DNA of 64,000 nucleotides from an uncultured Alphaproteobacteria bacterium (GCA_944392775.1 CALXXV010000006.1:215270-279269); one strand, 5' to 3'; positions 1-64,000 are shown, counted from the stretch's first letter. Program-made: numbers and translations. Notes: generated by a model not told the origin, from the letters alone.

Positions 1-954
1 ACCGTCAGAATCAGATACATATTCTGCAGGTATAATTTGATATAACAAACCTGTTTCGTCATTTGAATAGTAATCAAACAAAGGACGATATTTTTTTCCG
101 ACCAGTTCGCTGCCTTTTAATTCACCAATCTTTTTTGTGGTTGCAAATTGCTTTTCATATGCAGAAAGTCTGGTTTCAGCGATTACATAAACGCTGCCAT
201 CTTCGTCTTGCATGCGCAGATAGTTCATATTTGGGTTTACCGCTAAAGCAGAGTTTGCAGGTAATGTCCAAGGCGTTGTTGTCCATGCTAATACTCTGTC
301 CCCATTTTCTAATTCAAACCAAACAGTGATTGCGTCATCAACGACGTCTTGGTATTCGCTGGATGCTTCGGAATTAGATAAAACGGTACCTAACTTCCAA
401 TCAAACGGGTTAACGCGATAATCTTTATATAATAAACCTTTATTATGAAGTTCTTTGATTGCCCAAATGACGGATTCCATGTAATTTTTATCCATGGTGC
501 GATAACCCTTTTCATCACCGCCATCAACCCAACGACCGATACGTTCAATAAATTTTAGCCATTCATTAGAATAAGTTAAAACGTCATTTCTGCACATATC
601 ACAGAATGCTGCAATACCGTCTGTTGCGACAATATCTTTTGCTTGTCTGCCCTGCTTTTTTTCAACGGATGCTTCTGCGGGCAGTCCATGGCAATCCCAA
701 CCAAGTTCGCGAACAACATGTTTTCCAAGCATAGTTTGATAACGGCCGACCATATCTTTTACAGCGGAAACACCCAAGTGTCCCCAGTGTGGCAAATTAT
801 TTGCAAAAGGAGGTCCGTCATAGAACGAGAAAGGATGCCCTAATTTAGTTTGATTCAAAGACTTATGAAAAGTGTCATCACTTCTCCAGAAAGTCAGCAT
901 TTCTTGTTCCAGCTTTGGAAAATCGGCTTTTGGTTCTGTTTTTGGGTATGCCAT
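1..954 (-). CDS. ileS: Isoleucyl-tRNA synthetase, N-terminal 318 residues (cut by the window edge)
   Basis: Charges tRNA-Ile with isoleucine in the cytoplasm. Reading the minus strand from the ATG at 954 gives an uninterrupted frame to base 1. The class I signature reads PPFANNLPHWGHLGV, followed by WDCHGLPAE, which is typical of IleRS. The ANNLPHWGH form resembles the type 2 (eukaryote-like) ATGLPHYGH rather than the ADGxxHxGH common in bacterial type 1 enzymes; this is from memory of the families. The KMSKS loop and the anticodon domain lie outside the window. A terminator separates it from the upstream tRNA-Thr, so it probably has its own promoter, though I see no convincing one. Identity is secure; the type 2 assignment is moderate. 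Confidence 0.92.
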   Translation of the reverse strand, partial: MAYPKTEPKADFPKLEQEMLTFWRSDDTFHKSLNQTKLGHPFSFYDGPPFANNLPHWGHLGVSAVKDMVGRYQTMLGKHVVRELGWDCHGLPAEASVEKKQGRQAKDIVATDGIAAFCDMCRNDVLTYSNEWLKFIERIGRWVDGGDEKGYRTMDKNYMESVIWAIKELHNKGLLYKDYRVNPFDWKLGTVLSNSEASSEYQDVVDDAITVWFELENGDRVLAWTTTPWTLPANSALAVNPNMNYLRMQDEDGSVYVIAETRLSAYEKQFATTKKIGELKGSELVGKKYRPLFDYYSNDETGLLYQIIPAEYVSDSDG

Positions 955-983
955 AATAAAAACTCCGTTTACGCATGTTATTA

Positions 984-1008
984 TAAAAAACGGGCGCCTA
1001 TGCGCCCC
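984..1008 (-). terminator. Intrinsic terminator between tRNA-Thr and ileS
   Basis: On the minus strand, GGGCGC-ATAG-GCGCCC is followed by GTTTTTTATAAT. It would end transcripts coming from mnmG and tRNA-Thr. The stretch 1009-1119 between it and the tRNA holds no gene that I recognise. Confidence 0.75.
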
Positions 1009-1119
1009 AGCCACGTGCAGAAGCGCGGTGCCAAGTTATTTTATAATAATTATGCTTGTTAATTTCATCAGAGAAAATGTTAATACAGAAAAATAATAAT
1101 TTCCAGTATTTTTTATTTC

Positions 1120-1195
1120 TGGTGCCGGTTATAGGACTTGAACCTACGACCCCCTCATTACGAATGAGATGCTCTACCAGCTGAGCTAAACCGGC
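1120..1195 (-). tRNA. tRNA-Thr (anticodon CGT)
   Basis: The minus strand folds as a full cloverleaf. The 7-bp acceptor is GCCGGTT/AACCGGC, the D arm is AGCTCAGCTGGTAGAGC, and the anticodon loop TTCGTAA gives CGT, reading ACG Thr codons. The T loop is GGTTCAAGTCC, and CCA is encoded. It lies 28 bp downstream of mnmG on the same strand and may share its transcript. Confidence 0.95.
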
Positions 1196-1223
1196 ATACG
1201 TGAAAATATCTTAATATATGTTT

Positions 1224-2876
1224 TTAATTATTTCCACATTTAATTTTACGCAAAACTACCATTATTCCTGCAGGCGTCATACCTGGTATTCTGGATAAGT
1301 CCGCTATGTTTTCAGGACGTGTTGCAGTTAGTTTTTCTATTAACTCGTTTGTTAGACCAGGCAGATTTTTATAATCAAAATTTACAGGTATTTTCATTGC
1401 GGCATCACGCTTATATGATGCAATTTCACGTTCATTTCTTTGAATATAGCCCGCATAAAATTTATCATTTTCTTTTATTTTTTCTGCATGCAGGTCATAT
1501 TTTTTGTTATATTCTTCTTCTGTAATAAGCCCCAGTTTTACAGCCATTTTCCCCAGACGTGCAATTGCATTATCACTACGCAGTGATAATCTGTACTCTG
1601 CACGTGAAGTAAACATACGATAAGGTTCATCAATACCAAGCGTTGTTATATCGTCTATCAGCACGCCAATCATAGCGTTTGTTCTGTCTAGATTTAATGT
1701 TTCTAAATTCAGCGCAAAAGCCGCTGCATTTGCACCTGCAACGATTCCTTGGGCGGCGGCTTCTTCATAACCAGACGTACCATTTATTTGTCCCGCAAAG
1801 AATAGCCCTGAAATATCTTTTGATTCCAAGCATTCATTTAGCACGCGCGCATCTATTGCATCATATTCAATTGCATAACCATAGCGCGCAATTTTTGCAT
1901 TTTCTAAACCTGGTATTGTGCGAATCCATTTATCTTGAATATCTGCACCGAAACTTGTGGATATTCCATTTGGATAAATTAAATCACTAAACAATCCTTC
2001 TGGTTCCAAGAACACATGATGAGTTGTATGTTCTGGAAATCGCATAACTTTATCTTCTAGTGACGGGCAATAGCGCGGACCTGTACCGCGAATATCACCG
2101 TTATACATAGGTGCATTTGATATGTTATCACGGATAATTTTATGCGTTGTCTCATTCGTATGAGTTATATAACAAACTGCGCTATAGTTGTTTTCTGGGT
2201 TTGGTTCTGAAAACCAATCGTGTGGTGTGTCGCCTGGTTGTAACTCGCATACAGAAAAATCAATAGAAGATTTTTCAATACGTGCTGGTGTTCCTGTTTT
2301 AAGACGCATTAAAGAAAACCCAGCATCTTTTAGAATACCAGAAATATTAGTATCAGGTTCTTGATATGTGCCGTCATCTTGTAATCTTCCAGACGGTATT
2401 TTTTCTGCGCCACGTGTGACAAGTCCTTGCAAGAAAGTCCCTGTTGTCAGTACGATTGCACGTGCGTGATATTTTCTATTTACAGTTTTTTCTTTTAAGT
2501 TGAGACCTTCAACTTTTTCAAAAACTATATCTAAGTTTTTATATTCTGACAGAATTTTAACGATTGCATCATGATAAAGTTTTCTATCAATTTGCGCGCG
2601 CAGAGCCTGTGTTGCAGCACCATGCGAAGCGTTCAGCGTACGAAAGTGAATACCTGCCGCGTCTGCAGCTTGCCCCATAACGCCACCCAGTGCATCTATT
2701 TCTGCAACCATTTGAGATTTTCCTGGCCCCCCGATACTAGGATTACAGGACATGGCCCCCAGGTCAGATTTACTTTGGGTAAGTAATAAAGTTTTTGCAC
2801 CCCTACGTGCAGCAGCAGCAGCGGCTTCTACACCGGCATGTCCACCACCGATAACAATTACGTCAAATTCTGTCAT
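1224..2876 (-). CDS. mnmG: tRNA U34 carboxymethylaminomethyl-modifying enzyme MnmG (GidA)
   Basis: FAD-dependent partner of MnmE that installs the (carboxymethyl)aminomethyl group on wobble uridine 34 of certain tRNAs. The N-terminus carries the FAD-binding GGGHAGVEAA motif, then SCNPSIGGPGKS and the ALRAQIDR segment. Later come TGTFLQG, YCPSLEDK, the FAGQINGTSGYEEA flavin-binding block and the SRAEYRLSLRSDNA motif. The C-terminus keeps the RIPGMTPAGI helix. At 550 aa it is clearly shorter than the roughly 620-630 aa usual for the family; the shortening appears to lie in the C-terminal helical part. It is last in the metG-queH-fabD-fabG-mnmG run. In many bacteria rsmG adjoins it; here rsmG is about 18 kb away. 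Confidence 0.95.
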   Translation of the reverse strand: MTEFDVIVIGGGHAGVEAAAAAARRGAKTLLLTQSKSDLGAMSCNPSIGGPGKSQMVAEIDALGGVMGQAADAAGIHFRTLNASHGAATQALRAQIDRKLYHDAIVKILSEYKNLDIVFEKVEGLNLKEKTVNRKYHARAIVLTTGTFLQGLVTRGAEKIPSGRLQDDGTYQEPDTNISGILKDAGFSLMRLKTGTPARIEKSSIDFSVCELQPGDTPHDWFSEPNPENNYSAVCYITHTNETTHKIIRDNISNAPMYNGDIRGTGPRYCPSLEDKVMRFPEHTTHHVFLEPEGLFSDLIYPNGISTSFGADIQDKWIRTIPGLENAKIARYGYAIEYDAIDARVLNECLESKDISGLFFAGQINGTSGYEEAAAQGIVAGANAAAFALNLETLNLDRTNAMIGVLIDDITTLGIDEPYRMFTSRAEYRLSLRSDNAIARLGKMAVKLGLITEEEYNKKYDLHAEKIKENDKFYAGYIQRNEREIASYKRDAAMKIPVNFDYKNLPGLTNELIEKLTATRPENIADLSRIPGMTPAGIMVVLRKIKCGNN

Positions 2877-2881
2877 AGTTA

Positions 2882-3610
2882 TTAAAATCTTCCCATACCA
2901 CCGTTTACATGCAACGTTTGCCCGTTGATATAAGATGCTTCATCAGAGGCTAAGAATACACAGGCATTCGCAATATCTTCTGGTTCGCCAAAGCGACCTG
3001 CAGGTATTTGCGCCAGATAAGATTGCTTTAGTTCATCAGACAGAACGTCCGTCATAGGTGTTTTTATAAAGCCTGGTGCAACACAGTTAGCAGTAATCCC
3101 GCGTGATCCTACTTCTGCAGCAATAGACTTTGTCATTGCAATCATACCACCTTTTGAAGCGGCATAGTTTGCCTGTCCTGGGCCGCCGATTGTGCCGATA
3201 ATGGATGCCATATTTATAATACGACCAAAGCGTTGCTTCATCATAGGCATAATAGCCGCACGGCACATTTTGAAACAAGAACGTAAGTTCGTATTAATAA
3301 CATCATCAAATTGTTCATCTGTCATACGCATCAAAAGAGTATCTTTTGTAATACCTGCGTTGTTAATCAGAACATCGATTTTACCAGCTTTTTCAATAGT
3401 ATTCATAATTAATTCAACTGCCGCACCTTCGGATGCAAGGTCTGCAGGAATTTTGATATAAGAATCATCAAATTCTGTTTCTAACTTTGCTAAATTTCTA
3501 CCAGACACAACAACTGTTGCACCTGCTTCTTTCATTTTTTTAGCAATTGCGCCACCGATACCACCGGTTGCGCCTGTAATTAATGCGACTTTACCTGTTA
3601 AATCAAACAT
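2882..3610 (-). CDS. fabG: 3-oxoacyl-[acyl-carrier-protein] reductase FabG
   Basis: NADPH-dependent reduction of 3-ketoacyl-ACP in type II fatty acid synthesis. The Rossmann glycine motif TGATGGIGGAI lies near residue 13. NNAG is near residue 87, and the catalytic Ser-Tyr-Lys lie in MAS and YAASK near residues 137-156. At 242 aa it has normal length. The ATG follows a clear GGAG ribosome binding site located at the very end of fabD, so the two are translationally linked. fabD-fabG is a conserved pair; acpP and fabF, which often follow, are absent and mnmG follows instead. Confidence 0.95.
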   Translation of the reverse strand: MFDLTGKVALITGATGGIGGAIAKKMKEAGATVVVSGRNLAKLETEFDDSYIKIPADLASEGAAVELIMNTIEKAGKIDVLINNAGITKDTLLMRMTDEQFDDVINTNLRSCFKMCRAAIMPMMKQRFGRIINMASIIGTIGGPGQANYAASKGGMIAMTKSIAAEVGSRGITANCVAPGFIKTPMTDVLSDELKQSYLAQIPAGRFGEPEDIANACVFLASDEASYINGQTLHVNGGMGRF

Positions 3611-3611
3611 A

Positions 3612-4487
3612 TTATATCTCCAATTTTTTTGCTGTCATGTCAGCGCATATACGTACTGTCAATCCTGTTAAAACTGCACCAGGGCCAACTTCGATTGTTT
3701 CTGTTATACCAAGTTCATGCATCTTCAAGACGGATTCACGCCAATGAACACCATGTGTAATTTGATAAACCAATGCTTCTTTTATTTCTGCAGGGTCACT
3801 CATAGGTGCTGCAGTTTTATTAGAAATTAGAATTGCCTGTGGTGCTTTTATTTCAATAGATTCCAGTGCTACGCGCATTTCTTCTGCGGCTGGTGCTTGA
3901 ATTCGACAGTGAACTGGAACAGACAGGGCAAGTGGCATAGCACGCTTTGCACCGGCTTCTTTTGCCAAAGCCATTGTTGCTTCTACAACATCTTTTGCCC
4001 CAGATATAACGACCTGACCTGGGCTATTGTCATTTGCAACATCACAATCTGTTTGCGCACAAATTTCACGAACTTTTTCAATATCTAACCCAAGAATAAC
4101 CGCAGTTAATCCTTCACCGACGGGCACTGCGCGTTGCATAGCATCCCCACGCAGACGAAGCAGTCTTGCAGTATCTGCAACTGATAAGGCGCCCGCTGCA
4201 CATAAAGCGGTATATTCGCCCAAACTATGACCTGCAACATATTCAGTAAGAGGCACACCACTTGCACGTAACATAGCAATAGATACCGCCATAATAGCAG
4301 GTTGAACATTAGTTGTAAGTGTCAGGTCTTCCATAGGCCCATTGAAAATGATATCAGATAATTTTTGATTAAGCGCATCATCAACTTCATCAAATACGGC
4401 GCGTGCCGCAGGATTGTTTTCGTATAAGTCTTTCCCCATACCGACGGCTTGCGAGCCCTGCCCCGGGAAAACAAGAATAGATGACAT
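3612..4487 (-). CDS. fabD: Malonyl-CoA:ACP transacylase FabD
   Basis: Transfers malonyl from CoA to acyl carrier protein to start fatty acid elongation. The sequence shows FPGQGSQAVGMG at the N-terminus, the nucleophile elbow GHSLGEY near residue 92, and the catalytic His in SVPVHC near residue 203. At 291 aa it is slightly short but complete. An AAGGATG ribosome binding site precedes the ATG. It stands between queH (about 30 bp upstream) and fabG and is part of the same minus-strand transcript. Confidence 0.95.
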   Translation of the reverse strand: MSSILVFPGQGSQAVGMGKDLYENNPAARAVFDEVDDALNQKLSDIIFNGPMEDLTLTTNVQPAIMAVSIAMLRASGVPLTEYVAGHSLGEYTALCAAGALSVADTARLLRLRGDAMQRAVPVGEGLTAVILGLDIEKVREICAQTDCDVANDNSPGQVVISGAKDVVEATMALAKEAGAKRAMPLALSVPVHCRIQAPAAEEMRVALESIEIKAPQAILISNKTAAPMSDPAEIKEALVYQITHGVHWRESVLKMHELGITETIEVGPGAVLTGLTVRICADMTAKKLEI

Positions 4488-4518
4488 ATTTACATCCTTT
4501 TTTTAGTTCATACCCAGA

Positions 4519-5049
4519 TTATACTTTGCGCACAGAGAATTCGCAACCGCAATAATTTTGACGATAAAAATTAGAATTTCTGCCAATTTCTTGACGTAAT
4601 TTTTCATCCCATTTAATGGACATATAGCAAACATCGCCCAAAGAACATTGTGCTGCGCGGTCAACTTGTGATTGGTCTTTATGACGTGAAACACCAAATA
4701 CAGATGCGACTGCGTCATAACCATTTTCTTTTGCCCAGCGTCGTGCAAATTCAAATCTGAATTCAAAACACCGACTGCAACGCGCACCGCGTTCTGGTTC
4801 TGTCTCTAATCCGCGTACTGCACCGCGCCAATCTTCATGATTGTAATTCCCAACTGCATACTTAACACCCAAAGATTCACAATACTTTATCTGTTCATTA
4901 AGACGTTTAGTGTATTCCGTTTCAGGAAAAATATTTGGGTTAAAGAACAGCACAATAAAGTCATCAACATCAGGTATTGCACCATCTGCTAATTGCTTTA
5001 TTGCACCCGCACTGCATGGTGCACAACAAGACATCAGAACCAGTTTCAT
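4519..5049 (-). CDS. queH: Epoxyqueuosine reductase QueH
   Basis: Last step of queuosine formation in tRNA, reducing epoxyqueuosine to queuosine. It is the non-homologous alternative to QueG. The 176-aa protein shows the family's cysteine pattern: SCCAPCS at the N-terminus, then FFNPNIFPETEY, CSRCFEFR in the middle and YCGC near the C-terminus; these cysteines bind iron. I chose the ATG at 5049 because it overlaps the metG TGA in an ATGA, the usual sign of translational coupling; an upstream in-frame start would add four residues. Other queuosine genes are not in this window. Confidence 0.9.
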   Translation of the reverse strand: MKLVLMSCCAPCSAGAIKQLADGAIPDVDDFIVLFFNPNIFPETEYTKRLNEQIKYCESLGVKYAVGNYNHEDWRGAVRGLETEPERGARCSRCFEFRFEFARRWAKENGYDAVASVFGVSRHKDQSQVDRAAQCSLGDVCYMSIKWDEKLRQEIGRNSNFYRQNYCGCEFSVRKV

Positions 5050-7049
5050 TTTATTTCCCAAACGCTACCTATTTTTGCATCACTATCCAGTTCTATTATT
5101 TCATCTGCGTTATTGCCCTGTCCCAGTTCTGCAGCGCTGCACATCATACCGAAAGACTCAGTTCCTGCAACTGTGCGCTGGGATATCGGTTTTTTCATTG
5201 TCGGCAGCACGCAACCAACAGGTGCCAATACGCCAACTAAACCAACACGAACATTTGGCGCACCGCATACAATTTGCAAGTCATGGTGTGTACCGTCATC
5301 AACCGTTAAAATATGCAAGTCATCACGTGATGGATGATTTTTTACTTCGATTATTTTAGCAACAACAGGTTTAATACGGTTGTCTTCTTTTTTAGCATAT
5401 TTTTCGGTCAACTCTGCAACGCGCGCATCATCAATTCTGGAAAATAAGTTTTCTGGAACAGTGAAGGCTTCGCCATTTTGAATTCTGCGTTCAAATTCTT
5501 TTGGCCAAGATAAATCGTGCGTGTTGTTAAATACATGCTGTATTTTTTCTGCAGCAGCTGGAATAAATGGGGCAGAAACGCGCGCATACAAGTCTATCAG
5601 TTGAAAGCATTCGTTTAGTACTGCGCCCGCTTGCTGGGCGTTTCCATTTTTAACAAGTGTCCACGGTTCTTTAACAGTCATATATTCGTTACCAATTGCA
5701 TACAACGAACGCAAAGCAACAATAGCAGCGCGGAATTCGCATGCGTCCAGCGCAGCAGTAAGTTCTGCAATTTTTTCGTTTACTTGCGCAGTTAAAGAAG
5801 AATCTAATTCGCCTGCATTTGGAACGGTTAGTCCAAAGTTTTTATCAGTCAATTTGCAAACACGTGAAACAAAGTTACCCAACATACCGTTTAGGTCTTT
5901 ATTAACGATGTCCGCAAAGCGCGCAAAAGTAAAGTCTGTATCATCGGTTTCTGGTGCGGATGCAATCAGTGCATAACGCCAAGCGTCAGCGGGTGCAATG
6001 CTGACAGCTTCGTCCAAGAACACACCACGCTTTTCAGATTTAGAAAACTTACCACCTTCAAAATTCAGGAAGTTCATTGCTTTTAACTGGTCAACTGTTT
6101 TCCAGTTATTTTGCAAAGCCAACTGTTGTTCAGGGAACAAAACCGCATGGAACTTAACATTATCCTTGCCCATAAATTGTGCATAATGACAATCAGGGTT
6201 TTTCCACCATGTTTCCCAGTCTTTATTTGCAGCCTGCGATATAGAAACATAACCCCAAGGCGCATCAAACCAAACATAGAAAACTTTATTTTCGTACCCT
6301 TCTTTATTTACAGGAATACCCCATGACAAATCACGTGTAATAGAATAGTCCAACAGACCGATTTTCTGCCAACCGTATGCGATACTTTTTGCAGTTTTTG
6401 ACCAACCACTTGAATGAGTAGTCAACCAATCGTCCCAAAGCTTTTGCGCCTTTGATGCTAAAAAGAACAGATTTTTTGTTGGGCGTAGTTCAATATTACT
6501 GCTGCCAGATATTGTGCTGCGTGGGTTTAAAAGTTCTGTTGCTTCATATGTCGCACTGCACTTATCACATTGGTCGCCACGTGCCTTGTCATAACCGCAC
6601 TTTGGGCAGGTTCCAATTAACTGACGGTCGGCCAAGAACATATTGTCATCAACCGAGAAAGGTTGCAGTGTTTCACGTTCTTCAATCAATCCCAGCTCAT
6701 CAAGACGAGAAAATAAATCTTGGACTAATTTTTCCTGCAATTCTGTATGTGTACGTCCATAAATATCAAAAGATAAGTTAAAATTACGAACCGCACGTAA
6801 ATGTTTTTCGTAATATTTATTAGAATAATCTATATAAGAAAGCTTTTCCTTCATAGCCCCGACAATGACAGGTGTACCATGTTCGTCTGCCCCACAAACA
6901 TATAATACATCACGCCCACATGCGCGACAAAAGCGGGCATATATATCAGACGGCAGCCAGCACCCAATAAGGTGCCCCAAGTGTAGTTCTCCATTAACAT
7001 ATGGCAATGCAGAAGTAATAAGATATTTTTGTTTATTGTCAGTTGTCAT
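5046..7049 (-). CDS. metG: Methionyl-tRNA synthetase with C-terminal tRNA-binding domain
   Basis: Charges initiator and elongator tRNA-Met. The class I HIGH box is HLGH (residues near 20). A zinc knuckle with two Cys-x2-Cys pairs (CPKC and CDKC) lies near residue 150, and the KMSKS loop appears as KFSKS. The C-terminal 100 residues form an EMAP-II/Trbp111-type domain (IVCGAPNV, MMCSAAELG). At 667 aa it has the long, dimerising form seen in E. coli. An in-frame ATG at 7085 exists but lies inside the terminator hairpin of the upstream tRNA; the ATG at 7049 follows an AAAGGC ribosome binding site and is preferred. First gene of the metG-queH-fabD-fabG-mnmG run. Confidence 0.96.
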   Translation of the reverse strand: MTTDNKQKYLITSALPYVNGELHLGHLIGCWLPSDIYARFCRACGRDVLYVCGADEHGTPVIVGAMKEKLSYIDYSNKYYEKHLRAVRNFNLSFDIYGRTHTELQEKLVQDLFSRLDELGLIEERETLQPFSVDDNMFLADRQLIGTCPKCGYDKARGDQCDKCSATYEATELLNPRSTISGSSNIELRPTKNLFFLASKAQKLWDDWLTTHSSGWSKTAKSIAYGWQKIGLLDYSITRDLSWGIPVNKEGYENKVFYVWFDAPWGYVSISQAANKDWETWWKNPDCHYAQFMGKDNVKFHAVLFPEQQLALQNNWKTVDQLKAMNFLNFEGGKFSKSEKRGVFLDEAVSIAPADAWRYALIASAPETDDTDFTFARFADIVNKDLNGMLGNFVSRVCKLTDKNFGLTVPNAGELDSSLTAQVNEKIAELTAALDACEFRAAIVALRSLYAIGNEYMTVKEPWTLVKNGNAQQAGAVLNECFQLIDLYARVSAPFIPAAAEKIQHVFNNTHDLSWPKEFERRIQNGEAFTVPENLFSRIDDARVAELTEKYAKKEDNRIKPVVAKIIEVKNHPSRDDLHILTVDDGTHHDLQIVCGAPNVRVGLVGVLAPVGCVLPTMKKPISQRTVAGTESFGMMCSAAELGQGNNADEIIELDSDAKIGSVWEIK

Positions 7050-7070
7050 ATTGTTGCCTTTGTTATTTAA

Positions 7071-7095
7071 TAAAAAGGTGCCCAACGGGGCACCC
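7071..7095 (-). terminator. Intrinsic terminator after tRNA-Val(GAC)
   Basis: Minus-strand hairpin GGTGCCC-CGTT-GGGCACC followed by TTTTTATT. It ends the tRNA-Val transcript just before metG. Confidence 0.8.
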
Positions 7096-7168
7096 AGGAA
7101 TCCCGTCAGAAATTTTAGTAAGATTAATTGTACATTCGCATCATTTCTTTTTTTTCATTTTTTTATAG

Positions 7169-7245
7169 TGGTGGGTGGTATTGGACTCGAACCAACGACC
7201 TTTACGATGTCAACGTAACGCTCTAACCAACTGAGCTAACCACCC
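7169..7245 (-). tRNA. tRNA-Val (anticodon GAC)
   Basis: Complete cloverleaf on the minus strand. The acceptor is GGGTGGT/ACCACCC, the D arm is intact, the anticodon loop TTGACAT gives GAC, the T arm is GGTTCGAGTCC, and CCA is encoded. A defective copy lies 83 bp upstream in the same transcript. Confidence 0.95.
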
Positions 7246-7274
7246 AATGTTTTTTCGGTGCTATGTCCAGAAAG

Positions 7275-7328
7275 CCAACGACCTTTACGATGTCAACGTA
7301 CGCGGCTGACCAACTGAGCTAACCACCC
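7275..7328 (-). pseudogene. Degenerate tandem copy of tRNA-Val(GAC)
   Basis: The 5' acceptor strand, D-loop start and whole anticodon arm (GAC loop included) are nearly identical to the intact gene at 7169-7245, shifted by exactly 83 bp. The flanking AATGTTTT is also duplicated. The second D-stem strand is altered (CAGCCGC for TAGAGCG). After GTTGG the T arm and 3' acceptor strand are replaced by unrelated sequence. It cannot form a functional tRNA. Confidence 0.85.
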
Positions 7329-7349
7329 AATGTTTTCTTAAGCGCACAA

Positions 7350-7377
7350 ATTATAGCAAAGAAAAATACGATTGCAA
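7350..7377 (-). promoter_or_regulatory. Promoter of the tRNA-Val(GAC) transcript
   Basis: On the minus strand, TTGCAA (7377-7372), a 16-bp spacer and TATAAT (7355-7350). The predicted start near 7343 lies just upstream of the degenerate tRNA copy. The -35 hexamer is palindromic and is shared with the opposite promoter. Confidence 0.75.
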
Positions 7378-7400
7378 TATCAAAAAGCAGCATTTATAAT
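7372..7400 (+). promoter_or_regulatory. Plus-strand promoter for the structured RNA at 7407
   Basis: TTGCAA (7372-7377), a 17-bp spacer and a consensus TATAAT (7395-7400), with a predicted start near 7407. It shares its -35 box with the divergent tRNA-Val promoter. Confidence 0.75.
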
Positions 7401-7406
7401 ACATAC

Positions 7407-7577
7407 CGCAACAGGTGTTCTGTTGTTGGGCTTACAAACCCATTCAATCAGCGTCAGCGATGGCGAAAAATATCTCCAACTAATTGGTTGGAGTGAGTCT
7501 GAATATATTGAATAAGACCGCAATTTCTGATTGAATTGTTTGTAAACTCCAACCACCTGAATTTTCCGGTGGTTTTT
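7407..7577 (+). ncRNA. Candidate structured RNA (small RNA or attenuator leader)
   Basis: About 170 nt bounded by a strong promoter and an intrinsic terminator, with no ORF. A long stem joins 7432-7451 to 7527-7545 (TTACAAAC with GTTTGTAA, and ATTCAATCAG with CTGATTGAAT), closing a junction that contains the hairpin CTCCAAC/GTTGGAG (7474-7492). The segment GGTTGGAGT (7487-7495) can instead pair with ACTCCAACC (7546-7554), which overlaps the 5' arm of the terminator. That alternative pairing is what an antiterminator would do. I do not recognise it as 6S, SRP, tmRNA or RNase P RNA. Either a free-standing sRNA or a cis-regulator of the small gene at 7605. Confidence 0.55.
7551..7577 (+). terminator. 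Intrinsic terminator of the candidate RNA
   Basis: AACCACC - 10-nt loop - GGTGGTT followed by TTTGTTTG. It lies before the small HTH-like gene at 7605, so any read-through would feed that gene. Confidence 0.75.
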
Positions 7578-7604
7578 GTTTGTTTTAAAATTCAGGGGGG
7601 TGGT

Positions 7605-7796
7605 ATGACAGTTGGGGCGGAAATTGATTCTATTCGCAAGAATTTAGGTTTGTCTGTTATAGATATGTGTAATATTTTTGATGTAAAAGAATCCGAATAT
7701 TTTTTAATCGTTCGGGGGCAATATAAATTAAGTGTCTTTCAATTAATTATGTTTATTTCTTCTGTTAAAAGCCCCTTAAAGTCTATTAAGAATTAA
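7605..7796 (+). CDS. Small HTH-like protein, 63 aa, unknown role
   Basis: A short ORF whose ATG follows a very G-rich ribosome binding site (GGGGGG at 7595-7600). The protein reads as a compact helical domain: IRKNLGLSV, then IFDVKESEYFLIVRGQ, then LSVFQLIMFIS. This has the spacing of an Xre/Cro-type helix-turn-helix, with the second and recognition helices around residues 14-40, but the match is weak. An upstream in-frame ATG at 7536 lies within the terminator/RNA region and is unlikely. It sits between the structured RNA and the terminator shared with mreB. Possibly regulated by attenuation, or itself a regulator; no function is assigned. Confidence 0.5.
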   Translation: MTVGAEIDSIRKNLGLSVIDMCNIFDVKESEYFLIVRGQYKLSVFQLIMFISSVKSPLKSIKN

Positions 7797-7819
7797 AAAA
7801 CCGGCATTTGCCGGCTTTT

Positions 7820-7821
<2 letters not shown>
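7795..7821. terminator. Bidirectional terminator between the HTH-like gene and mreB
   Basis: AAAAAACCGGC-ATTT-GCCGGCTTTTTT. The A and T tracts flank the hairpin on both sides, so it works for both convergent genes; the mreB stop lies in its T run. Confidence 0.85.
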
Positions 7822-8878
<1,057 letters not shown>

Positions 8879-8899
8879 CTAAATTAGTGATTTTTTTGA

Positions 8900-8928
8900 A
8901 CTATAAAGCCTTGAAATAAAAAAATCAA
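8900..8928 (-). promoter_or_regulatory. mreB promoter
   Basis: Minus strand: TTGATT (8928-8923), a 17-bp spacer and TATAGT (8905-8900). The predicted start near 8893 gives a 5' leader of about 24 nt. Confidence 0.65.
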
Positions 8929-8993
8929 GTTTTCCTATATATAAAATGTGCTTTTTTGTTTGATTCTGACAAGATTTTGTTATTATAAGGGGC

Positions 8994-9344
8994 ATGAGAA
9001 ATACAATAAAAAGACATACAGACTTTTTGTGTACAGATAATGAGCTTTGTGCCCGTTCTGTTTATTTTATCGTTCGTGCAAAGACAGCAAAAGTGGCAGA
9101 TGATCCTAAATATGGTTTAACTGTTACTAAAAAAACTTTTAAACATGCTGTTGATCGCAATCGGGCAAAGCGGTTATTACGTGATTGGCTAAGGTTTAAT
9201 GAAAAATATTTAAAAAGTGATTATGACTATATTTTTATTGCACGTCAGCCCATACTAGATGCAACGCGTGACGCTGGACGTGAGGCTATGAGAAAAGCCT
9301 TGAATTATATAAAAAAGCAAAAACTTGAAAAATCAGCAAAATAA
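8994..9344 (+). CDS. rnpA: Ribonuclease P protein component RnpA
   Basis: Protein cofactor that helps the RNase P RNA bind precursor tRNAs. The 116-aa basic protein shows the RNR signature in the segment FKHAVDRNRAKRLLRDW (near residues 43-60), and KYGLTVTKK before it. rpmH, the usual upstream neighbour encoding L34, is absent; mreB is divergent instead. The ATG is preceded by AAGGGGC, too close for ordinary Shine-Dalgarno pairing, and a possible -10 (TATTAT, 8981-8986) would start transcription almost at the ATG, so the mRNA may have little or no leader. yidD follows, as in many bacteria. Confidence 0.93.
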   Translation: MRNTIKRHTDFLCTDNELCARSVYFIVRAKTAKVADDPKYGLTVTKKTFKHAVDRNRAKRLLRDWLRFNEKYLKSDYDYIFIARQPILDATRDAGREAMRKALNYIKKQKLEKSAK

Positions 9345-9360
9345 TATTTTTACTTTATTT

Positions 9361-9576
9361 ATGCGTCGCACAGCAATATTCCTTGTGCGCGCATATCAGG
9401 TGTGTATATCGCCTATAACAGGGGGGCGGGCTGCGTGCAGGTTTATACCGACTTGCAGTGAATATACAAAGCAAGCAATTCAAAAGTACGGTGTTCTTCG
9501 TGGTGGATATATGGGAATACGAAGAATATTGCGCTGTAGACCGGGTGGTGGCTTTGGTTATGACCCTGTCCCTTGA
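9361..9576 (+). CDS. yidD: Membrane protein insertion efficiency factor YidD
   Basis: Small inner-membrane-associated protein thought to assist YidC-dependent insertion. The family core is plain: VRAYQVCISP, then CRFIPTCSEYTKQAI, then GIRRILRCRPGG and the C-terminal DPVP. The ATG at 9361 (71 aa) begins 16 nt after the rnpA stop. A TTG at 9325, overlapping rnpA by 20 bp, would add 12 residues; neither start has a good ribosome binding site, so the start is uncertain. The yidD stop overlaps the TTGACA box of the accB promoter. yidC is not in this window. Confidence 0.9.
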   Translation: MRRTAIFLVRAYQVCISPITGGRAACRFIPTCSEYTKQAIQKYGVLRGGYMGIRRILRCRPGGGFGYDPVP

Positions 9577-9600
9577 CAAGTATCTGGATTGTGGTAAAAT
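9573..9600 (+). promoter_or_regulatory. accBC promoter
   Basis: Consensus -35 TTGACA (9573-9578), a 16-bp spacer and TAAAAT (9595-9600). The -35 box overlaps the last codon of yidD. The accB ATG follows about 40 nt after the predicted start, with an AAAAGGA ribosome binding site. Confidence 0.8.
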
Positions 9601-9647
9601 TCCAAACGCTAATACGAAAAAAATAAATATATAAAAGGATTAAAAAA

Positions 9648-10094
9648 ATGTCTTTTCGTGCAACCGTAGAATCCATGTCAAAAATTATGGATGAAATGGG
9701 TATTACAGAATTAGAACTAGAACGTCAGTTCTTGTTCGGTGTTTACCGTAAACATATTCACCTTTCTAAACAGCAGGCTGCGGCTGTTGCTATGCCGAAC
9801 TTCCCTGTCGCAACAGAAGCAAAGAACACAAACAGTGAACCTTCTGAAAATGCGGTTAATGGTTATGCATTAAAGTCACCTATGGTAGGCGTTGCATATC
9901 TTGCACCAGAGCCGGGCGCAAAACCATTCACAACAGTCGGTGCACAAATAAAAGCGGGTGATACAGTTGCTTTGATAGAGGCGATGAAAACATTTAATCC
10001 TATCAAATCCGACAAAGATGGCGTTGTAAAAGAAATCTTGGTTTCTGATGGTCAGGCTGTTGAATTTGATCAACCAATAATTATTATCGAATAG
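9648..10094 (+). CDS. accB: Biotin carboxyl carrier protein of acetyl-CoA carboxylase
   Basis: Carries the carboxylated biotin between the carboxylase and carboxyltransferase subunits, making malonyl-CoA for fatty acid synthesis. The 148-aa protein has an N-terminal helical region, a flexible Ala/Glu/Asn-rich linker (near residues 50-75) and a C-terminal biotinyl domain. The EAMKTF motif marks the biotinylated lysine near residue 115; MKTF/MKLM variants are common. It is followed by accC 10 bp downstream, the usual accBC pair, and complements fabD, fabG and fabZ in the same window. Confidence 0.96.
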   Translation: MSFRATVESMSKIMDEMGITELELERQFLFGVYRKHIHLSKQQAAAVAMPNFPVATEAKNTNSEPSENAVNGYALKSPMVGVAYLAPEPGAKPFTTVGAQIKAGDTVALIEAMKTFNPIKSDKDGVVKEILVSDGQAVEFDQPIIIIE

Positions 10095-10104
10095 TATAAA
10101 TAAA

Positions 10105-11532
10105 ATGTCTCAGATAAAAAAAGTTTTAATTGCTAATCGCGGTGAAATTGCTTTACGTATTATTCGTGCATGCCGTGATATGGGAATTCGTACGGTTGCA
10201 GTTTATTCAACTGTTGATAAAAATGCGATGCATGTACAGTTGGCAGATGAATCTGTATGTATCGGTCCTGGTCCATCAAAAGATTCTTATCTTAATGAGT
10301 CTGCTATTTTAACAGCAGCGTTGTTAACGAACGCTGATGCAATTCACCCAGGGTATGGGTTCTTATCAGAACGTGCGGACTTCGCACAGAAAGTTGAACA
10401 GCATGGTTTAATTTGGATTGGGCCATCTGCAGCGATGATTGAGAAAATGGGTGACAAGGTTAACGCAAAAAGAACTGCTATTGAATGTGGCTTACCTGTT
10501 GTACCGGGGTCTGACGGGGCAGTTTCTTCTTTGGAAGATGCGCTTTCTTGGGCTGAAAAAATTGGATATCCTGTTATGTTAAAGGCTGCTGCTGGTGGTG
10601 GTGGTCGTGGTATAAGACCTGTTATGTCTGCCGAAGAAATGCCAGCGGCTTATCAGATTACAAAGCAAGAAGCGAAATCAGGCTTTGGTGATGACACATT
10701 ATATATGGAAAAGTTATTGTTGCACCCAAGACACATTGAATTTCAGGTCTTAGGTGACCAGCATGGTAATGTAGTTATCTTTGGTGAACGCGATTGTTCT
10801 TTGCAACGTAAAAATCAGAAAGTTATGGAAGAATGCCCTGCTGCTATTTTAACGCAGAAACAACGTGACGATATGATTGAAATTTGCAAAACGGCGGCAA
10901 AGAAAATGGGGTATACAAATGCGGGTACTTTCGAATTTATGTTCGAAAATGGTAAGTTCTATTTCTTGGAAATGAATACACGTTTGCAAGTAGAACATCC
11001 TGTGACAGAAATGGTATATGGTGTTGACCTTGTGCGTGAACAGATACGTGTAGCAGCAGGTGAAAAACTGGGGTATACGCAATCTAATGTTGTCCCGCAT
11101 GGGCATGCAATAGAATTTCGTATAAATGCCGAAGACCCAGAAACGTTTATCCCAAATCCTGGAAATATAACACTGTATGCACCATCTGGTGGTATGGGGG
11201 TTCGCGTTGATAGTGCGGTATACACAGGTTATACTATTCCACCGACTTATGATTCTATGATTGCAAAATTAATCGTTCATGCACCAAATAGACCTGCGTG
11301 TATAATGCGGGCTATGCGTGCGCTGGACGAATTTGTAATTGAAGGTGTAAAAACTACAATTCCTTTGCAGCAGAAGCTATTAAAGAACAAAGATGTAAAG
11401 ACATTGAACTTTGATAATCACTGGTTAGAAAGCTATCTGCGCAATGAAAAAGAACAAGAAACCGAAAATACAGAAGAGCAAGAAGAACCACAAAAACCAG
11501 AAAAGAAGAAAACTGTAAAAAGAAAGAAATAA
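10105..11532 (+). CDS. accC: Biotin carboxylase subunit of acetyl-CoA carboxylase
   Basis: ATP-dependent carboxylation of biotin on AccB. The ATP-grasp enzyme starts with KKVLIANRGEIALR, has the glycine-rich AAAGGGGRGI loop near residue 161, then EFQVLGDQHGN, CSLQRKNQK, and the catalytic EMNTRLQVEHPVTE segment near residue 290. The core ends around residue 445. The last 30 residues form a charged Glu/Lys tail (NTEEQEEPQKPEKKK) that ordinary AccC lacks. At 475 aa it is otherwise standard. The tail is low-complexity and of unknown role. A bidirectional terminator follows. Confidence 0.96.
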   Translation: MSQIKKVLIANRGEIALRIIRACRDMGIRTVAVYSTVDKNAMHVQLADESVCIGPGPSKDSYLNESAILTAALLTNADAIHPGYGFLSERADFAQKVEQHGLIWIGPSAAMIEKMGDKVNAKRTAIECGLPVVPGSDGAVSSLEDALSWAEKIGYPVMLKAAAGGGGRGIRPVMSAEEMPAAYQITKQEAKSGFGDDTLYMEKLLLHPRHIEFQVLGDQHGNVVIFGERDCSLQRKNQKVMEECPAAILTQKQRDDMIEICKTAAKKMGYTNAGTFEFMFENGKFYFLEMNTRLQVEHPVTEMVYGVDLVREQIRVAAGEKLGYTQSNVVPHGHAIEFRINAEDPETFIPNPGNITLYAPSGGMGVRVDSAVYTGYTIPPTYDSMIAKLIVHAPNRPACIMRAMRALDEFVIEGVKTTIPLQQKLLKNKDVKTLNFDNHWLESYLRNEKEQETENTEEQEEPQKPEKKKTVKRKK

Positions 11533-11557
11533 AAAGCCGGCGTTTGCCGGTTTTTTT
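11531..11557. terminator. Bidirectional terminator between accC and sspB
   Basis: AAAAAGCCGGCG-TTT-GCCGGTTTTTTT between convergent genes; close in sequence to the hairpins at 7795 and 17875. Confidence 0.85.
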
Positions 11558-12020
11558 ATTTGTTTTTATTTTTCCTAAATTCGTCTAAAGAAACAATACG
11601 TCCTGTATCTGGTATGGTTCCCGGTTTTTCTTCTAATGGTAACTCCATATCGTTGTCAGCAGAGGCAACGCCTTTTGGATGAAAAGACAACATAAAATCT
11701 ACCGATGGATCTTTAAATTCAACCAGTGCAGAAAAAGGAACCCTTATAAAAAATGGTCTGCCATCAAAAGTTAGTTGAACGCCAAATTCTTTGTCTGAAA
11801 CATGCAAATTATTATAAGAATATTGCAAAACTATAGTCATTAAATCTGGGTATCTTATTCTTAAGAAATCCGGTAAAACCACCCCTGGTGCCCTTGTTTT
11901 AAATGTTATGAAAAAGTGTGTCCCGTCACCAAGTCCATTAAATTGTGCATGGATTAAAGCCTCTTTTACAACGGACTTTAAAGCATTATCTAGTAAATTC
12001 TGATAATCAATTTTACTCAT
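11556..12020 (-). CDS. sspB: SspB-like ClpXP adaptor (alphaproteobacterial type)
   Basis: Adaptor that tethers ssrA-tagged and selected native proteins to the ClpXP protease. The 154-aa protein follows the alphaproteobacterial SspB pattern: DALKSVVKEAL, HFFITFKTRAPGV, RYPDLMTIVLQY, then FSALVEFKDPSVDFML. The C-terminus (TGRIVSLDEFRKNKNK) would be the ClpX-docking tail. The ATG at 12020 has GGAGA at proper spacing and overlaps the recF stop by 8 bp; a longer in-frame start inside recF is less likely. Co-transcribed with tRNA-Cys and recF. The call rests on remembered family motifs. Confidence 0.88.
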   Translation of the reverse strand: MSKIDYQNLLDNALKSVVKEALIHAQFNGLGDGTHFFITFKTRAPGVVLPDFLRIRYPDLMTIVLQYSYNNLHVSDKEFGVQLTFDGRPFFIRVPFSALVEFKDPSVDFMLSFHPKGVASADNDMELPLEEKPGTIPDTGRIVSLDEFRKNKNK

Positions 12021-13104
12021 CTTTGTTCTCCGCAACAAGTATATTATTTATAATTCCATTGTTGCAAGCAACAAATATTGCATCAGGCACGTCTGCAAAA
12101 ACTGTTGCATCCAAACCGGTTGCCCAAACTTGTGCATCTGCGTTCTTAAGTTCTAAAAATAATTTTTTCCTTGCATTTGAATCTAAATGTGCAGCTGCTT
12201 CGTCTAATAATATAAGAGGTCTGCAAGATGTTTTTGTGTGAATAAGTTTTGCATGGGCTAAAATTAAATCCAATAAGGCCGTTTTTTGTTGGCCTGTACT
12301 GGTTAAGTTTGCCGGCAAATTTAATTTTTTATTAAACACCCCAAAATCTGATTTGTGCGGTCCATCTAAAATCATCTTGTCACCAATAAGTTCGCGGTTG
12401 TTATATAAATAGTCTAAATATTTTCTTTCAGATTCTGCTGCAGAATCTCCATTTATTAACATTTTTTCAATTAGGCCCGTAACAGTTATCGCGTAATCTT
12501 TTAAAAAGAAATTTAATTCACCTGCATATTGTATCCTTGCGACAGTAATTGCGACAGCTGTTCCAGCTATTTGCGTATCAAGTGCGTCTATCCAATTTTT
12601 GTCACGACCATTTTTTAATGCAAAAGCTCTTTCAGTCATAAGTTTAGAAAGTTTTGCAACACGCCCTGCATGAGTTACGTCAAAACTTGTTACAAGTCTG
12701 TCAAAAAATGCGCGTCTATCTGATGATGCGTCTACAAAAAGTCTGTCTTCTTTAGGAGTTAACCACACTATATGGATTTCTTTTGATAAATCAGAAAGTG
12801 TTGCATTCTCGCCATTTATTTTGGCATGCCTATTTGTATTGCAAGGTAAAAAATATACGGATAATTCGGTTTCATTAGTCAATGTTGCAAATATAGAAAA
12901 ACTACCGTCACCATTAAAACGAGCAATTTCATTCATTGCTGCGCCGCGAAGCCCTCGATCTCCGCCAAGCATAGATATCGCTTCTAATATTGCTGTTTTT
13001 CCCGCGCCATTTGGTCCTGTTATAATAATGTTATGATACCCACGCGTAATGATTCTGCATGTACTATGATTTCTAAAATTTGATAGGGTTATACTTTCAA
13101 TCAT
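12013..13104 (-). CDS. recF: DNA repair and recombination protein RecF
   Basis: SMC-like ATPase that acts with RecO and RecR to load RecA at gapped DNA. The N-terminus has ITLSNFRNH and the Walker A GPNGAGKTAILEAI near residue 34. The signature region TSTGQQKTALLDLILA and Walker B PLILLDEAAAHLD lie near the C-terminus. At 363 aa the size is normal. The frame stays open upstream through the tRNA-Cys gene, but the ATG at 13104 is the only sensible start. It lies just 9 nt after the tRNA's encoded CCA and has no Shine-Dalgarno sequence. It is not next to dnaA/dnaN as in many genomes. Confidence 0.93.
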   Translation of the reverse strand: MIESITLSNFRNHSTCRIITRGYHNIIITGPNGAGKTAILEAISMLGGDRGLRGAAMNEIARFNGDGSFSIFATLTNETELSVYFLPCNTNRHAKINGENATLSDLSKEIHIVWLTPKEDRLFVDASSDRRAFFDRLVTSFDVTHAGRVAKLSKLMTERAFALKNGRDKNWIDALDTQIAGTAVAITVARIQYAGELNFFLKDYAITVTGLIEKMLINGDSAAESERKYLDYLYNNRELIGDKMILDGPHKSDFGVFNKKLNLPANLTSTGQQKTALLDLILAHAKLIHTKTSCRPLILLDEAAAHLDSNARKKLFLELKNADAQVWATGLDATVFADVPDAIFVACNNGIINNILVAENKDE

Positions 13105-13113
13105 TACGAAAAT

Positions 13114-13187
13114 TGGAGGCCTGGGTCGGAATCGAACCGGCATAGAAGGATTTGCAGTCCTCTGCATAACCACTCTGCCACCAGGCC
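13114..13187 (-). tRNA. tRNA-Cys (anticodon GCA)
   Basis: Minus-strand cloverleaf: acceptor GGCCTGG/CCAGGCC, anticodon loop CTGCAAA giving GCA, T arm CGGTTCGATTCCG, encoded CCA and U discriminator as expected for tRNA-Cys. It directly precedes recF. Confidence 0.95.
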
Positions 13188-13202
13188 ATTTAAACGTGTG
13201 CA

Positions 13203-13208
13203 ATTATA
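13203..13208 (-). promoter_or_regulatory. Probable -10 box of the tRNA-Cys-recF-sspB transcript
   Basis: A consensus TATAAT read on the minus strand 15 bp upstream of the tRNA 5' end. A TTACAA 15 bp further upstream may be the -35 box. Confidence 0.55.
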
Positions 13209-13254
13209 CTACGCAAAAAAAAATTGTAATTCAACAGAAAAATTATACTATATA

Positions 13255-13263
13255 TGATATAAT
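13255..13263 (+). promoter_or_regulatory. Extended -10 promoter of the tolC-macA operon
   Basis: TGATATAAT, an extended -10 element with no clear -35 box. The same element and a nearly identical downstream leader (AAAAGAGAGAATGT) precede the ATPase gene at 15899. Confidence 0.6.
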
Positions 13264-13287
13264 TTGATAAAAAGAGAGAATGTTATA

Positions 13288-14613
13288 ATGAGAAAATTGA
13301 TGATTCTTGCTTGTTTGCTGCCGTGTCAGGTATGGGCGGCTCAAGATTGTATGTCCATAAATACTGTTCCAGAAGGTAAGTTGACCCTGCAAGAAGTTAT
13401 AGAACTTGGGCTTTGTAGAAATCCGGAAACGGCGTCGGCTTATTTGTCGTTGGAGTCCGCTAGATTTAGTAAAAATGCCGGTTATGCGCAATATTTACCA
13501 AGTGTAAGCGCATCAGGTTCGGCAAGTTTGCCTTATAGAAATAAAGAATGGTCAGATTGGTCCTATGGGGCTTCTCTTTCTGCATCATATTTAATATTTG
13601 ATTTTGGTAAAAGGTTTTCTGATGTAAGTCAGCTAATTTTAACTTGGCGTGCCACGGGCTTTGATTATAGTGAGTCTGTTCAGAACTATGTTTATAGCAT
13701 TATTGGCGCATATTATGCATTATTAAATGCGGATGCAGATGTTTTTACAGCTGAATCTTTGCGGGTTGTCGCACAAACAGCAAAGGATACAGCGGATAAA
13801 AAATATAAAGCCGGGGTAGTTGCAAAAGCAGATGTGTTAAAGGCTGATACAACGCTTGCAAGTCGTGTGCTGGACTTAGAACGTGCCAAAAATAATCGTG
13901 AGATTGCAAAAGGTACGTTGTTGTCAAAATTATCTTTCCCTGCTGATCAGAATATAGAAATTGCAGATATGCCCGCAGAATTTGGTAATGAATCAGAAAA
14001 TAAGAATATTGATGAACTTATTGCGCTGGCTGAAGAAAAACGCCCTGATCTGCTTCGTGCGTCTGCTAATAAAGATGCGGCATGGCATCGCAGAAATAGT
14101 GCATTTTTAAGTAATTTACCAAGTATTTCTGCGTCGGGTAGCTTGTCTTGGAATAATACGCCAAGTGAAGTTTATAATTCTGGGCAAGACAATATTAGCG
14201 GAAGTATCGGTATTCGCGCATCTATGCCAATATTTGCAGGATTTGCTAACATGTATAATGTGCGTTCTGCACAGGCAAATTATGAACGTGCAAAAGAGCA
14301 AGAACGTGCAACAAAAGATGCAGCTGTATTAGATGTTTTTACTGCATACCAGAACTATAAAACAGCACAGACTGTTCTTAAACAAACTGAAACATTATTA
14401 GCTTCGGCAAAAGAAACTGAAAATGTAACGGCTGGTATGTATAAGGTAGGTAAGGCAACTATGTTGGATTGGCAAACTGCATTAGCGGATTTAGCGGATG
14501 CACATAAACAAAATAACGCAGCAAAATATGATTTGTTTACAAAGCGTGCGGCGCTGGCACTGGCCATCGGTGATATAAAAGAAGGATTGATAGAGGGGGA
14601 AGAAAATGAATAA
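13288..14613 (+). CDS. TolC-family outer membrane efflux protein
   Basis: Outer-membrane channel of a tripartite efflux or type I secretion system. The ATG at 13288 has GAGAG upstream and begins a signal peptide (RKLMILACLLPCQVWA, cut near residue 17). The rest is long amphipathic helices with two related halves, as in TolC/OEP proteins, e.g. GVVAKADVLKADTTLASRVL and the equivalent KVGKATMLDWQTALADLADA. At 441 aa it is of normal size. It overlaps macA-like by 8 bp and so is in one operon with the adaptor, with the ATPase and permease just downstream. The substrate is unknown. Confidence 0.88.
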   Translation: MRKLMILACLLPCQVWAAQDCMSINTVPEGKLTLQEVIELGLCRNPETASAYLSLESARFSKNAGYAQYLPSVSASGSASLPYRNKEWSDWSYGASLSASYLIFDFGKRFSDVSQLILTWRATGFDYSESVQNYVYSIIGAYYALLNADADVFTAESLRVVAQTAKDTADKKYKAGVVAKADVLKADTTLASRVLDLERAKNNREIAKGTLLSKLSFPADQNIEIADMPAEFGNESENKNIDELIALAEEKRPDLLRASANKDAAWHRRNSAFLSNLPSISASGSLSWNNTPSEVYNSGQDNISGSIGIRASMPIFAGFANMYNVRSAQANYERAKEQERATKDAAVLDVFTAYQNYKTAQTVLKQTETLLASAKETENVTAGMYKVGKATMLDWQTALADLADAHKQNNAAKYDLFTKRAALALAIGDIKEGLIEGEENE

Positions 14614-15790
14614 AGACGTACAGGGAAAAAAGGGTTTATGGTCATGGATAAAGCGCCGTAAATGGTGGTTAATATTGTTTGTCATAGTTGGGGCTATATT
14701 TGTTTATTTTATAAATTCTGGCAGTAATTCTCAAGCTACTGGACTTGCTACAGCAACTATTTCTCGCGGGGATTTACGACAGGTAGTAACAGCAACAGGT
14801 GAAATTCAGCCTTTAAATACTATTAATGTTGGATCTCAGGTTAGTGGTACGATCGAAGAAATATTTGTTGACTACAATTCTAAAGTAAAGAAAGGAGATG
14901 TTTTATTAACAATAGAACCTTCTGTTCTACAGGCGTCTGTTGATGAAGCAAAGGCTTCTTTGGTTAGCTCTGAATCTCAGCGTGATTATGCAAAAAGTGA
15001 ATATGAACGTAATAAAATTTTATATGAAGACGGTTTTATTGCACGTGCAGAATTGGAACAATCTCAGACTACTTATGAACAAGCGGAACAAAATGTTAAT
15101 AAAATGAAATCGCAGTATGATCGTGCAGTGACTAATTTAGGTTACGCGACGATAACATCACCGGTTGACGGAACTGTTATTTCACGTCAGGTTGATGTAG
15201 GTCAGACTGTTGCCGCGTCTTTCCAAACACCTGATTTATTTGCAATTGCTGAAGATTTATCAAAAATGCAAATTGAAACAGCTGTTTCAGAAGCAGATAT
15301 TGGTATGATAGAAGAAGGACAGACTGTAACATTTACTGTTGATGCATATCCTACACAAACTTTCGAGGGTAATGTACGTCAAGTCCGTTTGTCACCAACA
15401 ATTACATCAAATGTTGTTGTTTATACTGTTGTTATAGACGTAGATAATAGTGATTTGCGTTTAAAACCCGGTATGACAGCTTTTGTTACAATATTAATAT
15501 CAGAAAAGGACGATGTTTGGAAAGTTCAAAACTCTTCATTATTGTTGCGTAGTTTTGATGGAATTGTTGAAAATGCCGGTGATGCTACAACAAAAACGCA
15601 TTTGGCAATCCAAAGAAATATAGACGGTAAACAAACGGTGGTTCTGGTTCCTTATGAAAAAGGTCTGGTTACTGCAACTGAAACAGAAATTATCTCTGAT
15701 GATATACAAGAAGGTGATAGAATTATTATCGGTAGATATGGTCAAACATCTTCGTCGTCTTCTATGCGGATGGGTGGACCAAGAATGTAA
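14606..15790 (+). CDS. Periplasmic adaptor (membrane fusion protein), MacA-like
   Basis: HlyD/MacA-type adaptor that bridges the inner-membrane ABC transporter and the TolC-like channel. After a basic N-terminus (KRRKWW) a single membrane helix spans about residues 17-37. Then comes the barrel-sandwich half GEIQPLNTINVGSQVSGTI, a helical hairpin (residues 95-160), the second half ATITSPVDGTVISRQVDVG, and a beta-barrel ending in LRLKPGMTAFVTI. The C-terminus is Ser/Met-rich. 394 aa. The ATG is preceded by GGGGGAAG. A terminator follows, so the ATPase/permease genes are transcribed from a separate but similar promoter. Confidence 0.88.
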   Translation: MNKDVQGKKGLWSWIKRRKWWLILFVIVGAIFVYFINSGSNSQATGLATATISRGDLRQVVTATGEIQPLNTINVGSQVSGTIEEIFVDYNSKVKKGDVLLTIEPSVLQASVDEAKASLVSSESQRDYAKSEYERNKILYEDGFIARAELEQSQTTYEQAEQNVNKMKSQYDRAVTNLGYATITSPVDGTVISRQVDVGQTVAASFQTPDLFAIAEDLSKMQIETAVSEADIGMIEEGQTVTFTVDAYPTQTFEGNVRQVRLSPTITSNVVVYTVVIDVDNSDLRLKPGMTAFVTILISEKDDVWKVQNSSLLLRSFDGIVENAGDATTKTHLAIQRNIDGKQTVVLVPYEKGLVTATETEIISDDIQEGDRIIIGRYGQTSSSSSMRMGGPRM

Positions 15791-15801
15791 ATAAAAAAAT
15801 C

Positions 15802-15835
15802 AAAAAAAGACCAGTGTGATACCGGTCTTTTTTTA
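15802..15835 (+). terminator. Intrinsic terminator after the macA-like gene
   Basis: AAAAAAAGACC - 11-nt loop - GGTCTTTTTTT on the plus strand. Confidence 0.8.
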
Positions 15836-15865
15836 CATTATTTTTATAAAATTTTTAATATCAGA

Positions 15866-15874
15866 TGATATAAT
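15866..15874 (+). promoter_or_regulatory. Extended -10 promoter of the macB-type ATPase gene
   Basis: TGATATAAT with a leader very like that of the tolC-like gene; no clear -35 box. Confidence 0.6.
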
Positions 15875-15898
15875 TCTGTCATAAAAGAGAGAATGTGT

Positions 15899-16633
15899 AT
15901 GAAAAAGCAAAAAGAACAAATTAATATAATTTCTATGGATAAAATATGTAAAAGTTTTCCTGTCGAAATGGGCGGAGAACAACAGGTTTTATTTGATATA
16001 ACATTTGATATAAATCAGGGAGAATTCGTATCTATAATGGGACCTTCGGGAAGTGGTAAATCTACGTGCATGAATATTATCGGTGCTTTAGATACCCCAA
16101 CTAGTGGAACATATAAGTTATATGGAAAAGATGTTACGCATCTTTCCACAGATGAACTAGCTGTGGTTAGAAATGAATATATAGGTTTTGTTTTTCAGCA
16201 ATTTAATTTATTATCAAAGCGAAGCGTATTAGATAATGTGATGTTGCCTTTAATGTATAGAGGACTCCCAATGGATGAGCGTATTCGTAGAGCTCGCGAA
16301 ATGCTAAAAAGGGTTGGTTTAGAAAAATTTGAATCTTATTTGCCGACACAATTATCTGGTGGTATGAAACAACGTGTTGCAATAGCAAGGGCACTTGCAG
16401 GGAATCCTAAACTAATCTTGGCTGATGAACCTACTGGTGCATTAGATAGTAAAATGGGAAATGATATTTTAAGTTTTTTTAAACAGTTAAACGAAGAAAT
16501 GGGAATTACAATTGTTATGATTACTCATGAATTTGAGATTGCACAATATTCAAATCGTTTAATTCATATTTATGATGGGCGAATAACTTATGATGGGAAG
16601 GTCCCTAAAGATGAAAAAGCTTTACAGAAATAA
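15899..16633 (+). CDS. ABC transporter ATPase, MacB/LolD family
   Basis: Nucleotide-binding subunit of a mechanotransmission-type ABC exporter. Walker A is GPSGSGKST (near residue 50), the Q loop is FVFQQFNLL, the ABC signature LSGGMKQRVAIARAL, Walker B LILADEPTGALD, and the switch His is in MITHE. 244 aa. The ATG at 15899 is preferred over 15893 because it leaves 7 nt after GAGAG. In E. coli MacB the ATPase and permease are fused; here they are separate genes 21 bp apart. With the upstream TolC-like and MacA-like genes this makes a complete efflux pump, for a drug, peptide or lipid not defined by sequence. Confidence 0.93.
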   Translation: MKKQKEQINIISMDKICKSFPVEMGGEQQVLFDITFDINQGEFVSIMGPSGSGKSTCMNIIGALDTPTSGTYKLYGKDVTHLSTDELAVVRNEYIGFVFQQFNLLSKRSVLDNVMLPLMYRGLPMDERIRRAREMLKRVGLEKFESYLPTQLSGGMKQRVAIARALAGNPKLILADEPTGALDSKMGNDILSFFKQLNEEMGITIVMITHEFEIAQYSNRLIHIYDGRITYDGKVPKDEKALQK

Positions 16634-16654
16634 TAATAAGAGAGAATAAAAAAG

Positions 16655-17872
16655 ATGACAATAAATGATATTATGAAAGAATCTTGGTTATCAATAAGCG
16701 GTAACAAGATACGATCTTTTTTGACGGTTTTAGGAATTGTTATTGGGGTTATGGCGGTTGTTATTATGGTTGCAGTTGGTGAAACTGTATCAAAGGAAAT
16801 TAGTGATCAATTTTCATCACTGGGGACAAATACGATAATGATACGTGCTGGTGCTGCACAAAGCGCAGGTGTTAGAACCGGAAACAGACAAACTTTAACA
16901 ACAGAAGACGCAGAATTTATCGCTAAGTTACCAGATGTTATGGCCGTAAGCCCTGTACAAAATGCTGCAGCTCAGGTAATTTATGGTAATCAGAACTGGG
17001 CTTCTTCTATGGTAGGTGCGTATCCTGATTATGCAACTGTTCAGAATTTAGAGATGAAATATGGTACATTTTTTGACCAGTCCGCAGTTCGTAATGCGTC
17101 TACATATGCTGTAATTGGACCGCAGACAGCAGAAGAACTTCAAATGCCGGAAAATCCTGTTGGGGAAATTATTCGTATACAGAATATGCCTTTTGTAATC
17201 ATAGGGGTTACAAAAGAACGCGGTGATTCTGCTATGGGTAGTCAAGATGATATGGTTATTATCCCAATTACAACATTAAAAAAGCGTTTACAGGGCAGTC
17301 GTTTTCCGAACTCTGTAAATATGGTTACTTTAAAATTATATTCAGATGCTGATAATAATTTGGCTATTGAACAAATAACGGCTTTGTTGCGTGATAGGCA
17401 TAATTTATCTGACGAAGATGAAGACGATTTTCAGATAATGGATATGAAGCAAGTTATGGAAGCGATGGATACAGTGACGGGTTATATGACGATGCTTTTG
17501 ATAGCAATCGCTGCGGTTTCATTATTGGTTGGTTCTATTGGTATTATGAATATGATGTTGGTATCTGTTGCAGAACGAACGCGTGAAATTGGCATACGTA
17601 AGGCTATCGGAGCCCGCGAACGTCATATAATCATTCAGTTTTTGTCGGAATCAATATTGATATCATTTATAGGTTCTTTTGCCGGAATGGTAATAGGAAT
17701 AGGTTTATCTCAGGGGGTTGGAAGATTTGTTTTAGGTTATTCTGTCCCATTTAGTGTATGGCCTGTGGTTGTTTCTGTCGGCGTGGCGGTTTTTGTGGGA
17801 TTGGCATCTGGTGTTGTGCCGGCAAGAAAAGCGGCAAAATTAAATCCTATAGACAGTTTGAGGTACGAGTAA
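16655..17872 (+). CDS. ABC transporter permease, MacB/FtsX family
   Basis: Transmembrane subunit paired with the ATPase just upstream. The first membrane helix (near residues 20-42, FLTVLGIVIGVMAVVIMVAV) leads into a periplasmic MacB_PCD-type domain. Three C-terminal helices form the FtsX domain, with the characteristic SIGIMNMMLVSVAERTREIG and RKAIGA coupling segment. 405 aa, with the expected four-helix topology. An AAGAGAG motif precedes the ATG, as for the other genes of the system. The domain exports substrates from the periplasm rather than across the inner membrane in studied relatives. Confidence 0.92.
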   Translation: MTINDIMKESWLSISGNKIRSFLTVLGIVIGVMAVVIMVAVGETVSKEISDQFSSLGTNTIMIRAGAAQSAGVRTGNRQTLTTEDAEFIAKLPDVMAVSPVQNAAAQVIYGNQNWASSMVGAYPDYATVQNLEMKYGTFFDQSAVRNASTYAVIGPQTAEELQMPENPVGEIIRIQNMPFVIIGVTKERGDSAMGSQDDMVIIPITTLKKRLQGSRFPNSVNMVTLKLYSDADNNLAIEQITALLRDRHNLSDEDEDDFQIMDMKQVMEAMDTVTGYMTMLLIAIAAVSLLVGSIGIMNMMLVSVAERTREIGIRKAIGARERHIIIQFLSESILISFIGSFAGMVIGIGLSQGVGRFVLGYSVPFSVWPVVVSVGVAVFVGLASGVVPARKAAKLNPIDSLRYE

Positions 17873-17874
17873 AC

Positions 17875-17900
17875 AAAAAACCGGCATTTGCCGGTTTTTT
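17875..17900. terminator. Bidirectional terminator between the permease and gpsA
   Basis: AAAAAACCGGC-ATTT-GCCGGTTTTTT between convergent genes, core identical to the hairpin at 7801. Confidence 0.85.
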
Positions 17901-17902
17901 AT

Positions 17903-18766
17903 TTATATATTTAATTTTTTTTGCATCTCTTTTAAAACAGGGACGTCTATATTTAAGTTATCTGCTCTTTGTATCAGACCATGTAAAGCAAAAATTCCTT
18001 CAACTGTACCTTCTGGTTTTTCTCCGCGGGCGATTGCCATCCCCCCAGCAAAATTTCTGCTGGTTGCCGATGTAGCAGATAAAAACAAATCCCCTATTCC
18101 GCATAAATCTAAAAAGGTAACCATCTTTGCGCCCGTCGCTATTCCTATATTCATAATCTCGTTCCATGCACGTGTAAATATCATAGCGCGTTCATTTTCT
18201 CCGCCAGATGCAATAGAACAATATCCGCAAATAAGTGCAACTGCATTTTTCCCGACACCGCAAATTTCTGCACCGATAACATCATCACTATCTTGTAAAT
18301 AAAGCTTGTTTAAAATTTTGTGGCCTATTTTTAGTGCGGTCGGGGTTCCCGCTAATGTAGAGCCCGTTGGAACACCCCGGGCAACCTCGGCGGCGAATTG
18401 CGGGCCAGATAAAACGGCAAAATCTACTGCATTCGGTAATTCTTTACAAATGATTTCTGACATAAAATTACCGCTAGAATTTTCTGCACCTTTTGTACAT
18501 ATTATGATTGGCTGATTGTTGTAAAAATTGGCGGCCTTTTTCACCGTTTCTCGAAAATAAGCTGCCGGAGTTACAAGTAACCATGCTGTGCAATCTTTCA
18601 AATGCTCCATATCAGATGTTGTTTTTATGTTTTCAGGTATGGATACGCCTTCGAATGTTTTGTGTTCTCCGTCATAAGACCATAAAACAACATCTGCCCC
18701 TCCCCTTGCAGAAACAATAGCTAAGGCCGTTCCCCACGCGCCAGAACCTATAATACCGACTTTCAT
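17903..18766 (-). CDS. gpsA: Glycerol-3-phosphate dehydrogenase [NAD(P)+]
   Basis: Reduces dihydroxyacetone phosphate to sn-glycerol-3-phosphate, the backbone of membrane phospholipids. N-terminal Rossmann motif GIIGSGAWGTALA; then CTKGAE, the SGPQFAAEVARG segment, catalytic Lys in GVGKNAVAL (canonical GAxKNV), and GIGDLFLSATSATSRN. At 287 aa it is on the short side (usually about 330): the C-terminal helices are trimmed. The ATG overlaps the stop of the TPR gene upstream in an ATGA, so the two are coupled. The divergence at GVGKNA and the short length make it an atypical member. Confidence 0.9.
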   Translation of the reverse strand: MKVGIIGSGAWGTALAIVSARGGADVVLWSYDGEHKTFEGVSIPENIKTTSDMEHLKDCTAWLLVTPAAYFRETVKKAANFYNNQPIIICTKGAENSSGNFMSEIICKELPNAVDFAVLSGPQFAAEVARGVPTGSTLAGTPTALKIGHKILNKLYLQDSDDVIGAEICGVGKNAVALICGYCSIASGGENERAMIFTRAWNEIMNIGIATGAKMVTFLDLCGIGDLFLSATSATSRNFAGGMAIARGEKPEGTVEGIFALHGLIQRADNLNIDVPVLKEMQKKLNI

Positions 18767-20379
18767 TTAATTTTCCTTAATTTCTTTTTTATTTCTGAAA
18801 CAATTACTAACCCGTCATCAGATAATTCAATTGCACGTAAATAAGCGTTTTTTGCAGCTTGCTTATCGCCTGATTGTATATAAAGGTCACCTAAATGATC
18901 AAATAAAGACGAACAAGATGCAGATACTTCACCAACGCGTGAAAGAACTTCTAATGCGGCTGCTACCCCTTCCCTTTTTGCAACAACGCGTCCTAGTGTA
19001 TCCCAAGCCATTATATCTGCTGGATTTTGTTTGATTAACATCATTGCATAATCATATGCAGTCTCTATTTCTCTGTTTTCAGACGCCCATATTTTTGATT
19101 GTAAAGAAAGAATTTCTGTATCTAATGGTAAGACTAAAGAAGCATCATGTAAGTCTTTTTGTGCTAAATCAAAATCATCAAAAACAAAATATATTTGTGC
19201 CCTGCTCTTTAAGAAAAAAGCCCGACCAGTATCGTTTAGCTCTTTATTGTTTAATGCAGAATTCACTACACGTAATGCTGAACGCTTATTACCATTTTTT
19301 ATATGATAGGAAATTAGTTCGTTTACAGCTGGTACAAATAAAGAATTTTCTTTTATTATGCTTTCTAATGCTCTTATATCATTATTCTTTTCTGCTATAC
19401 GTAAAGTTGCGAATAAGTAAAATGGGCTATCGGGTTTTACTAATTTAAAATATTTTTCATAATTTCCGTTATTTGTGTAAAAAAATTGCCCTATATAATA
19501 ATTAATGGCATCATTGACCGTGTTAAATTTATCACCGGTTATTTGCGCAAATCGTAAAAGTAATATGGCTAAATCTGAATACATCATTATTTGTGTATGA
19601 GATACATTTTGAACAAGGCTGAACGCTAATTCATTATTATAGCCAGAATAAATAGACCAGTCCGGAATCGTATCATATGACGACATAAACATTCCGCCCG
19701 GTCTAGCGATAAAATTAGATTTTAAATTTTCTGCTTCATCTTTCAGGTCGTTGTGATTATAAAAAGACATAACGTATAAATAATCATTTATATTCATGAA
19801 GTCGGTTCGTACTTTTTCAAAAAAATCCGTGGCTTTTTTGATATCGCCCTTTTCCGCATATATTTGACCTCTAACGAAGTTTTTCCAAGATTCATTGGTT
19901 GGTAAATTTTCAATGAATTTCATCGCGTCTTTTTCATGTGATGTAGCAATCGATGACCATATTCTAAGCGGTGCAGCTAAAGCAGATTCGTCTTTTTTAT
20001 GTCGTTTATAAAGTTCTTCCCATTTATTTTCTTTTACAAGGTATGCATCGTAAATTAGGCGAGAAGCGGTGGCTTTTTCTTCTTTTAAAACTGTTACGTC
20101 TTCCGGCATTTTACCGCTAAGAAATTCCGATAAAAGTTTCGTAGATTGGGTTATGTCGTAATCAAGGTCAGATATTTTTTCTGAAAATTTTGCCGCATTT
20201 TCGAAATCGTTTATATATATTGCATGTTGTGCAGCAAGAAAGGCACCGTATTTAGTTTCTTCATATTGAAAATTATTGTTTGTGTTTTTAGAATTATTAT
20301 TTTGCCAAAACACAGTGCCCATAATTACAATTATGGTAATTAAAAAGGTACCTACTAATAAAGTTTCTATTTTTCTCAT
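18763..20379 (-). CDS. Membrane-anchored TPR protein, unknown role
   Basis: A 538-aa protein with one N-terminal membrane helix (residues 7-25, LLVGTFLITIIVIMGTVFW) and a long, probably periplasmic helical region. Repeats of TPR character become clearer toward the C-terminus (RAFFLKSRAQIYFVFDDFDLAQKD; LFDHLGDLYIQSGDKQAAKNAYLRAIEL). No enzymatic motif is seen. It is translationally coupled to gpsA (ATGA overlap) and divergent from rsmG. It resembles TPR scaffolds found beside envelope genes in other alphaproteobacteria, but I cannot assign a function. Confidence 0.75.
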   Translation of the reverse strand: MRKIETLLVGTFLITIIVIMGTVFWQNNNSKNTNNNFQYEETKYGAFLAAQHAIYINDFENAAKFSEKISDLDYDITQSTKLLSEFLSGKMPEDVTVLKEEKATASRLIYDAYLVKENKWEELYKRHKKDESALAAPLRIWSSIATSHEKDAMKFIENLPTNESWKNFVRGQIYAEKGDIKKATDFFEKVRTDFMNINDYLYVMSFYNHNDLKDEAENLKSNFIARPGGMFMSSYDTIPDWSIYSGYNNELAFSLVQNVSHTQIMMYSDLAILLLRFAQITGDKFNTVNDAINYYIGQFFYTNNGNYEKYFKLVKPDSPFYLFATLRIAEKNNDIRALESIIKENSLFVPAVNELISYHIKNGNKRSALRVVNSALNNKELNDTGRAFFLKSRAQIYFVFDDFDLAQKDLHDASLVLPLDTEILSLQSKIWASENREIETAYDYAMMLIKQNPADIMAWDTLGRVVAKREGVAAALEVLSRVGEVSASCSSLFDHLGDLYIQSGDKQAAKNAYLRAIELSDDGLVIVSEIKKKLRKIK

Positions 20380-20389
20380 TTAAAAGTTA

Positions 20390-20398
20390 TGCTACAAT
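20390..20398 (+). promoter_or_regulatory. Extended -10 promoter of rsmG, placing the start at the ATG
   Basis: TGCTACAAT. Transcription would begin 6-8 nt after 20398, at or next to the ATG at 20406, implying a leaderless mRNA. Confidence 0.55.
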
Positions 20399-20405
20399 AA
20401 ACTTT

Positions 20406-20981
20406 ATGAATAATAAAGAAAAATTTAATTTATACGAAGATTTGTTAAAAAGTTGGTCTGCAAGGATGAATCTTGTCGCGCCAAGTACGCTATGTGATAT
20501 AAAGAAACGTCATTTCGAAGATTCTGCCCAATTAGCAAGCATTTTACCACATGACGTAAATATCATTGATTTGGGCAGCGGCGCCGGTTTCCCAGGCGTT
20601 GTTTTGGCTGTATTAGGTTGGAATGTAACTTGTATAGAGTCCGTTGGTAAAAAAGCACGATTCTTAAATGCTGTAAAAGATGCTTTAGAACTTCATAATT
20701 TAACTATTTATAATGGACGGGTTGAAGATTTTATATCTGCCCTGCCCTTGGGGTTAAATGATATTGTTTTTACTGCTCGGGCCTTTGCACCACTTGTAAA
20801 GATTTTGGATTATGTTTATAAAACAAAGTGCCGGCTTTTTCTATTAAAAGGCCGGGAAATAAATTTAGAAATAGAAACGGCAAAGAAAAAGTATGATTTC
20901 GATTATAAATTATTTAAGTCAAAGACTGGTGACGGGTTTATGATAATTGTTGAAAATGTTCGGCAATTTCATGTGAAATAG
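20406..20981 (+). CDS. rsmG: 16S rRNA G527 N7-methyltransferase RsmG (GidB)
   Basis: Methylates guanosine 527 of 16S rRNA with S-adenosylmethionine. The SAM-binding loop reads IIDLGSGAGFPGVVLA (near residue 55), with CIESVGKKARFL after it and ARAFAPL later. 191 aa, typical. No ribosome binding site is visible. Its last codons contain the first of two parS-like sequences, and parA-parB follow on the same strand, an arrangement conserved in many bacteria near the replication origin. Confidence 0.95.
   Translation: MNNKEKFNLYEDLLKSWSARMNLVAPSTLCDIKKRHFEDSAQLASILPHDVNIIDLGSGAGFPGVVLAVLGWNVTCIESVGKKARFLNAVKDALELHNLTIYNGRVEDFISALPLGLNDIVFTARAFAPLVKILDYVYKTKCRLFLLKGREINLEIETAKKKYDFDYKLFKSKTGDGFMIIVENVRQFHVK
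20965..20980 (+). promoter_or_regulatory. parS-like site 1 (inside the 3' end of rsmG)
   Basis: AATTTCATGTGAAATA matches 13 of 16 bases of the known ParB site TGTTTCACGTGAAACA. It encodes the last residues of RsmG and lies about 185 bp before parA. Confidence 0.7.
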
Positions 20982-21026
20982 CGTATAACGATTTGTTTTT
21001 AGCCGTTTTTTTTGTTTTTTAGATTT

Positions 21027-21042
21027 TGTTTCATGTGAAATA
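21027..21042 (+). promoter_or_regulatory. parS-like site 2 upstream of parA
   Basis: TGTTTCATGTGAAATA matches 14 of 16 bases of TGTTTCACGTGAAACA, with the same ATG core as site 1, 62 bp away. Confidence 0.75.
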
Positions 21043-21093
21043 AGTTGTATTGTATTGTTTTTAGTTGTTTTTTTTGTCTGTTGTTAATATTTC

Positions 21094-21122
21094 TTGACTG
21101 TGTGACTGGGATTTTATATTCT
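21094..21122 (+). promoter_or_regulatory. Probable parAB promoter
   Basis: TTGACT (21094-21099), a 17-bp spacer and TATTCT (21117-21122), about 30 nt upstream of the parA ATG. Confidence 0.5.
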
Positions 21123-21153
21123 GCTTTATGTTAAGGAAAGGTTTGATTAAATA

Positions 21154-21930
21154 ATGACAGAAATAATAGCTTTTGCAAATCAAAAAGGCGGTGTTGGTAA
21201 AACAACAACCGCTATAAATATTGGCTCGTCTTTAGCGGCAATAAAGAAAAGAGTTCTATTAGTTGATCTTGATCCTCAGGGAAATGCGGGGACAGGGTTG
21301 GGGTTTGTGCGTTCTTCGCATCGTCAAAGTGTTTATGGGGTAATTATGGGAACTGCTAGTGTTGCAGATAATATTTTGTCTACGGCTGTGCCGGGATTGC
21401 ATATATTGCCCTCTTCTATGGCTTTGGCTGGGGCGGAAGTTGATCTGTTGGATATTGATAATCGTGAATATCGATTAAGAGATGCGCTAGAAACTGTTGC
21501 GGGGCATTATGATTATATATTGCTAGATTGTCCGCCTGCTCTTGGCTTTTTAACTTTGAATGCGCTTACAGCGGCTAATCATGTGATAATACCTTTACAG
21601 TGCGAATTTTACGCTCTTGAAGGAATAAGTCATTTAGTTAATTCGATAAAAGAAATAAAAAACAAATGGAATCAGGAACTTGATATTTTAGGCGTGCTTT
21701 TGACTATGTATGACAAACGTTATGGTTTGACTAGGGCGGTAGAAGAAGACGTTCGTAATACGTTTGGTGAAAAGGTTTTTAAGACGGTTGTTCCCCGTAA
21801 TGTAAGGGTTTCAGAGGCTCCAAGTCATGGAAAACCGGCTTTGTTTTATGATTTTAATTCATCGGGTGCACAGGCTTATTTGCGCGTTGCAACAGAGGTT
21901 GTGCAAAAATTAGAAAAAAAGGAAATATAA
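21154..21930 (+). CDS. parA: Chromosome partitioning ATPase ParA (Soj)
   Basis: Walker-type ATPase that segregates ParB-parS complexes and thereby the origin region. The deviant Walker A motif KGGVGKTTTAIN starts at residue 10. VDLDPQGNAGTGLG and the Walker B segment YILLDCPPALGFLTLNAL follow. 258 aa, the size of chromosomal rather than plasmid ParA proteins, with no N-terminal HTH domain. It is followed by parB with a one-base overlap (TAATG) and preceded by two parS-like sites, so the module is self-contained and chromosomal. AAGGAAAGG lies upstream of the ATG. Confidence 0.96.
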   Translation: MTEIIAFANQKGGVGKTTTAINIGSSLAAIKKRVLLVDLDPQGNAGTGLGFVRSSHRQSVYGVIMGTASVADNILSTAVPGLHILPSSMALAGAEVDLLDIDNREYRLRDALETVAGHYDYILLDCPPALGFLTLNALTAANHVIIPLQCEFYALEGISHLVNSIKEIKNKWNQELDILGVLLTMYDKRYGLTRAVEEDVRNTFGEKVFKTVVPRNVRVSEAPSHGKPALFYDFNSSGAQAYLRVATEVVQKLEKKEI

Positions 21931-22808
21931 TGTCTACAAAATTTGGTTTAGGACGAGGGCTTGCGGATTTAAAAGCAGAAATAGGCAGTATTCCTGATAT
22001 TTCCATTTTGACGGGGGCCGAGAGAGTCGTTGTAAAGCAAATACCGTTGGTTCAAATAGGCGCAAATCCTGAACAACCGCGAAAAACATTTTCTGATGAA
22101 GAATTATCAGAATTAGCTGCCTCAATAAAAGAAAAAGGGGTCTTGCAACCCATATTACTACGGGCGGTTACGGGAAAAAACTATATGTATGAAATTGTTG
22201 CAGGAGAAAGACGTTTCAGAGCAAGTAAATTAGCCGGCTTAAGTGAAATACCTGCGTTGGTAAAAAATATAACAGATGAAAATGCGATGGAAATAGCGTT
22301 GATTGAAAATGTTCAACGTGAAAATTTAAATCCTATAGAAGAAGCAGCAGCTTATAAAAATCTTATGGAAAAATGTGAATATGAATTATTAGATGTGGCT
22401 CGTTTAATAGGAAAATCTGAAAGTTATATAAGAAATGCAGTGCGCTTAATGGATTTGCCTTCAGAAGTAAAAGACATGGTAGAAAAGGGCAGGTTGTCAG
22501 CATCGCACGCAAGAACCATAGCGGTTGCAGAAGATCCTGTCACGTTAGCCAAAGAAATAATCGAAAATAAGATGTCTGTTGCAGAAACAGAACGAAAAGT
22601 AAAAAATACTAAACGTTCATCTAATAGTCGTGCATATGTATCAAAAACAATGGATGACGAAACAGTTTTAGATATAGAAAAACGTTTGAGAAATGCGTTG
22701 GGTGTGCCGGTAAAACTTCAGGAAAAAAAAGGCGGAGCAGGGCAGATTGTGCTGGGGTTTTCTACAAGAGTACAGCTGCAAGAGTTAATTGAAAAATTAA
22801 TGAAATAA
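21930..22808 (+). CDS. parB: Chromosome partitioning protein ParB (Spo0J)
   Basis: CTP-dependent DNA clamp that loads at parS and spreads. The N-terminal GLGRGLADL would contact ParA. The catalytic region has NPEQPRKTF and the CTP-binding GERRFRASKLAG motif near residue 91, followed by ENVQRENLNPIEEA. A helix-turn-helix (LLDVARLIGKSESYIRNAVRL) near residue 150 should read parS. A C-terminal dimerisation domain ends at residue 292. A terminator follows immediately. Confidence 0.96.
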   Translation: MSTKFGLGRGLADLKAEIGSIPDISILTGAERVVVKQIPLVQIGANPEQPRKTFSDEELSELAASIKEKGVLQPILLRAVTGKNYMYEIVAGERRFRASKLAGLSEIPALVKNITDENAMEIALIENVQRENLNPIEEAAAYKNLMEKCEYELLDVARLIGKSESYIRNAVRLMDLPSEVKDMVEKGRLSASHARTIAVAEDPVTLAKEIIENKMSVAETERKVKNTKRSSNSRAYVSKTMDDETVLDIEKRLRNALGVPVKLQEKKGGAGQIVLGFSTRVQLQELIEKLMK

Positions 22809-22830
22809 AAACCGGAAAAACCGGTTTTTA
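22807..22830 (+). terminator. Intrinsic terminator after parB
   Basis: AAAAACCGG-AAAAA-CCGGTTTTT, overlapping the parB stop. Confidence 0.8.
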
Positions 22831-22847
22831 TTTTTTTGTTTGATATT

Positions 22848-22877
22848 AAAAAAATACCGGCATTTGCCGATATTTTT
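22848..22877 (-). terminator. Intrinsic terminator after pal
   Basis: Minus strand AAAAATATCGGC-AAAT-GCCGGTATTTTTTT, another member of the CCGGCATTTGCCGG family. Confidence 0.8.
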
Positions 22878-22884
22878 TAAACAA

Positions 22885-23301
22885 TTATTTAACGGTTGTC
22901 GTTGCGTTACGATTCCATTTCCAAACTTCTTCACCCGTTCCTTGAACTAATGGACGTTCTTTACCGTAAGAAATTGTAGAAATACGTTTAGAATCTATAC
23001 CGTCTTTTACCATAACATCTTTAGCAGCATTTGCACGACGTGCGCCCAATGCTAAGTTATATTCAGTAGAGCCGCGTTCGTCGCAGTTACCTGCAATTTG
23101 GATCTTCGTTTCTGGATGATTTTTCATATACAATGATTGTCCTAAAAGATTATCACGAGCTTCTTCTGAAATTTCAGATGAGTTAAACGCGAAGAAAACG
23201 CGTTGGTCGTTTAAATCTGCTGGTTCAACGATGCTGGAACCACCGCATGCGGCCAACATGCCTGCAACACCAGCCAATATAGCAAAGTTTTTTATTTTCA
23301 T
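22885..23301 (-). CDS. pal: Peptidoglycan-associated lipoprotein Pal
   Basis: Outer-membrane lipoprotein that grips peptidoglycan and works with Tol proteins in envelope constriction. Signal peptide with lipobox LAAC (Cys near residue 19), a short linker, then an OmpA-like domain: VFFAFNSSEI, IQIAGNCDERGSTEYNLALGARRANA, and ISYGKERPL. The NCDERGSxEYN segment is typical of Pal. 138 aa. A good AAGGGAG ribosome binding site precedes the ATG. tolB, tolQ/R/A and ybgF are not adjacent; pal stands alone between terminators and a divergent gene. Confidence 0.93.
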   Translation of the reverse strand: MKIKNFAILAGVAGMLAACGGSSIVEPADLNDQRVFFAFNSSEISEEARDNLLGQSLYMKNHPETKIQIAGNCDERGSTEYNLALGARRANAAKDVMVKDGIDSKRISTISYGKERPLVQGTGEEVWKWNRNATTTVK

Positions 23302-23378
23302 GAAAATACTCCCTTGAGTTTTTGTTGCTCGTGTTTTAGTCTATAATAAAAGGCAAAAAAAATCAAGGGAAAACAAAA

Positions 23379-24149
23379 TTGGTTAGCGATGATTTAAGAG
23401 ATTTGGTTCTGTCCGGCGTGAAATGGGAATTGATTGATATTCCTATGGTTCTTATGCCTAAACAAACAGAAATAAAAGATAAAAATGACGATACGGGAAA
23501 TGCTTTTGTTGCTAGAACTTTGACATCGATTGTTCCGCCAATTGCACCGGCTGTACCTATTTCTGTTGATACTGTTATTTCAATGGCGGCGCGACCAAAT
23601 GACGTGGAGGCTTTAAATCGCTTGATTGCAGAGTTCAATCATCCTTTAAAAGCTGGTGCAACTAATGTCGTGTTGGCTAATATTGCAAAAAAACCAAATG
23701 GGTTAGTTATAGTTACGGATGTCCCAAGCGGTGAAGATGATGTATCAGGAAAATTATTTTCTGGGGCCGCAGGAGATTTATTGGATAAAATGTTAAATGC
23801 TGTTGGTATGAGTAGGGAAAACGTTTCCATTGTGCCTTTAGTGTTTTGGAGAACGCCAGGTGGTAGAACGCCGTCTAGGGATGAATTGGATCTAGCAAGA
23901 CCGTTTGTAGAACGTTTTTTGGAATTTTTGATGCCTAGGGTAATTATAACTTTTGGTTCTTTGGCGACTAAAGAAATTTCTGGTGGTAATTTGCCGCGTG
24001 ATCATGGAAATGTACTTAGTTTAGAAAGTGGGGTAATTTGTGTGCCTTTATATCATCCAAATTATTTGATATTAAAACCTACCGTAAAGCGTGATGTTTG
24101 GATTGCGTTGCAAAATATTCAAAATTTGTTGAAAAATTCTAATGAATAG
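23379..24149 (+). CDS. Uracil-DNA glycosylase family 4-like protein
   Basis: Likely removes uracil from DNA, or is a relative that lost this activity. Residues 110-145 (VIVTDVPSGEDDVSGKLF, then GAAGDLLDKML) match the family 4 pattern GExPG-ED-G-PF-G-AG-LL, and VPLVFWRTPGGRTPSRDEL corresponds to NVVKCRPPxNRxPxxxE. FGSLATKEI and PLYHPNYLI near the C-terminus fit the second active-site loop (HPxxL). The four iron-sulfur cysteines of classical family 4 enzymes are absent; only one Cys is seen. The N-terminal 100 residues are variable. Start is a TTG with AAGGGA 10 nt upstream. The 3' end contains the infC promoter. Confidence 0.72.
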   Translation: MVSDDLRDLVLSGVKWELIDIPMVLMPKQTEIKDKNDDTGNAFVARTLTSIVPPIAPAVPISVDTVISMAARPNDVEALNRLIAEFNHPLKAGATNVVLANIAKKPNGLVIVTDVPSGEDDVSGKLFSGAAGDLLDKMLNAVGMSRENVSIVPLVFWRTPGGRTPSRDELDLARPFVERFLEFLMPRVIITFGSLATKEISGGNLPRDHGNVLSLESGVICVPLYHPNYLILKPTVKRDVWIALQNIQNLLKNSNE

Positions 24150-24156
24150 TTATAAT
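24129..24156 (+). promoter_or_regulatory. infC promoter
   Basis: TTGAAA (24129-24134), a 16-bp spacer and TATAAT (24151-24156), overlapping the end of the UDG-like gene. The predicted start near 24163 leaves about 22 nt of leader, with AAAAAGGAG. Confidence 0.65.
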
Positions 24157-24184
24157 TTCTCCATAAATAAAAAAGGAGCCGACA

Positions 24185-24733
24185 ATTAAAAATACTTTTA
24201 ATCGAGATAATAGACGGGATATGGGACCGCGTATAAATAATAAAATTTTTGCGAAATCTGTTCAGGTAATTAGTTCAGAAGGACAAAATCTTGGTATAAT
24301 GCCTACTGCGCAGGCGCTACAAATGGCCACAGACGATGGATTGGATTTGGTAGAAATAAATGCTAATGCTGATGCGCCGATCGTAAAAATTATGGATTAT
24401 GGGAAGTTTAAGTACGAACAAAAAAAACGCGCCAGCGAAGCCAGAAAAAATCAAAAAACAATAGATGTCAAAGAAGTATGGGTAAAACCTTTTATTGAAG
24501 ATAATGATTTAAACATAAAGATGAAAAAGGTTTTTGAATTTCTAGGTGAAGGAAATAAGGTAAAAATAGCAGTTATGACCCATGGTTCAAAAAAGGTTCT
24601 TGCGCGTGGGAAAGACGCAATACCGGCATTGTTTGCGAAGATATTGGAAATAATAGGAGATAAAGGTACATTAGAAACGAAATCAAAACCAGAAGATAGA
24701 ACAAAGTCTATTTTAATTTCTCCGGTAAAATAA
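24185..24733 (+). CDS. infC: Translation initiation factor IF-3, apparent AUU start
   Basis: Binds the 30S subunit and enforces correct start-codon selection. The core is clear: RINNKI, GIMPTAQALQMA, DLVEINANADAPIVKIMDYGKFKYEQKK in the N-domain, then the C-domain with EVWVKP, LNIKMKKVFEFLGEGNKVKI and the SKPEDRTKSILISP end. Starting at the first ATG (24221) would clip the N-terminus. The in-frame ATT at 24185 lies 6 nt after AAAAGGAG and gives 182 aa of normal IF-3 length, beginning KNTFNRDNRRD. AUU initiation is the known autoregulatory device of E. coli infC. rpmI-rplT do not follow; a terminator does. Confidence 0.93.
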   Translation: MKNTFNRDNRRDMGPRINNKIFAKSVQVISSEGQNLGIMPTAQALQMATDDGLDLVEINANADAPIVKIMDYGKFKYEQKKRASEARKNQKTIDVKEVWVKPFIEDNDLNIKMKKVFEFLGEGNKVKIAVMTHGSKKVLARGKDAIPALFAKILEIIGDKGTLETKSKPEDRTKSILISPVK

Positions 24734-24761
24734 AAAAAACCTGCGAAAAGCAGGTTTTTTA
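24733..24761 (+). terminator. Intrinsic terminator after infC
   Basis: AAAAAAACCTGC-GAAAA-GCAGGTTTTTT directly after the stop codon. The roughly 100 bp to xseB hold no other clear feature. Confidence 0.85.
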
Positions 24762-24861
24762 TTTTTTATATTTTATATGTATCTTTTTGTTTTTTTGGCT
24801 TATTTTATTTGCGTTTTAGTTTTTTATTTTGTATTGTTTCCTGTAAGAAAAAGGAATACAC

Positions 24862-25062
24862 ATGGATGATAATAAGCTGTCTTTTGAAGAGGCGTATAAG
24901 CAACTTACAGAACTTGTAAAAAAAATGGAATCTGGTGAATTGTCTTTAACAGACTCTGTTGCCGCATATGAGCAGGGAATTAAATTAAAAGCATATTGTG
25001 AACAATTGCTAAAAGAAGCTGAATTAAAGATAGAAACATTAAAAATCGGTACTGAAGAATAA
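24862..25062 (+). CDS. xseB: Exodeoxyribonuclease VII small subunit
   Basis: Small helical subunit of exonuclease VII, which degrades single-stranded DNA from both ends. The 66 residues match the family: LSFEEAYKQLTELVKKMESGELSLTDSV, then YEQGIKLKAYCEQLLKEAE. AAAAAGGA precedes the ATG. mutS starts 12 bp downstream on the same strand. Both act in mismatch repair, where ExoVII can remove the nicked strand; the pairing is suggestive, though xseA is not in the window. Confidence 0.93.
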   Translation: MDDNKLSFEEAYKQLTELVKKMESGELSLTDSVAAYEQGIKLKAYCEQLLKEAELKIETLKIGTEE

Positions 25063-25073
25063 CGGATTGTGTC

Positions 25074-27605
25074 GTGGCTGATAAAAGCAAATTAACCCCT
25101 GTAATGCAGCAATACGTTGATATGAAGGCAGAAAATCCCGATGCGCTGCTGATGTTTAGGTTAGGGGATTTTTACGAAGCGTTTTTTGAAGATGCAAAAG
25201 TAATTAGCGAAAGTTTAGGTTTAGTTTTAACGCAACGTGGTACGGATGGGGCCGGTGAAAATATTCCGATGTGTGGGATACCTTGGCATGCGGCAGATAA
25301 TTATTTCGGGCGATTAGTTAAGGCAGGATTTCGTGTTGCGTTAGTGGAACAGATGGAAACGCCGGCAGAAGCAAAAGCACGTGGACATAAATTTATTGAA
25401 AGAAAAGTCATTCGCGTTTTAACGCCGGGAACACTTACAGACGAGAATTTATTAACACCTAAAAATTCTAATTTTTTGGTGGCTATTACTGTATTGTGTG
25501 ACGGAAAGTTTGATATTGCCGGTTGCGATATTTCAACAGGAGAGTTTTTTGTAGGACAAACGGCAGATGTTTTAGATGATTTGGTTCGTATTAATCCTGC
25601 CGAAGTTATTTATCCAGAAGCCTTGGCAGAAAATGAAACAGTATTGCAACTGCGAAATGTCTTTAAAACCACTCCTGTATATGAGAAGCTTTATCATCGT
25701 GCTGATATTGGGCAAATAGTTTCAAAGGTTTTTGGCGGGGTCATAAGAAATGAAAATGAAACGACAAATTGTGAAAGTGCGGTTAGTTTATTAGCAGGAT
25801 ATTTATTTAATACTCAACGTGGGGCATCAATTGCTTTTCGTGCTCCTTATGTTTATAAATCTGGCCGTCAATTATTAATAGATTCTGCAACGTGGAAAAG
25901 CTTAGAAATAGATACGCCTATAAATGAAGGTGGAACGTGTTTAATAGATGTTCTAGATAATACAAAAACTGCGGCAGGAGCCAGAAAATTGCGTTCGTAT
26001 TTACGTACGTTGTCTGGCGATATAGATGAAATTAGACGTAGACAAGAGCATGTCGGGCATTTTTTGCTGAACCCAGATGTTATGGCAAGTGTTTCTTCTG
26101 CGTTATCATCTGTGCCTGATGTTGGACGTAGTCTGTCGCGCTTACTTGCAGGTCGTGGTACGCCACGTGATATGCGTCATATTGCTGATTTTTTGATAGA
26201 GTTGCCTAATTCAAAAATGCTTGCTACAAGACTGGATTCTAATTTCGCATCAAAATTTGCAGAGATAAATACTCATGATAACTTAGGCTTGGAACTAAAT
26301 TCTGCACTTGCTGACGAATTGCCGACGTTCTTTAGAGATGGCGGGGTTATAAGAAATGGTTTTGATGTATCATTGGATCATATGCGTGGGCTTGCCCATG
26401 GTGCGAAAGAAACTATTGCAGGTATGCAAGCTGAATATGTTGCCAAAACTGGTGTTCACACATTAAAAATCAAATATAATAATATTTTAGGGTATTTTAT
26501 AGAGGTGCCAAGTAGTCGTGCAGATATTTTAATGAACCCTGAATCTGGTTTTATTCATCGTCAGACGATGGCTGGGAATATGCGCTTTACAACTGCAAAA
26601 CTGATAGATTTAGATAATGATGTTCGTAGCGCAGCAGAAAAGTCTGCTGCAATAGAGGCAGATATTATAAATAGTTTGATTCAGAAGATACGTGACGTAT
26701 CTGATGATTTGCTTTCTACGGCGGAATTATTGGCAGATTTAGATGTTTGGTATTCGTTAGCTGTAACTGCAGATAGATATTCATGGGTGCGTCCAAATAT
26801 GACCCAAGATAATGCTTTTGATATTGTTGGGGGGCGACATCCCGTTATAGAAGCCGTATTACGTAAGCACGGTGATAATTTTGTAAAGAATGATTGTAAT
26901 TTGAATACAAAGTCTATTGCGTTATTGACGGGTCCTAATATGGCTGGAAAATCAACGTATTTACGTCAGAATGCATTATTAGTTGTTTTGGCGCATATGG
27001 GATCTTTTGTCCCTGCAACAAGTGCTACAATTGGTATTTGTGACCAGTTGTTTAGTCGTGTGGGAGCATCGGATAATTTGGCGGCAGGGCAGTCTACATT
27101 TATGGTAGAAATGAGTGAAACTGCAAATATATTGCGTCGTGCAACAAAAGAATCTTTCATAATCTTTGATGAAATAGGAAGAGGTACGGCCACTTATGAT
27201 GGTATGGCGATTGCGCAGGCGGTATTAGAGTATTTAAATGATTTACAACCAAGAACACTTTTCGCAACTCATTATCATGAGTTAACGGCACTCGTTGGGT
27301 GTAATCCTGATCAATTGCATAATGTGTCTTGCTTAACAATAGATGTGCGCGAGCATAATAATGAAATTATCTTTATGCATAAAATCGTTGCAGGTATTGC
27401 AAATAGGTCGTATGGTATACACGTGGCAAAAATGGCCGGTATGCCGGAATCTGTGGTTGCACGTGCAGAAAGCGTTTTAGCAAGTTTAGAAGAACATAAT
27501 GCCAAGTTGCGTCAGGATTTGCCAGATAAATCAAATGATAAGGTGCAGGTACATACAAAAGTTTCACAACCAGAACTAAAAAAACAATTAAACCTATTTG
27601 GTTAA
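25074..27605 (+). CDS. mutS: DNA mismatch recognition ATPase MutS
   Basis: Recognises mismatches and small loops and starts repair with MutL. The mismatch-binding Phe-x-Glu motif lies in RLGDFYEAFF near residue 32. The connector, core and clamp domains follow. The ATPase has Walker A GPNMAGKST near residue 621, the ST motif region DNLAAGQSTFMVEM, and Walker B FIIFDEIGRGTAT. The C-terminus ends in LNLFG. 843 aa, normal. The start is GTG (25074), 12 bp after xseB. The three genes downstream (two unknowns and truB) follow with gaps of 2-11 bp and may share this transcript. Confidence 0.97.
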   Translation: MADKSKLTPVMQQYVDMKAENPDALLMFRLGDFYEAFFEDAKVISESLGLVLTQRGTDGAGENIPMCGIPWHAADNYFGRLVKAGFRVALVEQMETPAEAKARGHKFIERKVIRVLTPGTLTDENLLTPKNSNFLVAITVLCDGKFDIAGCDISTGEFFVGQTADVLDDLVRINPAEVIYPEALAENETVLQLRNVFKTTPVYEKLYHRADIGQIVSKVFGGVIRNENETTNCESAVSLLAGYLFNTQRGASIAFRAPYVYKSGRQLLIDSATWKSLEIDTPINEGGTCLIDVLDNTKTAAGARKLRSYLRTLSGDIDEIRRRQEHVGHFLLNPDVMASVSSALSSVPDVGRSLSRLLAGRGTPRDMRHIADFLIELPNSKMLATRLDSNFASKFAEINTHDNLGLELNSALADELPTFFRDGGVIRNGFDVSLDHMRGLAHGAKETIAGMQAEYVAKTGVHTLKIKYNNILGYFIEVPSSRADILMNPESGFIHRQTMAGNMRFTTAKLIDLDNDVRSAAEKSAAIEADIINSLIQKIRDVSDDLLSTAELLADLDVWYSLAVTADRYSWVRPNMTQDNAFDIVGGRHPVIEAVLRKHGDNFVKNDCNLNTKSIALLTGPNMAGKSTYLRQNALLVVLAHMGSFVPATSATIGICDQLFSRVGASDNLAAGQSTFMVEMSETANILRRATKESFIIFDEIGRGTATYDGMAIAQAVLEYLNDLQPRTLFATHYHELTALVGCNPDQLHNVSCLTIDVREHNNEIIFMHKIVAGIANRSYGIHVAKMAGMPESVVARAESVLASLEEHNAKLRQDLPDKSNDKVQVHTKVSQPELKKQLNLFG

Positions 27606-27616
27606 AAGGATTACTA

Positions 27617-28108
27617 GTGAATATGAGGATATTTTACGTTTTTAAAACGCCTTTTTATCAACCGAAATATAAAGAATTTTATAATTTTGATGAACTGAAA
27701 AAATTTTTGCAAAGTTTTAATTTTATGCAACCGCATTTTTCTAGTAACATCCCTACTGGACTACCAGAATTTCAATTGGGGTGTTGCTTTGGTTTGAAAA
27801 TAAATGGCGATTTCTGCAAGTCTGAAATAAAATGGGGCCCAAAATTTATTGTTGGACGTAATGTAAGGGAAGATGAAAATGGAAAGGTTTTTATAACCGT
27901 CCCAATGGATGTAAAAGGAAATCAAGCCCAACAAGATCTTGTTTTCAGAGAGTATAAAGAAATCAGATTTAATAAAAATATGGCCGATGCTATAATAGAT
28001 CTAGATTCTTTAAGACAAATATGGCCGAAACGTAAAAAAACGAAAACAGAATTAGTCAGATTTTTTATGACCGCAGCAAAATTGCAACGTAGAGGTTTGT
28101 ATAGATAA
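27617..28108 (+). CDS. Unknown protein A of a paralogous pair (163 aa)
   Basis: No family recognised. The start used is GTG at 27617 or the ATG at 27623; AAAAGGA lies upstream. The protein is soluble, with no signal or membrane helix. It shares a clear framework with the next gene: an N-terminal FxFKTPFY-like segment, KEFYNFDELKKFL, a GLP loop, FQLGCCFGLKINGDFCKS, then E-x-KWGPKFIVGR, a strand-rich stretch, and near the end LRQIWP. This points to one duplicated alpha/beta domain of about 160 residues. It is wedged between mutS and truB. Confidence 0.7.
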   Translation: MNMRIFYVFKTPFYQPKYKEFYNFDELKKFLQSFNFMQPHFSSNIPTGLPEFQLGCCFGLKINGDFCKSEIKWGPKFIVGRNVREDENGKVFITVPMDVKGNQAQQDLVFREYKEIRFNKNMADAIIDLDSLRQIWPKRKKTKTELVRFFMTAAKLQRRGLYR

Positions 28109-28119
28109 AAGGGAAAAAT

Positions 28120-28644
28120 ATGGAAGTAAAACCGTTATTTGTGTTCAGAACAACTTTATATAACATTGTTGAAAAAGAATTTTTTTCTGCAGAAGATACA
28201 AAAAAATTTATAAAAAATTTTGATTTTAACAAATTATATACTCCACATGGTTTACCTTTTTCTGATGGACGTCTTATTGATGTACCTGTTTTTAAATTAG
28301 GAATTCGTTTTTCTTTTATGTTTGACGGCATTTTATTTAAATCGTTAGTAGAGTGGGGACCGGATATTTACGTTGGCGATTCATTTAAAATTAAAGATTA
28401 TAAGTTCGATAAAAATAAATTGGTTTATACAATAAATATACCAAAATATGAAACGAACGAAAATATTAGTCAAAGAAGAAAAGAAGAATATTCTGTTGTT
28501 TTAGATAAAAAAATAAAACCTATAATAGTAAATACAAATAAGTTAAGACAAATATATCCGGTAACTTCTATCCCTGAAATTGATAAGTTTTTTGCTGCTT
28601 CGGAAAAACGTAGATATAAAATAACTAAAACAAGAGTTCGTTAA
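28120..28644 (+). CDS. Unknown protein B of a paralogous pair (174 aa)
   Basis: Paralogue of the preceding protein. The matched blocks are FVFRTTLY at the start, KEFFSAEDTKKFIKNFDF, GLPF, FKLGIRFSFMFDGILFKS, VEWGPDIYVGD, and LRQIYP near residue 150. The C-terminus is basic (KRRYKITKTRVR). No signal peptide, membrane helix or catalytic motif is visible. It starts 11 bp after protein A and ends 2 bp before the truB start, so all are likely co-transcribed. Together the pair may form a heterodimer, which is inference only. Confidence 0.72.
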   Translation: MEVKPLFVFRTTLYNIVEKEFFSAEDTKKFIKNFDFNKLYTPHGLPFSDGRLIDVPVFKLGIRFSFMFDGILFKSLVEWGPDIYVGDSFKIKDYKFDKNKLVYTINIPKYETNENISQRRKEEYSVVLDKKIKPIIVNTNKLRQIYPVTSIPEIDKFFAASEKRRYKITKTRVR

Positions 28645-28646
28645 AG

Positions 28647-29519
28647 TTGGTGCATGGTTGGATCTTATTAGACAAGCCTTCTGGCATGTTCAGCCGCAGT
28701 GCAGGTGGTCGTGTTGCACGTATGGTTGGTGCAAAAACTTTCGGGCATATAGGTACGCTTGACCCAATGGCTTCTGGTGTTTTACCTATTGCGCTGGGGG
28801 CAGCGACTAAGATGATACCATTTATAGAAGATTTTTCTGACGGTAAGAAAGAGTACTTATTTTCATTAAAATTTGGTTTTGAAACGGATAGTCTTGATAT
28901 AACGGGGACAGAAATATCACGAACAGATATTATCCCAGAAGAAACGCAGGTTATATCTGTTTTACCAGAACTTGTTGGAGAGATAGAGCAGGTGCCTCCT
29001 GTTTATAGTGCGATTCATATTGACGGACGCAGGGCGTATGAATTAGCGCGCAGTGGAAAAGAAATAGATATACCTGCAAGGAAAATAAAAATATATTCAT
29101 TAGAATATACTGGAAAAACAGAAGATTCTTGGGGGTTTAAGGTGGTTTGCAGTCGTGGAACTTATGTCCGTGCGTTGGCACGTGATATAGCAAAATTATG
29201 TGAAACGGTTGCTTCGGTTGATATGATACGCAGAACCCAGACAAATGGTTTTGATATAAAAAGCACAGTAAAACTTGATTTTTTAGAAAATATGTTTAAT
29301 AATGGTGCAGATTTCAAGGAAATCTTGAAATCAATTGATTTTGGACTGGGGGACATTCCGGTTCTGAATCTAGATGATAAATCGACAGATTTTTATAAAC
29401 ATGGTGGATTTATCAAAATAGACGCACCCGACGGAATTCGACGTGTATACAACGGAAAAGATTTTGTTGGAATAGGTGTCTTGGCTGATGGGGTATTGCG
29501 TCCAAAGCGAACAATATAA
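28647..29519 (+). CDS. truB: tRNA pseudouridine-55 synthase TruB
   Basis: Makes pseudouridine 55 in the T loop of nearly all tRNAs. N-terminal [13 protein letters not shown], then the catalytic [19 protein letters not shown] with its aspartate near residue 38, [15 protein letters not shown], and [20 protein letters not shown]. The [12 protein letters not shown] segment near residue 165 completes the fold. 290 aa. The start is TTG (28647) or the adjacent GTG (28650); the ribosome binding site is poor. It is followed by rpsO 18 bp downstream, the conserved truB-rpsO-pnp order. Confidence 0.95.
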
Positions 29520-29536
29520 CTAAAAAAGGAAAAATA

Positions 29537-29809
29537 ATGTCCGTTACAAAAGAAAAAAAGACAGAATTGATTAATGCGTTCAAAACCACTGAAAAAGATA
29601 ACGGTGGTTCTGCTGCTTCTCAGGTTGCGGTTTTGACAGAACGTATTCGCAATTTGACGGAACACATGAAAGCAAATCACAAAGATCGTCATTCAGAACG
29701 TGGTTTGTTATTAATGGTAAATCGCCGTAAAAAATTATTGGCTTACATAAAGAAACGTAATGTAGCCGAATACGAAGAACTGATTAAAAAATTAGGTCTG
29801 CGTAAATAA
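29537..29809 (+). CDS. rpsO: 30S ribosomal protein S15
   Basis: Binds the central domain of 16S rRNA early in 30S assembly. The 90-aa protein shows the family pattern [20 protein letters not shown], then [33 protein letters not shown] precedes the ATG. truB lies upstream and pnp downstream, but a strong terminator and a new promoter separate rpsO from pnp. Confidence 0.97.
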
Positions 29810-29810
29810 T

Positions 29811-29842
29811 AAAAAAACCGGTATTTATTTGCCGGTTTTTTA
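29811..29842 (+). terminator. Intrinsic terminator after rpsO
   Basis: AAAAAACCGG - 10-nt loop - CCGGTTTTTT on the plus strand. Confidence 0.85.
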
Positions 29843-29843
29843 T

Positions 29844-29871
29844 TTGCAAACGTTCAATTATACTTTATAAT
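29844..29871 (+). promoter_or_regulatory. pnp promoter
   Basis: TTGCAA (29844-29849), a 16-bp spacer and TATAAT (29866-29871). The predicted start at about 29878 coincides with the base of the leader hairpin. Confidence 0.75.
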
Positions 29872-29878
29872 CGAGATT

Positions 29879-29944
29879 GCGAAGGGGAAATTGTTCTTTC
29901 TTGCATTTGATGTCAGAATGCAAAAACGAATAATTTTTCTTCGC
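29879..29944 (+). promoter_or_regulatory. 5'-terminal leader hairpin of pnp mRNA
   Basis: A long stem at the very start of the predicted transcript. GCGAAG (29879-29884) pairs with CTTCGC (29939-29944). After a small internal loop AAATTGTTC (29888-29896) pairs with GAATAATTT (29928-29936), and the tip closes with TTGCATT/AATGCAA (29901-29923). E. coli pnp is autoregulated through RNase III cleavage of a similar leader hairpin; a like role is inferred here. Confidence 0.65.
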
Positions 29945-29974
29945 ATATATTGAACTAATAAAATGGAGAAATAA

Positions 29975-32143
29975 ATGTTATTTGGTTTGTTTAATAAAGA
30001 TGAAAAGTCACATTTAAATAACCCTGTTGCGGTTGAAATAAAGTATGGTAATGAAACTTTGCGTTTAGAAACGGGGCGTATGGCAAAACAAGCGAATGGT
30101 TCTGTTTTGGCAACTATGGGTGGAACAATGGTTTTGGCAACAGTATGTGCAGAAAAAACTGCGGTTGAGGGTCAAGACTTCTTCCCATTAACTGTTGATT
30201 ATCAAGAAAAATTTGCTTCTGCGGGGCGTATTCCTGGTTCGCGTGATAGACGTGAAGGCAAGGCTTCAACTGGTGAAACATTGATTGCGCGTCTGATTGA
30301 CAGACCTATTCGTCCATTGTTCCCAGAAACCTTTAAGAACAAAGTTCAAATTATTGCGCAGGTTTTTTCTTATGATAAAAAGAATCAACCAGATATTTTG
30401 GCTATGATTGCGTCAAGTGCGGCATTGGCATTGTCTGGTGTTCCTTTTCAGGGGCCTATTGGTGCAGCACGTGTTGGTTATATGGATGGTAAATATATAT
30501 TGAACCCGTCAAAGAAAGAAACGGAAGAATCTGAAATGGATTTGGTTGTTGCTGCAACAAAAGACGGTGTTTTGATGGTTGAATCAGAAATCGGCGAACT
30601 AGACGAAGCAACAACACTGGGGGCAGTAAAGTTTGGTTTTGATGCACAACAGGCAGTAATTGGTGCGATTAACGAACTTGCGGAAAAAGCAGGCAAAGAA
30701 CGTTGGGAAACACCAGAATTATCTGCAGAATATGTCACTATGCAGAAAGAATTTGAATCTTTTGCGGGTGAAATAGAATCTGCATTACAGATAAAAGAAA
30801 AGTTAGTTCGTTTGGAAACTTTGGGTAATATTCATGCTGAAGCGAAAGCAAAGATTCCTGAATTATTCCCAGAAACAACAACTGCAACATCTACTTTGGA
30901 ATCATGGGCAGATGAAATAGTTGAAAATTTAACTGCACATATTATGCGTAGCAATATTTTGGCTGGGAAACCACGTATTGATGGTCGTGATAACAAAACT
31001 GTTCGTCCGATTGAAATTGAATTAGGTATTTTACCACGTGCGCATGGTTCTGCATTGTTTACACGTGGTGAAACGCAGGCATTGGTGTCTCTTACATTAG
31101 GTGGTGGTAAAGATGCGTTGCCAATAGAATCTTTAGATGGTGAAGAAGAGCGCGATTTTATCTTAAATTATAATTTCCCAGGTTATTCTGTCGGTGAAGC
31201 CAAAGGCTTAAAATCGCCCGGTCGTCGTGAAATAGGTCACGGTAATTTGGCGTGGCGCGCCTTGCATCCAATGGTTCCAAGTCGTGAAGAATTCGACTAT
31301 GTTATTCGCGTAGTTTCTGACATTTTGGAATCTAATGGTTCTTCTTCTATGGCAACGACATGTGGTGCAACGCTGGCTATGATGGATGGTGGTGTACCTT
31401 TAAAGCGTCCTGTTGCAGGTATTGCTATGGGGCTGATAAAAGAAGGTGATGATTACGCTATTTTGACAGATATTTTGGGTGATGAAGATCACTTAGGTGA
31501 CATGGATTTTAAGGTAACAGGTACAGACCAAGGTATTACTGCGTTGCAGATGGATATAAAAATTACGTCCATTACTTTCGAAATTATGGAAAAGGCTTTG
31601 GCGCAGGCAAAAGATGGCCGTATGCATATTTTGGGTAAGATTGAAAAAGCAATCAAAGCACCGCGTGCACACGTATCAGAATTTGCACCACAGGCATATT
31701 CTATGAAAATTAATCCAGATAAAGTTCGTGATGTTATAGGTAAGGGTGGGGCAGTTATTCAGGCTTTAACGCGTGAAACTAATACTCAAATTGACCTAGA
31801 TGATGACGGTAATATCAAAATTATGGCAACGACCAAGGAAGAAGCAGAAGAAGCGATAAAACGCATTAAAGACATAGTTGCAGAACCAGAAGTTGGCGTA
31901 ATTTATGAAGGTACAGTATCTGGAATTAAAGACTTTGGTTTGTTTGTAAAAATTTTAAACGGTTTTGAATCTATGGTTCATATTTCTGAAATCACTGGTG
32001 AAAGAATCGCAAAAATTGAAGATACGAAAATCAAAGAAGGAGATAAGGTTTTTGTAAAATACTTAGGTGCAGATAAACGCGGAAAAACACGTATGTCTAT
32101 GGTAGGTATTGATCAAAAAACAGGTAAAGAAATAAAGAAATAG
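29975..32143 (+). CDS. pnp: Polyribonucleotide nucleotidyltransferase (PNPase)
   Basis: Phosphorolytic 3'-5' exoribonuclease and component of RNA degradation complexes. Two RNase PH-like domains: the first with RIPGSRDRREGKAST and LIARLIDRPIRPLFPE; the second with LGILPRAHGSALFTRGETQAL, then ATTCGATLAMMDGGVP. After these lie a KH domain with DVIGKGGAVIQAL (near residue 587) and an S1 domain (GVIYEGTVSGIKDFGLFVKI). 722 aa, normal. ATGGAGAAATAA precedes the ATG. It has its own promoter and a structured leader despite following rpsO. Confidence 0.97.
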   Translation: MLFGLFNKDEKSHLNNPVAVEIKYGNETLRLETGRMAKQANGSVLATMGGTMVLATVCAEKTAVEGQDFFPLTVDYQEKFASAGRIPGSRDRREGKASTGETLIARLIDRPIRPLFPETFKNKVQIIAQVFSYDKKNQPDILAMIASSAALALSGVPFQGPIGAARVGYMDGKYILNPSKKETEESEMDLVVAATKDGVLMVESEIGELDEATTLGAVKFGFDAQQAVIGAINELAEKAGKERWETPELSAEYVTMQKEFESFAGEIESALQIKEKLVRLETLGNIHAEAKAKIPELFPETTTATSTLESWADEIVENLTAHIMRSNILAGKPRIDGRDNKTVRPIEIELGILPRAHGSALFTRGETQALVSLTLGGGKDALPIESLDGEEERDFILNYNFPGYSVGEAKGLKSPGRREIGHGNLAWRALHPMVPSREEFDYVIRVVSDILESNGSSSMATTCGATLAMMDGGVPLKRPVAGIAMGLIKEGDDYAILTDILGDEDHLGDMDFKVTGTDQGITALQMDIKITSITFEIMEKALAQAKDGRMHILGKIEKAIKAPRAHVSEFAPQAYSMKINPDKVRDVIGKGGAVIQALTRETNTQIDLDDDGNIKIMATTKEEAEEAIKRIKDIVAEPEVGVIYEGTVSGIKDFGLFVKILNGFESMVHISEITGERIAKIEDTKIKEGDKVFVKYLGADKRGKTRMSMVGIDQKTGKEIKK

Positions 32144-32149
32144 AAACAA

Positions 32150-32168
32150 GTCCCCATTTTTTGGGGAC
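32150..32168 (+). other. Hairpin after pnp
   Basis: GTCCCC-ATTTTTT-GGGGAC just after the pnp stop, without a following T tract. Perhaps an mRNA 3' stabiliser or partial terminator upstream of ybaB. Confidence 0.5.
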
Positions 32169-32190
32169 GATATTTTCAAAGGAGATATTA

Positions 32191-32490
32191 ATGGATATGG
32201 AAGCTTTGATGGCGCAGGCAAGTGCATTGCAGGATAAAGTTGCTGCTGCGCAGGATCGTCTGGCTCAGATTCATGTAAAGGGAATTTCTGAAGACGGTGC
32301 ATGCATTATTGATATGTCTGGTAAATATGATTTATTTGACATAAAAATACGTGAAGACATTATTGCTCGTGGTGCAGAAGGGGTCGCAGCTGTGGTTGCA
32401 GCTGCATATAAAGACGCGAAAGCAAAAGCTGATGAAATAATCGATCAAGTTATGGGTGAAGCGACTGCGGGTATACCGATGTCAGAATAA
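32191..32490 (+). CDS. ybaB: YbaB/EbfC nucleoid-associated protein
   Basis: Small DNA-binding protein of the YbaB/EbfC family; it binds DNA as a dimer and may organise the nucleoid or affect transcription. The 99 residues show the N-terminal helix MEALMAQASALQDKVAAAQDRL, the VKGISEDGACIIDMSGK strand region and a C-terminal AYKDAKAKADEIIDQVMGEAT helix. The ATG at 32191 has AAAGGAGAT upstream; an earlier ATG at 32161 lies in the pnp 3' hairpin. Its usual partners dnaX and recR are not adjacent, though dnaX occurs about 25 kb away. Confidence 0.88.
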   Translation: MDMEALMAQASALQDKVAAAQDRLAQIHVKGISEDGACIIDMSGKYDLFDIKIREDIIARGAEGVAAVVAAAYKDAKAKADEIIDQVMGEATAGIPMSE

Positions 32491-32495
32491 AATAC

Positions 32496-32524
32496 TGGAC
32501 AAGCGCAAAAAAATGTTTTAATAT
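32496..32524 (+). promoter_or_regulatory. tRNA-Val(TAC) promoter
   Basis: TGGACA (32496-32501), a 17-bp spacer and TAATAT (32519-32524), about 15 bp before the tRNA. Confidence 0.65.
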
Positions 32525-32538
32525 ATGCGCGCTGTTTC

Positions 32539-32615
32539 GGATGTTTAGCTCAGTTGATTAGAGCATCTCGTTTACACCGAGAGGGTCGGGGGTTTGAGTC
32601 CCTCAACATCCACCA
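32539..32615 (+). tRNA. tRNA-Val (anticodon TAC)
   Basis: Complete cloverleaf with acceptor GGATGTT/AACATCC, D arm AGCTCAGTTGATTAGAGC, anticodon loop TTTACAC giving TAC, T arm GGGTTTGAGTCCC and encoded CCA. Complements the GAC isoacceptor at 7169. Confidence 0.95.
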
Positions 32616-32622
32616 GAATTAG

Positions 32623-32648
32623 AACCGCAGGAAACTGCGGTTTTTTTC
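32623..32648 (+). terminator. Intrinsic terminator after tRNA-Val(TAC)
   Basis: AACCGCAG-GAAA-CTGCGGTT followed by TTTTT. Confidence 0.85.
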
Positions 32649-32661
32649 TTAGAATATTTTT

Positions 32662-32690
32662 TTGAAATTTATAAATATTATGTTTACAAT
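32662..32690 (+). promoter_or_regulatory. Promoter of the OmpA-family lipoprotein gene
   Basis: TTGAAA (32662-32667), a 17-bp spacer and TACAAT (32685-32690). Confidence 0.65.
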
Positions 32691-32722
32691 AAACTGGTAT
32701 TAATAAAAAAGGAGAAAGATTT

Positions 32723-33370
32723 ATGAAAAAATTGTTAGCAGGTTTAATGATAATTTCTATGTTAAGCGCATGCGCAACAGTAAATCCTTATACTGGTGAA
32801 GCGCAGACATCAAAAGCAGTATGGGGAACTGCAATTGGTGCCGCAACAGGTGCGGCGACAGGCGCGTTAGTATCAAATAATCATGGTGCAGGTGCGTTGG
32901 TTGGTGGTTTGGCAGGTGCTGCACTTGGTGGTGGTGTAGGTTATTATTTGGATGTGCAAGAAGCGGAATTGCGTCAAGAATTAGCATCAACTGGTGTAAG
33001 CGTTGTTCGTGACGGTGACAGTATTCGTTTGATTATGCCAGGTAATATTACATTTAAGACGGATTCAGCAGATATAAATGCAGGTTTCTATTCTACATTG
33101 AACTCTGTTGCGAAGGTATTAAACAAGTATGATAATTCAACAGTAATGGTGCTGGGTTATACAGATAGTACAGGTAGTGCAGAATATAATCAGACATTAT
33201 CACAGCAGCGTGCAAACGCGGTAGCTGCATACTTGCAAGGGCAGGGCGTAAAGTCGTCTAGATTCGAGATTATGGGGCTAGGTTCATCTAATCCAATTGC
33301 GTCTAATTCGACAGCCGAAGGGCGCCAGCAGAATCGCAGGGTAGAAATCAAAATCATTCCAAATAAGTAA
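32723..33370 (+). CDS. OmpA-family lipoprotein with glycine-zipper segment (YiaD-like)
   Basis: Outer-membrane lipoprotein. Signal peptide with lipobox LSAC (Cys near residue 17). A glycine/alanine-rich zipper (residues 30-75, e.g. GTAIGAATGAATGALV and GGLAGAALGGGVGYY) probably inserts in or lies on a membrane. A C-terminal OmpA domain with GYTDSTGSAEYNQTLSQQRA and RRVEI should bind peptidoglycan. 215 aa. This architecture matches E. coli YiaD. It has its own promoter, an AAAAGGAGA ribosome binding site and a terminator, so it is monocistronic. Confidence 0.88.
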   Translation: MKKLLAGLMIISMLSACATVNPYTGEAQTSKAVWGTAIGAATGAATGALVSNNHGAGALVGGLAGAALGGGVGYYLDVQEAELRQELASTGVSVVRDGDSIRLIMPGNITFKTDSADINAGFYSTLNSVAKVLNKYDNSTVMVLGYTDSTGSAEYNQTLSQQRANAVAAYLQGQGVKSSRFEIMGLGSSNPIASNSTAEGRQQNRRVEIKIIPNK

Positions 33371-33377
33371 TGAATGT

Positions 33378-33403
33378 AAAACCCGCGTAAGCGGGTTTTA
33401 TTT
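33378..33403. terminator. Terminator after the OmpA-family lipoprotein gene
   Basis: AAAACCCGC-GTAA-GCGGGTTTTATTTTG; it may also serve the convergent gene at 33398. Confidence 0.8.
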
Positions 33404-34159
33404 TGTTTTTTGCCATTTTAATGTGGCGTTTATATATTGTTCGGCTCTTTTTATATCAAATGTTTTTGTACCTGGCGTTTTTAATTTACCTTCTGCGTCT
33501 ATCCATATATCTGTTCTGTTGCCGGCAACCTTTGCAATTTTATCAAGGTTTTCCGAAACATTTTCTGGTGACAGACCACCTGCGTAACCTTGTGGGTGTG
33601 CTTCAAATAAAGGCGCGCGCCAGTTTTTTGTCAGTTTGCCTGCACCACCAGATGTATCGTATAAAATGGAAAAGTTTGTTTCTACATTAAACCTTTTCAT
33701 TCTATTATCAAGTCTTTGCATTCTGTGGTATTCGGATGTGCCGTATTGAAAAATAAATTCACGATTAGGATAATTTTTTAATATTCTGGCAATATTATCT
33801 GTTTTAAATAATTTAGTTTTACTTCCATGAATATTTATTTGCCAGCGGTGAATAGCTGGTGTGCCATCTTCACGAAGTAAAAAGAATAAGTCTATTAAAT
33901 CTGGTGCCAGAATTCCCTGACAGAATTTATCACACCAGTCTAAGTTTAAGTGTACAGCAAGATTCGGTGCGGTTGGCATACTTAAAGATTCTTTTAAAAG
34001 ACATTCGAACCATTTACGTCTAGGCATATCAAAAGACATTTTTGATGGATGCGCTTGCACTGCTATTTCCACATTTGGTGCAATTTGGGACATGCGCAAG
34101 ATATCTTCAATAGGGGTATCTTCACGTGGGTCAGAGCAGGTTATATAACGTAATTGCAT
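33398..34159 (-). CDS. TrpF-like TIM-barrel protein of unknown function
   Basis: A 253-aa soluble protein. Parts recall phosphoribosylanthranilate isomerase: alternating strands and helices, IAVQAHPSKM, LAVHLNLDWCD, WQINIHG, and especially GYAGGLSPENVSENL near residue 192, which resembles the TrpF phosphate-binding LAGGLNPENV. No other tryptophan genes are near, and the TrpF catalytic Cys/Asp are not clearly placed, so the substrate is unknown. It begins 2 bp after rlmN ends and closes the lptF-lptD-surA-rlmN run. Alternatives are another (beta/alpha)8 enzyme with a phosphorylated substrate. Confidence 0.6.
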   Translation of the reverse strand: MQLRYITCSDPREDTPIEDILRMSQIAPNVEIAVQAHPSKMSFDMPRRKWFECLLKESLSMPTAPNLAVHLNLDWCDKFCQGILAPDLIDLFFLLREDGTPAIHRWQINIHGSKTKLFKTDNIARILKNYPNREFIFQYGTSEYHRMQRLDNRMKRFNVETNFSILYDTSGGAGKLTKNWRAPLFEAHPQGYAGGLSPENVSENLDKIAKVAGNRTDIWIDAEGKLKTPGTKTFDIKRAEQYINATLKWQKTK

Positions 34160-34161
34160 GT

Positions 34162-35262
34162 TTATGCCTTTTTGTTATTCAGACGTAATTGACCACAGGC
34201 ACTCCCTATATCCTGCCCACGTTCGCGTCGTATTCTGGTGTGAATACCATTTTTTATTAAAATATCTTGGAATCTGTGAACTGCATTTCCAGAAGGTGAT
34301 GCAAAGTCGCGTTCATCAACCGCATTCCATGGTATTAGATTTACCATACAGTTTTTGCCTTTTAATAAATCAGACAATTTTTCTGCATATTCTGGGGTGC
34401 AGTTAAATAACGCTGTTTCACCGTCAGAATTCTTTTTTCCAAGTAATATATATTCAATCATCAATTGACGGTTGTGCAGGTCTGAAAATTCAAAAGCGGC
34501 ATCTAATACCTCTGCCAACTTGTATTTATTATTAATCGGCATAATTTGACTGCGTAATTCGTCGATTGGTGCATGCAGAGATATCGCAAGATTTATAGGT
34601 CTGCCCCATGTAATTAAATCTTTAATACCTGGTACGATACCGCAAGTAGAAACGGTAATTTTCCGCCAGCCTATACCCATATCTTTATTTGCGCGTTCTA
34701 TGAATCCAATGACATTTTCTGTGTTCTGTAAGGGTTCGCCTGTTCCCATAACAACGATATGCGATACATCCTCATTATTTGCGTCACCATTAGGTCTGAT
34801 AGCGCGGTCCGAGAACCTGTCAGAACGTAATTCCCATTGGGCTACAAGGATTTGCGAGAATATTTCATTCACAGTTAAATTACGTTTAAGCCCTAACAAA
34901 GTACTTGCACAGAATTTGCATCCCATTGCGCAACCTGCCTGAGAACTTACGCAAACACTATTACCATAACTTGTACGCATCAGCACGCATTCTATTTGCT
35001 CGTTATCGTGTAACTCCAACAGGAATTTGGTAGTTTGTCCGTCAGAAGATTCAAGTTTTTTTACTATTTTTACTGGTAATGTCTGAGCATTTTTATCCAA
35101 TTCCCTGCGCAGATTTTCTGGTAAGTTTTTCATAGAAACGAAATCTGGTGCCCCACGTAATAACCATTCACGAATTTGCTTTGCGCGAAATTTAGGTTGC
35201 CCAAATTTTTCTAAAAATTCTATCAGTTCACTATCTGTGAAGTTAAAAAGTATAGGTTTCAT
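34162..35262 (-). CDS. rlmN: Dual-specificity 23S rRNA/tRNA adenosine C2-methyltransferase RlmN
   Basis: Radical SAM enzyme that methylates C2 of A2503 in 23S rRNA and of A37 in some tRNAs. KFRAKQIREWL lies in the N-terminal domain. The radical SAM cluster is CAMGCKFC (Cys-x3-Cys-x2-Cys) near residue 113. GTGEPLQN and ISLHAP follow, and the catalytic C-terminal Cys lies in RGQDIGSACGQL. 366 aa, typical. Its ATG overlaps the surA-like stop as ATGA, so it is translated in coupling with the envelope genes. Confidence 0.96.
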   Translation of the reverse strand: MKPILFNFTDSELIEFLEKFGQPKFRAKQIREWLLRGAPDFVSMKNLPENLRRELDKNAQTLPVKIVKKLESSDGQTTKFLLELHDNEQIECVLMRTSYGNSVCVSSQAGCAMGCKFCASTLLGLKRNLTVNEIFSQILVAQWELRSDRFSDRAIRPNGDANNEDVSHIVVMGTGEPLQNTENVIGFIERANKDMGIGWRKITVSTCGIVPGIKDLITWGRPINLAISLHAPIDELRSQIMPINNKYKLAEVLDAAFEFSDLHNRQLMIEYILLGKKNSDGETALFNCTPEYAEKLSDLLKGKNCMVNLIPWNAVDERDFASPSGNAVHRFQDILIKNGIHTRIRRERGQDIGSACGQLRLNNKKA

Positions 35263-36080
35263 AGTTTGTATCTGTCGTCGTTTATTACAATTACGGCCTT
35301 GCGACGTAATTGTTTAAGTTGTTGATCTGCGATAAACATAGCCTGTTTATACAATGCGTTTTGTTTAATTACTTCATCTAATTTACCATATTCATCCGTT
35401 TTCTTTGTACTACATACCAGCAGAACAGAACGGTCAACGACCGGAGACCATGTTAATTTAGGTAAACTTACTACGCGTTCGCGAATGTCTTCAGATAATT
35501 CATATTGAAGAGCCGTAAATTTTTGTGGTGCACCACCAAGGTCTTCTGCCATTTTTATAGCTTCGTCGCAACTTTGGGGTTTCGTAAGTTTTGTCGCAAC
35601 ATCCGCAGGAATATCAACCAATCTTACAATTGTCATTTCTATAGGTAATCCATGTTCACGTGCTAAACTTGTTTTTTCTGCTGCAATGTCTTCTTTTGAT
35701 ATTTCTATTGTTGGCATTATTGTTCTAGCTATTATAATTTGCCAAGCAATCTCTGATTTCATTGCTGATATTGCCATTGCTTTTTCAGATGCGGTTAGGT
35801 CACCCAGATTCATTCTTTTTATTTCTTTTTCTGCGTCTTCATCTTCTGGTGTAACACCGAAATTAGCTGCATAAGTAAGTTTTATATTATCGTCGATAAT
35901 GTTTTGTAATGCTTGGCGTCTATTGTCAGTTGAAGTTTGTCCTTGTTTGTTCATTAATTTTGTGCGGGCAGTTATGTCTGTATCTGTTATAGGGGTTCCG
36001 TTTACATTTGCTACTATTACCGCGCTAAAACATGGAAAGCTAAAAAAACAAGAGATCATTATAAATATAGCTTTTTTCAT
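35259..36080 (-). CDS. SurA-like periplasmic chaperone without an evident PPIase domain
   Basis: Position directly after lptD and an N-terminal SurA-type domain suggest a chaperone for outer-membrane proteins. Signal peptide KKAIFIMISCFFSFPCFSA, then VANVNGTPITDTDITART and the helical ALQNIIDDNIKLTYAANFGV typical of SurA_N. The following part (EMTIVRLVDIP...) occupies the place of a parvulin domain but lacks recognisable parvulin motifs. 273 aa against about 430 for E. coli SurA. It overlaps rlmN by ATGA and lies 12 bp after lptD. Confidence 0.78.
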   Translation of the reverse strand: MKKAIFIMISCFFSFPCFSAVIVANVNGTPITDTDITARTKLMNKQGQTSTDNRRQALQNIIDDNIKLTYAANFGVTPEDEDAEKEIKRMNLGDLTASEKAMAISAMKSEIAWQIIIARTIMPTIEISKEDIAAEKTSLAREHGLPIEMTIVRLVDIPADVATKLTKPQSCDEAIKMAEDLGGAPQKFTALQYELSEDIRERVVSLPKLTWSPVVDRSVLLVCSTKKTDEYGKLDEVIKQNALYKQAMFIADQQLKQLRRKAVIVINDDRYKL

Positions 36081-36092
36081 TCTTTCTTCCTT

Positions 36093-38105
36093 TTAGTATC
36101 TTTGACCGTCAATACTCATTCCAAATCTGAATTGGAAAGTAGTTGTTCCGACATAGTCATCTTTTATTGCATTATCATGACGATATTCTATAGATAAATA
36201 ATAACATGGATGGGTATAAAATAAACCACCGGAATGTCTTTGAAAGTCACCATATGTCATGTTGTATATAGAGTTAAACCTTAAAGACCATCTATTAGAG
36301 ATTTGTAACCCAAAACCTGCCGCAAGTTCATTTATGTCATCGTCCATAGTATAGGCATCAATAAATTGTCTAGACCATATATGACCAATGTTTATAAAGT
36401 TTTTAGAGGTCCCTATTATTCCTGTTGTTTCAATATGGCGCAGTGATGCATCCATTCGTGATAGCCTGAAACGACTTGATACATCAATCCATTTCATATT
36501 GTTGTATTCTATTCTGCCAACAAAATCGGATGCACCGTTATGAAAACCGCTATTCGGGTCTGTTGTATCCCTGTCTTTAAAATCATAAGTTTGACCTAGA
36601 AATAATTCGAACATTTGATTGTCCGCATTAAATGCGGCCCACCTTACGCCGTAATCAGCATATGTGCCGTTTTCCCATAAATCTAAACCTGAAAATCTGT
36701 TGTTTGAGAAAAGCGTTGTATCTGATAAAAATGCACCAGCTGAATCGTTGTTTAAAGTAAATTGATCTTCTTCTGTATGGCGCATTATAGTCAGCCTTGC
36801 ACGAGGTTCTATCACCTGAGTCCATGTGTCTGTAGGTTTAAATAAAGGCAATCCCCATTCTATGTAACCACTGGGTAAAAAGCGATCTTTTAATCCCGAG
36901 AATGTTTGCTTGTTTATCATTTCTGTATTGTCGAAATGATATACATCATATCTTGCTGATAGGCTTGCCGTTATTCTATTGCCCCCCCATATTGTCCAAG
37001 GAGATGTTATCCTTGCATCTCCTATCATACGTTGAGAAGCGGTTTTTTCGCCAGATATTCCAAGTACATCCGCATTAAATGTAAGGTATGTTTCTTTGAA
37101 TATAGGGGGCGTTTGATATGTAGCACGAATATTCGGTAAAATATTTCCAGTAGGTGCAGAATAATTTCCGGTTGAATCTCTTAATTCTTGGAATATATGG
37201 GCGTCAGCAACAACATAACTAGATTGACCAAATAATTCGATTGAAGCCCCAGAATCTAAATATGGTTGATCATCATAAAATCCGTATTTTTGTAAAAATG
37301 TTTTATCAGATGCCCTTTCTAAAAAAATATTTGCACGGGCATATTCCCCAAGTTCTATAAGATCATTGTTGAAAATATACCATCTGTTTTCACCAGCTTT
37401 ATTATGGGTATAAGCACCGCTAGTTCTATATTTTGAATGAGGCATATTTAATCTATGTTCAATTTGGAACAATGGATTTTCTTTTGTAATGTATGATGTC
37501 GTAAACGTTATATCATGTGTGTCAGATATTGATATGTATAAAGGTACGTTTATCTGCGTTCCCATGTTGTTGGTTGATTCAAAATCAGGTGTTAAAAAAC
37601 CTGTTTTATGTTTTATGCCTGGGTCAGGCATTTCAAAAATTGGCAACCAAAGGACTGGTATGTTATAAGTCCATAAAACAGGATTGTAAAATCGTAACAT
37701 TCTATCGTTCATGTCGTGTACGATTTTTTGTGTTGAAATACGCCATGCATCTCCATATGCGTCACAGTTATCACATGCAGTAAACGTTGCGTCTAAAGCG
37801 ATGGTTTCATTGCCTTCACGTGTAATGTTATCTGATTCTATGTATACATGATTCCCCAGCCAAAGTTTTATGTCATCTCCGGATAAGCTAGACCCGTCTT
37901 CAGAAAGATAGGAATCTGTTAAAGTCATTCTTTGGCCAGATTGGTTTACAATCTCTGTTTCACCAGATGTTTTTATCGTTTCTGTTTTTACATCGTATTC
38001 TATTTTTTCTGCTGTAATTGTTTTAGGGGCGTCTATGTCAATAGATGCGGCATAAACCGCACTAAAAGTCATATAAAAAATAAAAAATAAACTTAGTCTT
38101 TTCAT
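36093..38105 (-). CDS. lptD: LPS-assembly outer-membrane protein LptD
   Basis: Outer-membrane barrel that, with LptE, inserts lipopolysaccharide into the outer leaflet. A signal peptide (MKRLSLFFIFYMTFSAVYA) precedes an OstA/LptA-like N-domain: ITAEKIEYDVKTETI, then LTDSYLSEDGSSLSGDD. Then comes a disulfide-type CDNCD segment and the WLPIFEMPDP and KTGFLTPDF motifs that begin the barrel. Strand-rich repeats run to the C-terminal FQFRFGM. 670 aa from the ATG at 38105, which overlaps the lptF stop as ATGA; the upstream ATG at 38135 lies inside lptF and would hide the signal peptide. Confidence 0.94.
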   Translation of the reverse strand: MKRLSLFFIFYMTFSAVYAASIDIDAPKTITAEKIEYDVKTETIKTSGETEIVNQSGQRMTLTDSYLSEDGSSLSGDDIKLWLGNHVYIESDNITREGNETIALDATFTACDNCDAYGDAWRISTQKIVHDMNDRMLRFYNPVLWTYNIPVLWLPIFEMPDPGIKHKTGFLTPDFESTNNMGTQINVPLYISISDTHDITFTTSYITKENPLFQIEHRLNMPHSKYRTSGAYTHNKAGENRWYIFNNDLIELGEYARANIFLERASDKTFLQKYGFYDDQPYLDSGASIELFGQSSYVVADAHIFQELRDSTGNYSAPTGNILPNIRATYQTPPIFKETYLTFNADVLGISGEKTASQRMIGDARITSPWTIWGGNRITASLSARYDVYHFDNTEMINKQTFSGLKDRFLPSGYIEWGLPLFKPTDTWTQVIEPRARLTIMRHTEEDQFTLNNDSAGAFLSDTTLFSNNRFSGLDLWENGTYADYGVRWAAFNADNQMFELFLGQTYDFKDRDTTDPNSGFHNGASDFVGRIEYNNMKWIDVSSRFRLSRMDASLRHIETTGIIGTSKNFINIGHIWSRQFIDAYTMDDDINELAAGFGLQISNRWSLRFNSIYNMTYGDFQRHSGGLFYTHPCYYLSIEYRHDNAIKDDYVGTTTFQFRFGMSIDGQRY

Positions 38106-39160
38106 TTCTTTAATAATACAAATAAAATCCCACACAGTACAATAAACAAACTAAGCGCTAATAAACCAAGCCCCGTTATACTGCCTATAATATTAGATGC
38201 AGACATAAATAAAGACATTGCAACTGCCATTGCAGCTACGGCAAAAGCAGGAGCAAAACTTGCCCTTCTTCGCAGCAAGGATGTTTTTAATAAAATTGTT
38301 GCGCATAGTGCAGCTAGTATAATATTCATAAATGGACCAAGAAATCTTGTGCATAATTCTGCTAAAACCATTTTATGTTGTTTTTCTGATGGCGAATCTA
38401 GAACTGTAGATATTAAATTGTAGGTAGGTATTCTTCGAACTTTAAATACAGATTCTCCTTCTTTATCAGCAACATTTAAATCCATATCAAAACTTTCGAA
38501 TGTCCCTGTTGTCATTGTAGAACCGTTTGTTTGCAACGCGCCATTACTCATTACAATTGATAAACCGCGTGTAGTAGATACTAACTTTCCTTTTTCTGCA
38601 AATATTGTAATTGGTGCACTTTCGTCACGCATATCAGACAGCATTACTTGTGATAAATCGTGACCTGACACCTTATCAACATATACTACTAATCCATTCG
38701 CTAATTGCGTAAAAGCAGATTCTTGCAATTTCATATGGGCAAGCCCATAACGTAAATTCCATTGGGTATTATAAAATTTTGCTTGTGTAATAGGAACAAT
38801 CCATAAATTTAAAATTAAATGCAATACTGTTAAAATGGCGGCAATAATTAAAGCTGGCTTTGCGATTTGATATGGGGATAAACCTGCCGCAGCCATAACG
38901 GTTATTTCATTATCAGAAATCAACTTATTATATACGAATATTATTGCTATAAAAGTTACAAAAGGCACAATGATTGATATTATAAAAGGTACCATCAAAA
39001 TGGTAAGACCTAAAAAACTGGTAAGTTCTATTCCATAACTCAATAAAAATTTCATCATGGTCATAATCTGAACCATCCATGCAAGACCTGTTAAAACTAG
39101 CAACAGCATGATGAATATGGCGATTAATTGTCGCGTAAAATACCGATTTATTATTTTCAT
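38102..39160 (-). CDS. lptF: LPS export permease of the LptF/LptG family
   Basis: Inner-membrane permease that, with its partner and LptB, extracts LPS and passes it to the periplasmic bridge. Three N-terminal and three C-terminal membrane helices flank a periplasmic beta-jellyroll (residues 150-250). The N-terminal NRYFTRQLIAIFIML and NEITVMAAAGLSPYQI coupling segment are family hallmarks. 352 aa from the ATG at 39160 (an upstream ATG at 39196 adds 12 residues). Only one of the two permeases is present here; LptF and LptG are hard to tell apart by reading, so the symbol is provisional. First gene of lptF-lptD-surA-rlmN. Confidence 0.85.
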   Translation of the reverse strand: MKIINRYFTRQLIAIFIMLLLVLTGLAWMVQIMTMMKFLLSYGIELTSFLGLTILMVPFIISIIVPFVTFIAIIFVYNKLISDNEITVMAAAGLSPYQIAKPALIIAAILTVLHLILNLWIVPITQAKFYNTQWNLRYGLAHMKLQESAFTQLANGLVVYVDKVSGHDLSQVMLSDMRDESAPITIFAEKGKLVSTTRGLSIVMSNGALQTNGSTMTTGTFESFDMDLNVADKEGESVFKVRRIPTYNLISTVLDSPSEKQHKMVLAELCTRFLGPFMNIILAALCATILLKTSLLRRRASFAPAFAVAAMAVAMSLFMSASNIIGSITGLGLLALSLFIVLCGILFVLLKK

Positions 39161-39244
39161 AATTTCAAGTATAAAGCCCAAAATCGACACCGTCAAATTA
39201 TATTTAATTAAATAAGCACTTAAAATAGTTAATTTTAATAGATT

Positions 39245-39276
39245 TTGCTTGCATTTTAATGATTCGATGATAATAT
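39245..39276 (+). promoter_or_regulatory. Possible nusA-infB promoter
   Basis: Either TTGCTT-18 bp-GATAAT or TTGCAT-16 bp-TAATAT; the boxes overlap. The leader then carries a strong hairpin. Confidence 0.4.
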
Positions 39277-39300
39277 AAATGATGTTCTTAAAAGTTTTTT

Positions 39301-39328
39301 AAGGGCGGGGTTGAAAAACCCCGCTCTT
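39301..39328 (+). promoter_or_regulatory. Strong hairpin in the nusA leader
   Basis: AAGGGCGGGGTT-GAAA-AACCCCGCTCTT forms a 12-bp stem with one G-U pair, followed by only a short T-rich stretch. It lies between the putative promoter and nusA and could be an attenuator or a processing site. Confidence 0.5.
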
Positions 39329-39361
39329 TCAGTAAAATAATAAATAACAAGGAGAATACAA

Positions 39362-40900
39362 ATGTCTTTTGTTTCGATGCCACGTCAGGATTTATTATTA
39401 GCTATTGATTCTTTGGCACAAGAAAAGCAAATCGACCGTGACATAGTTATAGAGTCGTTAGAAGCGGCAATCGCGAAAATAGCAAAACATAAGTATGGTG
39501 AAGAATTTAATATTATCGCTGAAATTGATCGCAAAAATGGTGCAATACATGTAAAACGTTTGTTTGAAGTCATTGAATCTCCGGAATCAAAAGGCGAAGA
39601 ATATGACGCCAATACGATGCTGACTGTTGCGCAAGCAAAGAAATATTCCAAAGAACCTAAAATTGGCGATACGGTTGAAGACCCGTTGCCGGAACCAGAA
39701 TTTGGGCGTATGGCGTTTCAAACGGCTCGTCAAATAATGACAGCACGTGTTCGTGATGCAGAAAAAGGACGTCAGTACGAAGAATTTAAAGATAATATTG
39801 GTGATATAGTAAGTGGTGTTGTAAAACGTATAGAGTTTGGCAATGTTTTTGTAGATATAAATGGTAAAGCCGAAGGGTATATAAAGGGTACAGAACTTAT
39901 CCCTGGTGAACGTCTGGCGGTTGGTGATCGCGTTCGTGCTCTTATAATGGATGTTGCGCGTTCTAATTCTGGTCCTCAGATTTTTTTAACTCGTACCCAT
40001 CCTATGTTCATGGAAAAATTATTTGTTCAGGAAGTACCAGAAATTTATGAGGGAATAATAAAAATTAAATCTGTTGCGCGTGCCCCTGGTAGTCATGCAA
40101 AAATAGCTGTTGAAACACAGGATCCTTCAATAGATGCTGTTGGTATGACAGTGGGTATTAAAGGGACAAGAATACAACCAGTAATAAACGAATGTCATGG
40201 TGAAAAAATAGACGTTATTTTGTATTCAGAAGATCCTGCTGTCTTTATAGTAAACGCAATGCAACCAGCAAAAGTTGCTAAAATAATTGTTGATGAGGAT
40301 ACGCGTAGTGCTGCAATTGTTGTAACAGAAGATCAGCAATCTTTGGCAATTGGGCGTCGTGGTCAGAATGTTCGTTTGGCGTCTCAATTAACGGGTTGGA
40401 ACATTGATGTAATGAACGAGGCTGAAGAACAAGAACGTAGAACAAAAGAAATAAAAGAAAAAACCGAGCTGTTTATCAAGGGGTTGGACGTTGATGAAAT
40501 GATAGCTCATTTATTGATAACAGAAGGTTTTAGAACAATAGAAGAAATTGCTTTTGTTGATAGCGGTGAATTAGAAAGTATCGAAGGGTTTAATGCGGAA
40601 TTAGCCACAGAATTACAAAATCGTGCCAAAGCATATTTAACCAAGCAAGAACAGGATTATAAAGATGAAGGACATAAATTAGGAATGTCAGACGATTTAT
40701 TAAACTTTGACTTTATTAAACGTCCTGTAATAATGCAGTTAGGTAATGCAGGTATAAAATCACTAGAAGATCTGGCCGATTTGTCTACAGATGAATTGGT
40801 AGAAATCTTGGGTGAAGATACTATGAGTTCTCGTTTAGCAGGTCGTGTAATCATGAAAGCACGAGAATTAGCATATGGAATAACACAGGGTGAAGAATAA
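39362..40900 (+). CDS. nusA: Transcription termination/antitermination factor NusA
   Basis: Binds RNA polymerase and modulates pausing, termination and antitermination. Domains in order: N-terminal RNAP-binding domain; an S1 domain (GDIVSGVVKRIEFGNVFVDI near residue 138); two KH domains with VGIKGTRIQPVINE and AIGRRGQNVRLA; and a C-terminal helix-hairpin region with two acidic repeats (LLITEGFRTIEEIA; LGNAGIKSLEDLA). 512 aa. AAGGAGAA precedes the ATG. rimP normally precedes nusA, but here lptF is divergent; ylxR, often between nusA and infB, is also missing. Confidence 0.96.
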   Translation: MSFVSMPRQDLLLAIDSLAQEKQIDRDIVIESLEAAIAKIAKHKYGEEFNIIAEIDRKNGAIHVKRLFEVIESPESKGEEYDANTMLTVAQAKKYSKEPKIGDTVEDPLPEPEFGRMAFQTARQIMTARVRDAEKGRQYEEFKDNIGDIVSGVVKRIEFGNVFVDINGKAEGYIKGTELIPGERLAVGDRVRALIMDVARSNSGPQIFLTRTHPMFMEKLFVQEVPEIYEGIIKIKSVARAPGSHAKIAVETQDPSIDAVGMTVGIKGTRIQPVINECHGEKIDVILYSEDPAVFIVNAMQPAKVAKIIVDEDTRSAAIVVTEDQQSLAIGRRGQNVRLASQLTGWNIDVMNEAEEQERRTKEIKEKTELFIKGLDVDEMIAHLLITEGFRTIEEIAFVDSGELESIEGFNAELATELQNRAKAYLTKQEQDYKDEGHKLGMSDDLLNFDFIKRPVIMQLGNAGIKSLEDLADLSTDELVEILGEDTMSSRLAGRVIMKARELAYGITQGEE

Positions 40901-40914
40901 CGAATGGTTTGAAT

Positions 40915-40935
40915 CCGCGGGTAGTCCCGCGGAAC
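40915..40935 (+). other. GC-rich hairpin between nusA and infB
   Basis: TCCGCGGG-TAGT-CCCGCGGA in the 50-bp gap. Without a T tract it is unlikely to terminate; it may be an mRNA processing or stability element separating nusA from infB expression. Confidence 0.6.
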
Positions 40936-40951
40936 ATACAAAGGTTGAAAT

Positions 40952-43333
40952 ATGGCAACATTAACACTTGGAAAATCAGTAACAATAGATGCGGTACAAA
41001 GCAAAAAGGGCGATGCAGTGTTTGTAGAACGTCGTCGTCGCGTTGTTGCACCGGGTAGTAAAGAATTACGAGAAGAACCGACTGCGCCGTCTGTACCGCG
41101 TAATGCAGCAGACGAGAAGTTGCGTGCAGTATTAGAAGCCGCGCGTGCACGAGAAGAGGAAAGAAAAAAGCGTGAAGCAGAAGAAGAAGCTTTACGCGCA
41201 GCGCGTGAAGCAGAAATTGCTCGTGAAAACCGTGAATATGAACAAGTAAAAGAACAATTAGCCGCGCGTGAAAGTGCTATAACTGTTCCAGATGAAGAAA
41301 AAAGTGCACCTGTTTCTAAAAAACATCATACTCAATCAGAAAATCAGCAATTTAATTCTTGGAATAAATCTTTGCGTGATGACGAAGATATAAGACCAAG
41401 TAAATTTAGTAAAAAAGAGTTTAAAAAAACCGGTAAGATTTCGTTACACGATATTGTTATTGGTGAAGGTGATGATGAAGATGAAATCGGATTACGTGGT
41501 GCAAATAGACGTAGATCAGAAGCTTCTTTAAAACGTTTCCGTGAAAAAGCACGTGCTGTATTTTCTGCTCCTCAGAAAGTGGAACATATTGTTACATTAG
41601 GAGATACAATAACAGTAAAAGATTTAGCTGCAGCAATGGCCGAAAAGGTCGGTAATGTTATCAAAAAATTGATGGAAATGGGGATGATGGCTTCGCAGAA
41701 CCAGTCAATTGATGCGGATACGGCGGAATTAATTGCAGGCGAATTCGGAGCAAAGGTAAAGCGCGTTGATGTAAAGCCTTATGCAGAACAGTTGGAACGT
41801 GAACCAAATCCAGAAAATTTGGTACATCGTGCACCTGTTGTTACTGTTGTAGGACATGTTGATCATGGTAAGACTTCGTTGTTAGACGCTTTTAGGCATG
41901 CAAATGTTGCTGCACGTGAAGCGGGGGGAATCACACAACATGTTTCTGCATATGAAGTTAAATCTAAATCTGGTCAAATGATTACCTTCTTGGACACGCC
42001 AGGACATGAAACTTTTACGGCTATGCGTGCACGTGGTGCGCAAATGGCTGATATTGTGGTTTTGGTTGTTGCGGCTAATGATTCTATAATGCCACAGACT
42101 ATAGAGGCAATAAATCATATTCGTGCGGCAAACGTTCCTTTTATTGTGGCCATAAATAAAATAGATTTACCAGAAGCCGATCCACAACGTGTAAAAATAG
42201 ACTTGCTTCAGCAAGAAGTGCAGGTTGAAGAAATGGGGGGGGATGTTCAATGTGTTGAAATTTCTGCTACCAAACATATCGGTTTAGACAAGTTAGAAGA
42301 AGCGATTTTGCTTCAGGCAGAAATGATGGATCTAAAGGCAGATCCTGATATGCCGGCAGTTGCATACGTTGTTGAAGCAAAAATGGAAAAGGGGCTTGGT
42401 GCGGTAGCTACTGTTTTAATGCGTCAGGGAACATTGTCTATTGGTGACGTATTTGTTGCAGGTGAAACATATGGGCGTGTTCGTGGCTTAATAAATTCAA
42501 ATGGGGAACGCATAAAATCTGTAAAACCGGGGCAACCAGCGGTAGTTTTAGGTTTGAATTCTGTCCCAAGTGCAGGTGATGATTTGCATGTTATGGAAAC
42601 AGATGCGCAAGCACGTGAAGTTGCTGCATATCGTGTGCAGAAAGCGAAAGACAAGGCAAACGCGGTTAAACGTTCTTCTTTAGAAGAGTTATTTGCAAAA
42701 CGTGACGAAAATAAAAAATTGATATTGCCAATTGTTTTACGTGCCGATGTTCAAGGTAGTGTGGAAGCAATTACTGATATGCTGAAAGAAATCAATACAG
42801 ATAAAGTAGGGGTAGAAGTATTATCTTCTGGTGTAGGTCAGATTACAGAAGGGGATATACGTTTAGCGTCTGCGTCTGGTGCGGTTATAATTGCGTTTAA
42901 TGTACGTGCAGATAGTATGGTTCGTGATATGGCACGTGCGAACGGTGTTGATATACGTTATCATAGTGTTGTATATCGTATAACTGACGAAATAAAAGAA
43001 ATCTTATCTGGTAAACTTGCACCGGAAAGAAAAGAAAACTTTATTGGTTACGCAGACGTTATTGCATTGTTTACAGTGGGCAAGGGTATACGTGTTGCAG
43101 GGTGTCGTGTATCTGAGGGCATTATAAAGAAAGACGCATTTGTCCGTTTGTTACGTAATAACATTGTTATTTATGATGGAAAAATCGGTGAATTGCGTCG
43201 CGAAAAGAACGAGGTCAAAGAAGTGTCAGGTGCGGGTGTTGAATTCGGTATGTCTTTTGATAAGTATAATGACTTAAAAGAAGGTGACCGTGTTGAATGC
43301 TACGAAGTTCAAGAAGTTCGGGCACAATTGTAA
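40952..43333 (+). CDS. infB: Translation initiation factor IF-2
   Basis: GTPase that brings fMet-tRNA to the 30S subunit and promotes subunit joining. A charged Arg/Glu/Ala-rich N-terminal part (residues 30-130) is followed by the IF2-N fold. The G domain has [14 protein letters not shown] near residue 298, DTPGHE and NKIDLPEAD. Domains II to IV follow, ending with [17 protein letters not shown] and the fMet-tRNA-binding C-domain. 793 aa. AAAGGTT lies before the ATG. It is linked with nusA in one operon and ends in a strong bidirectional terminator. Confidence 0.97.
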
Positions 43334-43354
43334 AGACGTAAAATCGTTTTTGTA

Positions 43355-43388
43355 AAAAACGACCCATGTTTGAAGATGGGTCGTTTTA
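43355..43388. terminator. Bidirectional terminator between infB and der
   Basis: AAAAACGACCCAT - 8-nt loop - ATGGGTCGTTTTA between convergent genes. Confidence 0.85.
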
Positions 43389-43416
43389 CTATGTCGGTAC
43401 AGATTGATAATATTTA

Positions 43417-44745
43417 TCAATCAAAAGGATTATCATCTTTTTTGTATTCTATTTCAATAGGTAGGTGTTCCCATTTTAAAGCTTCTGCTAAACCCCGACG
43501 CAAATATCTTGTATAAGATTCTGGTATGTCGGATGCGCCCCCGACATTTATTGTTATTTTCATCGGATGACGACCTGTTTGTCTGGCGAATTTAATTTTC
43601 ATTGGTCGTTTTAATCTAGACATTGGTGGTTGGCGTGCTTCGATCAATTTCCCTAAAATTTTATTTATTAGGCTGGTCGGCGCGTCGCTGTTTGAAAGAT
43701 CCCATTGCTCATATATTCTACGAAACATATTTTGAACCCCTGTTCCCGTTTCTGCAGATATTGCTAGAATCAACGGCTTTATAATTTGATGAAAAGAATT
43801 TGAAAACTGGTGTTTTAATTTTAAGAGTTTTTCATCTCGTTCTGCCGGAAGTATTAAGTCCCACTTGTTTAGAGCAACGCATAATATTTTTCCAGCATCA
43901 TAGACTTTAGATGCAATGCCTAGTGCCTGATTTTCTATGTTTTTAGTCGCGTCAATAACAAGTATTACTGCATCTGCTTTTTCTATTGCGTCTAATGATT
44001 TTAATGCTGACAGAGTTTCTACATCATCTTTTATACCGGATTTTCTTCTTAAACCTGCTGTGTCCATTAAAATTATATCGCGTCCGTAAAAATTTGTTGG
44101 GATTTTTACCGTATCTCTTGTTATTCCGGGCGCGTCTAAAACAATTTGTCTTTTTTCGCCTATGACTTTATTCACGAGAGTAGATTTTCCGACATTAGGT
44201 TGCCCTAAAACAGCAATTTTTAACTTTGTTTTTCCTGGCTCTTCAGTTTTTGTTGTTTCATTGCCTGCCAATTTATCTAAGAAATCATAAATTTCATCAA
44301 AGCCACGTTTGTGTTCGGCAGAAATAAGAACGGGTTCACCAAAACCCAATTTGTAAAATTCGTGTATATCAGAAAGTCTTTTATTTGATTCTGCTTTGTT
44401 TATTAACAGTAATACAGGAGATTTAGTTTTTCTACGTACTAATCTTGCCCATTCAATATCTTCATTTGTAAGTCCTGTTTTCCCGTCTACAACAAATAAT
44501 ACTGCGTTTGACTTAATAATTGTGTCAATCGCCATGTTTGTTGAATCAGAAGCTATACCAGATTTGGCGTTTTCAAGTCCGGCGGTATCTGATATTTCAT
44601 ATGGTCTGTCACGCATAGTTCCGCTGATCGTGTCGCGTGTAACGCCTGGTCGATCATGAACTAAAGCATCGCGTGTGCCTGTTAGACCGTTAAATAAAGT
44701 TGACTTTCCTGTATTAGGGCGTCCTGCAATAGTTATTTTAAACAT
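43417..44745 (-). CDS. der: Ribosome assembly GTPase Der (EngA)
   Basis: Double GTPase needed for 50S subunit maturation. The first G domain has ITIAGRPNTGKSTLFN at the N-terminus and DTAGLE. The second has AVLGQPNVGKSTLVNKV, DTAGLRRK and NKWDLI. A KH-like C-terminal domain includes RLKRPMKIKFARQTGRHP. 442 aa from the ATG at 44745, chosen because GGAAAAA lies at good spacing and the GTPase motif starts right after. In E. coli the order is yfgM-bamB-der; here an opposing gene has been placed between bamB and der. Confidence 0.96.
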   Translation of the reverse strand: MFKITIAGRPNTGKSTLFNGLTGTRDALVHDRPGVTRDTISGTMRDRPYEISDTAGLENAKSGIASDSTNMAIDTIIKSNAVLFVVDGKTGLTNEDIEWARLVRRKTKSPVLLLINKAESNKRLSDIHEFYKLGFGEPVLISAEHKRGFDEIYDFLDKLAGNETTKTEEPGKTKLKIAVLGQPNVGKSTLVNKVIGEKRQIVLDAPGITRDTVKIPTNFYGRDIILMDTAGLRRKSGIKDDVETLSALKSLDAIEKADAVILVIDATKNIENQALGIASKVYDAGKILCVALNKWDLILPAERDEKLLKLKHQFSNSFHQIIKPLILAISAETGTGVQNMFRRIYEQWDLSNSDAPTSLINKILGKLIEARQPPMSRLKRPMKIKFARQTGRHPMKITINVGGASDIPESYTRYLRRGLAEALKWEHLPIEIEYKKDDNPFD

Positions 44746-44810
44746 TACTTTTTCCATTGATTTTTTTTTATTATAAAGCAAAAATATAAATAATCAAATG
44801 GGGGCAATAA

Positions 44811-45407
44811 ATGATGAAGAAAATAAAAAATGCTTTGAAACATGTTAAAGATATTTTGATAAATCCAAAGCGCTATTTTACGAAAATTGTTGCGGATGGT
44901 AACTTAGAAGAATCTATGTTAAAAGCTTTCATATATGGTCTTATTGGCGGATGTTTAGTCTTGCTGTTACGTTTAATTGGCGGCGCGACAATAACGATAA
45001 GTGCGGTGTTTACAGCTATTATAATAGTGCCGGTTTTGGCGGTTGCTTTGTTATTTGTTATGGGTGGATTGTTAATGCTTGTATCGGAAATTACCGGGGG
45101 TGAAAGAGACTGGGAAATAGCCATAAAAGGCTTAGCGTCTGTATTTTTTATATATCCTGTTATTTTAGTATTGAATGCTTTAGCGTTTAATTGTACTTCT
45201 ATGTGGATTATAAGTTTGATGGTTGATATATATGTTTTATTCCTGTTTTATAATATTGCCTTGTATTGTATGAGGGGTAAAAAGACGAATGTTATAATTG
45301 TTATTGGTATTTTAGCACTGTTTTTAGCAACAGTATATGCGACAGATTATCATATTGGGTGGTTTATGTTAAAAAATGCAAGTGCTACATTAGCTTGTTT
45401 GTTGTGA
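44811..45407 (+). CDS. Yip1-like integral membrane protein
   Basis: A 198-aa protein with five predicted membrane helices (about residues 38-56, 63-90, 105-125, 130-150 and 158-178). The N-terminal amphipathic segment KHVKDILINPKRYF and a GGERDWEIAIKGLASVF loop recall Yip1-domain proteins, whose bacterial role is unknown. A GGGGG ribosome binding site precedes the ATG (44811 or 44814). It is divergent from der and convergent with bamB, thereby splitting the usual yfgM-bamB-der cluster. Confidence 0.65.
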   Translation: MMKKIKNALKHVKDILINPKRYFTKIVADGNLEESMLKAFIYGLIGGCLVLLLRLIGGATITISAVFTAIIIVPVLAVALLFVMGGLLMLVSEITGGERDWEIAIKGLASVFFIYPVILVLNALAFNCTSMWIISLMVDIYVLFLFYNIALYCMRGKKTNVIIVIGILALFLATVYATDYHIGWFMLKNASATLACLL

Positions 45408-45431
45408 TAGAGTAATCGTAAATTATAAAAT

Positions 45432-45460
45432 AAAAAAGCCTGTTTAAACGGGCTTTTTTA
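45432..45460. terminator. Bidirectional terminator between the Yip1-like gene and bamB
   Basis: AAAAAAGCCTGTTTAAACGGGCTTTTTT with a palindromic centre; serves both convergent genes. Confidence 0.85.
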
Positions 45461-46189
45461 TTTTTCTAAATTGCCACTTGCTGCGTTTATCTTTTGTTTC
45501 CCAACAATTATTGTTTTATTTTTATATACAGGTTCTGATTGTTTCTTTATTTCTGTGCGCCAATATACGGCACCATCAGAGTTCCTGATAGCATATAAGT
45601 AATTGTCTGTTGAAACAACGAAACTTACGTTTTCTGTCGTTATAAAAGGAACGGCAACGCTGATAGGTAGACACCAGGTTTTGTTGCCTGAACTTGCGTT
45701 TATACGACAAAAAGCGTCACCTAAACCACCGACGTATACAGAATTTCCTTGTACAATAATTGGGGCGATTATATCAAGAATCGAAGCCCCACCGGTCATA
45801 TTGCTTGCACGATAAATATCTGCGATCCATAATATTTGTTTATTCTTTGGGTTTATTTTTACTAATTCACCTGTTGTTAAGCCGGCATATACGTATTTAC
45901 CGCTACACACTGGTTTTTGAGAACTTTTAACGGAATTATTTGTTGGAAAACCGCTAAATATTTTTCTGTCCCCATCCCATACAATATTAGATGCATCTTG
46001 GGTGTATTTGCAATCTATGGTATCCAAAGGCATTAAATTTTCTGGTAACCCTGAAATTTCTTGATTTATAATATCTAACGTTTCATTTTCAAAGATGGCA
46101 GTTCTTTCTCCTGGTAGAATAGGGTCTTTTTCAGAACAGCCACACACTAGTAATGAAAAATAAGCAAGCAATGCAATTTTTTTGTTCAT
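45458..46189 (-). CDS. bamB: Short BamB-like outer-membrane assembly lipoprotein
   Basis: BamB is a beta-propeller lipoprotein of the BAM complex that folds outer-membrane proteins. Here a signal peptide with lipobox VCGC (Cys near residue 18) precedes PQQ-type blades: YVYAGLTTGELVKINPKNKQILW, SVYVGGLGDAFCRINASSGNKTW, YLYAIRNSDGAVYWR. At 243 aa it is far shorter than the 380-450 aa expected and holds only about half of an eight-blade propeller. Position after yfgM supports the call. It may be a reduced BamB. Confidence 0.72.
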   Translation of the reverse strand: MNKKIALLAYFSLLVCGCSEKDPILPGERTAIFENETLDIINQEISGLPENLMPLDTIDCKYTQDASNIVWDGDRKIFSGFPTNNSVKSSQKPVCSGKYVYAGLTTGELVKINPKNKQILWIADIYRASNMTGGASILDIIAPIIVQGNSVYVGGLGDAFCRINASSGNKTWCLPISVAVPFITTENVSFVVSTDNYLYAIRNSDGAVYWRTEIKKQSEPVYKNKTIIVGKQKINAASGNLEK

Positions 46190-46198
46190 AAAAAACTC

Positions 46199-46849
46199 TT
46201 ATTTTAAAGCTTGTGCGTTTGCAGATATTATATCAGGTACATCTTTATCATTTATAATGATATCTAACCATTTGTTAGCGTTTTCCTTGTCACCGATACT
46301 CAAGTATTTTTGGGCAACAAGCAGTCTACTTGTATAGTAAAACGGAGATTTTTTAGTATTTAAATCAGATAAATATTCTTCTACTTGAGGTGCACTCATT
46401 TCATCGCCTTGTAATCCGATTATGTGCATTTTTGCTAAATCTCTAAAATCTCTTGTGTTTCCGCTATGTGCAAGACGTTCAAGTTTTGTTATATCATTAT
46501 CCAACATATAGGATTGAAACAAAGATAAATCCGACATTGCACCAGATGAATTTTCCGATAAAGAAGCCAAAGCTTGTGCGTCAACATTTTCAATTGCGGT
46601 TTCATAGTTTGTTGCAATGGCTATTTGGTTTTGATGATGTGTACGAATACCAATCTGTATGGCTGTGGCTATTATAAGTATTGCCAAAGCCCCAACAATT
46701 AAATGTTTAGAATATTTTTTTACGAAAGCCAGTGTTTTTTCGTTGTTTACTTCTTCCCAAACTTCGCGGTATAAAGCATCTTCTGCGTATTCTTCACGTG
46801 TTTTTTTCTTTGGTTTTATATTTTTATTTCTTTCCAAAATTGAAGCCAT
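46199..46849 (-). CDS. YfgM-like membrane-anchored TPR protein
   Basis: YfgM proteins are inner-membrane anchored periplasmic TPR proteins linked to the Sec translocon and chaperones. This 216-aa protein has a charged cytoplasmic N-terminus (KPKKKTREEYAEDALYREVWEEV), one helix near residues 49-68 (HLIVGALAILIIATAIQIG), and a periplasmic helical region. Lys/Glu-rich N-terminus plus helix is the family layout. It is upstream of bamB with a 9-bp gap, as in E. coli, and divergent from rpoH. Confidence 0.82.
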   Translation of the reverse strand: MASILERNKNIKPKKKTREEYAEDALYREVWEEVNNEKTLAFVKKYSKHLIVGALAILIIATAIQIGIRTHHQNQIAIATNYETAIENVDAQALASLSENSSGAMSDLSLFQSYMLDNDITKLERLAHSGNTRDFRDLAKMHIIGLQGDEMSAPQVEEYLSDLNTKKSPFYYTSRLLVAQKYLSIGDKENANKWLDIIINDKDVPDIISANAQALK

Positions 46850-46877
46850 GGAAAAATCTCCTGTATTATTTGCTACC

Positions 46878-46904
46878 TTGATAAATCATATTTTATGGTA
46901 TACT
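46878..46904 (+). promoter_or_regulatory. rpoH promoter
   Basis: TTGATA (46878-46883) and an extended -10 TGGTATACT (46896-46904), 15-bp spacer. Transcription would start within a few bases of the ATG at 46914, leaving virtually no leader. Confidence 0.6.
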
Positions 46905-46913
46905 ATAAAAGTT

Positions 46914-47822
46914 ATGAAAAAGCAAATCAAGAACGCTTTACCAGTTATACAAAATCAAAGCTTGGTTTCTGCCCGTGGGGTTAGCGACGAAGCTGGATTG
47001 GCACAATATATACAGACAATACAGAAATTTCCAATCCTTACTGCTGAAGAAGAGTATGAATATGCTAATAAATGGGCAAAAGAGCAAGATAAGGATGCCG
47101 CAGAAAAATTATTGGCCAGCCATCTAAGATTGGTTGTTTCTGTTGCTTATGATTTTCGTAATTATGGCGTTCCTGTTTCAGAGCTAATCGCAAGCGGAAA
47201 TATGGGATTAATGCAGGCTATACAGAAATTTGATCCAGAGAAGGGTTTTCGCTTTTCTACTTATGCTATGTTTTGGATAAAGGCAGAGATATATGAAACA
47301 ATTTTAAATAATTGGTCTATTGTAAAAATTGGTACATCTGCTAATCAGAAGAGAGTTTTTTTTAATTTATCTAGGGCTAAAAGGGCTTTAGGAATAATTG
47401 ATAATAATTTATCTGATGAACAAACTCAACAGATTGCGGATTATTTAAATGTGCCAGAAAACGATGTTAAAAGAATGTCGACGCGTATGTCTGCGCGTGA
47501 TGTTTCTTTAAATGCACCGGCACATATGGATACGGATAGTCATGATATTTTATCGAATCTTCCGGATGAGAAAAATAGCGTAGAAGAATCTATTGAACAA
47601 TTAGAACTTAGACGTCGTGGATATGAACTTTTACGCAAGCATTTAGCACTGTTACCGCAGCGTGATAGAGAAATCTTGCAGGCACGTCGTTTATCTGAAC
47701 CGGTTGCAACATTAGAATCTTTATCTCAGAAATATGGTATATCGCGAGAACGTGTTCGTCAAATAGAAGAACGTGCTTTTAGTAAATTACGAGAGGCAAT
47801 TCTTAAAGATACGCAAGGTTAA
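46914..47822 (+). CDS. rpoH: Heat-shock sigma factor RpoH (sigma-32)
   Basis: Directs RNA polymerase to heat-shock promoters. Region 1.2/2.1 starts with AQYIQTIQKFPILTAEEEYE. Region 2 has LLASHLRLVVSVAYDFRNYG and SELIASGNMGLMQAIQKFDPEKGFRFSTYAMFWIKAEI. The RpoH-box QKRVFFNLSRAKRAL lies near residue 140. Region 4.2 has the helix-turn-helix LESLSQKYGISRERVRQIEERAFSKLR. 302 aa from the ATG at 46914; longer upstream starts run into the yfgM gene. In E. coli a leader structure controls rpoH translation; a nearly leaderless mRNA would exclude that mechanism here. Confidence 0.95.
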   Translation: MKKQIKNALPVIQNQSLVSARGVSDEAGLAQYIQTIQKFPILTAEEEYEYANKWAKEQDKDAAEKLLASHLRLVVSVAYDFRNYGVPVSELIASGNMGLMQAIQKFDPEKGFRFSTYAMFWIKAEIYETILNNWSIVKIGTSANQKRVFFNLSRAKRALGIIDNNLSDEQTQQIADYLNVPENDVKRMSTRMSARDVSLNAPAHMDTDSHDILSNLPDEKNSVEESIEQLELRRRGYELLRKHLALLPQRDREILQARRLSEPVATLESLSQKYGISRERVRQIEERAFSKLREAILKDTQG

Positions 47823-47824
47823 AT

Positions 47825-48853
47825 ATGAATTCGTCGTTTTTTAAATACTTTTTGTTTACTTTTTTTATTTTGTATTTTCCTAATCAGGCAAATGCTTTTC
47901 AGTATGACACGGGTCGTTTTTCTTTTCGCTTAAATGGTTATGGTACTGCTGGTTTCCTAGAGCCTGATTTTCAAGAACCGAATTTTATAAATGATTGGCG
48001 TATAAGAACGCAAATGAATTATGGGTTTTCATCTGGAAAATCTTTAGGTTTAGTATACGCTTTAGATGCTGCTGCGGTGGATGAAAATAAATTTATGCGA
48101 GAAGCTTTTTTGTTTTTTGAAAAAAATGCAATGGGGCGTATAGAGTTTGGTTTTACAGATTCTATCGCTAGAAAATTAAGTGTCGGACTGCCAGATGTCG
48201 GTGGTTTGCGCGTAAATGATAAACCTTTGTTTTATAAAAAAATTCCTCCGAAGGGGGCTGTTATATCCGATACGATTTTAACAACTGGTCGAAGCGCTTT
48301 ACGTACAAATATCGCTTCTGTTTCAAAAAATGGTTTACAATATGGTTTTTCTATTTCGGGTATTACAGATGATTATAATTATTCTTTAGATGGGGCATTA
48401 AAAATAAAAAATTCGTCTGGAAAAATAAAGACTGTTTATTCTGTTGGTGCTTCGTTTATGGATAAGCCAGATAATTATCGTACAGATTCTTATACCCCAC
48501 GTGTGACAGCTGATTGGCGTGCACAGGTTTCTAGTGGTATGAATTTACAGTATAATAGTTGGATATGGGGTGTTTCTGCCAGATTGATTTACGACGAAAA
48601 ACCGATTGGGGCAATTTCTGATGGCTTGGCAGTAGGTAGCGGGATTAGTTATGATATATTGAATTATAGTTTGTCTTTAACTTATATCTTTTCTGATACG
48701 GGGATATGGAATAGGAGCATAGAAGATTATATTGATCATACAGCTGTTGCTTCTTTTAGGTATAAATATAGTGAGAACTTAGATGGTTGGATGTCTTTAG
48801 GAATAACAACAGAAACTCCATTTTTAGCAGTTGGTTTAAGGATTTCTTTTTAA
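47825..48853 (+). CDS. Outer-membrane porin-like beta-barrel
   Basis: A 342-aa protein with a signal peptide (cut near ANA, residue 24) and alternating strands typical of a general porin: FSFRLNGYGTAGFL at the start, MGRIEFGFTDSIARKLSVGL in the middle and the C-terminal LAVGLRISF with the terminal Phe that guides barrel insertion. The VG(L)PDVGG and RSALRTNIAS parts recall Gram-negative porins of the OprB/Porin_4 kind. It starts 2 bp after rpoH with AAGG upstream, so it may be co-transcribed with the sigma factor. Substrate unknown. Confidence 0.78.
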   Translation: MNSSFFKYFLFTFFILYFPNQANAFQYDTGRFSFRLNGYGTAGFLEPDFQEPNFINDWRIRTQMNYGFSSGKSLGLVYALDAAAVDENKFMREAFLFFEKNAMGRIEFGFTDSIARKLSVGLPDVGGLRVNDKPLFYKKIPPKGAVISDTILTTGRSALRTNIASVSKNGLQYGFSISGITDDYNYSLDGALKIKNSSGKIKTVYSVGASFMDKPDNYRTDSYTPRVTADWRAQVSSGMNLQYNSWIWGVSARLIYDEKPIGAISDGLAVGSGISYDILNYSLSLTYIFSDTGIWNRSIEDYIDHTAVASFRYKYSENLDGWMSLGITTETPFLAVGLRISF

Positions 48854-48870
48854 ATATTAGAAAATAAAAA

Positions 48871-48896
48871 ATCCCGCTTTTGCGGGATTCTTTATT
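48871..48896. terminator. Bidirectional terminator between the porin and TPR genes
   Basis: ATCCCGC-TTTT-GCGGGAT with A- and T-rich flanks between convergent genes. Confidence 0.8.
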
Positions 48897-49893
48897 GTTG
48901 TAAATCGTTCATTAACCCTTGAATTCTTTCTATGCTTGCTTTATCTGTTAAAGCCGCTGCAATTGTGTAGGCCGATTCTAAGTCACTAATTGCGGCATTT
49001 GGATTTCCTATTGTTAAATTCAAGGCTGCAGACTTTTCAAAATAAGACATTGCTTGGCTTGATAAAGATTCTCTTTCTTCTGTTGTTGTGGCCCCTTGGA
49101 TTTGCTCAGATATTACGCGAATTGCAGAAGAATAATCGTTTATTGCGTCGTTGTAATTACCAATTGCTGTATATGCTTCTGCTCTTTCTGCATAAACAGA
49201 AGGAGATACAACACCGTCAGGTCTTGCAAGAGAATTTGTATAGTCCGCGATAGCGCCTTCCCAGTTTTTTAGCCAAAGATTTAATTGACCACGTTTAGCA
49301 TATAGATCTCTCATTTGTAATATTTGATTAGGATTTGCTGTTTGTGCGGCCAGTGCATTATTTATATCATTTAATGCGGTATTATAATCTTCTAGACGCA
49401 TATTTAACAAAGCGCGATCGTAATATGCAATTGCATTTACCGGATCTTTTTCTATTACAGTGTTAAAATCTTCTAGGGCATTTCTATAATTTGCAGATTG
49501 CATATATGCTTCGCCACGAAGTATGTATACTTCTGCTGGGGCGTTATTAGAATCTATGGCGGTTGTTAAATCAGCAATTGCACCTTCTATGTCGCCTTGT
49601 AATAATTTTGTTTTTCCATTTTCATAATAATCATTTGTTTGTAATAAAACTTCTTCTGTTATTTCTACATTGTCAGATGTAATTTGTGCATTATTAAAAG
49701 AACCGTGGCTGCGTCCTAGAATATAAAATGTTGCTGCAATAAAGAATAAAATTATAAACCAATAAATATAAACAGATAAGGACCAAGAGCTTGGGCATGA
49801 TTGTTTTGTAGACTTTGTTACAGTTTCTGCGTTTTTATATGTGCGAGTTGTTTTTTTCTGTACGTTATTCTTTTTAGAGGTATTTTTTTTCAT
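48892..49893 (-). CDS. Membrane-anchored TPR protein, unknown role
   Basis: A 333-aa protein: lysine-rich cytoplasmic N-terminus, one membrane helix near residues 46-63 (YWFIILFFIAATFYILG), and a periplasmic solenoid of at least five TPR units, e.g. VYILRGEAYMQSANYRNALED and AIAYYDRALLNMRLEDYNTAL. A typical interaction scaffold. AAGGAAGGGAG upstream of the ATG is a very strong ribosome binding site. It follows rluB-like by about 30 bp on the same strand. Partner unknown. Confidence 0.8.
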   Translation of the reverse strand: MKKNTSKKNNVQKKTTRTYKNAETVTKSTKQSCPSSWSLSVYIYWFIILFFIAATFYILGRSHGSFNNAQITSDNVEITEEVLLQTNDYYENGKTKLLQGDIEGAIADLTTAIDSNNAPAEVYILRGEAYMQSANYRNALEDFNTVIEKDPVNAIAYYDRALLNMRLEDYNTALNDINNALAAQTANPNQILQMRDLYAKRGQLNLWLKNWEGAIADYTNSLARPDGVVSPSVYAERAEAYTAIGNYNDAINDYSSAIRVISEQIQGATTTEERESLSSQAMSYFEKSAALNLTIGNPNAAISDLESAYTIAAALTDKASIERIQGLMNDLQQ

Positions 49894-49922
49894 AATGAAA
49901 CTCCCTTCCTTTAATAAAGATA

Positions 49923-50621
49923 TTAGAGAGATTTTATTAGCGCGTCAATTGTTTTCTGTGAAATTTTACGAATTTTTCCGACAGACAAATTTCCTAGCTT
50001 TATTTCTCCGAATGATATTCTGTGTAATTTTGTTACAGGACAGCCACAATGTCGTAAAACAATTCTTATTTCGTTTTTTTTACCCTCTGTAACTTCTATT
50101 TTTAATACATTATCATGAAGTATTTCTATTTTCATCGGTCTGTATGAAATACCTGATATAGTTATTCCCTTTTTTGCTTTTTCTAAACCATTTTTGTTTA
50201 GTTTTTCTACTGTTGCAATATATGTCCTAGGAATTTTTGATGATGGTAGCGTTAGTTTTTTTATCAGGTTACCATCGTTTGTAAGTAATAAAAGTCCTGT
50301 TGTTTTATAGTCTAATCTGCCGACATATTTTAATTGTTTAAAATCTTTTGGCAAAATGTCATATATTGTTGTCCTTCCATCTGGATCTTTTGATGTGGTC
50401 ATAACGTTTATTGGTTTGTGAAAAGCATATAACAAGCATTCTTTTCTTTTTGTTAAAATTTTTCCGTTTACAGATATTTTGTCGTTATCGTCTACGAAAA
50501 AAACGGGAGTTGTAATTTTTTCACCGTTTACAACGACCGCACCAGATTCAATTAGCTTTTCTGCTTCTCGTCTAGATGAGGTTCCTGTGTCAGCTATAAA
50601 TTTCGCAATGCGAATTTTCAT
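49923..50621 (-). CDS. rRNA pseudouridine synthase of the RsuA/RluB family
   Basis: Isomerises a uridine in rRNA. S4-type RNA-binding domain at the N-terminus (KFIADTGTSSRREAEKLIESG), then the RsuA/RluB core with HKPINVMTT and catalytic Asp in VGRLDYKTTGLLLLTNDG near residue 103. The C-terminal EGKKNEIRIVLRHCGCPVTKLHRISFG segment is a family mark. 232 aa, which suits RluB/RsuA rather than the larger RluD group; the target site cannot be told from sequence. ATG overlaps the rsmE stop (ATGA). Confidence 0.92.
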   Translation of the reverse strand: MKIRIAKFIADTGTSSRREAEKLIESGAVVVNGEKITTPVFFVDDNDKISVNGKILTKRKECLLYAFHKPINVMTTSKDPDGRTTIYDILPKDFKQLKYVGRLDYKTTGLLLLTNDGNLIKKLTLPSSKIPRTYIATVEKLNKNGLEKAKKGITISGISYRPMKIEILHDNVLKIEVTEGKKNEIRIVLRHCGCPVTKLHRISFGEIKLGNLSVGKIRKISQKTIDALIKSL

Positions 50622-51274
50622 TCTTCTACCTTACTTATTGCGATTGCGGCTGCTAATTCTGCACGTAAAATAGTTTTGCTAAGATTAATACCTTTGCAAC
50701 CAAGGGAATCCAGTGTTTCAAATTCTTTGTTAGAGAAACCGCCTTCCGGTCCGATAAGTATTTTCTTTGCGCCTTTGGCAACAGAATTAAAAGATTTGTT
50801 ATAAGCAGTACGTTCATCGGCAAAATACATTTCTGTAAAATCTAGTTCCGAAAAGTTTTTTATAGGTAAAATTTCTGGTATGCTATTTCTATTAGACTGT
50901 TCTGATGCTTCTATAGCTATTTTTTTTGCGCGTTCCCAATTTATATGACGAGCAGTAACATGTTCTGTCATAACTGGTTGCAACGCTTTTACGCCCATTT
51001 GTGTAGCCATGTTTATTAGTTCGTCGATATGTTTTATAGGCGCAAAATATAATGTTATATTATTTGAAGGGTCTTCGTGATCTGTTTTTTCTCCGACTAC
51101 AAGATGCTTTGTGTCTTCAGATAAAGAGGCTTTATATTCATTTCCTGCGTTAAAACACAGGCAATCTCGTCTTCGCATAACTTTAATAAGATAATGTAAA
51201 GTATCTTTTGAAACAGGAATAAATGATCCTGAATGGATATCTGTATCAATAAATATTCGTGGGATATTTTTCAC
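50618..51274 (-). CDS. rsmE: 16S rRNA m3U1498 methyltransferase RsmE
   Basis: SPOUT-class enzyme methylating N3 of U1498 in 16S rRNA. N-terminal PUA-like part with PRIFIDTD and HYLIKVMRRRDCL. The trefoil-knot SAM site appears as KKILIGPEGGFSNKEFETL and LSKTILRAELAAAIAI. The open frame runs on to 51391, but the GTG at 51274 has AGGAAA upstream, fits the family N-terminus, and leaves the divergent virD4-like start (51330) free. 218 aa is slightly short but complete. Confidence 0.93.
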   Translation of the reverse strand: MKNIPRIFIDTDIHSGSFIPVSKDTLHYLIKVMRRRDCLCFNAGNEYKASLSEDTKHLVVGEKTDHEDPSNNITLYFAPIKHIDELINMATQMGVKALQPVMTEHVTARHINWERAKKIAIEASEQSNRNSIPEILPIKNFSELDFTEMYFADERTAYNKSFNSVAKGAKKILIGPEGGFSNKEFETLDSLGCKGINLSKTILRAELAAAIAISKVEE

Positions 51275-51312
51275 GTTTTTTATATTTCCTGATTTATCAT
51301 TTAATATTTTTC

Positions 51313-51321
51313 TGATATAAT
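51313..51321 (+). promoter_or_regulatory. Extended -10 promoter of the virD4-like gene
   Basis: TGATATAAT, identical to the elements upstream of the tolC-like and macB-like genes. A start 6-8 nt later falls at 51327-51329, directly before the ATG at 51330. Confidence 0.55.
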
Positions 51322-51329
51322 ATAACACA

Positions 51330-53549
51330 ATGGTCGAAAAGTTCAAGATTTTATCCGCAGGCGGAAGCTCTAAGGGCTTGAATATATTCAAGTCTAGTGC
51401 ATATAAAGAACATCAGCGAACGCCAATGGCGTCGCTATTTTGGTCTTTACGTTGGGCGATTGGTATATGGCTTGTGTGCGCCCTTGCTTTCGGATTGTCT
51501 TTTATTGTTGAGCATTTGTGGCGATATGGTTGGTCGCCTGCGTCTGCAAAATGGATTAGTTTATATTTTCAGAATTTAATAACTAGTGGCGGTTTGTCTG
51601 TGTTAGCTGAAATACCGGCGTGGTTGACCCGAACAATTGTTCGTACTGATTTGCCATGTATGGTGCCGTTGCTACCGATAATTGCGTATTATTTTATGGC
51701 AGATAGCACATTGATAAAAGAATTTAACCCTTATGGTAACGATAAATTTGCGGAAAAATCTTCAAATAAAGCAACAAAAGAAGATATTGAAAAAATGGGG
51801 CTGTTTAAGGGCTTTATGATGGTTTTGGGCTATTTTAAGAAAAAGCCATTAATGATGAACGAATGCTTATCTGCTTTGTGCGTTGCGCCCCCAGGGACAG
51901 GTAAAACGTATGGGGTGGTATTGCCTACAATTTTTGAATGTAATAATGTGTCGATGATTATAAATGATCCAAAGCCAGAGTTATATCAGATTTCTTCAGC
52001 ATATCGTTCAACAATTGGACCTGTATTTATTATGAATTGGGCAGGGCAGGATGATCCAGAACGTGGTATTTATTATCCTTCTTGGAATCCTTTGTCCCCA
52101 GAACATGTACCGTTTGAAACAGAGCAGCGTGATTTATATATTGATTCTATTTGTAATGTTCTGATCCCAGATGTTGCGGCTTCTTCTGCTGACCCGCATT
52201 GGACGATTTCTGGTCGTGCCGGTTTGTCGGGTTTAATTCAGTTTATGGTATCAAAAGTAGAAAGAGCAAAGGCGGATGATTATTTTTATTCTCGTATAAC
52301 ATCGGGTACTTTTGATGCGGAAGATGCGGCTGTTTTATCTGATTATTATTTATCTATGATAAGTGATCCAAATGCGTATGCGGCTCATGCTTTGTTGCAA
52401 CGTGGGGAATTAAATGAAATGAACTATGTTCATATTGGCACATGGGACAAGATACCAGATGCGTGGATTGGTAAAGAAGCATCTCTTTCAATGATATTAG
52501 ATTGGATAAATGCCAGTCAAATAAAAATAGGGCAAGATTTAGAAGAACGCAGACGTCAAGGCGATCAAATGGTTATGATGGCGGATCCTATGAAAGATTT
52601 GTTTTCTGATGCTGTTGAAGAAGCGCGTCGTTATGCGTATTCTCATCGTGCTGTTTTAGAGTTGACTCAGCTTGCTAATACGCCTGATAAAGAACGTGGT
52701 TCTATTTTATCAACGATTATGGCGGGACTTGGAATCTTCCGTAATGCAGCTGTACGTAACAGAACAAGTCATTCAGATTTTCATTTTGAGGATTTACGTG
52801 GCTTAAAAGATCCACGTGACGGCAAAATAAAACCTGTAACTGTTTATTTGTCGATAAATATGGTTGATGCACAAGCGTTAAATCCTATAACTGGAATTTT
52901 TATTGAATTAATGACAAATTTCTTGTTAGCTAATGCGCCTGAACAATATCGTAATGGTCACAGGTTGGGACCATATCCTGTATTATTTGTTTTGGACGAG
53001 ATGCCAAAGATGCAGAAATTGCAGGCAGTTATCCAAGGACCGGACCTTGGGCGTGGTCAGAAGGTTTCTTATTTGATTATCGGACAGGACTTGCATCAGA
53101 TACAGGAAAAGTACGGTGCGGATGCGGCTGCAACGATTATATCTACGACTGCGGCAAAGATAGTATTGCGTCAAAATGACCCAGATACAGCAAAGCGCTT
53201 TTCTGAAATGATGGGATATAAGATGAAAGTTAAAACCGTAAAAGGTGCGGACGGTAAAGACAAAGAAGAAACTAGTGAAGAATTACTTTATACCCCTATG
53301 GATATTATGAAGTTGGATTACAAAAAACAACTTGTGATATTCCAAGGGTGGTATCATAGACCAATAGAAGCGGATAAACAGATGGCATTTGATGATCCAA
53401 AACTTGCTAGTTACATGGCAATGGGAGAATCAAGTCCATTACCGGAATTTTTAATTGCCTCACATCATGCTGCACTGGGGTATTCGGGTATTCCAAAGAT
53501 ATATATACCACAAACGAAAGAGACAAAGGTATTAGAACAAATAAAATAA
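51330..53549 (+). CDS. VirD4-type type IV secretion coupling ATPase (isolated)
   Basis: T4SS coupling proteins bind substrates and feed them to the secretion channel. N-terminal membrane helices lie near residues 42-62 and 108-124. The ATPase has Walker A VAPPGTGKTYG (near 185-195), MIINDPKPELYQIS, the SGRAGLSGLIQFM segment, and Walker B PVLFVLDEMPKMQKL near residue 550. The final part resembles VirD4/TraG: LIIGQDLHQIQEKYG and AAKIVLRQNDPDTAKRFSEM. 739 aa. No virB genes, relaxase or mobile-element features lie nearby; it sits between rsmE and fabZ with its own promoter and terminator. Rickettsiales carry dispersed T4SS genes; a comparable scatter is inferred. Confidence 0.9.
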   Translation: MVEKFKILSAGGSSKGLNIFKSSAYKEHQRTPMASLFWSLRWAIGIWLVCALAFGLSFIVEHLWRYGWSPASAKWISLYFQNLITSGGLSVLAEIPAWLTRTIVRTDLPCMVPLLPIIAYYFMADSTLIKEFNPYGNDKFAEKSSNKATKEDIEKMGLFKGFMMVLGYFKKKPLMMNECLSALCVAPPGTGKTYGVVLPTIFECNNVSMIINDPKPELYQISSAYRSTIGPVFIMNWAGQDDPERGIYYPSWNPLSPEHVPFETEQRDLYIDSICNVLIPDVAASSADPHWTISGRAGLSGLIQFMVSKVERAKADDYFYSRITSGTFDAEDAAVLSDYYLSMISDPNAYAAHALLQRGELNEMNYVHIGTWDKIPDAWIGKEASLSMILDWINASQIKIGQDLEERRRQGDQMVMMADPMKDLFSDAVEEARRYAYSHRAVLELTQLANTPDKERGSILSTIMAGLGIFRNAAVRNRTSHSDFHFEDLRGLKDPRDGKIKPVTVYLSINMVDAQALNPITGIFIELMTNFLLANAPEQYRNGHRLGPYPVLFVLDEMPKMQKLQAVIQGPDLGRGQKVSYLIIGQDLHQIQEKYGADAAATIISTTAAKIVLRQNDPDTAKRFSEMMGYKMKVKTVKGADGKDKEETSEELLYTPMDIMKLDYKKQLVIFQGWYHRPIEADKQMAFDDPKLASYMAMGESSPLPEFLIASHHAALGYSGIPKIYIPQTKETKVLEQIK

Positions 53550-53576
53550 AACCGCCAATTTAAGTGGCGGTTTTTC
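53548..53576. terminator. Bidirectional terminator between the virD4-like gene and fabZ
   Basis: AAAACCGCCA - 7-nt loop - TGGCGGTTTTT between convergent genes. Confidence 0.8.
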
Positions 53577-53584
53577 ATATTTCT

Positions 53585-54028
53585 TTATTTTTCGTCTTGT
53601 GGTTCTAAGATTGCAGAAAATGTAGCTTCTGCAACTTTTTTGCCGCTTACCATTGCAATGCCATGGAACTTATATAAACGCATTTTAGACATAAGCAATT
53701 CAACGTGTAATTCCAAAACGTCGCCAGGCATTACCATATGTGAAAATTTAATTTTTTCCATAGTTGTAAAATAACCAAGAGTTTTCCCGTCTGTTTTTCC
53801 AATTTTTGCCATTGCAATAAAGCATGCTGTTTGTGCCAATGCTTCTACCTGTAATACGCCCGGCATAATCGGTCTGCCAGGAAAGTGGCCTGCACACCAA
53901 AATTCATCGTCACGAACATATTTGATGCCCACGCCACTGGTTTCATTATATTCACGAATTTCGTCAACTAATCGCATGGCACCACGATGTGGAATGACTT
54001 TTTCTATACCTTTTGCATCTATCATCAT
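53585..54028 (-). CDS. fabZ: 3-hydroxyacyl-ACP dehydratase FabZ
   Basis: Removes water from 3-hydroxyacyl-ACP in fatty acid elongation. Catalytic His in CAGHFPGRPIMPGVLQVEALAQ and the glutamate in the following helix are in place (near residues 48-66). IPHRGAMRLVDEI starts the hot-dog fold. 147 aa, normal. GGAGG precedes the ATG, in the short gap after lpxD. The lpxD-fabZ pair is conserved; lpxA, the usual next gene, is absent and the virD4-like gene converges instead. Confidence 0.95.
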   Translation of the reverse strand: MMIDAKGIEKVIPHRGAMRLVDEIREYNETSGVGIKYVRDDEFWCAGHFPGRPIMPGVLQVEALAQTACFIAMAKIGKTDGKTLGYFTTMEKIKFSHMVMPGDVLELHVELLMSKMRLYKFHGIAMVSGKKVAEATFSAILEPQDEK

Positions 54029-54037
54029 AGCCTCCTA

Positions 54038-55081
54038 TTAACCTTTTATTTGTTTTTTTATCCATGCGTAATGTCGCATAAATTCTGTTCCTGGGCCTGC
54101 TGGGTATCCCATGTGCTTTTGTCCGTCGGGTACACTTCTAAATACACCGCTGTGTGCACCGACTTCTGCATCATTACCAATCTTTACGCCGTTTGCTATG
54201 CCTACTTGACCTGCAAGAAGCGCCCGGTCACCAACTACGACCCCACCAGCCAGACCAACGCCAGATGCCAAGAAACATTCTTTGCCGACAACAACACCAT
54301 GTGCAATTTGGCATAAGTTATCAATTTTTGTTCCTTCACCAATCTGAGTGTCTGTCATAGCACCGCGATCAATACAGGTATTTGCACCAACAGAAACCCT
54401 ATCAGCGATTATTACGCGACCTACATGTGGAATAAACACATTATGACCATTTTGACGGGTGTAACCGAAACCGTCTTTCCCGATAACTGCGCCTGCATTT
54501 ATTACGCAATCTGCACCAATAGTAGCATTTTCAATGTGTGCGCCAGTCTGTATGACGGTGCCTTTACCAATTGTAACATTACGCCCGATAAAAGCCCCTG
54601 GGTATATTTTTACATCTTCTTCAATAACTGCACCGCGTTCAATAGTTGCATATTGTCCGACATACACGCTATTGCGTTTTCTAAAAAATACACCGCGTTC
54701 AATAGTCGCTTTTTTACTGATACCATAGCGTGGTTTTTCGCGATATATTTCACCTAATATTTTTACTATATTACCACGTGGTGTTTCTGTTATAAGCAAT
54801 GTGGCATTTTTTGGTGCATTTTTTGCCTGTTCCGGTTGAACAAGGATTACACTTGCCCGGGTGTTTTTAAGAACTTCTATCGGTAATATCTTAAATGCCG
54901 CACTATTTTGTTCTGTTGAATAAAAAGCAATTTGACCTGGTTTTGCGTCTGCTATTGGTGCAACCCCGCAAACAGTAGTTTCCGGATCACCACGTAATTC
55001 CAGACCGAATTTTTCAGCTAATTGTCCTGCTGTTGTTTTTGTGGCCGCTGGTGCCAATAAAGATTTAATTTTTTCTAACAT
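54038..55081 (-). CDS. lpxD: UDP-3-O-acylglucosamine N-acyltransferase LpxD
   Basis: Adds the second acyl chain in lipid A synthesis. N-terminal uridine-binding domain with CGVAPIADAKPGQIAFYS, then a left-handed beta-helix made of hexapeptide repeats (residues 110-300) with catalytic His in the DNLCQIAHGVVVG region, GKDGFGYTRQNG, and the C-terminal MRHYAWIKKQI. 347 aa. This confirms LPS synthesis, together with lptF and lptD. A terminator lies between skp and lpxD, so lpxD-fabZ likely has its own promoter. Confidence 0.95.
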   Translation of the reverse strand: MLEKIKSLLAPAATKTTAGQLAEKFGLELRGDPETTVCGVAPIADAKPGQIAFYSTEQNSAAFKILPIEVLKNTRASVILVQPEQAKNAPKNATLLITETPRGNIVKILGEIYREKPRYGISKKATIERGVFFRKRNSVYVGQYATIERGAVIEEDVKIYPGAFIGRNVTIGKGTVIQTGAHIENATIGADCVINAGAVIGKDGFGYTRQNGHNVFIPHVGRVIIADRVSVGANTCIDRGAMTDTQIGEGTKIDNLCQIAHGVVVGKECFLASGVGLAGGVVVGDRALLAGQVGIANGVKIGNDAEVGAHSGVFRSVPDGQKHMGYPAGPGTEFMRHYAWIKKQIKG

Positions 55082-55124
55082 GTCGCGATTATACCCAATA
55101 TTTTTTAAATTAAAAGCATAAATA

Positions 55125-55154
55125 TAAAAAAACCGCCATTTGGCGGTTTTGTTT
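55125..55154 (-). terminator. Intrinsic terminator between skp and lpxD
   Basis: Minus strand AAAACCGCC-AAAT-GGCGGTTTTTTTA. Confidence 0.8.
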
Positions 55155-55159
55155 GTTAT

Positions 55160-55822
55160 TTAGAAGCCTTGTGGAGTATCCATTTTTACAGTGGTTACTT
55201 TTTTGTCTAATGCAGAAATAACTTCATTCGTAATATCAAGGTTTTCTGCATTTATGCCTGTACGGGCAAAGCGTCCATCAATTACTAAAGATAAATTTTT
55301 CTTTTCTATTATAGCTTCGATAACGGGATCAAGGTGTTTTGCTTGTATATCGTTCAAAGCTTTTTGATATGCAATTTCGATACTTTGTGCGCGTTCTGTT
55401 AAGTTGCGTTGTAATTCTGTAACTTTGTTTTGATAATCAACTACTCGGCGTTGTAACGCATCACGAGATAGCACATCCTGAGATTTTTCAATTTCTGTTT
55501 TTTCTTTTTCTAATTCTTTTTGCTTGGTTTCTAATTCATCGCGCAATTTAGATTCGTAAGATTCTTTTTGCTTTTTCAAGTCTTGCAATGCTTTTGCTTC
55601 GTTTTGTATTGCGTCCATACGAATTACTGCCATGCGCAACTCGGCACCATTTGCGGCATCTGTTGTAACAACTTCCATTGCTTCTTCAACGGATGTTTCA
55701 CTGCCTGACCGTAATGCGCTGATACCCCATGCCCCTAATGCAGCGACTACAATAACAATAGCAGCAATTATGCCAGTTTTTTTGTAATTTTTTATCGCTG
55801 ATTTTTCAGAAGATTTTACCAT
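55160..55822 (-). CDS. skp: Skp/OmpH-like periplasmic chaperone with an uncleaved-looking membrane anchor
   Basis: Skp holds unfolded outer-membrane proteins in the periplasm. The 220-aa protein has a hydrophobic segment near residues 18-38 (GIIAAIVIVVAALGAWGIS) preceded by a basic 17-residue N-terminus; no clear signal peptidase site follows, so it may stay anchored. The OmpH-type body begins with LRMAVIRMDAIQNEAKAL, then a long coiled coil (residues 75-150, KQKESYESKLRDELETKQKE). The ATG at 55822 has a perfect AAGGAG; an upstream start at 55861 is weaker. bamA, usually upstream, is absent. Confidence 0.83.
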   Translation of the reverse strand: MVKSSEKSAIKNYKKTGIIAAIVIVVAALGAWGISALRSGSETSVEEAMEVVTTDAANGAELRMAVIRMDAIQNEAKALQDLKKQKESYESKLRDELETKQKELEKEKTEIEKSQDVLSRDALQRRVVDYQNKVTELQRNLTERAQSIEIAYQKALNDIQAKHLDPVIEAIIEKKNLSLVIDGRFARTGINAENLDITNEVISALDKKVTTVKMDTPQGF

Positions 55823-55897
55823 GTTTTCTCCTTTTTTTTGTTCGTTATCGAAGTATAGCAATAAATTTTTTAAAATAAAGAAGAAAGTGATTTTTAT

Positions 55898-56584
55898 TTA
55901 TCGTGCTGGTGAAATTCGTATTTCAACGCGACGGTTTGTTAGTCTTCCTATATCATCTTGGGCGGCAATAGGTCTTGTTGCACCGCGACCTACTATGAAC
56001 ATGCGTGCGGTACTAATCCCATGTTGAGAAAAATATACGCCTACGCGTTGTGCCATATCTAAAGATAAAGCATTTGCAGCCTGTTGATTCCTCATAGAAT
56101 CTGTGTATCCTGCAATTTCCATGAATGTGGCGTCATATTTCTTTAATATTTTAGATATTGTTTTAAGTGTGTCTGCGCCAGTTTCTGATATATCCGCGAC
56201 ATTTAATTCCATTATGGCATCGCGGACGAGTATTATTACTACGTCGGGACCAGCGCGTTGCACAGATATTCCTGGTTTTCTTAGAGCGTTGTATAGTTCG
56301 TATTCTAGTTTACTCATATAATTTATGCTTATGGCATTATCATTTGAAATCTTGTCACCATATTCCATTTGTGTATTTTCGTTTTCACTGGTAACTAATT
56401 TTCCACCAGTGCCAAGGAAAACAGGTTTTTTTGCAATTTTTGACATTTCTGTCATTTCTGTAAAACTTGCACCTTGTAAATATGTTGACCAAGTAGAACG
56501 TTCTGGGCTATGATAAGACACACAGCCAAAAAATAATGACGTTAATGATAAAAATAAAATGTTAAATATTTTTTTATATATCAT
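55898..56584 (-). CDS. OmpA-family lipoprotein coupled to a pseudopilin
   Basis: A 228-aa protein with a lipobox-like signal (FFGC, Cys near residue 21), a variable middle and a C-terminal OmpA domain: MEIAGYTDSMRNQQAANALSLDMAQRV and RLTNRRVEIRIS, the peptidoglycan-binding pattern. Its ATG overlaps the stop of the pseudopilin gene upstream (ATGA), so the two are translated together. This suggests that an outer-membrane/peptidoglycan anchor serves the pilin-like protein. It precedes skp on the same strand, with about 75 bp between the genes. Confidence 0.8.
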   Translation of the reverse strand: MIYKKIFNILFLSLTSLFFGCVSYHSPERSTWSTYLQGASFTEMTEMSKIAKKPVFLGTGGKLVTSENENTQMEYGDKISNDNAISINYMSKLEYELYNALRKPGISVQRAGPDVVIILVRDAIMELNVADISETGADTLKTISKILKKYDATFMEIAGYTDSMRNQQAANALSLDMAQRVGVYFSQHGISTARMFIVGRGATRPIAAQDDIGRLTNRRVEIRISPAR

Positions 56585-57039
56585 TCCACAGTAAACGAAA
56601 CTTTATTAGTTTTTGTTGAAAAACAATTTATATCTATATCTGTTTCTAGTCCGTTTATTATAATTTTTGTTGCCCAATTTTGTTTTGCGGTGGCAAAATA
56701 TTGACATTCACCAGAACTTAAATTCGTTAGATTTATTGAAAATCCTTTGCCGTTATTTATTGCTTCTACAGACCAGCCTTCGTCACCTATTGGGGCTTTA
56801 TCAGATTTTAGTGCACCCGATGAAATTAAGTATTGAATTGATACGCCTGTATAATCGCCTCGTAATTCCATAAGTAATTTAACATTTTTAGCAATTTGTT
56901 CTATTTCCATAGAAGCTATTTTCCTAGCCTGATTATTCTTTATTACGTTATAGATGCTTATTGCGCTGGCACTCATAATGCCAGCAATTGCTAAAACCCC
57001 TATAATTTCCATTAAAGAACGTCCTGATTCTTGATTCAT
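56581..57039 (-). CDS. Small type IV pilin-like (pseudopilin) protein
   Basis: A 152-aa protein with a short leader MNQESG and then the class III N-terminus RSLMEIIGVLAIAGIMSASAI. A prepilin peptidase would cut after Gly6, leaving Glu at mature position 5 (Glu11 of the precursor), as in true pilins. The hydrophobic helix continues into ISIYNVIKNNQARK and a globular head of about 110 residues with two cysteines. It is the first gene of a pair with the OmpA-type lipoprotein and lies 2 kb from three larger pilin-like genes on the other strand. No pilin assembly ATPase, platform protein or prepilin peptidase lies in the window. Confidence 0.8.
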   Translation of the reverse strand: MNQESGRSLMEIIGVLAIAGIMSASAISIYNVIKNNQARKIASMEIEQIAKNVKLLMELRGDYTGVSIQYLISSGALKSDKAPIGDEGWSVEAINNGKGFSINLTNLSSGECQYFATAKQNWATKIIINGLETDIDINCFSTKTNKVSFTVE

Positions 57040-57054
57040 TTATAGCCCTTACTT

Positions 57055-58602
57055 TTATTTTGATACACCTATTATTTCCGCGTCTGTAAATAAATCCATT
57101 GCGCTAGAAACAAGTGGATCCGCTTCTAATTCTTCCTGTTTTTGTTCTGTTACGGTATGAGTATGTAAAGATTCTGTAATTTTTTCCAAAACCCAATTTT
57201 TCCCAGTTTTTTCTAATAACCACCCAGATAATTTTTGTGGAAAATCGTTTTCCCCTTTTCTGTCAAAATACTTTATTTTTCCGTCAGAAATTTCAACAAC
57301 CTCTATATTACTGCTATAGTAAGAGTATAATAGTATTTCTTTTGATTTTTGCAGTGATTCGGCCAAATCGTTTGCAGAAGATATTTCAATTTTGTTAATG
57401 CTTTTTTTCTGATCTTCTAACGGTATTGAATTTTCATTGTTAGAATTTTTTATCGACGTATTTTGTTGCTTTAAAATTTCAGGGACAGATGGCATGTCAG
57501 CTATGTGCATAAGTCTTATTACCAACATATCAAAGCATTGTTTTTGATTGCCTGCAGCTTGCATTTCTGCCACAGATGCAACCATAACTTGCCATATACG
57601 AGACAGCGTGTTTAGTGATACTTTTTTGTTTATTTCATTAATTTGATCTCTTTGGTCGGCAGTATAAGGAGAATTGGTTACGTTACCTGCATGCAAGCTG
57701 GGGTGCATTCTTGTCGCCCAATGTGTCCATTCCATCATGTCATTTAACAACATGGTTAGATCTGCACCGTTCGTATAAATTTCATCGACTTTTTCTAAGG
57801 CAGCCGAAGTATCGCCAGATAGTAGTATTTTCATAAAGTCTACTACTACACCGCGATCTGCCCGTTTTAACATATCTAAAACGGACTTTTCATCAACATG
57901 TCCCCCTGTTTGTGCAATTGCTTGATCTAATAAAGATAGCCCGTCTCTTACAGAACCGTCAGCTGCCCTAGCTAATAATTCGTTTGCTGCGTCAGATAAT
58001 TCGATTTTTTCTTGTTCCGCTATCCAATTAAAGTGTTTTTTTAACGTTTCTACTGGAACGCGAACTAAGTCAAAACGTTGACAGCGTGATAATATAGTTA
58101 CAGGAACTTTTCTTATTTCTGTTGTTGCTAAAATAAATATAACGTGTGCTGGTGGTTCTTCAAGTGTTTTTAACAGGGCGTTAAAAGCACTTGTAGATAA
58201 CATATGTACTTCGTCAATTATGTAGACTTTATATCTACCATTCGTAGGTCTATATTGTGCAGCATCCAATATATCGCGCATATTATCTACGCCTGTATGA
58301 GATGCAGCATCAATTTCTAGTACGTCAATGTGTTGACCTGCGGCAATTGCACGACAGTTTTCGCATACCCCACATGGTGTCGCGGTAGGTCCGTCGGACG
58401 ATAAACAGTTTAGTGCCTTAGCTAAAATTCTTGCTGTGCTAGTCTTTCCAGTTCCACGAATTCCTGTGAATATATATGCATGAGCAATTCGACCTGTAGT
58501 TATCGCTGTCGTTAATGTTTTTACCAAAACATCTTGACCTATAAGAGATTGAAAATCTTGACTTCTATATTTTCGTGCTAAAACTGTATAATTACTACTC
58601 AT
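57055..58602 (-). CDS. dnaX: DNA polymerase III gamma/tau subunit
   Basis: Clamp-loader ATPase of the replisome. The AAA+ domain has Walker A GIRGTGKTSTARILA near residue 45, a zinc module with CGVCENC and an upstream Cys, IIDEVHMLS (Walker B) and the sensor 1 ATTEIRKVPVTILSRCQRFDL. After the clamp-loader lid and collar domains comes a short tau-like C-terminus. 515 aa from the ATG at 58602 (AAGGAAG upstream). I saw no frameshift signal for a separate gamma form, though I did not check exhaustively. ybaB and recR, its common partners, are elsewhere. Confidence 0.95.
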   Translation of the reverse strand: MSSNYTVLARKYRSQDFQSLIGQDVLVKTLTTAITTGRIAHAYIFTGIRGTGKTSTARILAKALNCLSSDGPTATPCGVCENCRAIAAGQHIDVLEIDAASHTGVDNMRDILDAAQYRPTNGRYKVYIIDEVHMLSTSAFNALLKTLEEPPAHVIFILATTEIRKVPVTILSRCQRFDLVRVPVETLKKHFNWIAEQEKIELSDAANELLARAADGSVRDGLSLLDQAIAQTGGHVDEKSVLDMLKRADRGVVVDFMKILLSGDTSAALEKVDEIYTNGADLTMLLNDMMEWTHWATRMHPSLHAGNVTNSPYTADQRDQINEINKKVSLNTLSRIWQVMVASVAEMQAAGNQKQCFDMLVIRLMHIADMPSVPEILKQQNTSIKNSNNENSIPLEDQKKSINKIEISSANDLAESLQKSKEILLYSYYSSNIEVVEISDGKIKYFDRKGENDFPQKLSGWLLEKTGKNWVLEKITESLHTHTVTEQKQEELEADPLVSSAMDLFTDAEIIGVSK

Positions 58603-58682
58603 GCTAAAACTTCCTTTGTAGAAAGCATAGCAAAACGTCATAGAATTTCAACAATTAAAGTATACAAAATCTATGTGTTTTT

Positions 58683-58982
58683 TTATTTCAAGTCAGTTAT
58701 GAAATCTGGAAAAGTACTTTCTTCTTCATCTTCTGTTGTATCTGCTTCTAACGGCTCTTCTGGTACAGGGGTTTTATCTTTTGGGTCACGTGTAGAGTCT
58801 ATTTTACCCTGTTCCTCGTTTACAATTCTGCCATAGTGTTCTGCCGCTTGCATTAAACGTTCGCGTTCAACTTCGTCAGCTGTTTGTCTTGCTTGGTCCA
58901 TATATTGTTTTCTTTTTTGGCGCCATTTATGACAACGCTGAATCATCATACCAACAGAGGATTGATTTTTTTTGTTTTGCAT
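58683..58982 (-). CDS. Short DUF4167-like protein
   Basis: A 99-aa, highly charged protein. The stretch YMDQARQTADEVERERLMQAAEHYGRIV (residues 27-54, quoted here as YMDQARQ...AEHYGRIV) resembles the DUF4167 core AxxYLQLARDAxxxGDxVxAENYxQHAEHYxRI found in alphaproteobacteria. The rest is a basic N-terminus and an acidic Pro/Glu-rich tail. It supports an alphaproteobacterial host. It precedes dnaX on the same strand. Function is unknown; typical members are longer. Confidence 0.65.
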   Translation of the reverse strand: MQNKKNQSSVGMMIQRCHKWRQKRKQYMDQARQTADEVERERLMQAAEHYGRIVNEEQGKIDSTRDPKDKTPVPEEPLEADTTEDEEESTFPDFITDLK

Positions 58983-59013
58983 TTTTTTTCTTTGTTATAG
59001 GAAATTATATTAA

Positions 59014-59037
59014 TAACAATGATTTTTTGTCATTGTT
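59014..59037. repeat. Inverted repeat upstream of the pilin-like operon
   Basis: AACAATGA - 7-nt T-rich loop - TCATTGTT in the 140-bp divergent region between the DUF4167-like gene and the first large pilin-like gene. It could be an operator or part of a leader; no clear promoter was identified. Confidence 0.4.
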
Positions 59038-59125
59038 ACTCATCAATGATGAAATGATAAATGATCTTAAAACCGATTGCAATATTTTTTTTCAGTTGCT
59101 ATTCTTTATTTTATAGGAGGCGTTA

Positions 59126-60481
59126 GTGCAGGGGCAAAAGGGAAGTTTTTTATTGCAAGCGTTACTTGCCTTGGCGTTGATTTTTTCTTTTATACCGTTC
59201 CTTGCTCAACGTTTGGCAGAAAGGGATATTGATGCCCAAATGTATTCTTCCACAAGAAAAGTAGAGCTCGCACAAACTGCAGCAAGAATATTTATTCAAG
59301 AACGTGCAAACGATTTACCTTATAACAGAACAGTTGTGTCTGGTAATGATTTTGCCGATTTATTAGAACCTTATGGTTTGCCATTAGGGTTTGTGCCTCG
59401 TACTGCTTTAGGGCAAAATATTTCTTTAGTAATAAATAAAAATGCTACAGAAGTTGGCGCATACTTAGAAGTTACGGGCGGAAATTTAACCGGGGTTCAA
59501 TTAGCAGAATTAGCACGCAGAATTGGTTTTTATGCATCTGTGGTTGGAAGTGATATCATCGTTGGTTTGGCCTTGAACGAAACCTATGCGGATGTTGTGA
59601 AAAGAAATGAAGCCAACTTGGATAACTCTGTTTTTTTAACAAATTTAGATATGGGTGGTTTTTCTTTAGATAAAGCCGGTGATGTTTTTGGTCGTCGTGG
59701 TATATTTGAAACAGGAGAGTTTGGAACTTTATCTCTTTTTGGTCAAGAAAACGGACGTAATGAAAAAAATAATATAGAAGTTATGGCTTCGGAAAAGGCA
59801 ATTTTTCAAAGTAAAACTGGTGAAAGCGCACTTTCTGTAACCAGAGGAACGCTTTTGGTAGGTGATTTAAGTGCAAAGACGATTTCTAATTTTGGTGATA
59901 CAGGAAGTTTTGCTTCTAATACGGCGTCTGTATATAGTTTTGCCATGACAGCCGGCAGGACGAGTTTTTATGGACCAAATGATTGGAATGTTGGTGGTGA
60001 TGTAGTTACTGATAATATAAACTTTAGTTTAGAGCGTTTAGAAATAGATTCTTTTATAAATGTTTCTCGTGGGCAAGATGTGTTTATTGATCCCGACGAA
60101 CTAGAATATAGTTCTCGTAGTGGAATAGAAACAAGTTATCTGGCGGCTTCAAATATAACAATGAGAGATCAAACTTCAGATGCCTTGAATGATGGTGAAA
60201 CAGGTGCTGTTATTTTAGATATTAGACCTGCAGGAACGTCTGTTTTGCCAGACGCTCTTTTGGATTCAATAGATAATAATGTTTTTAGCATTATAGAAAA
60301 ACCAAAATCAGATGACGGTAAAATTGTAGATTGTAAATCTATAATAAATTCTTTAGAAGGTCGATATAATCAAAAATCGTTATCGCAATATATAATATGT
60401 CAATATGTTTTTTGGAATAGATTAGAAAAGCGTATAAATATAAAACAATGTTTGTTGGACGGTAAAAGTGGCTGTTTGTAA
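59126..60481 (+). CDS. Large PilV-like pseudopilin 1 (451 aa)
   Basis: Class III N-terminus: leader MQGQKG, then SFLLQALLALALIFSFIPFL. The position corresponding to Glu5 of pilins is Gln11, so this member lacks Glu5. Residues 90-150 (ISLVINKN, LEVTGGNLTGVQLAELARRIG) recall the conserved middle of plasmid PilV proteins. LDMGG occurs at 174-178. The part beyond is rich in short strands with Ser/Thr/Asn/Gly (SNFGDTGSFASNTASVYSF) and may form a beta-helix. A Cys-rich C-terminal tail of 60 residues (five Cys) ends the protein. The GTG start has a perfect AGGAGG. First of at least five overlapping or closely spaced genes. Confidence 0.75.
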   Translation: MQGQKGSFLLQALLALALIFSFIPFLAQRLAERDIDAQMYSSTRKVELAQTAARIFIQERANDLPYNRTVVSGNDFADLLEPYGLPLGFVPRTALGQNISLVINKNATEVGAYLEVTGGNLTGVQLAELARRIGFYASVVGSDIIVGLALNETYADVVKRNEANLDNSVFLTNLDMGGFSLDKAGDVFGRRGIFETGEFGTLSLFGQENGRNEKNNIEVMASEKAIFQSKTGESALSVTRGTLLVGDLSAKTISNFGDTGSFASNTASVYSFAMTAGRTSFYGPNDWNVGGDVVTDNINFSLERLEIDSFINVSRGQDVFIDPDELEYSSRSGIETSYLAASNITMRDQTSDALNDGETGAVILDIRPAGTSVLPDALLDSIDNNVFSIIEKPKSDDGKIVDCKSIINSLEGRYNQKSLSQYIICQYVFWNRLEKRINIKQCLLDGKSGCL

Positions 60482-61676
60482 AGAAGTTTTTTTATTTGAT
60501 AACAATCGTGGCGCTAGTATGCTAGAGGTGCTATTGGCGATGGCTATTGTTGCTATGGCTATGCCAGTTGTCTACAGTCAAATGAACGAGGTTAACGAAT
60601 CTTTGAGAGATATGTTAGATGCCCGTAAAATTATAGATTCTCGTGATGATGTATTAAATTTTGTTCGTTTAAACCAAGGCAGTTGGCCAGATGTTGCACA
60701 AATCCGTCTTGCTGATGAAGAGTTAGATGCGATTTCAGAATTACCTAAGGCCGGCTTTATAGACAAGTATTTCGTAAACGGTGCTACAGTTACAGACGTA
60801 TATCTTGCGTTTGATTTAGGGAAAACGAAGATCAGAACAAATAGAATCGCAAAAAATATAGGTACTGATGCGGCTGTCGTAGGTATTGATGGAATTGCTT
60901 ATGGGGATTCTTGGGCCGTTGCTGCGCCCGATTTCAAAGAAGGTGATCTAATATACCGTATATCTAAAAATATAATTGGTGAGGATAAATCAAAATTTTT
61001 GCATCGTACAGAAATGGGTGAAGAAAATTTAAATACGATGTTGCGTGATTTAAATATGGGTGGAAACAAGATATTAGACGTAGGGGGGATAGATGCAAAA
61101 TCTGCCAGAATAAATAATGCGTCTACTTCTTTTATTGAAGTTGGTAGTCTGTTGTCTGATAATATTTACTTTTCTTCGGGGGCAAATTTATATGCAGATA
61201 ATGCAGCATTTGGTGCTTTGCGTGTAACTGGAGATATAACCGGTTTTCGTAATATTTATGTTGATACATTAAATGGGAAAAATTATACGCCAAACGGACG
61301 TATAATTGCGGATCGGGCAACGATATATAATTCGATAAATATTGCAAATAATTTAACGTTAAAGTCAGATACTTCTCGTACGATAAGTGCATTTACAGGA
61401 ATAACGGCGCACTCATTAAATACTTCGTATATTTCAACAGAAGAGATAATTTTTTATGAAAATTTTGGTTTGACTATATCTGGTGAATTATTGATGTCAA
61501 CAACTTCTCCCCTAAAGATAGGGTCATGGGTTTTTCCTTCGCTTACGCCACCAAAATTTAGTGTGTTAAATTTACAGCGGGCAACGTTACCTGTTGCACC
61601 AATAAGTAAAGATTTTAGCGTAATAATGTCAAAAGGATGGCAGTTAGCGATACCAAAAGAAATGGAAATTAAATGA
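60468..61676 (+). CDS. Large PilV-like pseudopilin 2 (402 aa)
   Basis: Leader of 15 residues ending NNRG, then the class III helix ASMLEVLLAMAIVAMAMPVV with Glu20 at mature position 5. A middle domain (residues 80-185) is followed by LNMGGNKILDVGG at 195, the best copy of the motif shared by all three proteins. The following region is made of short repeated strands with Asp/Asn-Ala turns (LYADNAAFGALRVTGD, RATIYNSINIANNLTL), consistent with a beta-solenoid stalk. The GTG start lies inside the previous gene (14-bp overlap). No LPxTG, no membrane helix beyond the N-terminal one. Confidence 0.75.
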   Translation: MAVCKEVFLFDNNRGASMLEVLLAMAIVAMAMPVVYSQMNEVNESLRDMLDARKIIDSRDDVLNFVRLNQGSWPDVAQIRLADEELDAISELPKAGFIDKYFVNGATVTDVYLAFDLGKTKIRTNRIAKNIGTDAAVVGIDGIAYGDSWAVAAPDFKEGDLIYRISKNIIGEDKSKFLHRTEMGEENLNTMLRDLNMGGNKILDVGGIDAKSARINNASTSFIEVGSLLSDNIYFSSGANLYADNAAFGALRVTGDITGFRNIYVDTLNGKNYTPNGRIIADRATIYNSINIANNLTLKSDTSRTISAFTGITAHSLNTSYISTEEIIFYENFGLTISGELLMSTTSPLKIGSWVFPSLTPPKFSVLNLQRATLPVAPISKDFSVIMSKGWQLAIPKEMEIK

Positions 61677-62992
61677 TGTTTTCAAGAATTTTTTTTACAG
61701 AAAAAAATAAAAATCAATGCGGAAGCATGTTGGTTGAGTTGTTGATGAGTATTGCTTTGGCGGCGATTATTATGCCATTTATTTTTAGGTATCAAAAAAA
61801 TGCCATTATGCGCGCAGAAAATATTGCCATAACAAAAAAAATGGAGGGGATTCAGGACGCTTTAGAATTATATATTATTGATAATCGGGATATTTTGTTA
61901 AATACTATTGGCAGAAATATTTATAGGGTAAACTTATCGGATTTATCAGAATATGGTTTGTCTACAGATTTATTCTATGGCGTTGAAGATGATTACCAAT
62001 TACGTATTTTAAAATCAAACGATATAGATGGCAAGGCCACATTACAGGGGGTAATTGTTTTTTCTTCAGATGAAATTTCTCCTTTGCGAACAAGGGAAAT
62101 TGTAGCATTAGGTGGCGATTCTATGGGCTTTATAGAAGGGAAACGTGCTTATGGTAATTTTGGGGCGTGGCACACAGATTCTGTAGATTTAGGGGTTTCT
62201 GTTCCAGAAGGCATTATAGAAACAACTAGTGTAAATCGTGATAACGCACTTTATTTATGGCGTGCCCCTTCTGATAACGCTTCTGACGCTACGATGTTAT
62301 CGGGTTTAAATTTAGGGGGGCATAACATAGAAAATGTTGAGTTTTTTAATGCCAAAGCAGCCCAATTTGATGAAACTCTAACATTAGGAGTTGCTGTCGC
62401 AAAAGATACAATATTTCAAAATAGGGTAACTATAGAGCAATTATTTGAAAGTGCGAACGCCACTGTTTCTGGTGTTTTATCATCAGATTCTAGAACACTA
62501 GAAGTTTCTGGTACTTTAAATTTAGCGGATACGGCAAAGTTTTCTAATTTTGATACAAATGATTTGTGGGTTTCCAATATGACGCTTGGGGGATTATCTG
62601 TTTATTCGGAAGATGACGAAGCGGCAATATTAAAAGTAAATAAATCAATTGATATGACACGCGGTCGTATAAACGCAATGTATGTTACTGTTGGGTTTGC
62701 TGGTTCTATAACACCACGTTTGGTCGTTTACGATAGAATAGAAGATTCTACGAATCCAAATTATTTTTGGGATGCAAGTTTAGGGGTTGCAAACTTTTTA
62801 GACGTTTCTTTTGAAGAGTTAAATAGAATGGCTATTTTAGCTGTTTATGAAGAGGATAAAGATACAGAAACTTATGAAATATTTCAAAGTCTTCTGGTAA
62901 ATAAAAATGTTACCGTTTCTGATTATATGAATGCCATACAAAAAATACAAGAAATGGTTAGTGCAAAATATAGAAAGTTGAATTTGGAATAA
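61673..62992 (+). CDS. Large PilV-like pseudopilin 3 (439 aa)
   Basis: Leader of 17 residues ending NQCG, then SMLVELLMSIALAAIIMPFIF with Glu22 at mature position 5. LNLGGHNIENVEFFNAKAA at 212 aligns with the motif in the two upstream proteins. Later strands (RTLEVSGTLNLADTAKFSNF; MTLGGLSVYSEDDEA) repeat a similar pattern, with a helical C-terminal end (EIFQSLLVNKN, YMNAIQKIQEMVSAKYRKL). Its ATG overlaps the stop of gene 2 in ATGATG. A second in-frame ATG follows directly. Confidence 0.75.
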   Translation: MMFSRIFFTEKNKNQCGSMLVELLMSIALAAIIMPFIFRYQKNAIMRAENIAITKKMEGIQDALELYIIDNRDILLNTIGRNIYRVNLSDLSEYGLSTDLFYGVEDDYQLRILKSNDIDGKATLQGVIVFSSDEISPLRTREIVALGGDSMGFIEGKRAYGNFGAWHTDSVDLGVSVPEGIIETTSVNRDNALYLWRAPSDNASDATMLSGLNLGGHNIENVEFFNAKAAQFDETLTLGVAVAKDTIFQNRVTIEQLFESANATVSGVLSSDSRTLEVSGTLNLADTAKFSNFDTNDLWVSNMTLGGLSVYSEDDEAAILKVNKSIDMTRGRINAMYVTVGFAGSITPRLVVYDRIEDSTNPNYFWDASLGVANFLDVSFEELNRMAILAVYEEDKDTETYEIFQSLLVNKNVTVSDYMNAIQKIQEMVSAKYRKLNLE

Positions 62993-63000
62993 AATATGCT

Positions 63001-63513
63001 ATGAATCGTCGTATGAAAACAGTATGTGATTTTTGTAAAACAGAATATTCATTAGATGCAGTGCCTAAAACGCCTGTAAAGTGCGCCGTTTGTGGAAATG
63101 TATGGACTGTGCAAAGTCCTGTACGAAGAAATACTTTTTTGACTTTTGTCGCGGCACTGTGCGCTTTACTTGCAGCCGCTGTTTTCGCGATTGCTGTTAT
63201 TGCGGAACATCAAATAAAACAGGTTCAAGAAAAACCGTTGGTTGCAGAAATTACAGAAATAAATACAGTTGTTGATGAAAAAGGTGAAAATCGTTTCGTC
63301 GTTAGTGGGGTATTACATAATAGATCTGGACAAATTTATGGCGCACCAAGTTTGGTTATTGTTTCATATGATGATGAAGATATGGTGCTGGATAAACAAA
63401 AATTTTTGCCACCTGCTACGTTATTAGATGCTGGTGCAAATGTAGAGTTTGTACATGTTTTATCTGTTCCGACAGATAATGTAAAAAAAATAGGTGTAGA
63501 TCTAGAAAAATAG
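63001..63513 (+). CDS. Zinc-ribbon, single-pass membrane protein (MJ0042/DUF3426-like)
   Basis: A 170-aa protein with an N-terminal zinc ribbon of two Cys-x2-Cys pairs (CDFC and CAVC, residues 9-34) of the MJ0042 type, a basic stretch, a membrane helix near residues 47-69 (FVAALCALLAAAVFAIAVIA) and a periplasmic domain with FVVSGVLHNRSGQIYGAPSLVI, which fits the DUF3426-like fold. The position 8 bp after pseudopilin 3 suggests that it belongs to the pilin-like operon, perhaps as a membrane assembly or regulatory partner; this is inference. Confidence 0.75.
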   Translation: MNRRMKTVCDFCKTEYSLDAVPKTPVKCAVCGNVWTVQSPVRRNTFLTFVAALCALLAAAVFAIAVIAEHQIKQVQEKPLVAEITEINTVVDEKGENRFVVSGVLHNRSGQIYGAPSLVIVSYDDEDMVLDKQKFLPPATLLDAGANVEFVHVLSVPTDNVKKIGVDLEK

Positions 63514-63523
63514 GGGGAGAAGA

Positions 63524-64000
63524 ATGAAAAAAATATTATTCATCTTTTTGAGCATTGTTTTTTTAGGAACTAATGTCTTTGCCATGACAAAAAAACCTGT
63601 TCAATCAAGAGATATAGATAATCTTCCGCAACCCCGTATAAGTGTTTTTTCAACCAGTACAGATTGGGAAGGTTTGACGGGACTTTTGTTTCATGAATAT
63701 CATGGAAATTTTGTTTCTGCTTCTGGTCTTGTTGGGAAAGGGTTGGTTTTATATTATTTAGATGGGTTTCCATGCTACGGTTTGGGCGAAGGCGTTAGGG
63801 TTTGGCTTGGCCCGAATGATAAACATGATGGGGAATTGAGAATTGCGTGTTTATATCCGCCAAAGGAGATAAAGTTTACGTGGCGTAATGCTAGTAGAGA
63901 TGCTGATGAGGCCGTAAGTACAGGAATGCTTACTTGTCCTGTGGATGATGATGCACGAGAACTTACAATAAATTTATCAGAGTGTAAAAAAACAGAAAGC
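63524..64000 (+). CDS. Secreted protein, partial (runs off the window)
   Basis: The ATG at 63524, with a GGGGGAGAAG ribosome binding site, opens an uninterrupted frame of 159 codons to the window end. Residues 1-20 (KKILFIFLSIVFLGTNVFA) form a cleavable signal peptide. The mature part reads MTKKPVQSRDIDNLP, ISVFSTSTDWEGLTG and LYYLDGFPCYGLGEG; it contains four cysteines in view (CYGLGEG, ACLYPP, LTCPV, SECKK). No family recognised. It follows the zinc-ribbon gene by 10 bp in the same direction and so is likely the fifth gene of the pilin-like operon. Confidence 0.7.
   Translation, partial: MKKILFIFLSIVFLGTNVFAMTKKPVQSRDIDNLPQPRISVFSTSTDWEGLTGLLFHEYHGNFVSASGLVGKGLVLYYLDGFPCYGLGEGVRVWLGPNDKHDGELRIACLYPPKEIKFTWRNASRDADEAVSTGMLTCPVDDDARELTINLSECKKTES

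Follow-up and report, generated by a model that had tools for sequence, protein, structure and literature searches.

The question raised by this locus is whether three adjacent pilin-like genes, lying near one end of a 64,000-nucleotide stretch of bacterial chromosome (the window), encode parts of a single surface structure. The initial annotation had proposed that they are tandem PilV-like minor pilins forming a heteromeric tip or stalk on a pseudopilus. The window lies on contig C6 of an 860 kb genome of Candidatus Enterousia, a member of the order Rs-D84 of the Alphaproteobacteria (PMC12306168). An ORF search recovered the three consecutive, overlapping genes that had been described, all on the plus strand (in the leaders given here, a slash separates residues -1 and +1):

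59126-60481, + strand: MP1, 451 aa, GTG start, leader MQGQKG/S
60468-61676, + strand: MP2, 402 aa, GTG start, overlapping MP1 by 14 nt
61673-62992, + strand: MP3, 439 aa, joined to MP2 by an ATGA overlap

In one relative (G044, L056:5265-6639) the MP1 gene is split between two frames, by either a frameshift or an assembly error.

Single-sequence searches were weak. The window's own MP1, MP2 and MP3 all fell under the curated cut-offs of Pfam and NCBIfam, including that of Shufflon_N. MP2 matched N_methyl at 16.7 bits and GspI at 20.2 bits, both under cut-off, and the family search gave nothing reliable for MP1 or MP3. A sequence search of the PDB returned no meaningful match for MP1 or MP2 and only pilin N-termini for MP3, and a PHROGs search of the trio returned no meaningful match. 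The PilV identity was settled by profile comparison. Class alignments of 36 to 38 members each of MP1, MP2 and MP3, drawn from across the order, were compared by hhalign with six plasmid PilV proteins, giving probabilities of 98.7% for MP1 and 99.0% for both MP2 and MP3 over matches spanning 190-276 columns. The N-terminal halves alone gave 99.1-99.3% (185-276 columns when these and the full-length matches are taken together), and after removal of the N-terminal transmembrane helix the values were 98.0% for MP1, 98.0% for MP2 and 98.7% for MP3, as against at most 0.6% for reversed or column-shuffled control profiles. The match runs through an LxMGxN motif, whose PilV version is IDMGSNNLNN or LNMGDNRINN, and the pilin domain and motif together occupy about 190 residues (approximately 6-195 in MP1). 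Divergent class members also match Shufflon_N (PF04917) directly, with best values of 5.2e-6 for MP1, 2.4e-5 for MP2 and 4.2e-6 for MP3 (the protein at L052:4134-5489 is one example), the three profiles retrieve chromosomal as well as plasmid PilVs, and the MP3 profile matches the N-terminus of geopilin (E 3.3e-4). The proposed PilV-like character of all three proteins is thus upheld by the helix-free comparisons and the Shufflon_N matches, and these profiles strongly support the reading of MP1, MP2 and MP3 as paralogues, all of them PilV-type minor pilins belonging to a type IVb pilus.

Each of the three carries a class III prepilin leader (MP1 QKG/SFLLQALLAL, MP2 NRG/ASMLEVLLAM, MP3 QCG/SMLVELLMS). 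MP2 and MP3 have both the Gly at -1 and the Glu at +5 of PilV-type proteins, and MP1 has the Gly with Gln at +5; the class III N-terminus originally ascribed to all three is confirmed as regards the leader, with a correction at position +5 of MP1. Gln5 occurs in MP1 of every one of the 78 readable relatives from the named loci, and also in family f4. By family, Gln5 is found in f1 and f4 and Glu5 is kept in f2, f3, f5 and f6 (four of the six), so loss of Glu5 is not a constant trait of the first position across the order. A clear replacement of Glu5 by Gln was seen in MP1 only. Position 5 of MP2 and MP3 is Glu in nearly all readable cases and Asp in a few, and the single N and K readings there come from an automatic motif match unreviewed by eye. 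The motif itself lies where it was first reported, as LDMGG at residue 174 of MP1, LNMGGNKI at 195 of MP2 and LNLGGHNI at 212 of MP3. In the class alignments, conservation across the order is complete or reaches at least 90% at L174/M176 of MP1, N189/M191/L195 of MP2 and M208/L212/I219 of MP3.

Predicted structures agree with the profile matches, the Z values alone being modest. The best match of the MP1 AF2 model is TcpA (Z 8.6 over 130 residues), with XcpGHIJK also listed at Z 5.4. Foldseek gave no match to the MP3 AlphaFold model at E < 0.001, and the pilin fold emerged only on realignment, when all 11 top structures were type IV pilin entries or PilM; its pilin domain matched S. typhi PilS (Z 7.9), TcpA, TcpB (Z 6.7) and CofB (Z 5.2). 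Modelled as single chains, MP1 and MP3 have a good pilin domain, and the middle parts of both are of low confidence, which would fit an obligate oligomer and also a plain modelling failure. Two of the C-terminal domains have features of their own:

MP1, residues 403, 425, 442 and 450: four invariant Cys in the C-terminal domain
MP3, residues ~355-435: helical C-terminal domain

The C-terminal halves match neither one another nor PilV (hhalign probability at most 2.7%). DNA repeats across the trio were limited to short, chance-like pairs, and matching each profile against itself by hhalign produced nothing from real and shuffled input alike, and so says nothing about repeats. The repetitive, stalk-like C-termini said to be common to the three proteins were not recovered: no repeat structure was found, and the halves are mutually unrelated. 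The lengths of MP1, MP2 and MP3, compared as a possible sign of a shared stalk, show no clear co-variation. Within the genus, the C-terminal halves are conserved at 0.54-0.61 and the pilin modules at 0.58-0.62. Shufflon-like variation was considered and rejected, there being no sfx-type repeats and the C-termini being nearly as conserved as the pilin modules; no recombinase ORF was recognised beside the trio.

The remaining components of an R64-type machine are also encoded in the genome. One cluster (L006) encodes PilO (PF06864 PAP_PilO, 31.5 bits) and PilP (TIGR03021, 39 bits), both over cut-off, together with PilQ and PilR, which are over cut-off as T2SSE and T2SSF matches. Another locus (L170) encodes a secretin lipoprotein with TcpQ (PF10671, 1.1e-17) upstream, and there is one A24 prepilin peptidase. 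A candidate major pilin lies close to the trio:

56581-57039, - strand: PilS-like pilin, PF08805 at its cut-off (22.0 bits)

This gene is divergent to the trio, with dnaX between them, and is kept beside the trio across the genus at 47-63% identity. It is followed by a gene for an OmpA-family lipoprotein (together 55898-57039, - strand), an arrangement also kept across the genus. The suggested check for a prepilin peptidase and pilB/pilC-type partners elsewhere in the genome was answered by the A24 peptidase and the PilQ and PilR homologues, and the machine genes, of R64 type, sit at scattered chromosomal sites. The term pseudopilus is not supported. The neighbours of the ATPase gene are type IVb proteins, and TcpQ, PAP_PilO, PilP and a PilS-like pilin identify the predicted machine as a type IVb pilus of R64/TCP type. 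Besides PilQ, the T2SSE relatives seen in the genome are a VirB11-like protein and one weak match, so that no retraction ATPase of the PilT type was recognised. A VirD4-like coupling protein in the window (51330-53549, + strand) and the VirB11-like ATPase (G000:C3:133635-133973) indicate that a chromosomal type IV secretion system is probably also present.

The trio recurs throughout the order, as the initial annotation had suggested should be checked. The order MP1-MP2-MP3 is seen in 76 of 80 named loci, the other four being cut by contig ends, an arrangement far from chance. All six sampled families have the three genes adjacent and in 1-2-3 order in every intact locus inspected, with differing neighbours. 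Of the 201 genomes of the order, 194 have a match to the MP3 profile and 188 to PilQ. True absence from five Enterousia genomes (G177, G128, G155, G175 and G113) was rejected in favour of assembly gaps because the adjoining dnaX is missing as well. One genome of family f1, genus g27 (G198), has dnaX and lacks the trio and PilQ, both of which its sister G199 possesses, so that G198 may have lost the pilus altogether. In a tree of pilin modules the three proteins form separate clades (supports 84/77 for MP1, 99/97 for MP2 and 97/89 for MP3), and the same grouping of families, (f2,f4), (f3,f6) and (f5,f1), is repeated in each. A clade for each gene with the same family branching places the triplication before the order, and in the sampled lineages each of the three has been kept and none exchanged for another.

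Outside the order, PilV relatives are mostly single. A Pfam search for Shufflon_N in 398 Pseudomonadota genomes gave 8 positives, with a single PilV gene per place. Searched with the MP3 profile, twelve further alphaproteobacterial genomes gave large PilV-like proteins (~620-1120 residues), a single one at each locus examined; these group with the trio family (95/95), and the tree does not separate a position of the single proteins within the trio from one beside it. Very large single PilV-like proteins with a GSMMVEA-type N-terminus, in frames of roughly 860-1190 residues, come from several other alphaproteobacterial families (L204-L210, L216, L221). The exceptions to single genes are two recent tandem pairs (G635, L202:821-3920; G685, L215:4299-8917) and one tandem trio, in the small alphaproteobacterial genome G674 (L203:5049-10070). 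This second trio forms a separate clade (97/94) and so arose independently; its three proteins have similar tails, -GYIE, -GYLE and -GYIK.

Two further genes follow the trio in Enterousia:

63001-63513: zinc-ribbon ORF
63524 on: secreted Cys-containing ORF (Sec164), 164 aa in full

Both had been counted as members of the same unit. The genes exist as described, and their membership did not hold up, for L052, from family f4, has its Sec164 homologue and a comparable zinc-ribbon ORF together with rluD, several kilobases from the trio and separated from it by a block resembling ftsEX. The two proteins are therefore better regarded as neighbours of the trio than as components. Also encoded downstream of the trio (L007:6286-9489, 11127-13187 and 13184-13954) are large secreted Cys-containing proteins of no known family, the first of them conserved across the genus at ~42-56% identity.

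Taken together, we think it reasonably probable that the trio codes for the tip (priming) complex of a type IVb pilus, a heteromeric 1:1:1 tip used for attachment. The tip would be heteromeric, and probably heterotrimeric, replacing the usual homotrimer. Its heteromeric nature is the better grounded because of the shared gene order, the ancient triplication, the loss of Glu5 in MP1 and the independent trio of G674; the heterotrimer and the attachment function are what we infer. In such a scheme the A24 peptidase would process MP1, MP2 and MP3, and the inner membrane would be where one copy of each comes together, MP1 (without Glu5) at the top and the other two beneath it. Past the LxMGxN junction the three C-terminal halves would wind round one another to form a heterotrimer, where TcpB and CofB form homotrimers. 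PilQ and PilR would then extend the pilus from below with PilS-like pilin and so drive the tip out through the secretin, and the exposed, non-interchangeable C-terminal domains would contact a partner cell or surface. Retraction, if any, would need to be of the TcpB-triggered kind, because a PilT-type ATPase was not found. Attachment to a partner cell would be the likeliest use because of the predicted dependence of the lineage on other cells; PMC12306168 describes Rs-D84 bacteria as predicted obligate symbionts or parasites of other gut cells, and mentions type IV pili for another lineage, UBA9783.

The attachment step has a competitor of its own, in which the pilus is a DNA-uptake (competence) or secretion device and the trio captures DNA or binds cargo at the tip. 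We regard this as rather unlikely, and it competes only with adhesion, not with the tip complex. The genome does encode a ComEC-type Competence domain (1.7e-52), but this domain is common, being present in 12 of 14 control genomes. Secretion would suit the large secreted Cys-rich proteins downstream of the trio, and tips of the TcpB type carry secreted cargo such as TcpF (PMC9565799).

The tip complex itself would have to be redrawn if the three proteins formed three alternative homotrimeric tips, each capping different pili, a fixed adhesin repertoire instead of a shufflon. Known type IVb tips are trimers of one minor pilin, TcpB or CofB (PMC9565799, PMC10191384), PilV relatives outside the order are mostly single, unrelated C-terminal halves are expected of different ligands, and the recent tandem pairs of G635 and G685 resemble the growth of a repertoire. 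A repertoire should, however, gain, lose and reshuffle members, yet exactly three classes in one order are found across six families, with C-terminal halves that, within the genus, are almost as well conserved as the pilin modules, and the presence of Gln5 in MP1 alone suggests unequal positions. We consider such a repertoire unlikely.

A serial tip like that of GspIJK, in which the proteins are stacked by way of their pilin domains alone, each C-terminal half folding by itself and no trimer forming, we consider distinctly improbable. MP1 without Glu5 parallels the capping subunit of the GspHIJK/PilHIJK complexes (PMC10191384), and both the sub-threshold GspI match of MP2 and the XcpGHIJK entry among the MP1 fold matches point the same way. 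The closest profile homologues, however, are PilV and not GspIJK, the middle segments fail to fold as monomers in AlphaFold, and TcpB, the most thoroughly studied tip protein of type IVb pili, trimerises through the regions that follow its pilin domain (PMC9565799). That these are unrelated secreted or membrane proteins with pilin-like N-termini by chance, as their position under the Pfam and NCBIfam curated cut-offs might suggest, is refuted by PilV matches that persist without the N-terminal helix, the pilin fold of both models and the complete type IVb machinery in the genome.

Returning to the heteromeric tip, a bolder version of it is that an obligate PilV heterotrimer arose by one ancient triplication of a homotrimer and, retained throughout this order of reduced-genome gut bacteria, grips the cells that the lineage needs, the same step having been taken independently in a second alphaproteobacterial lineage; this we put forward tentatively, as a possibility close to an even prospect. 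In very small-genomed gut bacteria, a tip protein that is one gene in known relatives has become three proteins side by side. A pilus that almost all genomes of the order encode, and whose three-part tip is conserved, offers a direct candidate for an attachment organelle, and such a tip, if confirmed, would be fitting for bacteria with small genomes that probably draw metabolites from other cells. It would also offer a natural test of the relationship between the homotrimeric tips of type IVb pili and the heteromeric ones of type IVa, type II and Tad systems. Among open-licence texts on Rs-D84, Enterousia, PilV variants and heteromeric type IVb tips, we found no prior description.

TcpB of the V. 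cholerae TCP and CofB of ETEC CFA/III are, like the trio, type IVb minor pilins with a large C-terminal extension, and they initiate the pilus and sit at its tip. They differ in being encoded by one gene each and forming homotrimers (for TcpB, PMC9565799), and no match of their C-terminal sequences to the trio was found. Type IVa and type II tips consist of several minor pilins capped by a subunit without Glu5, so that GspIJK and PilIJK resemble the trio in comprising several different minor pilins, one of them without Glu5 (for the trio, MP1 of families f1 and f4), but they are not of the PilV lineage and reportedly do not occur in type IVb systems (PMC10191384). Tips built as heterotrimers from three modular minor pilins, and contacting cells or surfaces, are known from KilLMN of the Myxococcus xanthus Kil (Tad) pilus, which touches prey (PMC12075869), and from PilABC of Streptococcus sanguinis. 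These belong to Tad (type IVc) and type IVa-like systems, and the likeness is one of description. BfpI, BfpJ and BfpK of the EPEC bundle-forming pilus are small proteins not known to carry long C-terminal halves. They too are three minor pilins of one type IVb system, a likeness again by description (PMC4810605). PilV of the IncI plasmids R64 and TP114 (PF04917) has the same prepilin leader, pilin domain and L.R...M...LxMGxNxIxN junction, a C-terminal half that varies between proteins, and a machine of the same type (PilN, O, P, Q, R, S). The trio differs from it in having three genes and not one, with fixed C-termini, no sfx repeats and no shufflase recognised beside it, and in being chromosomal, with scattered machine genes and an MP1 that lacks Glu5.
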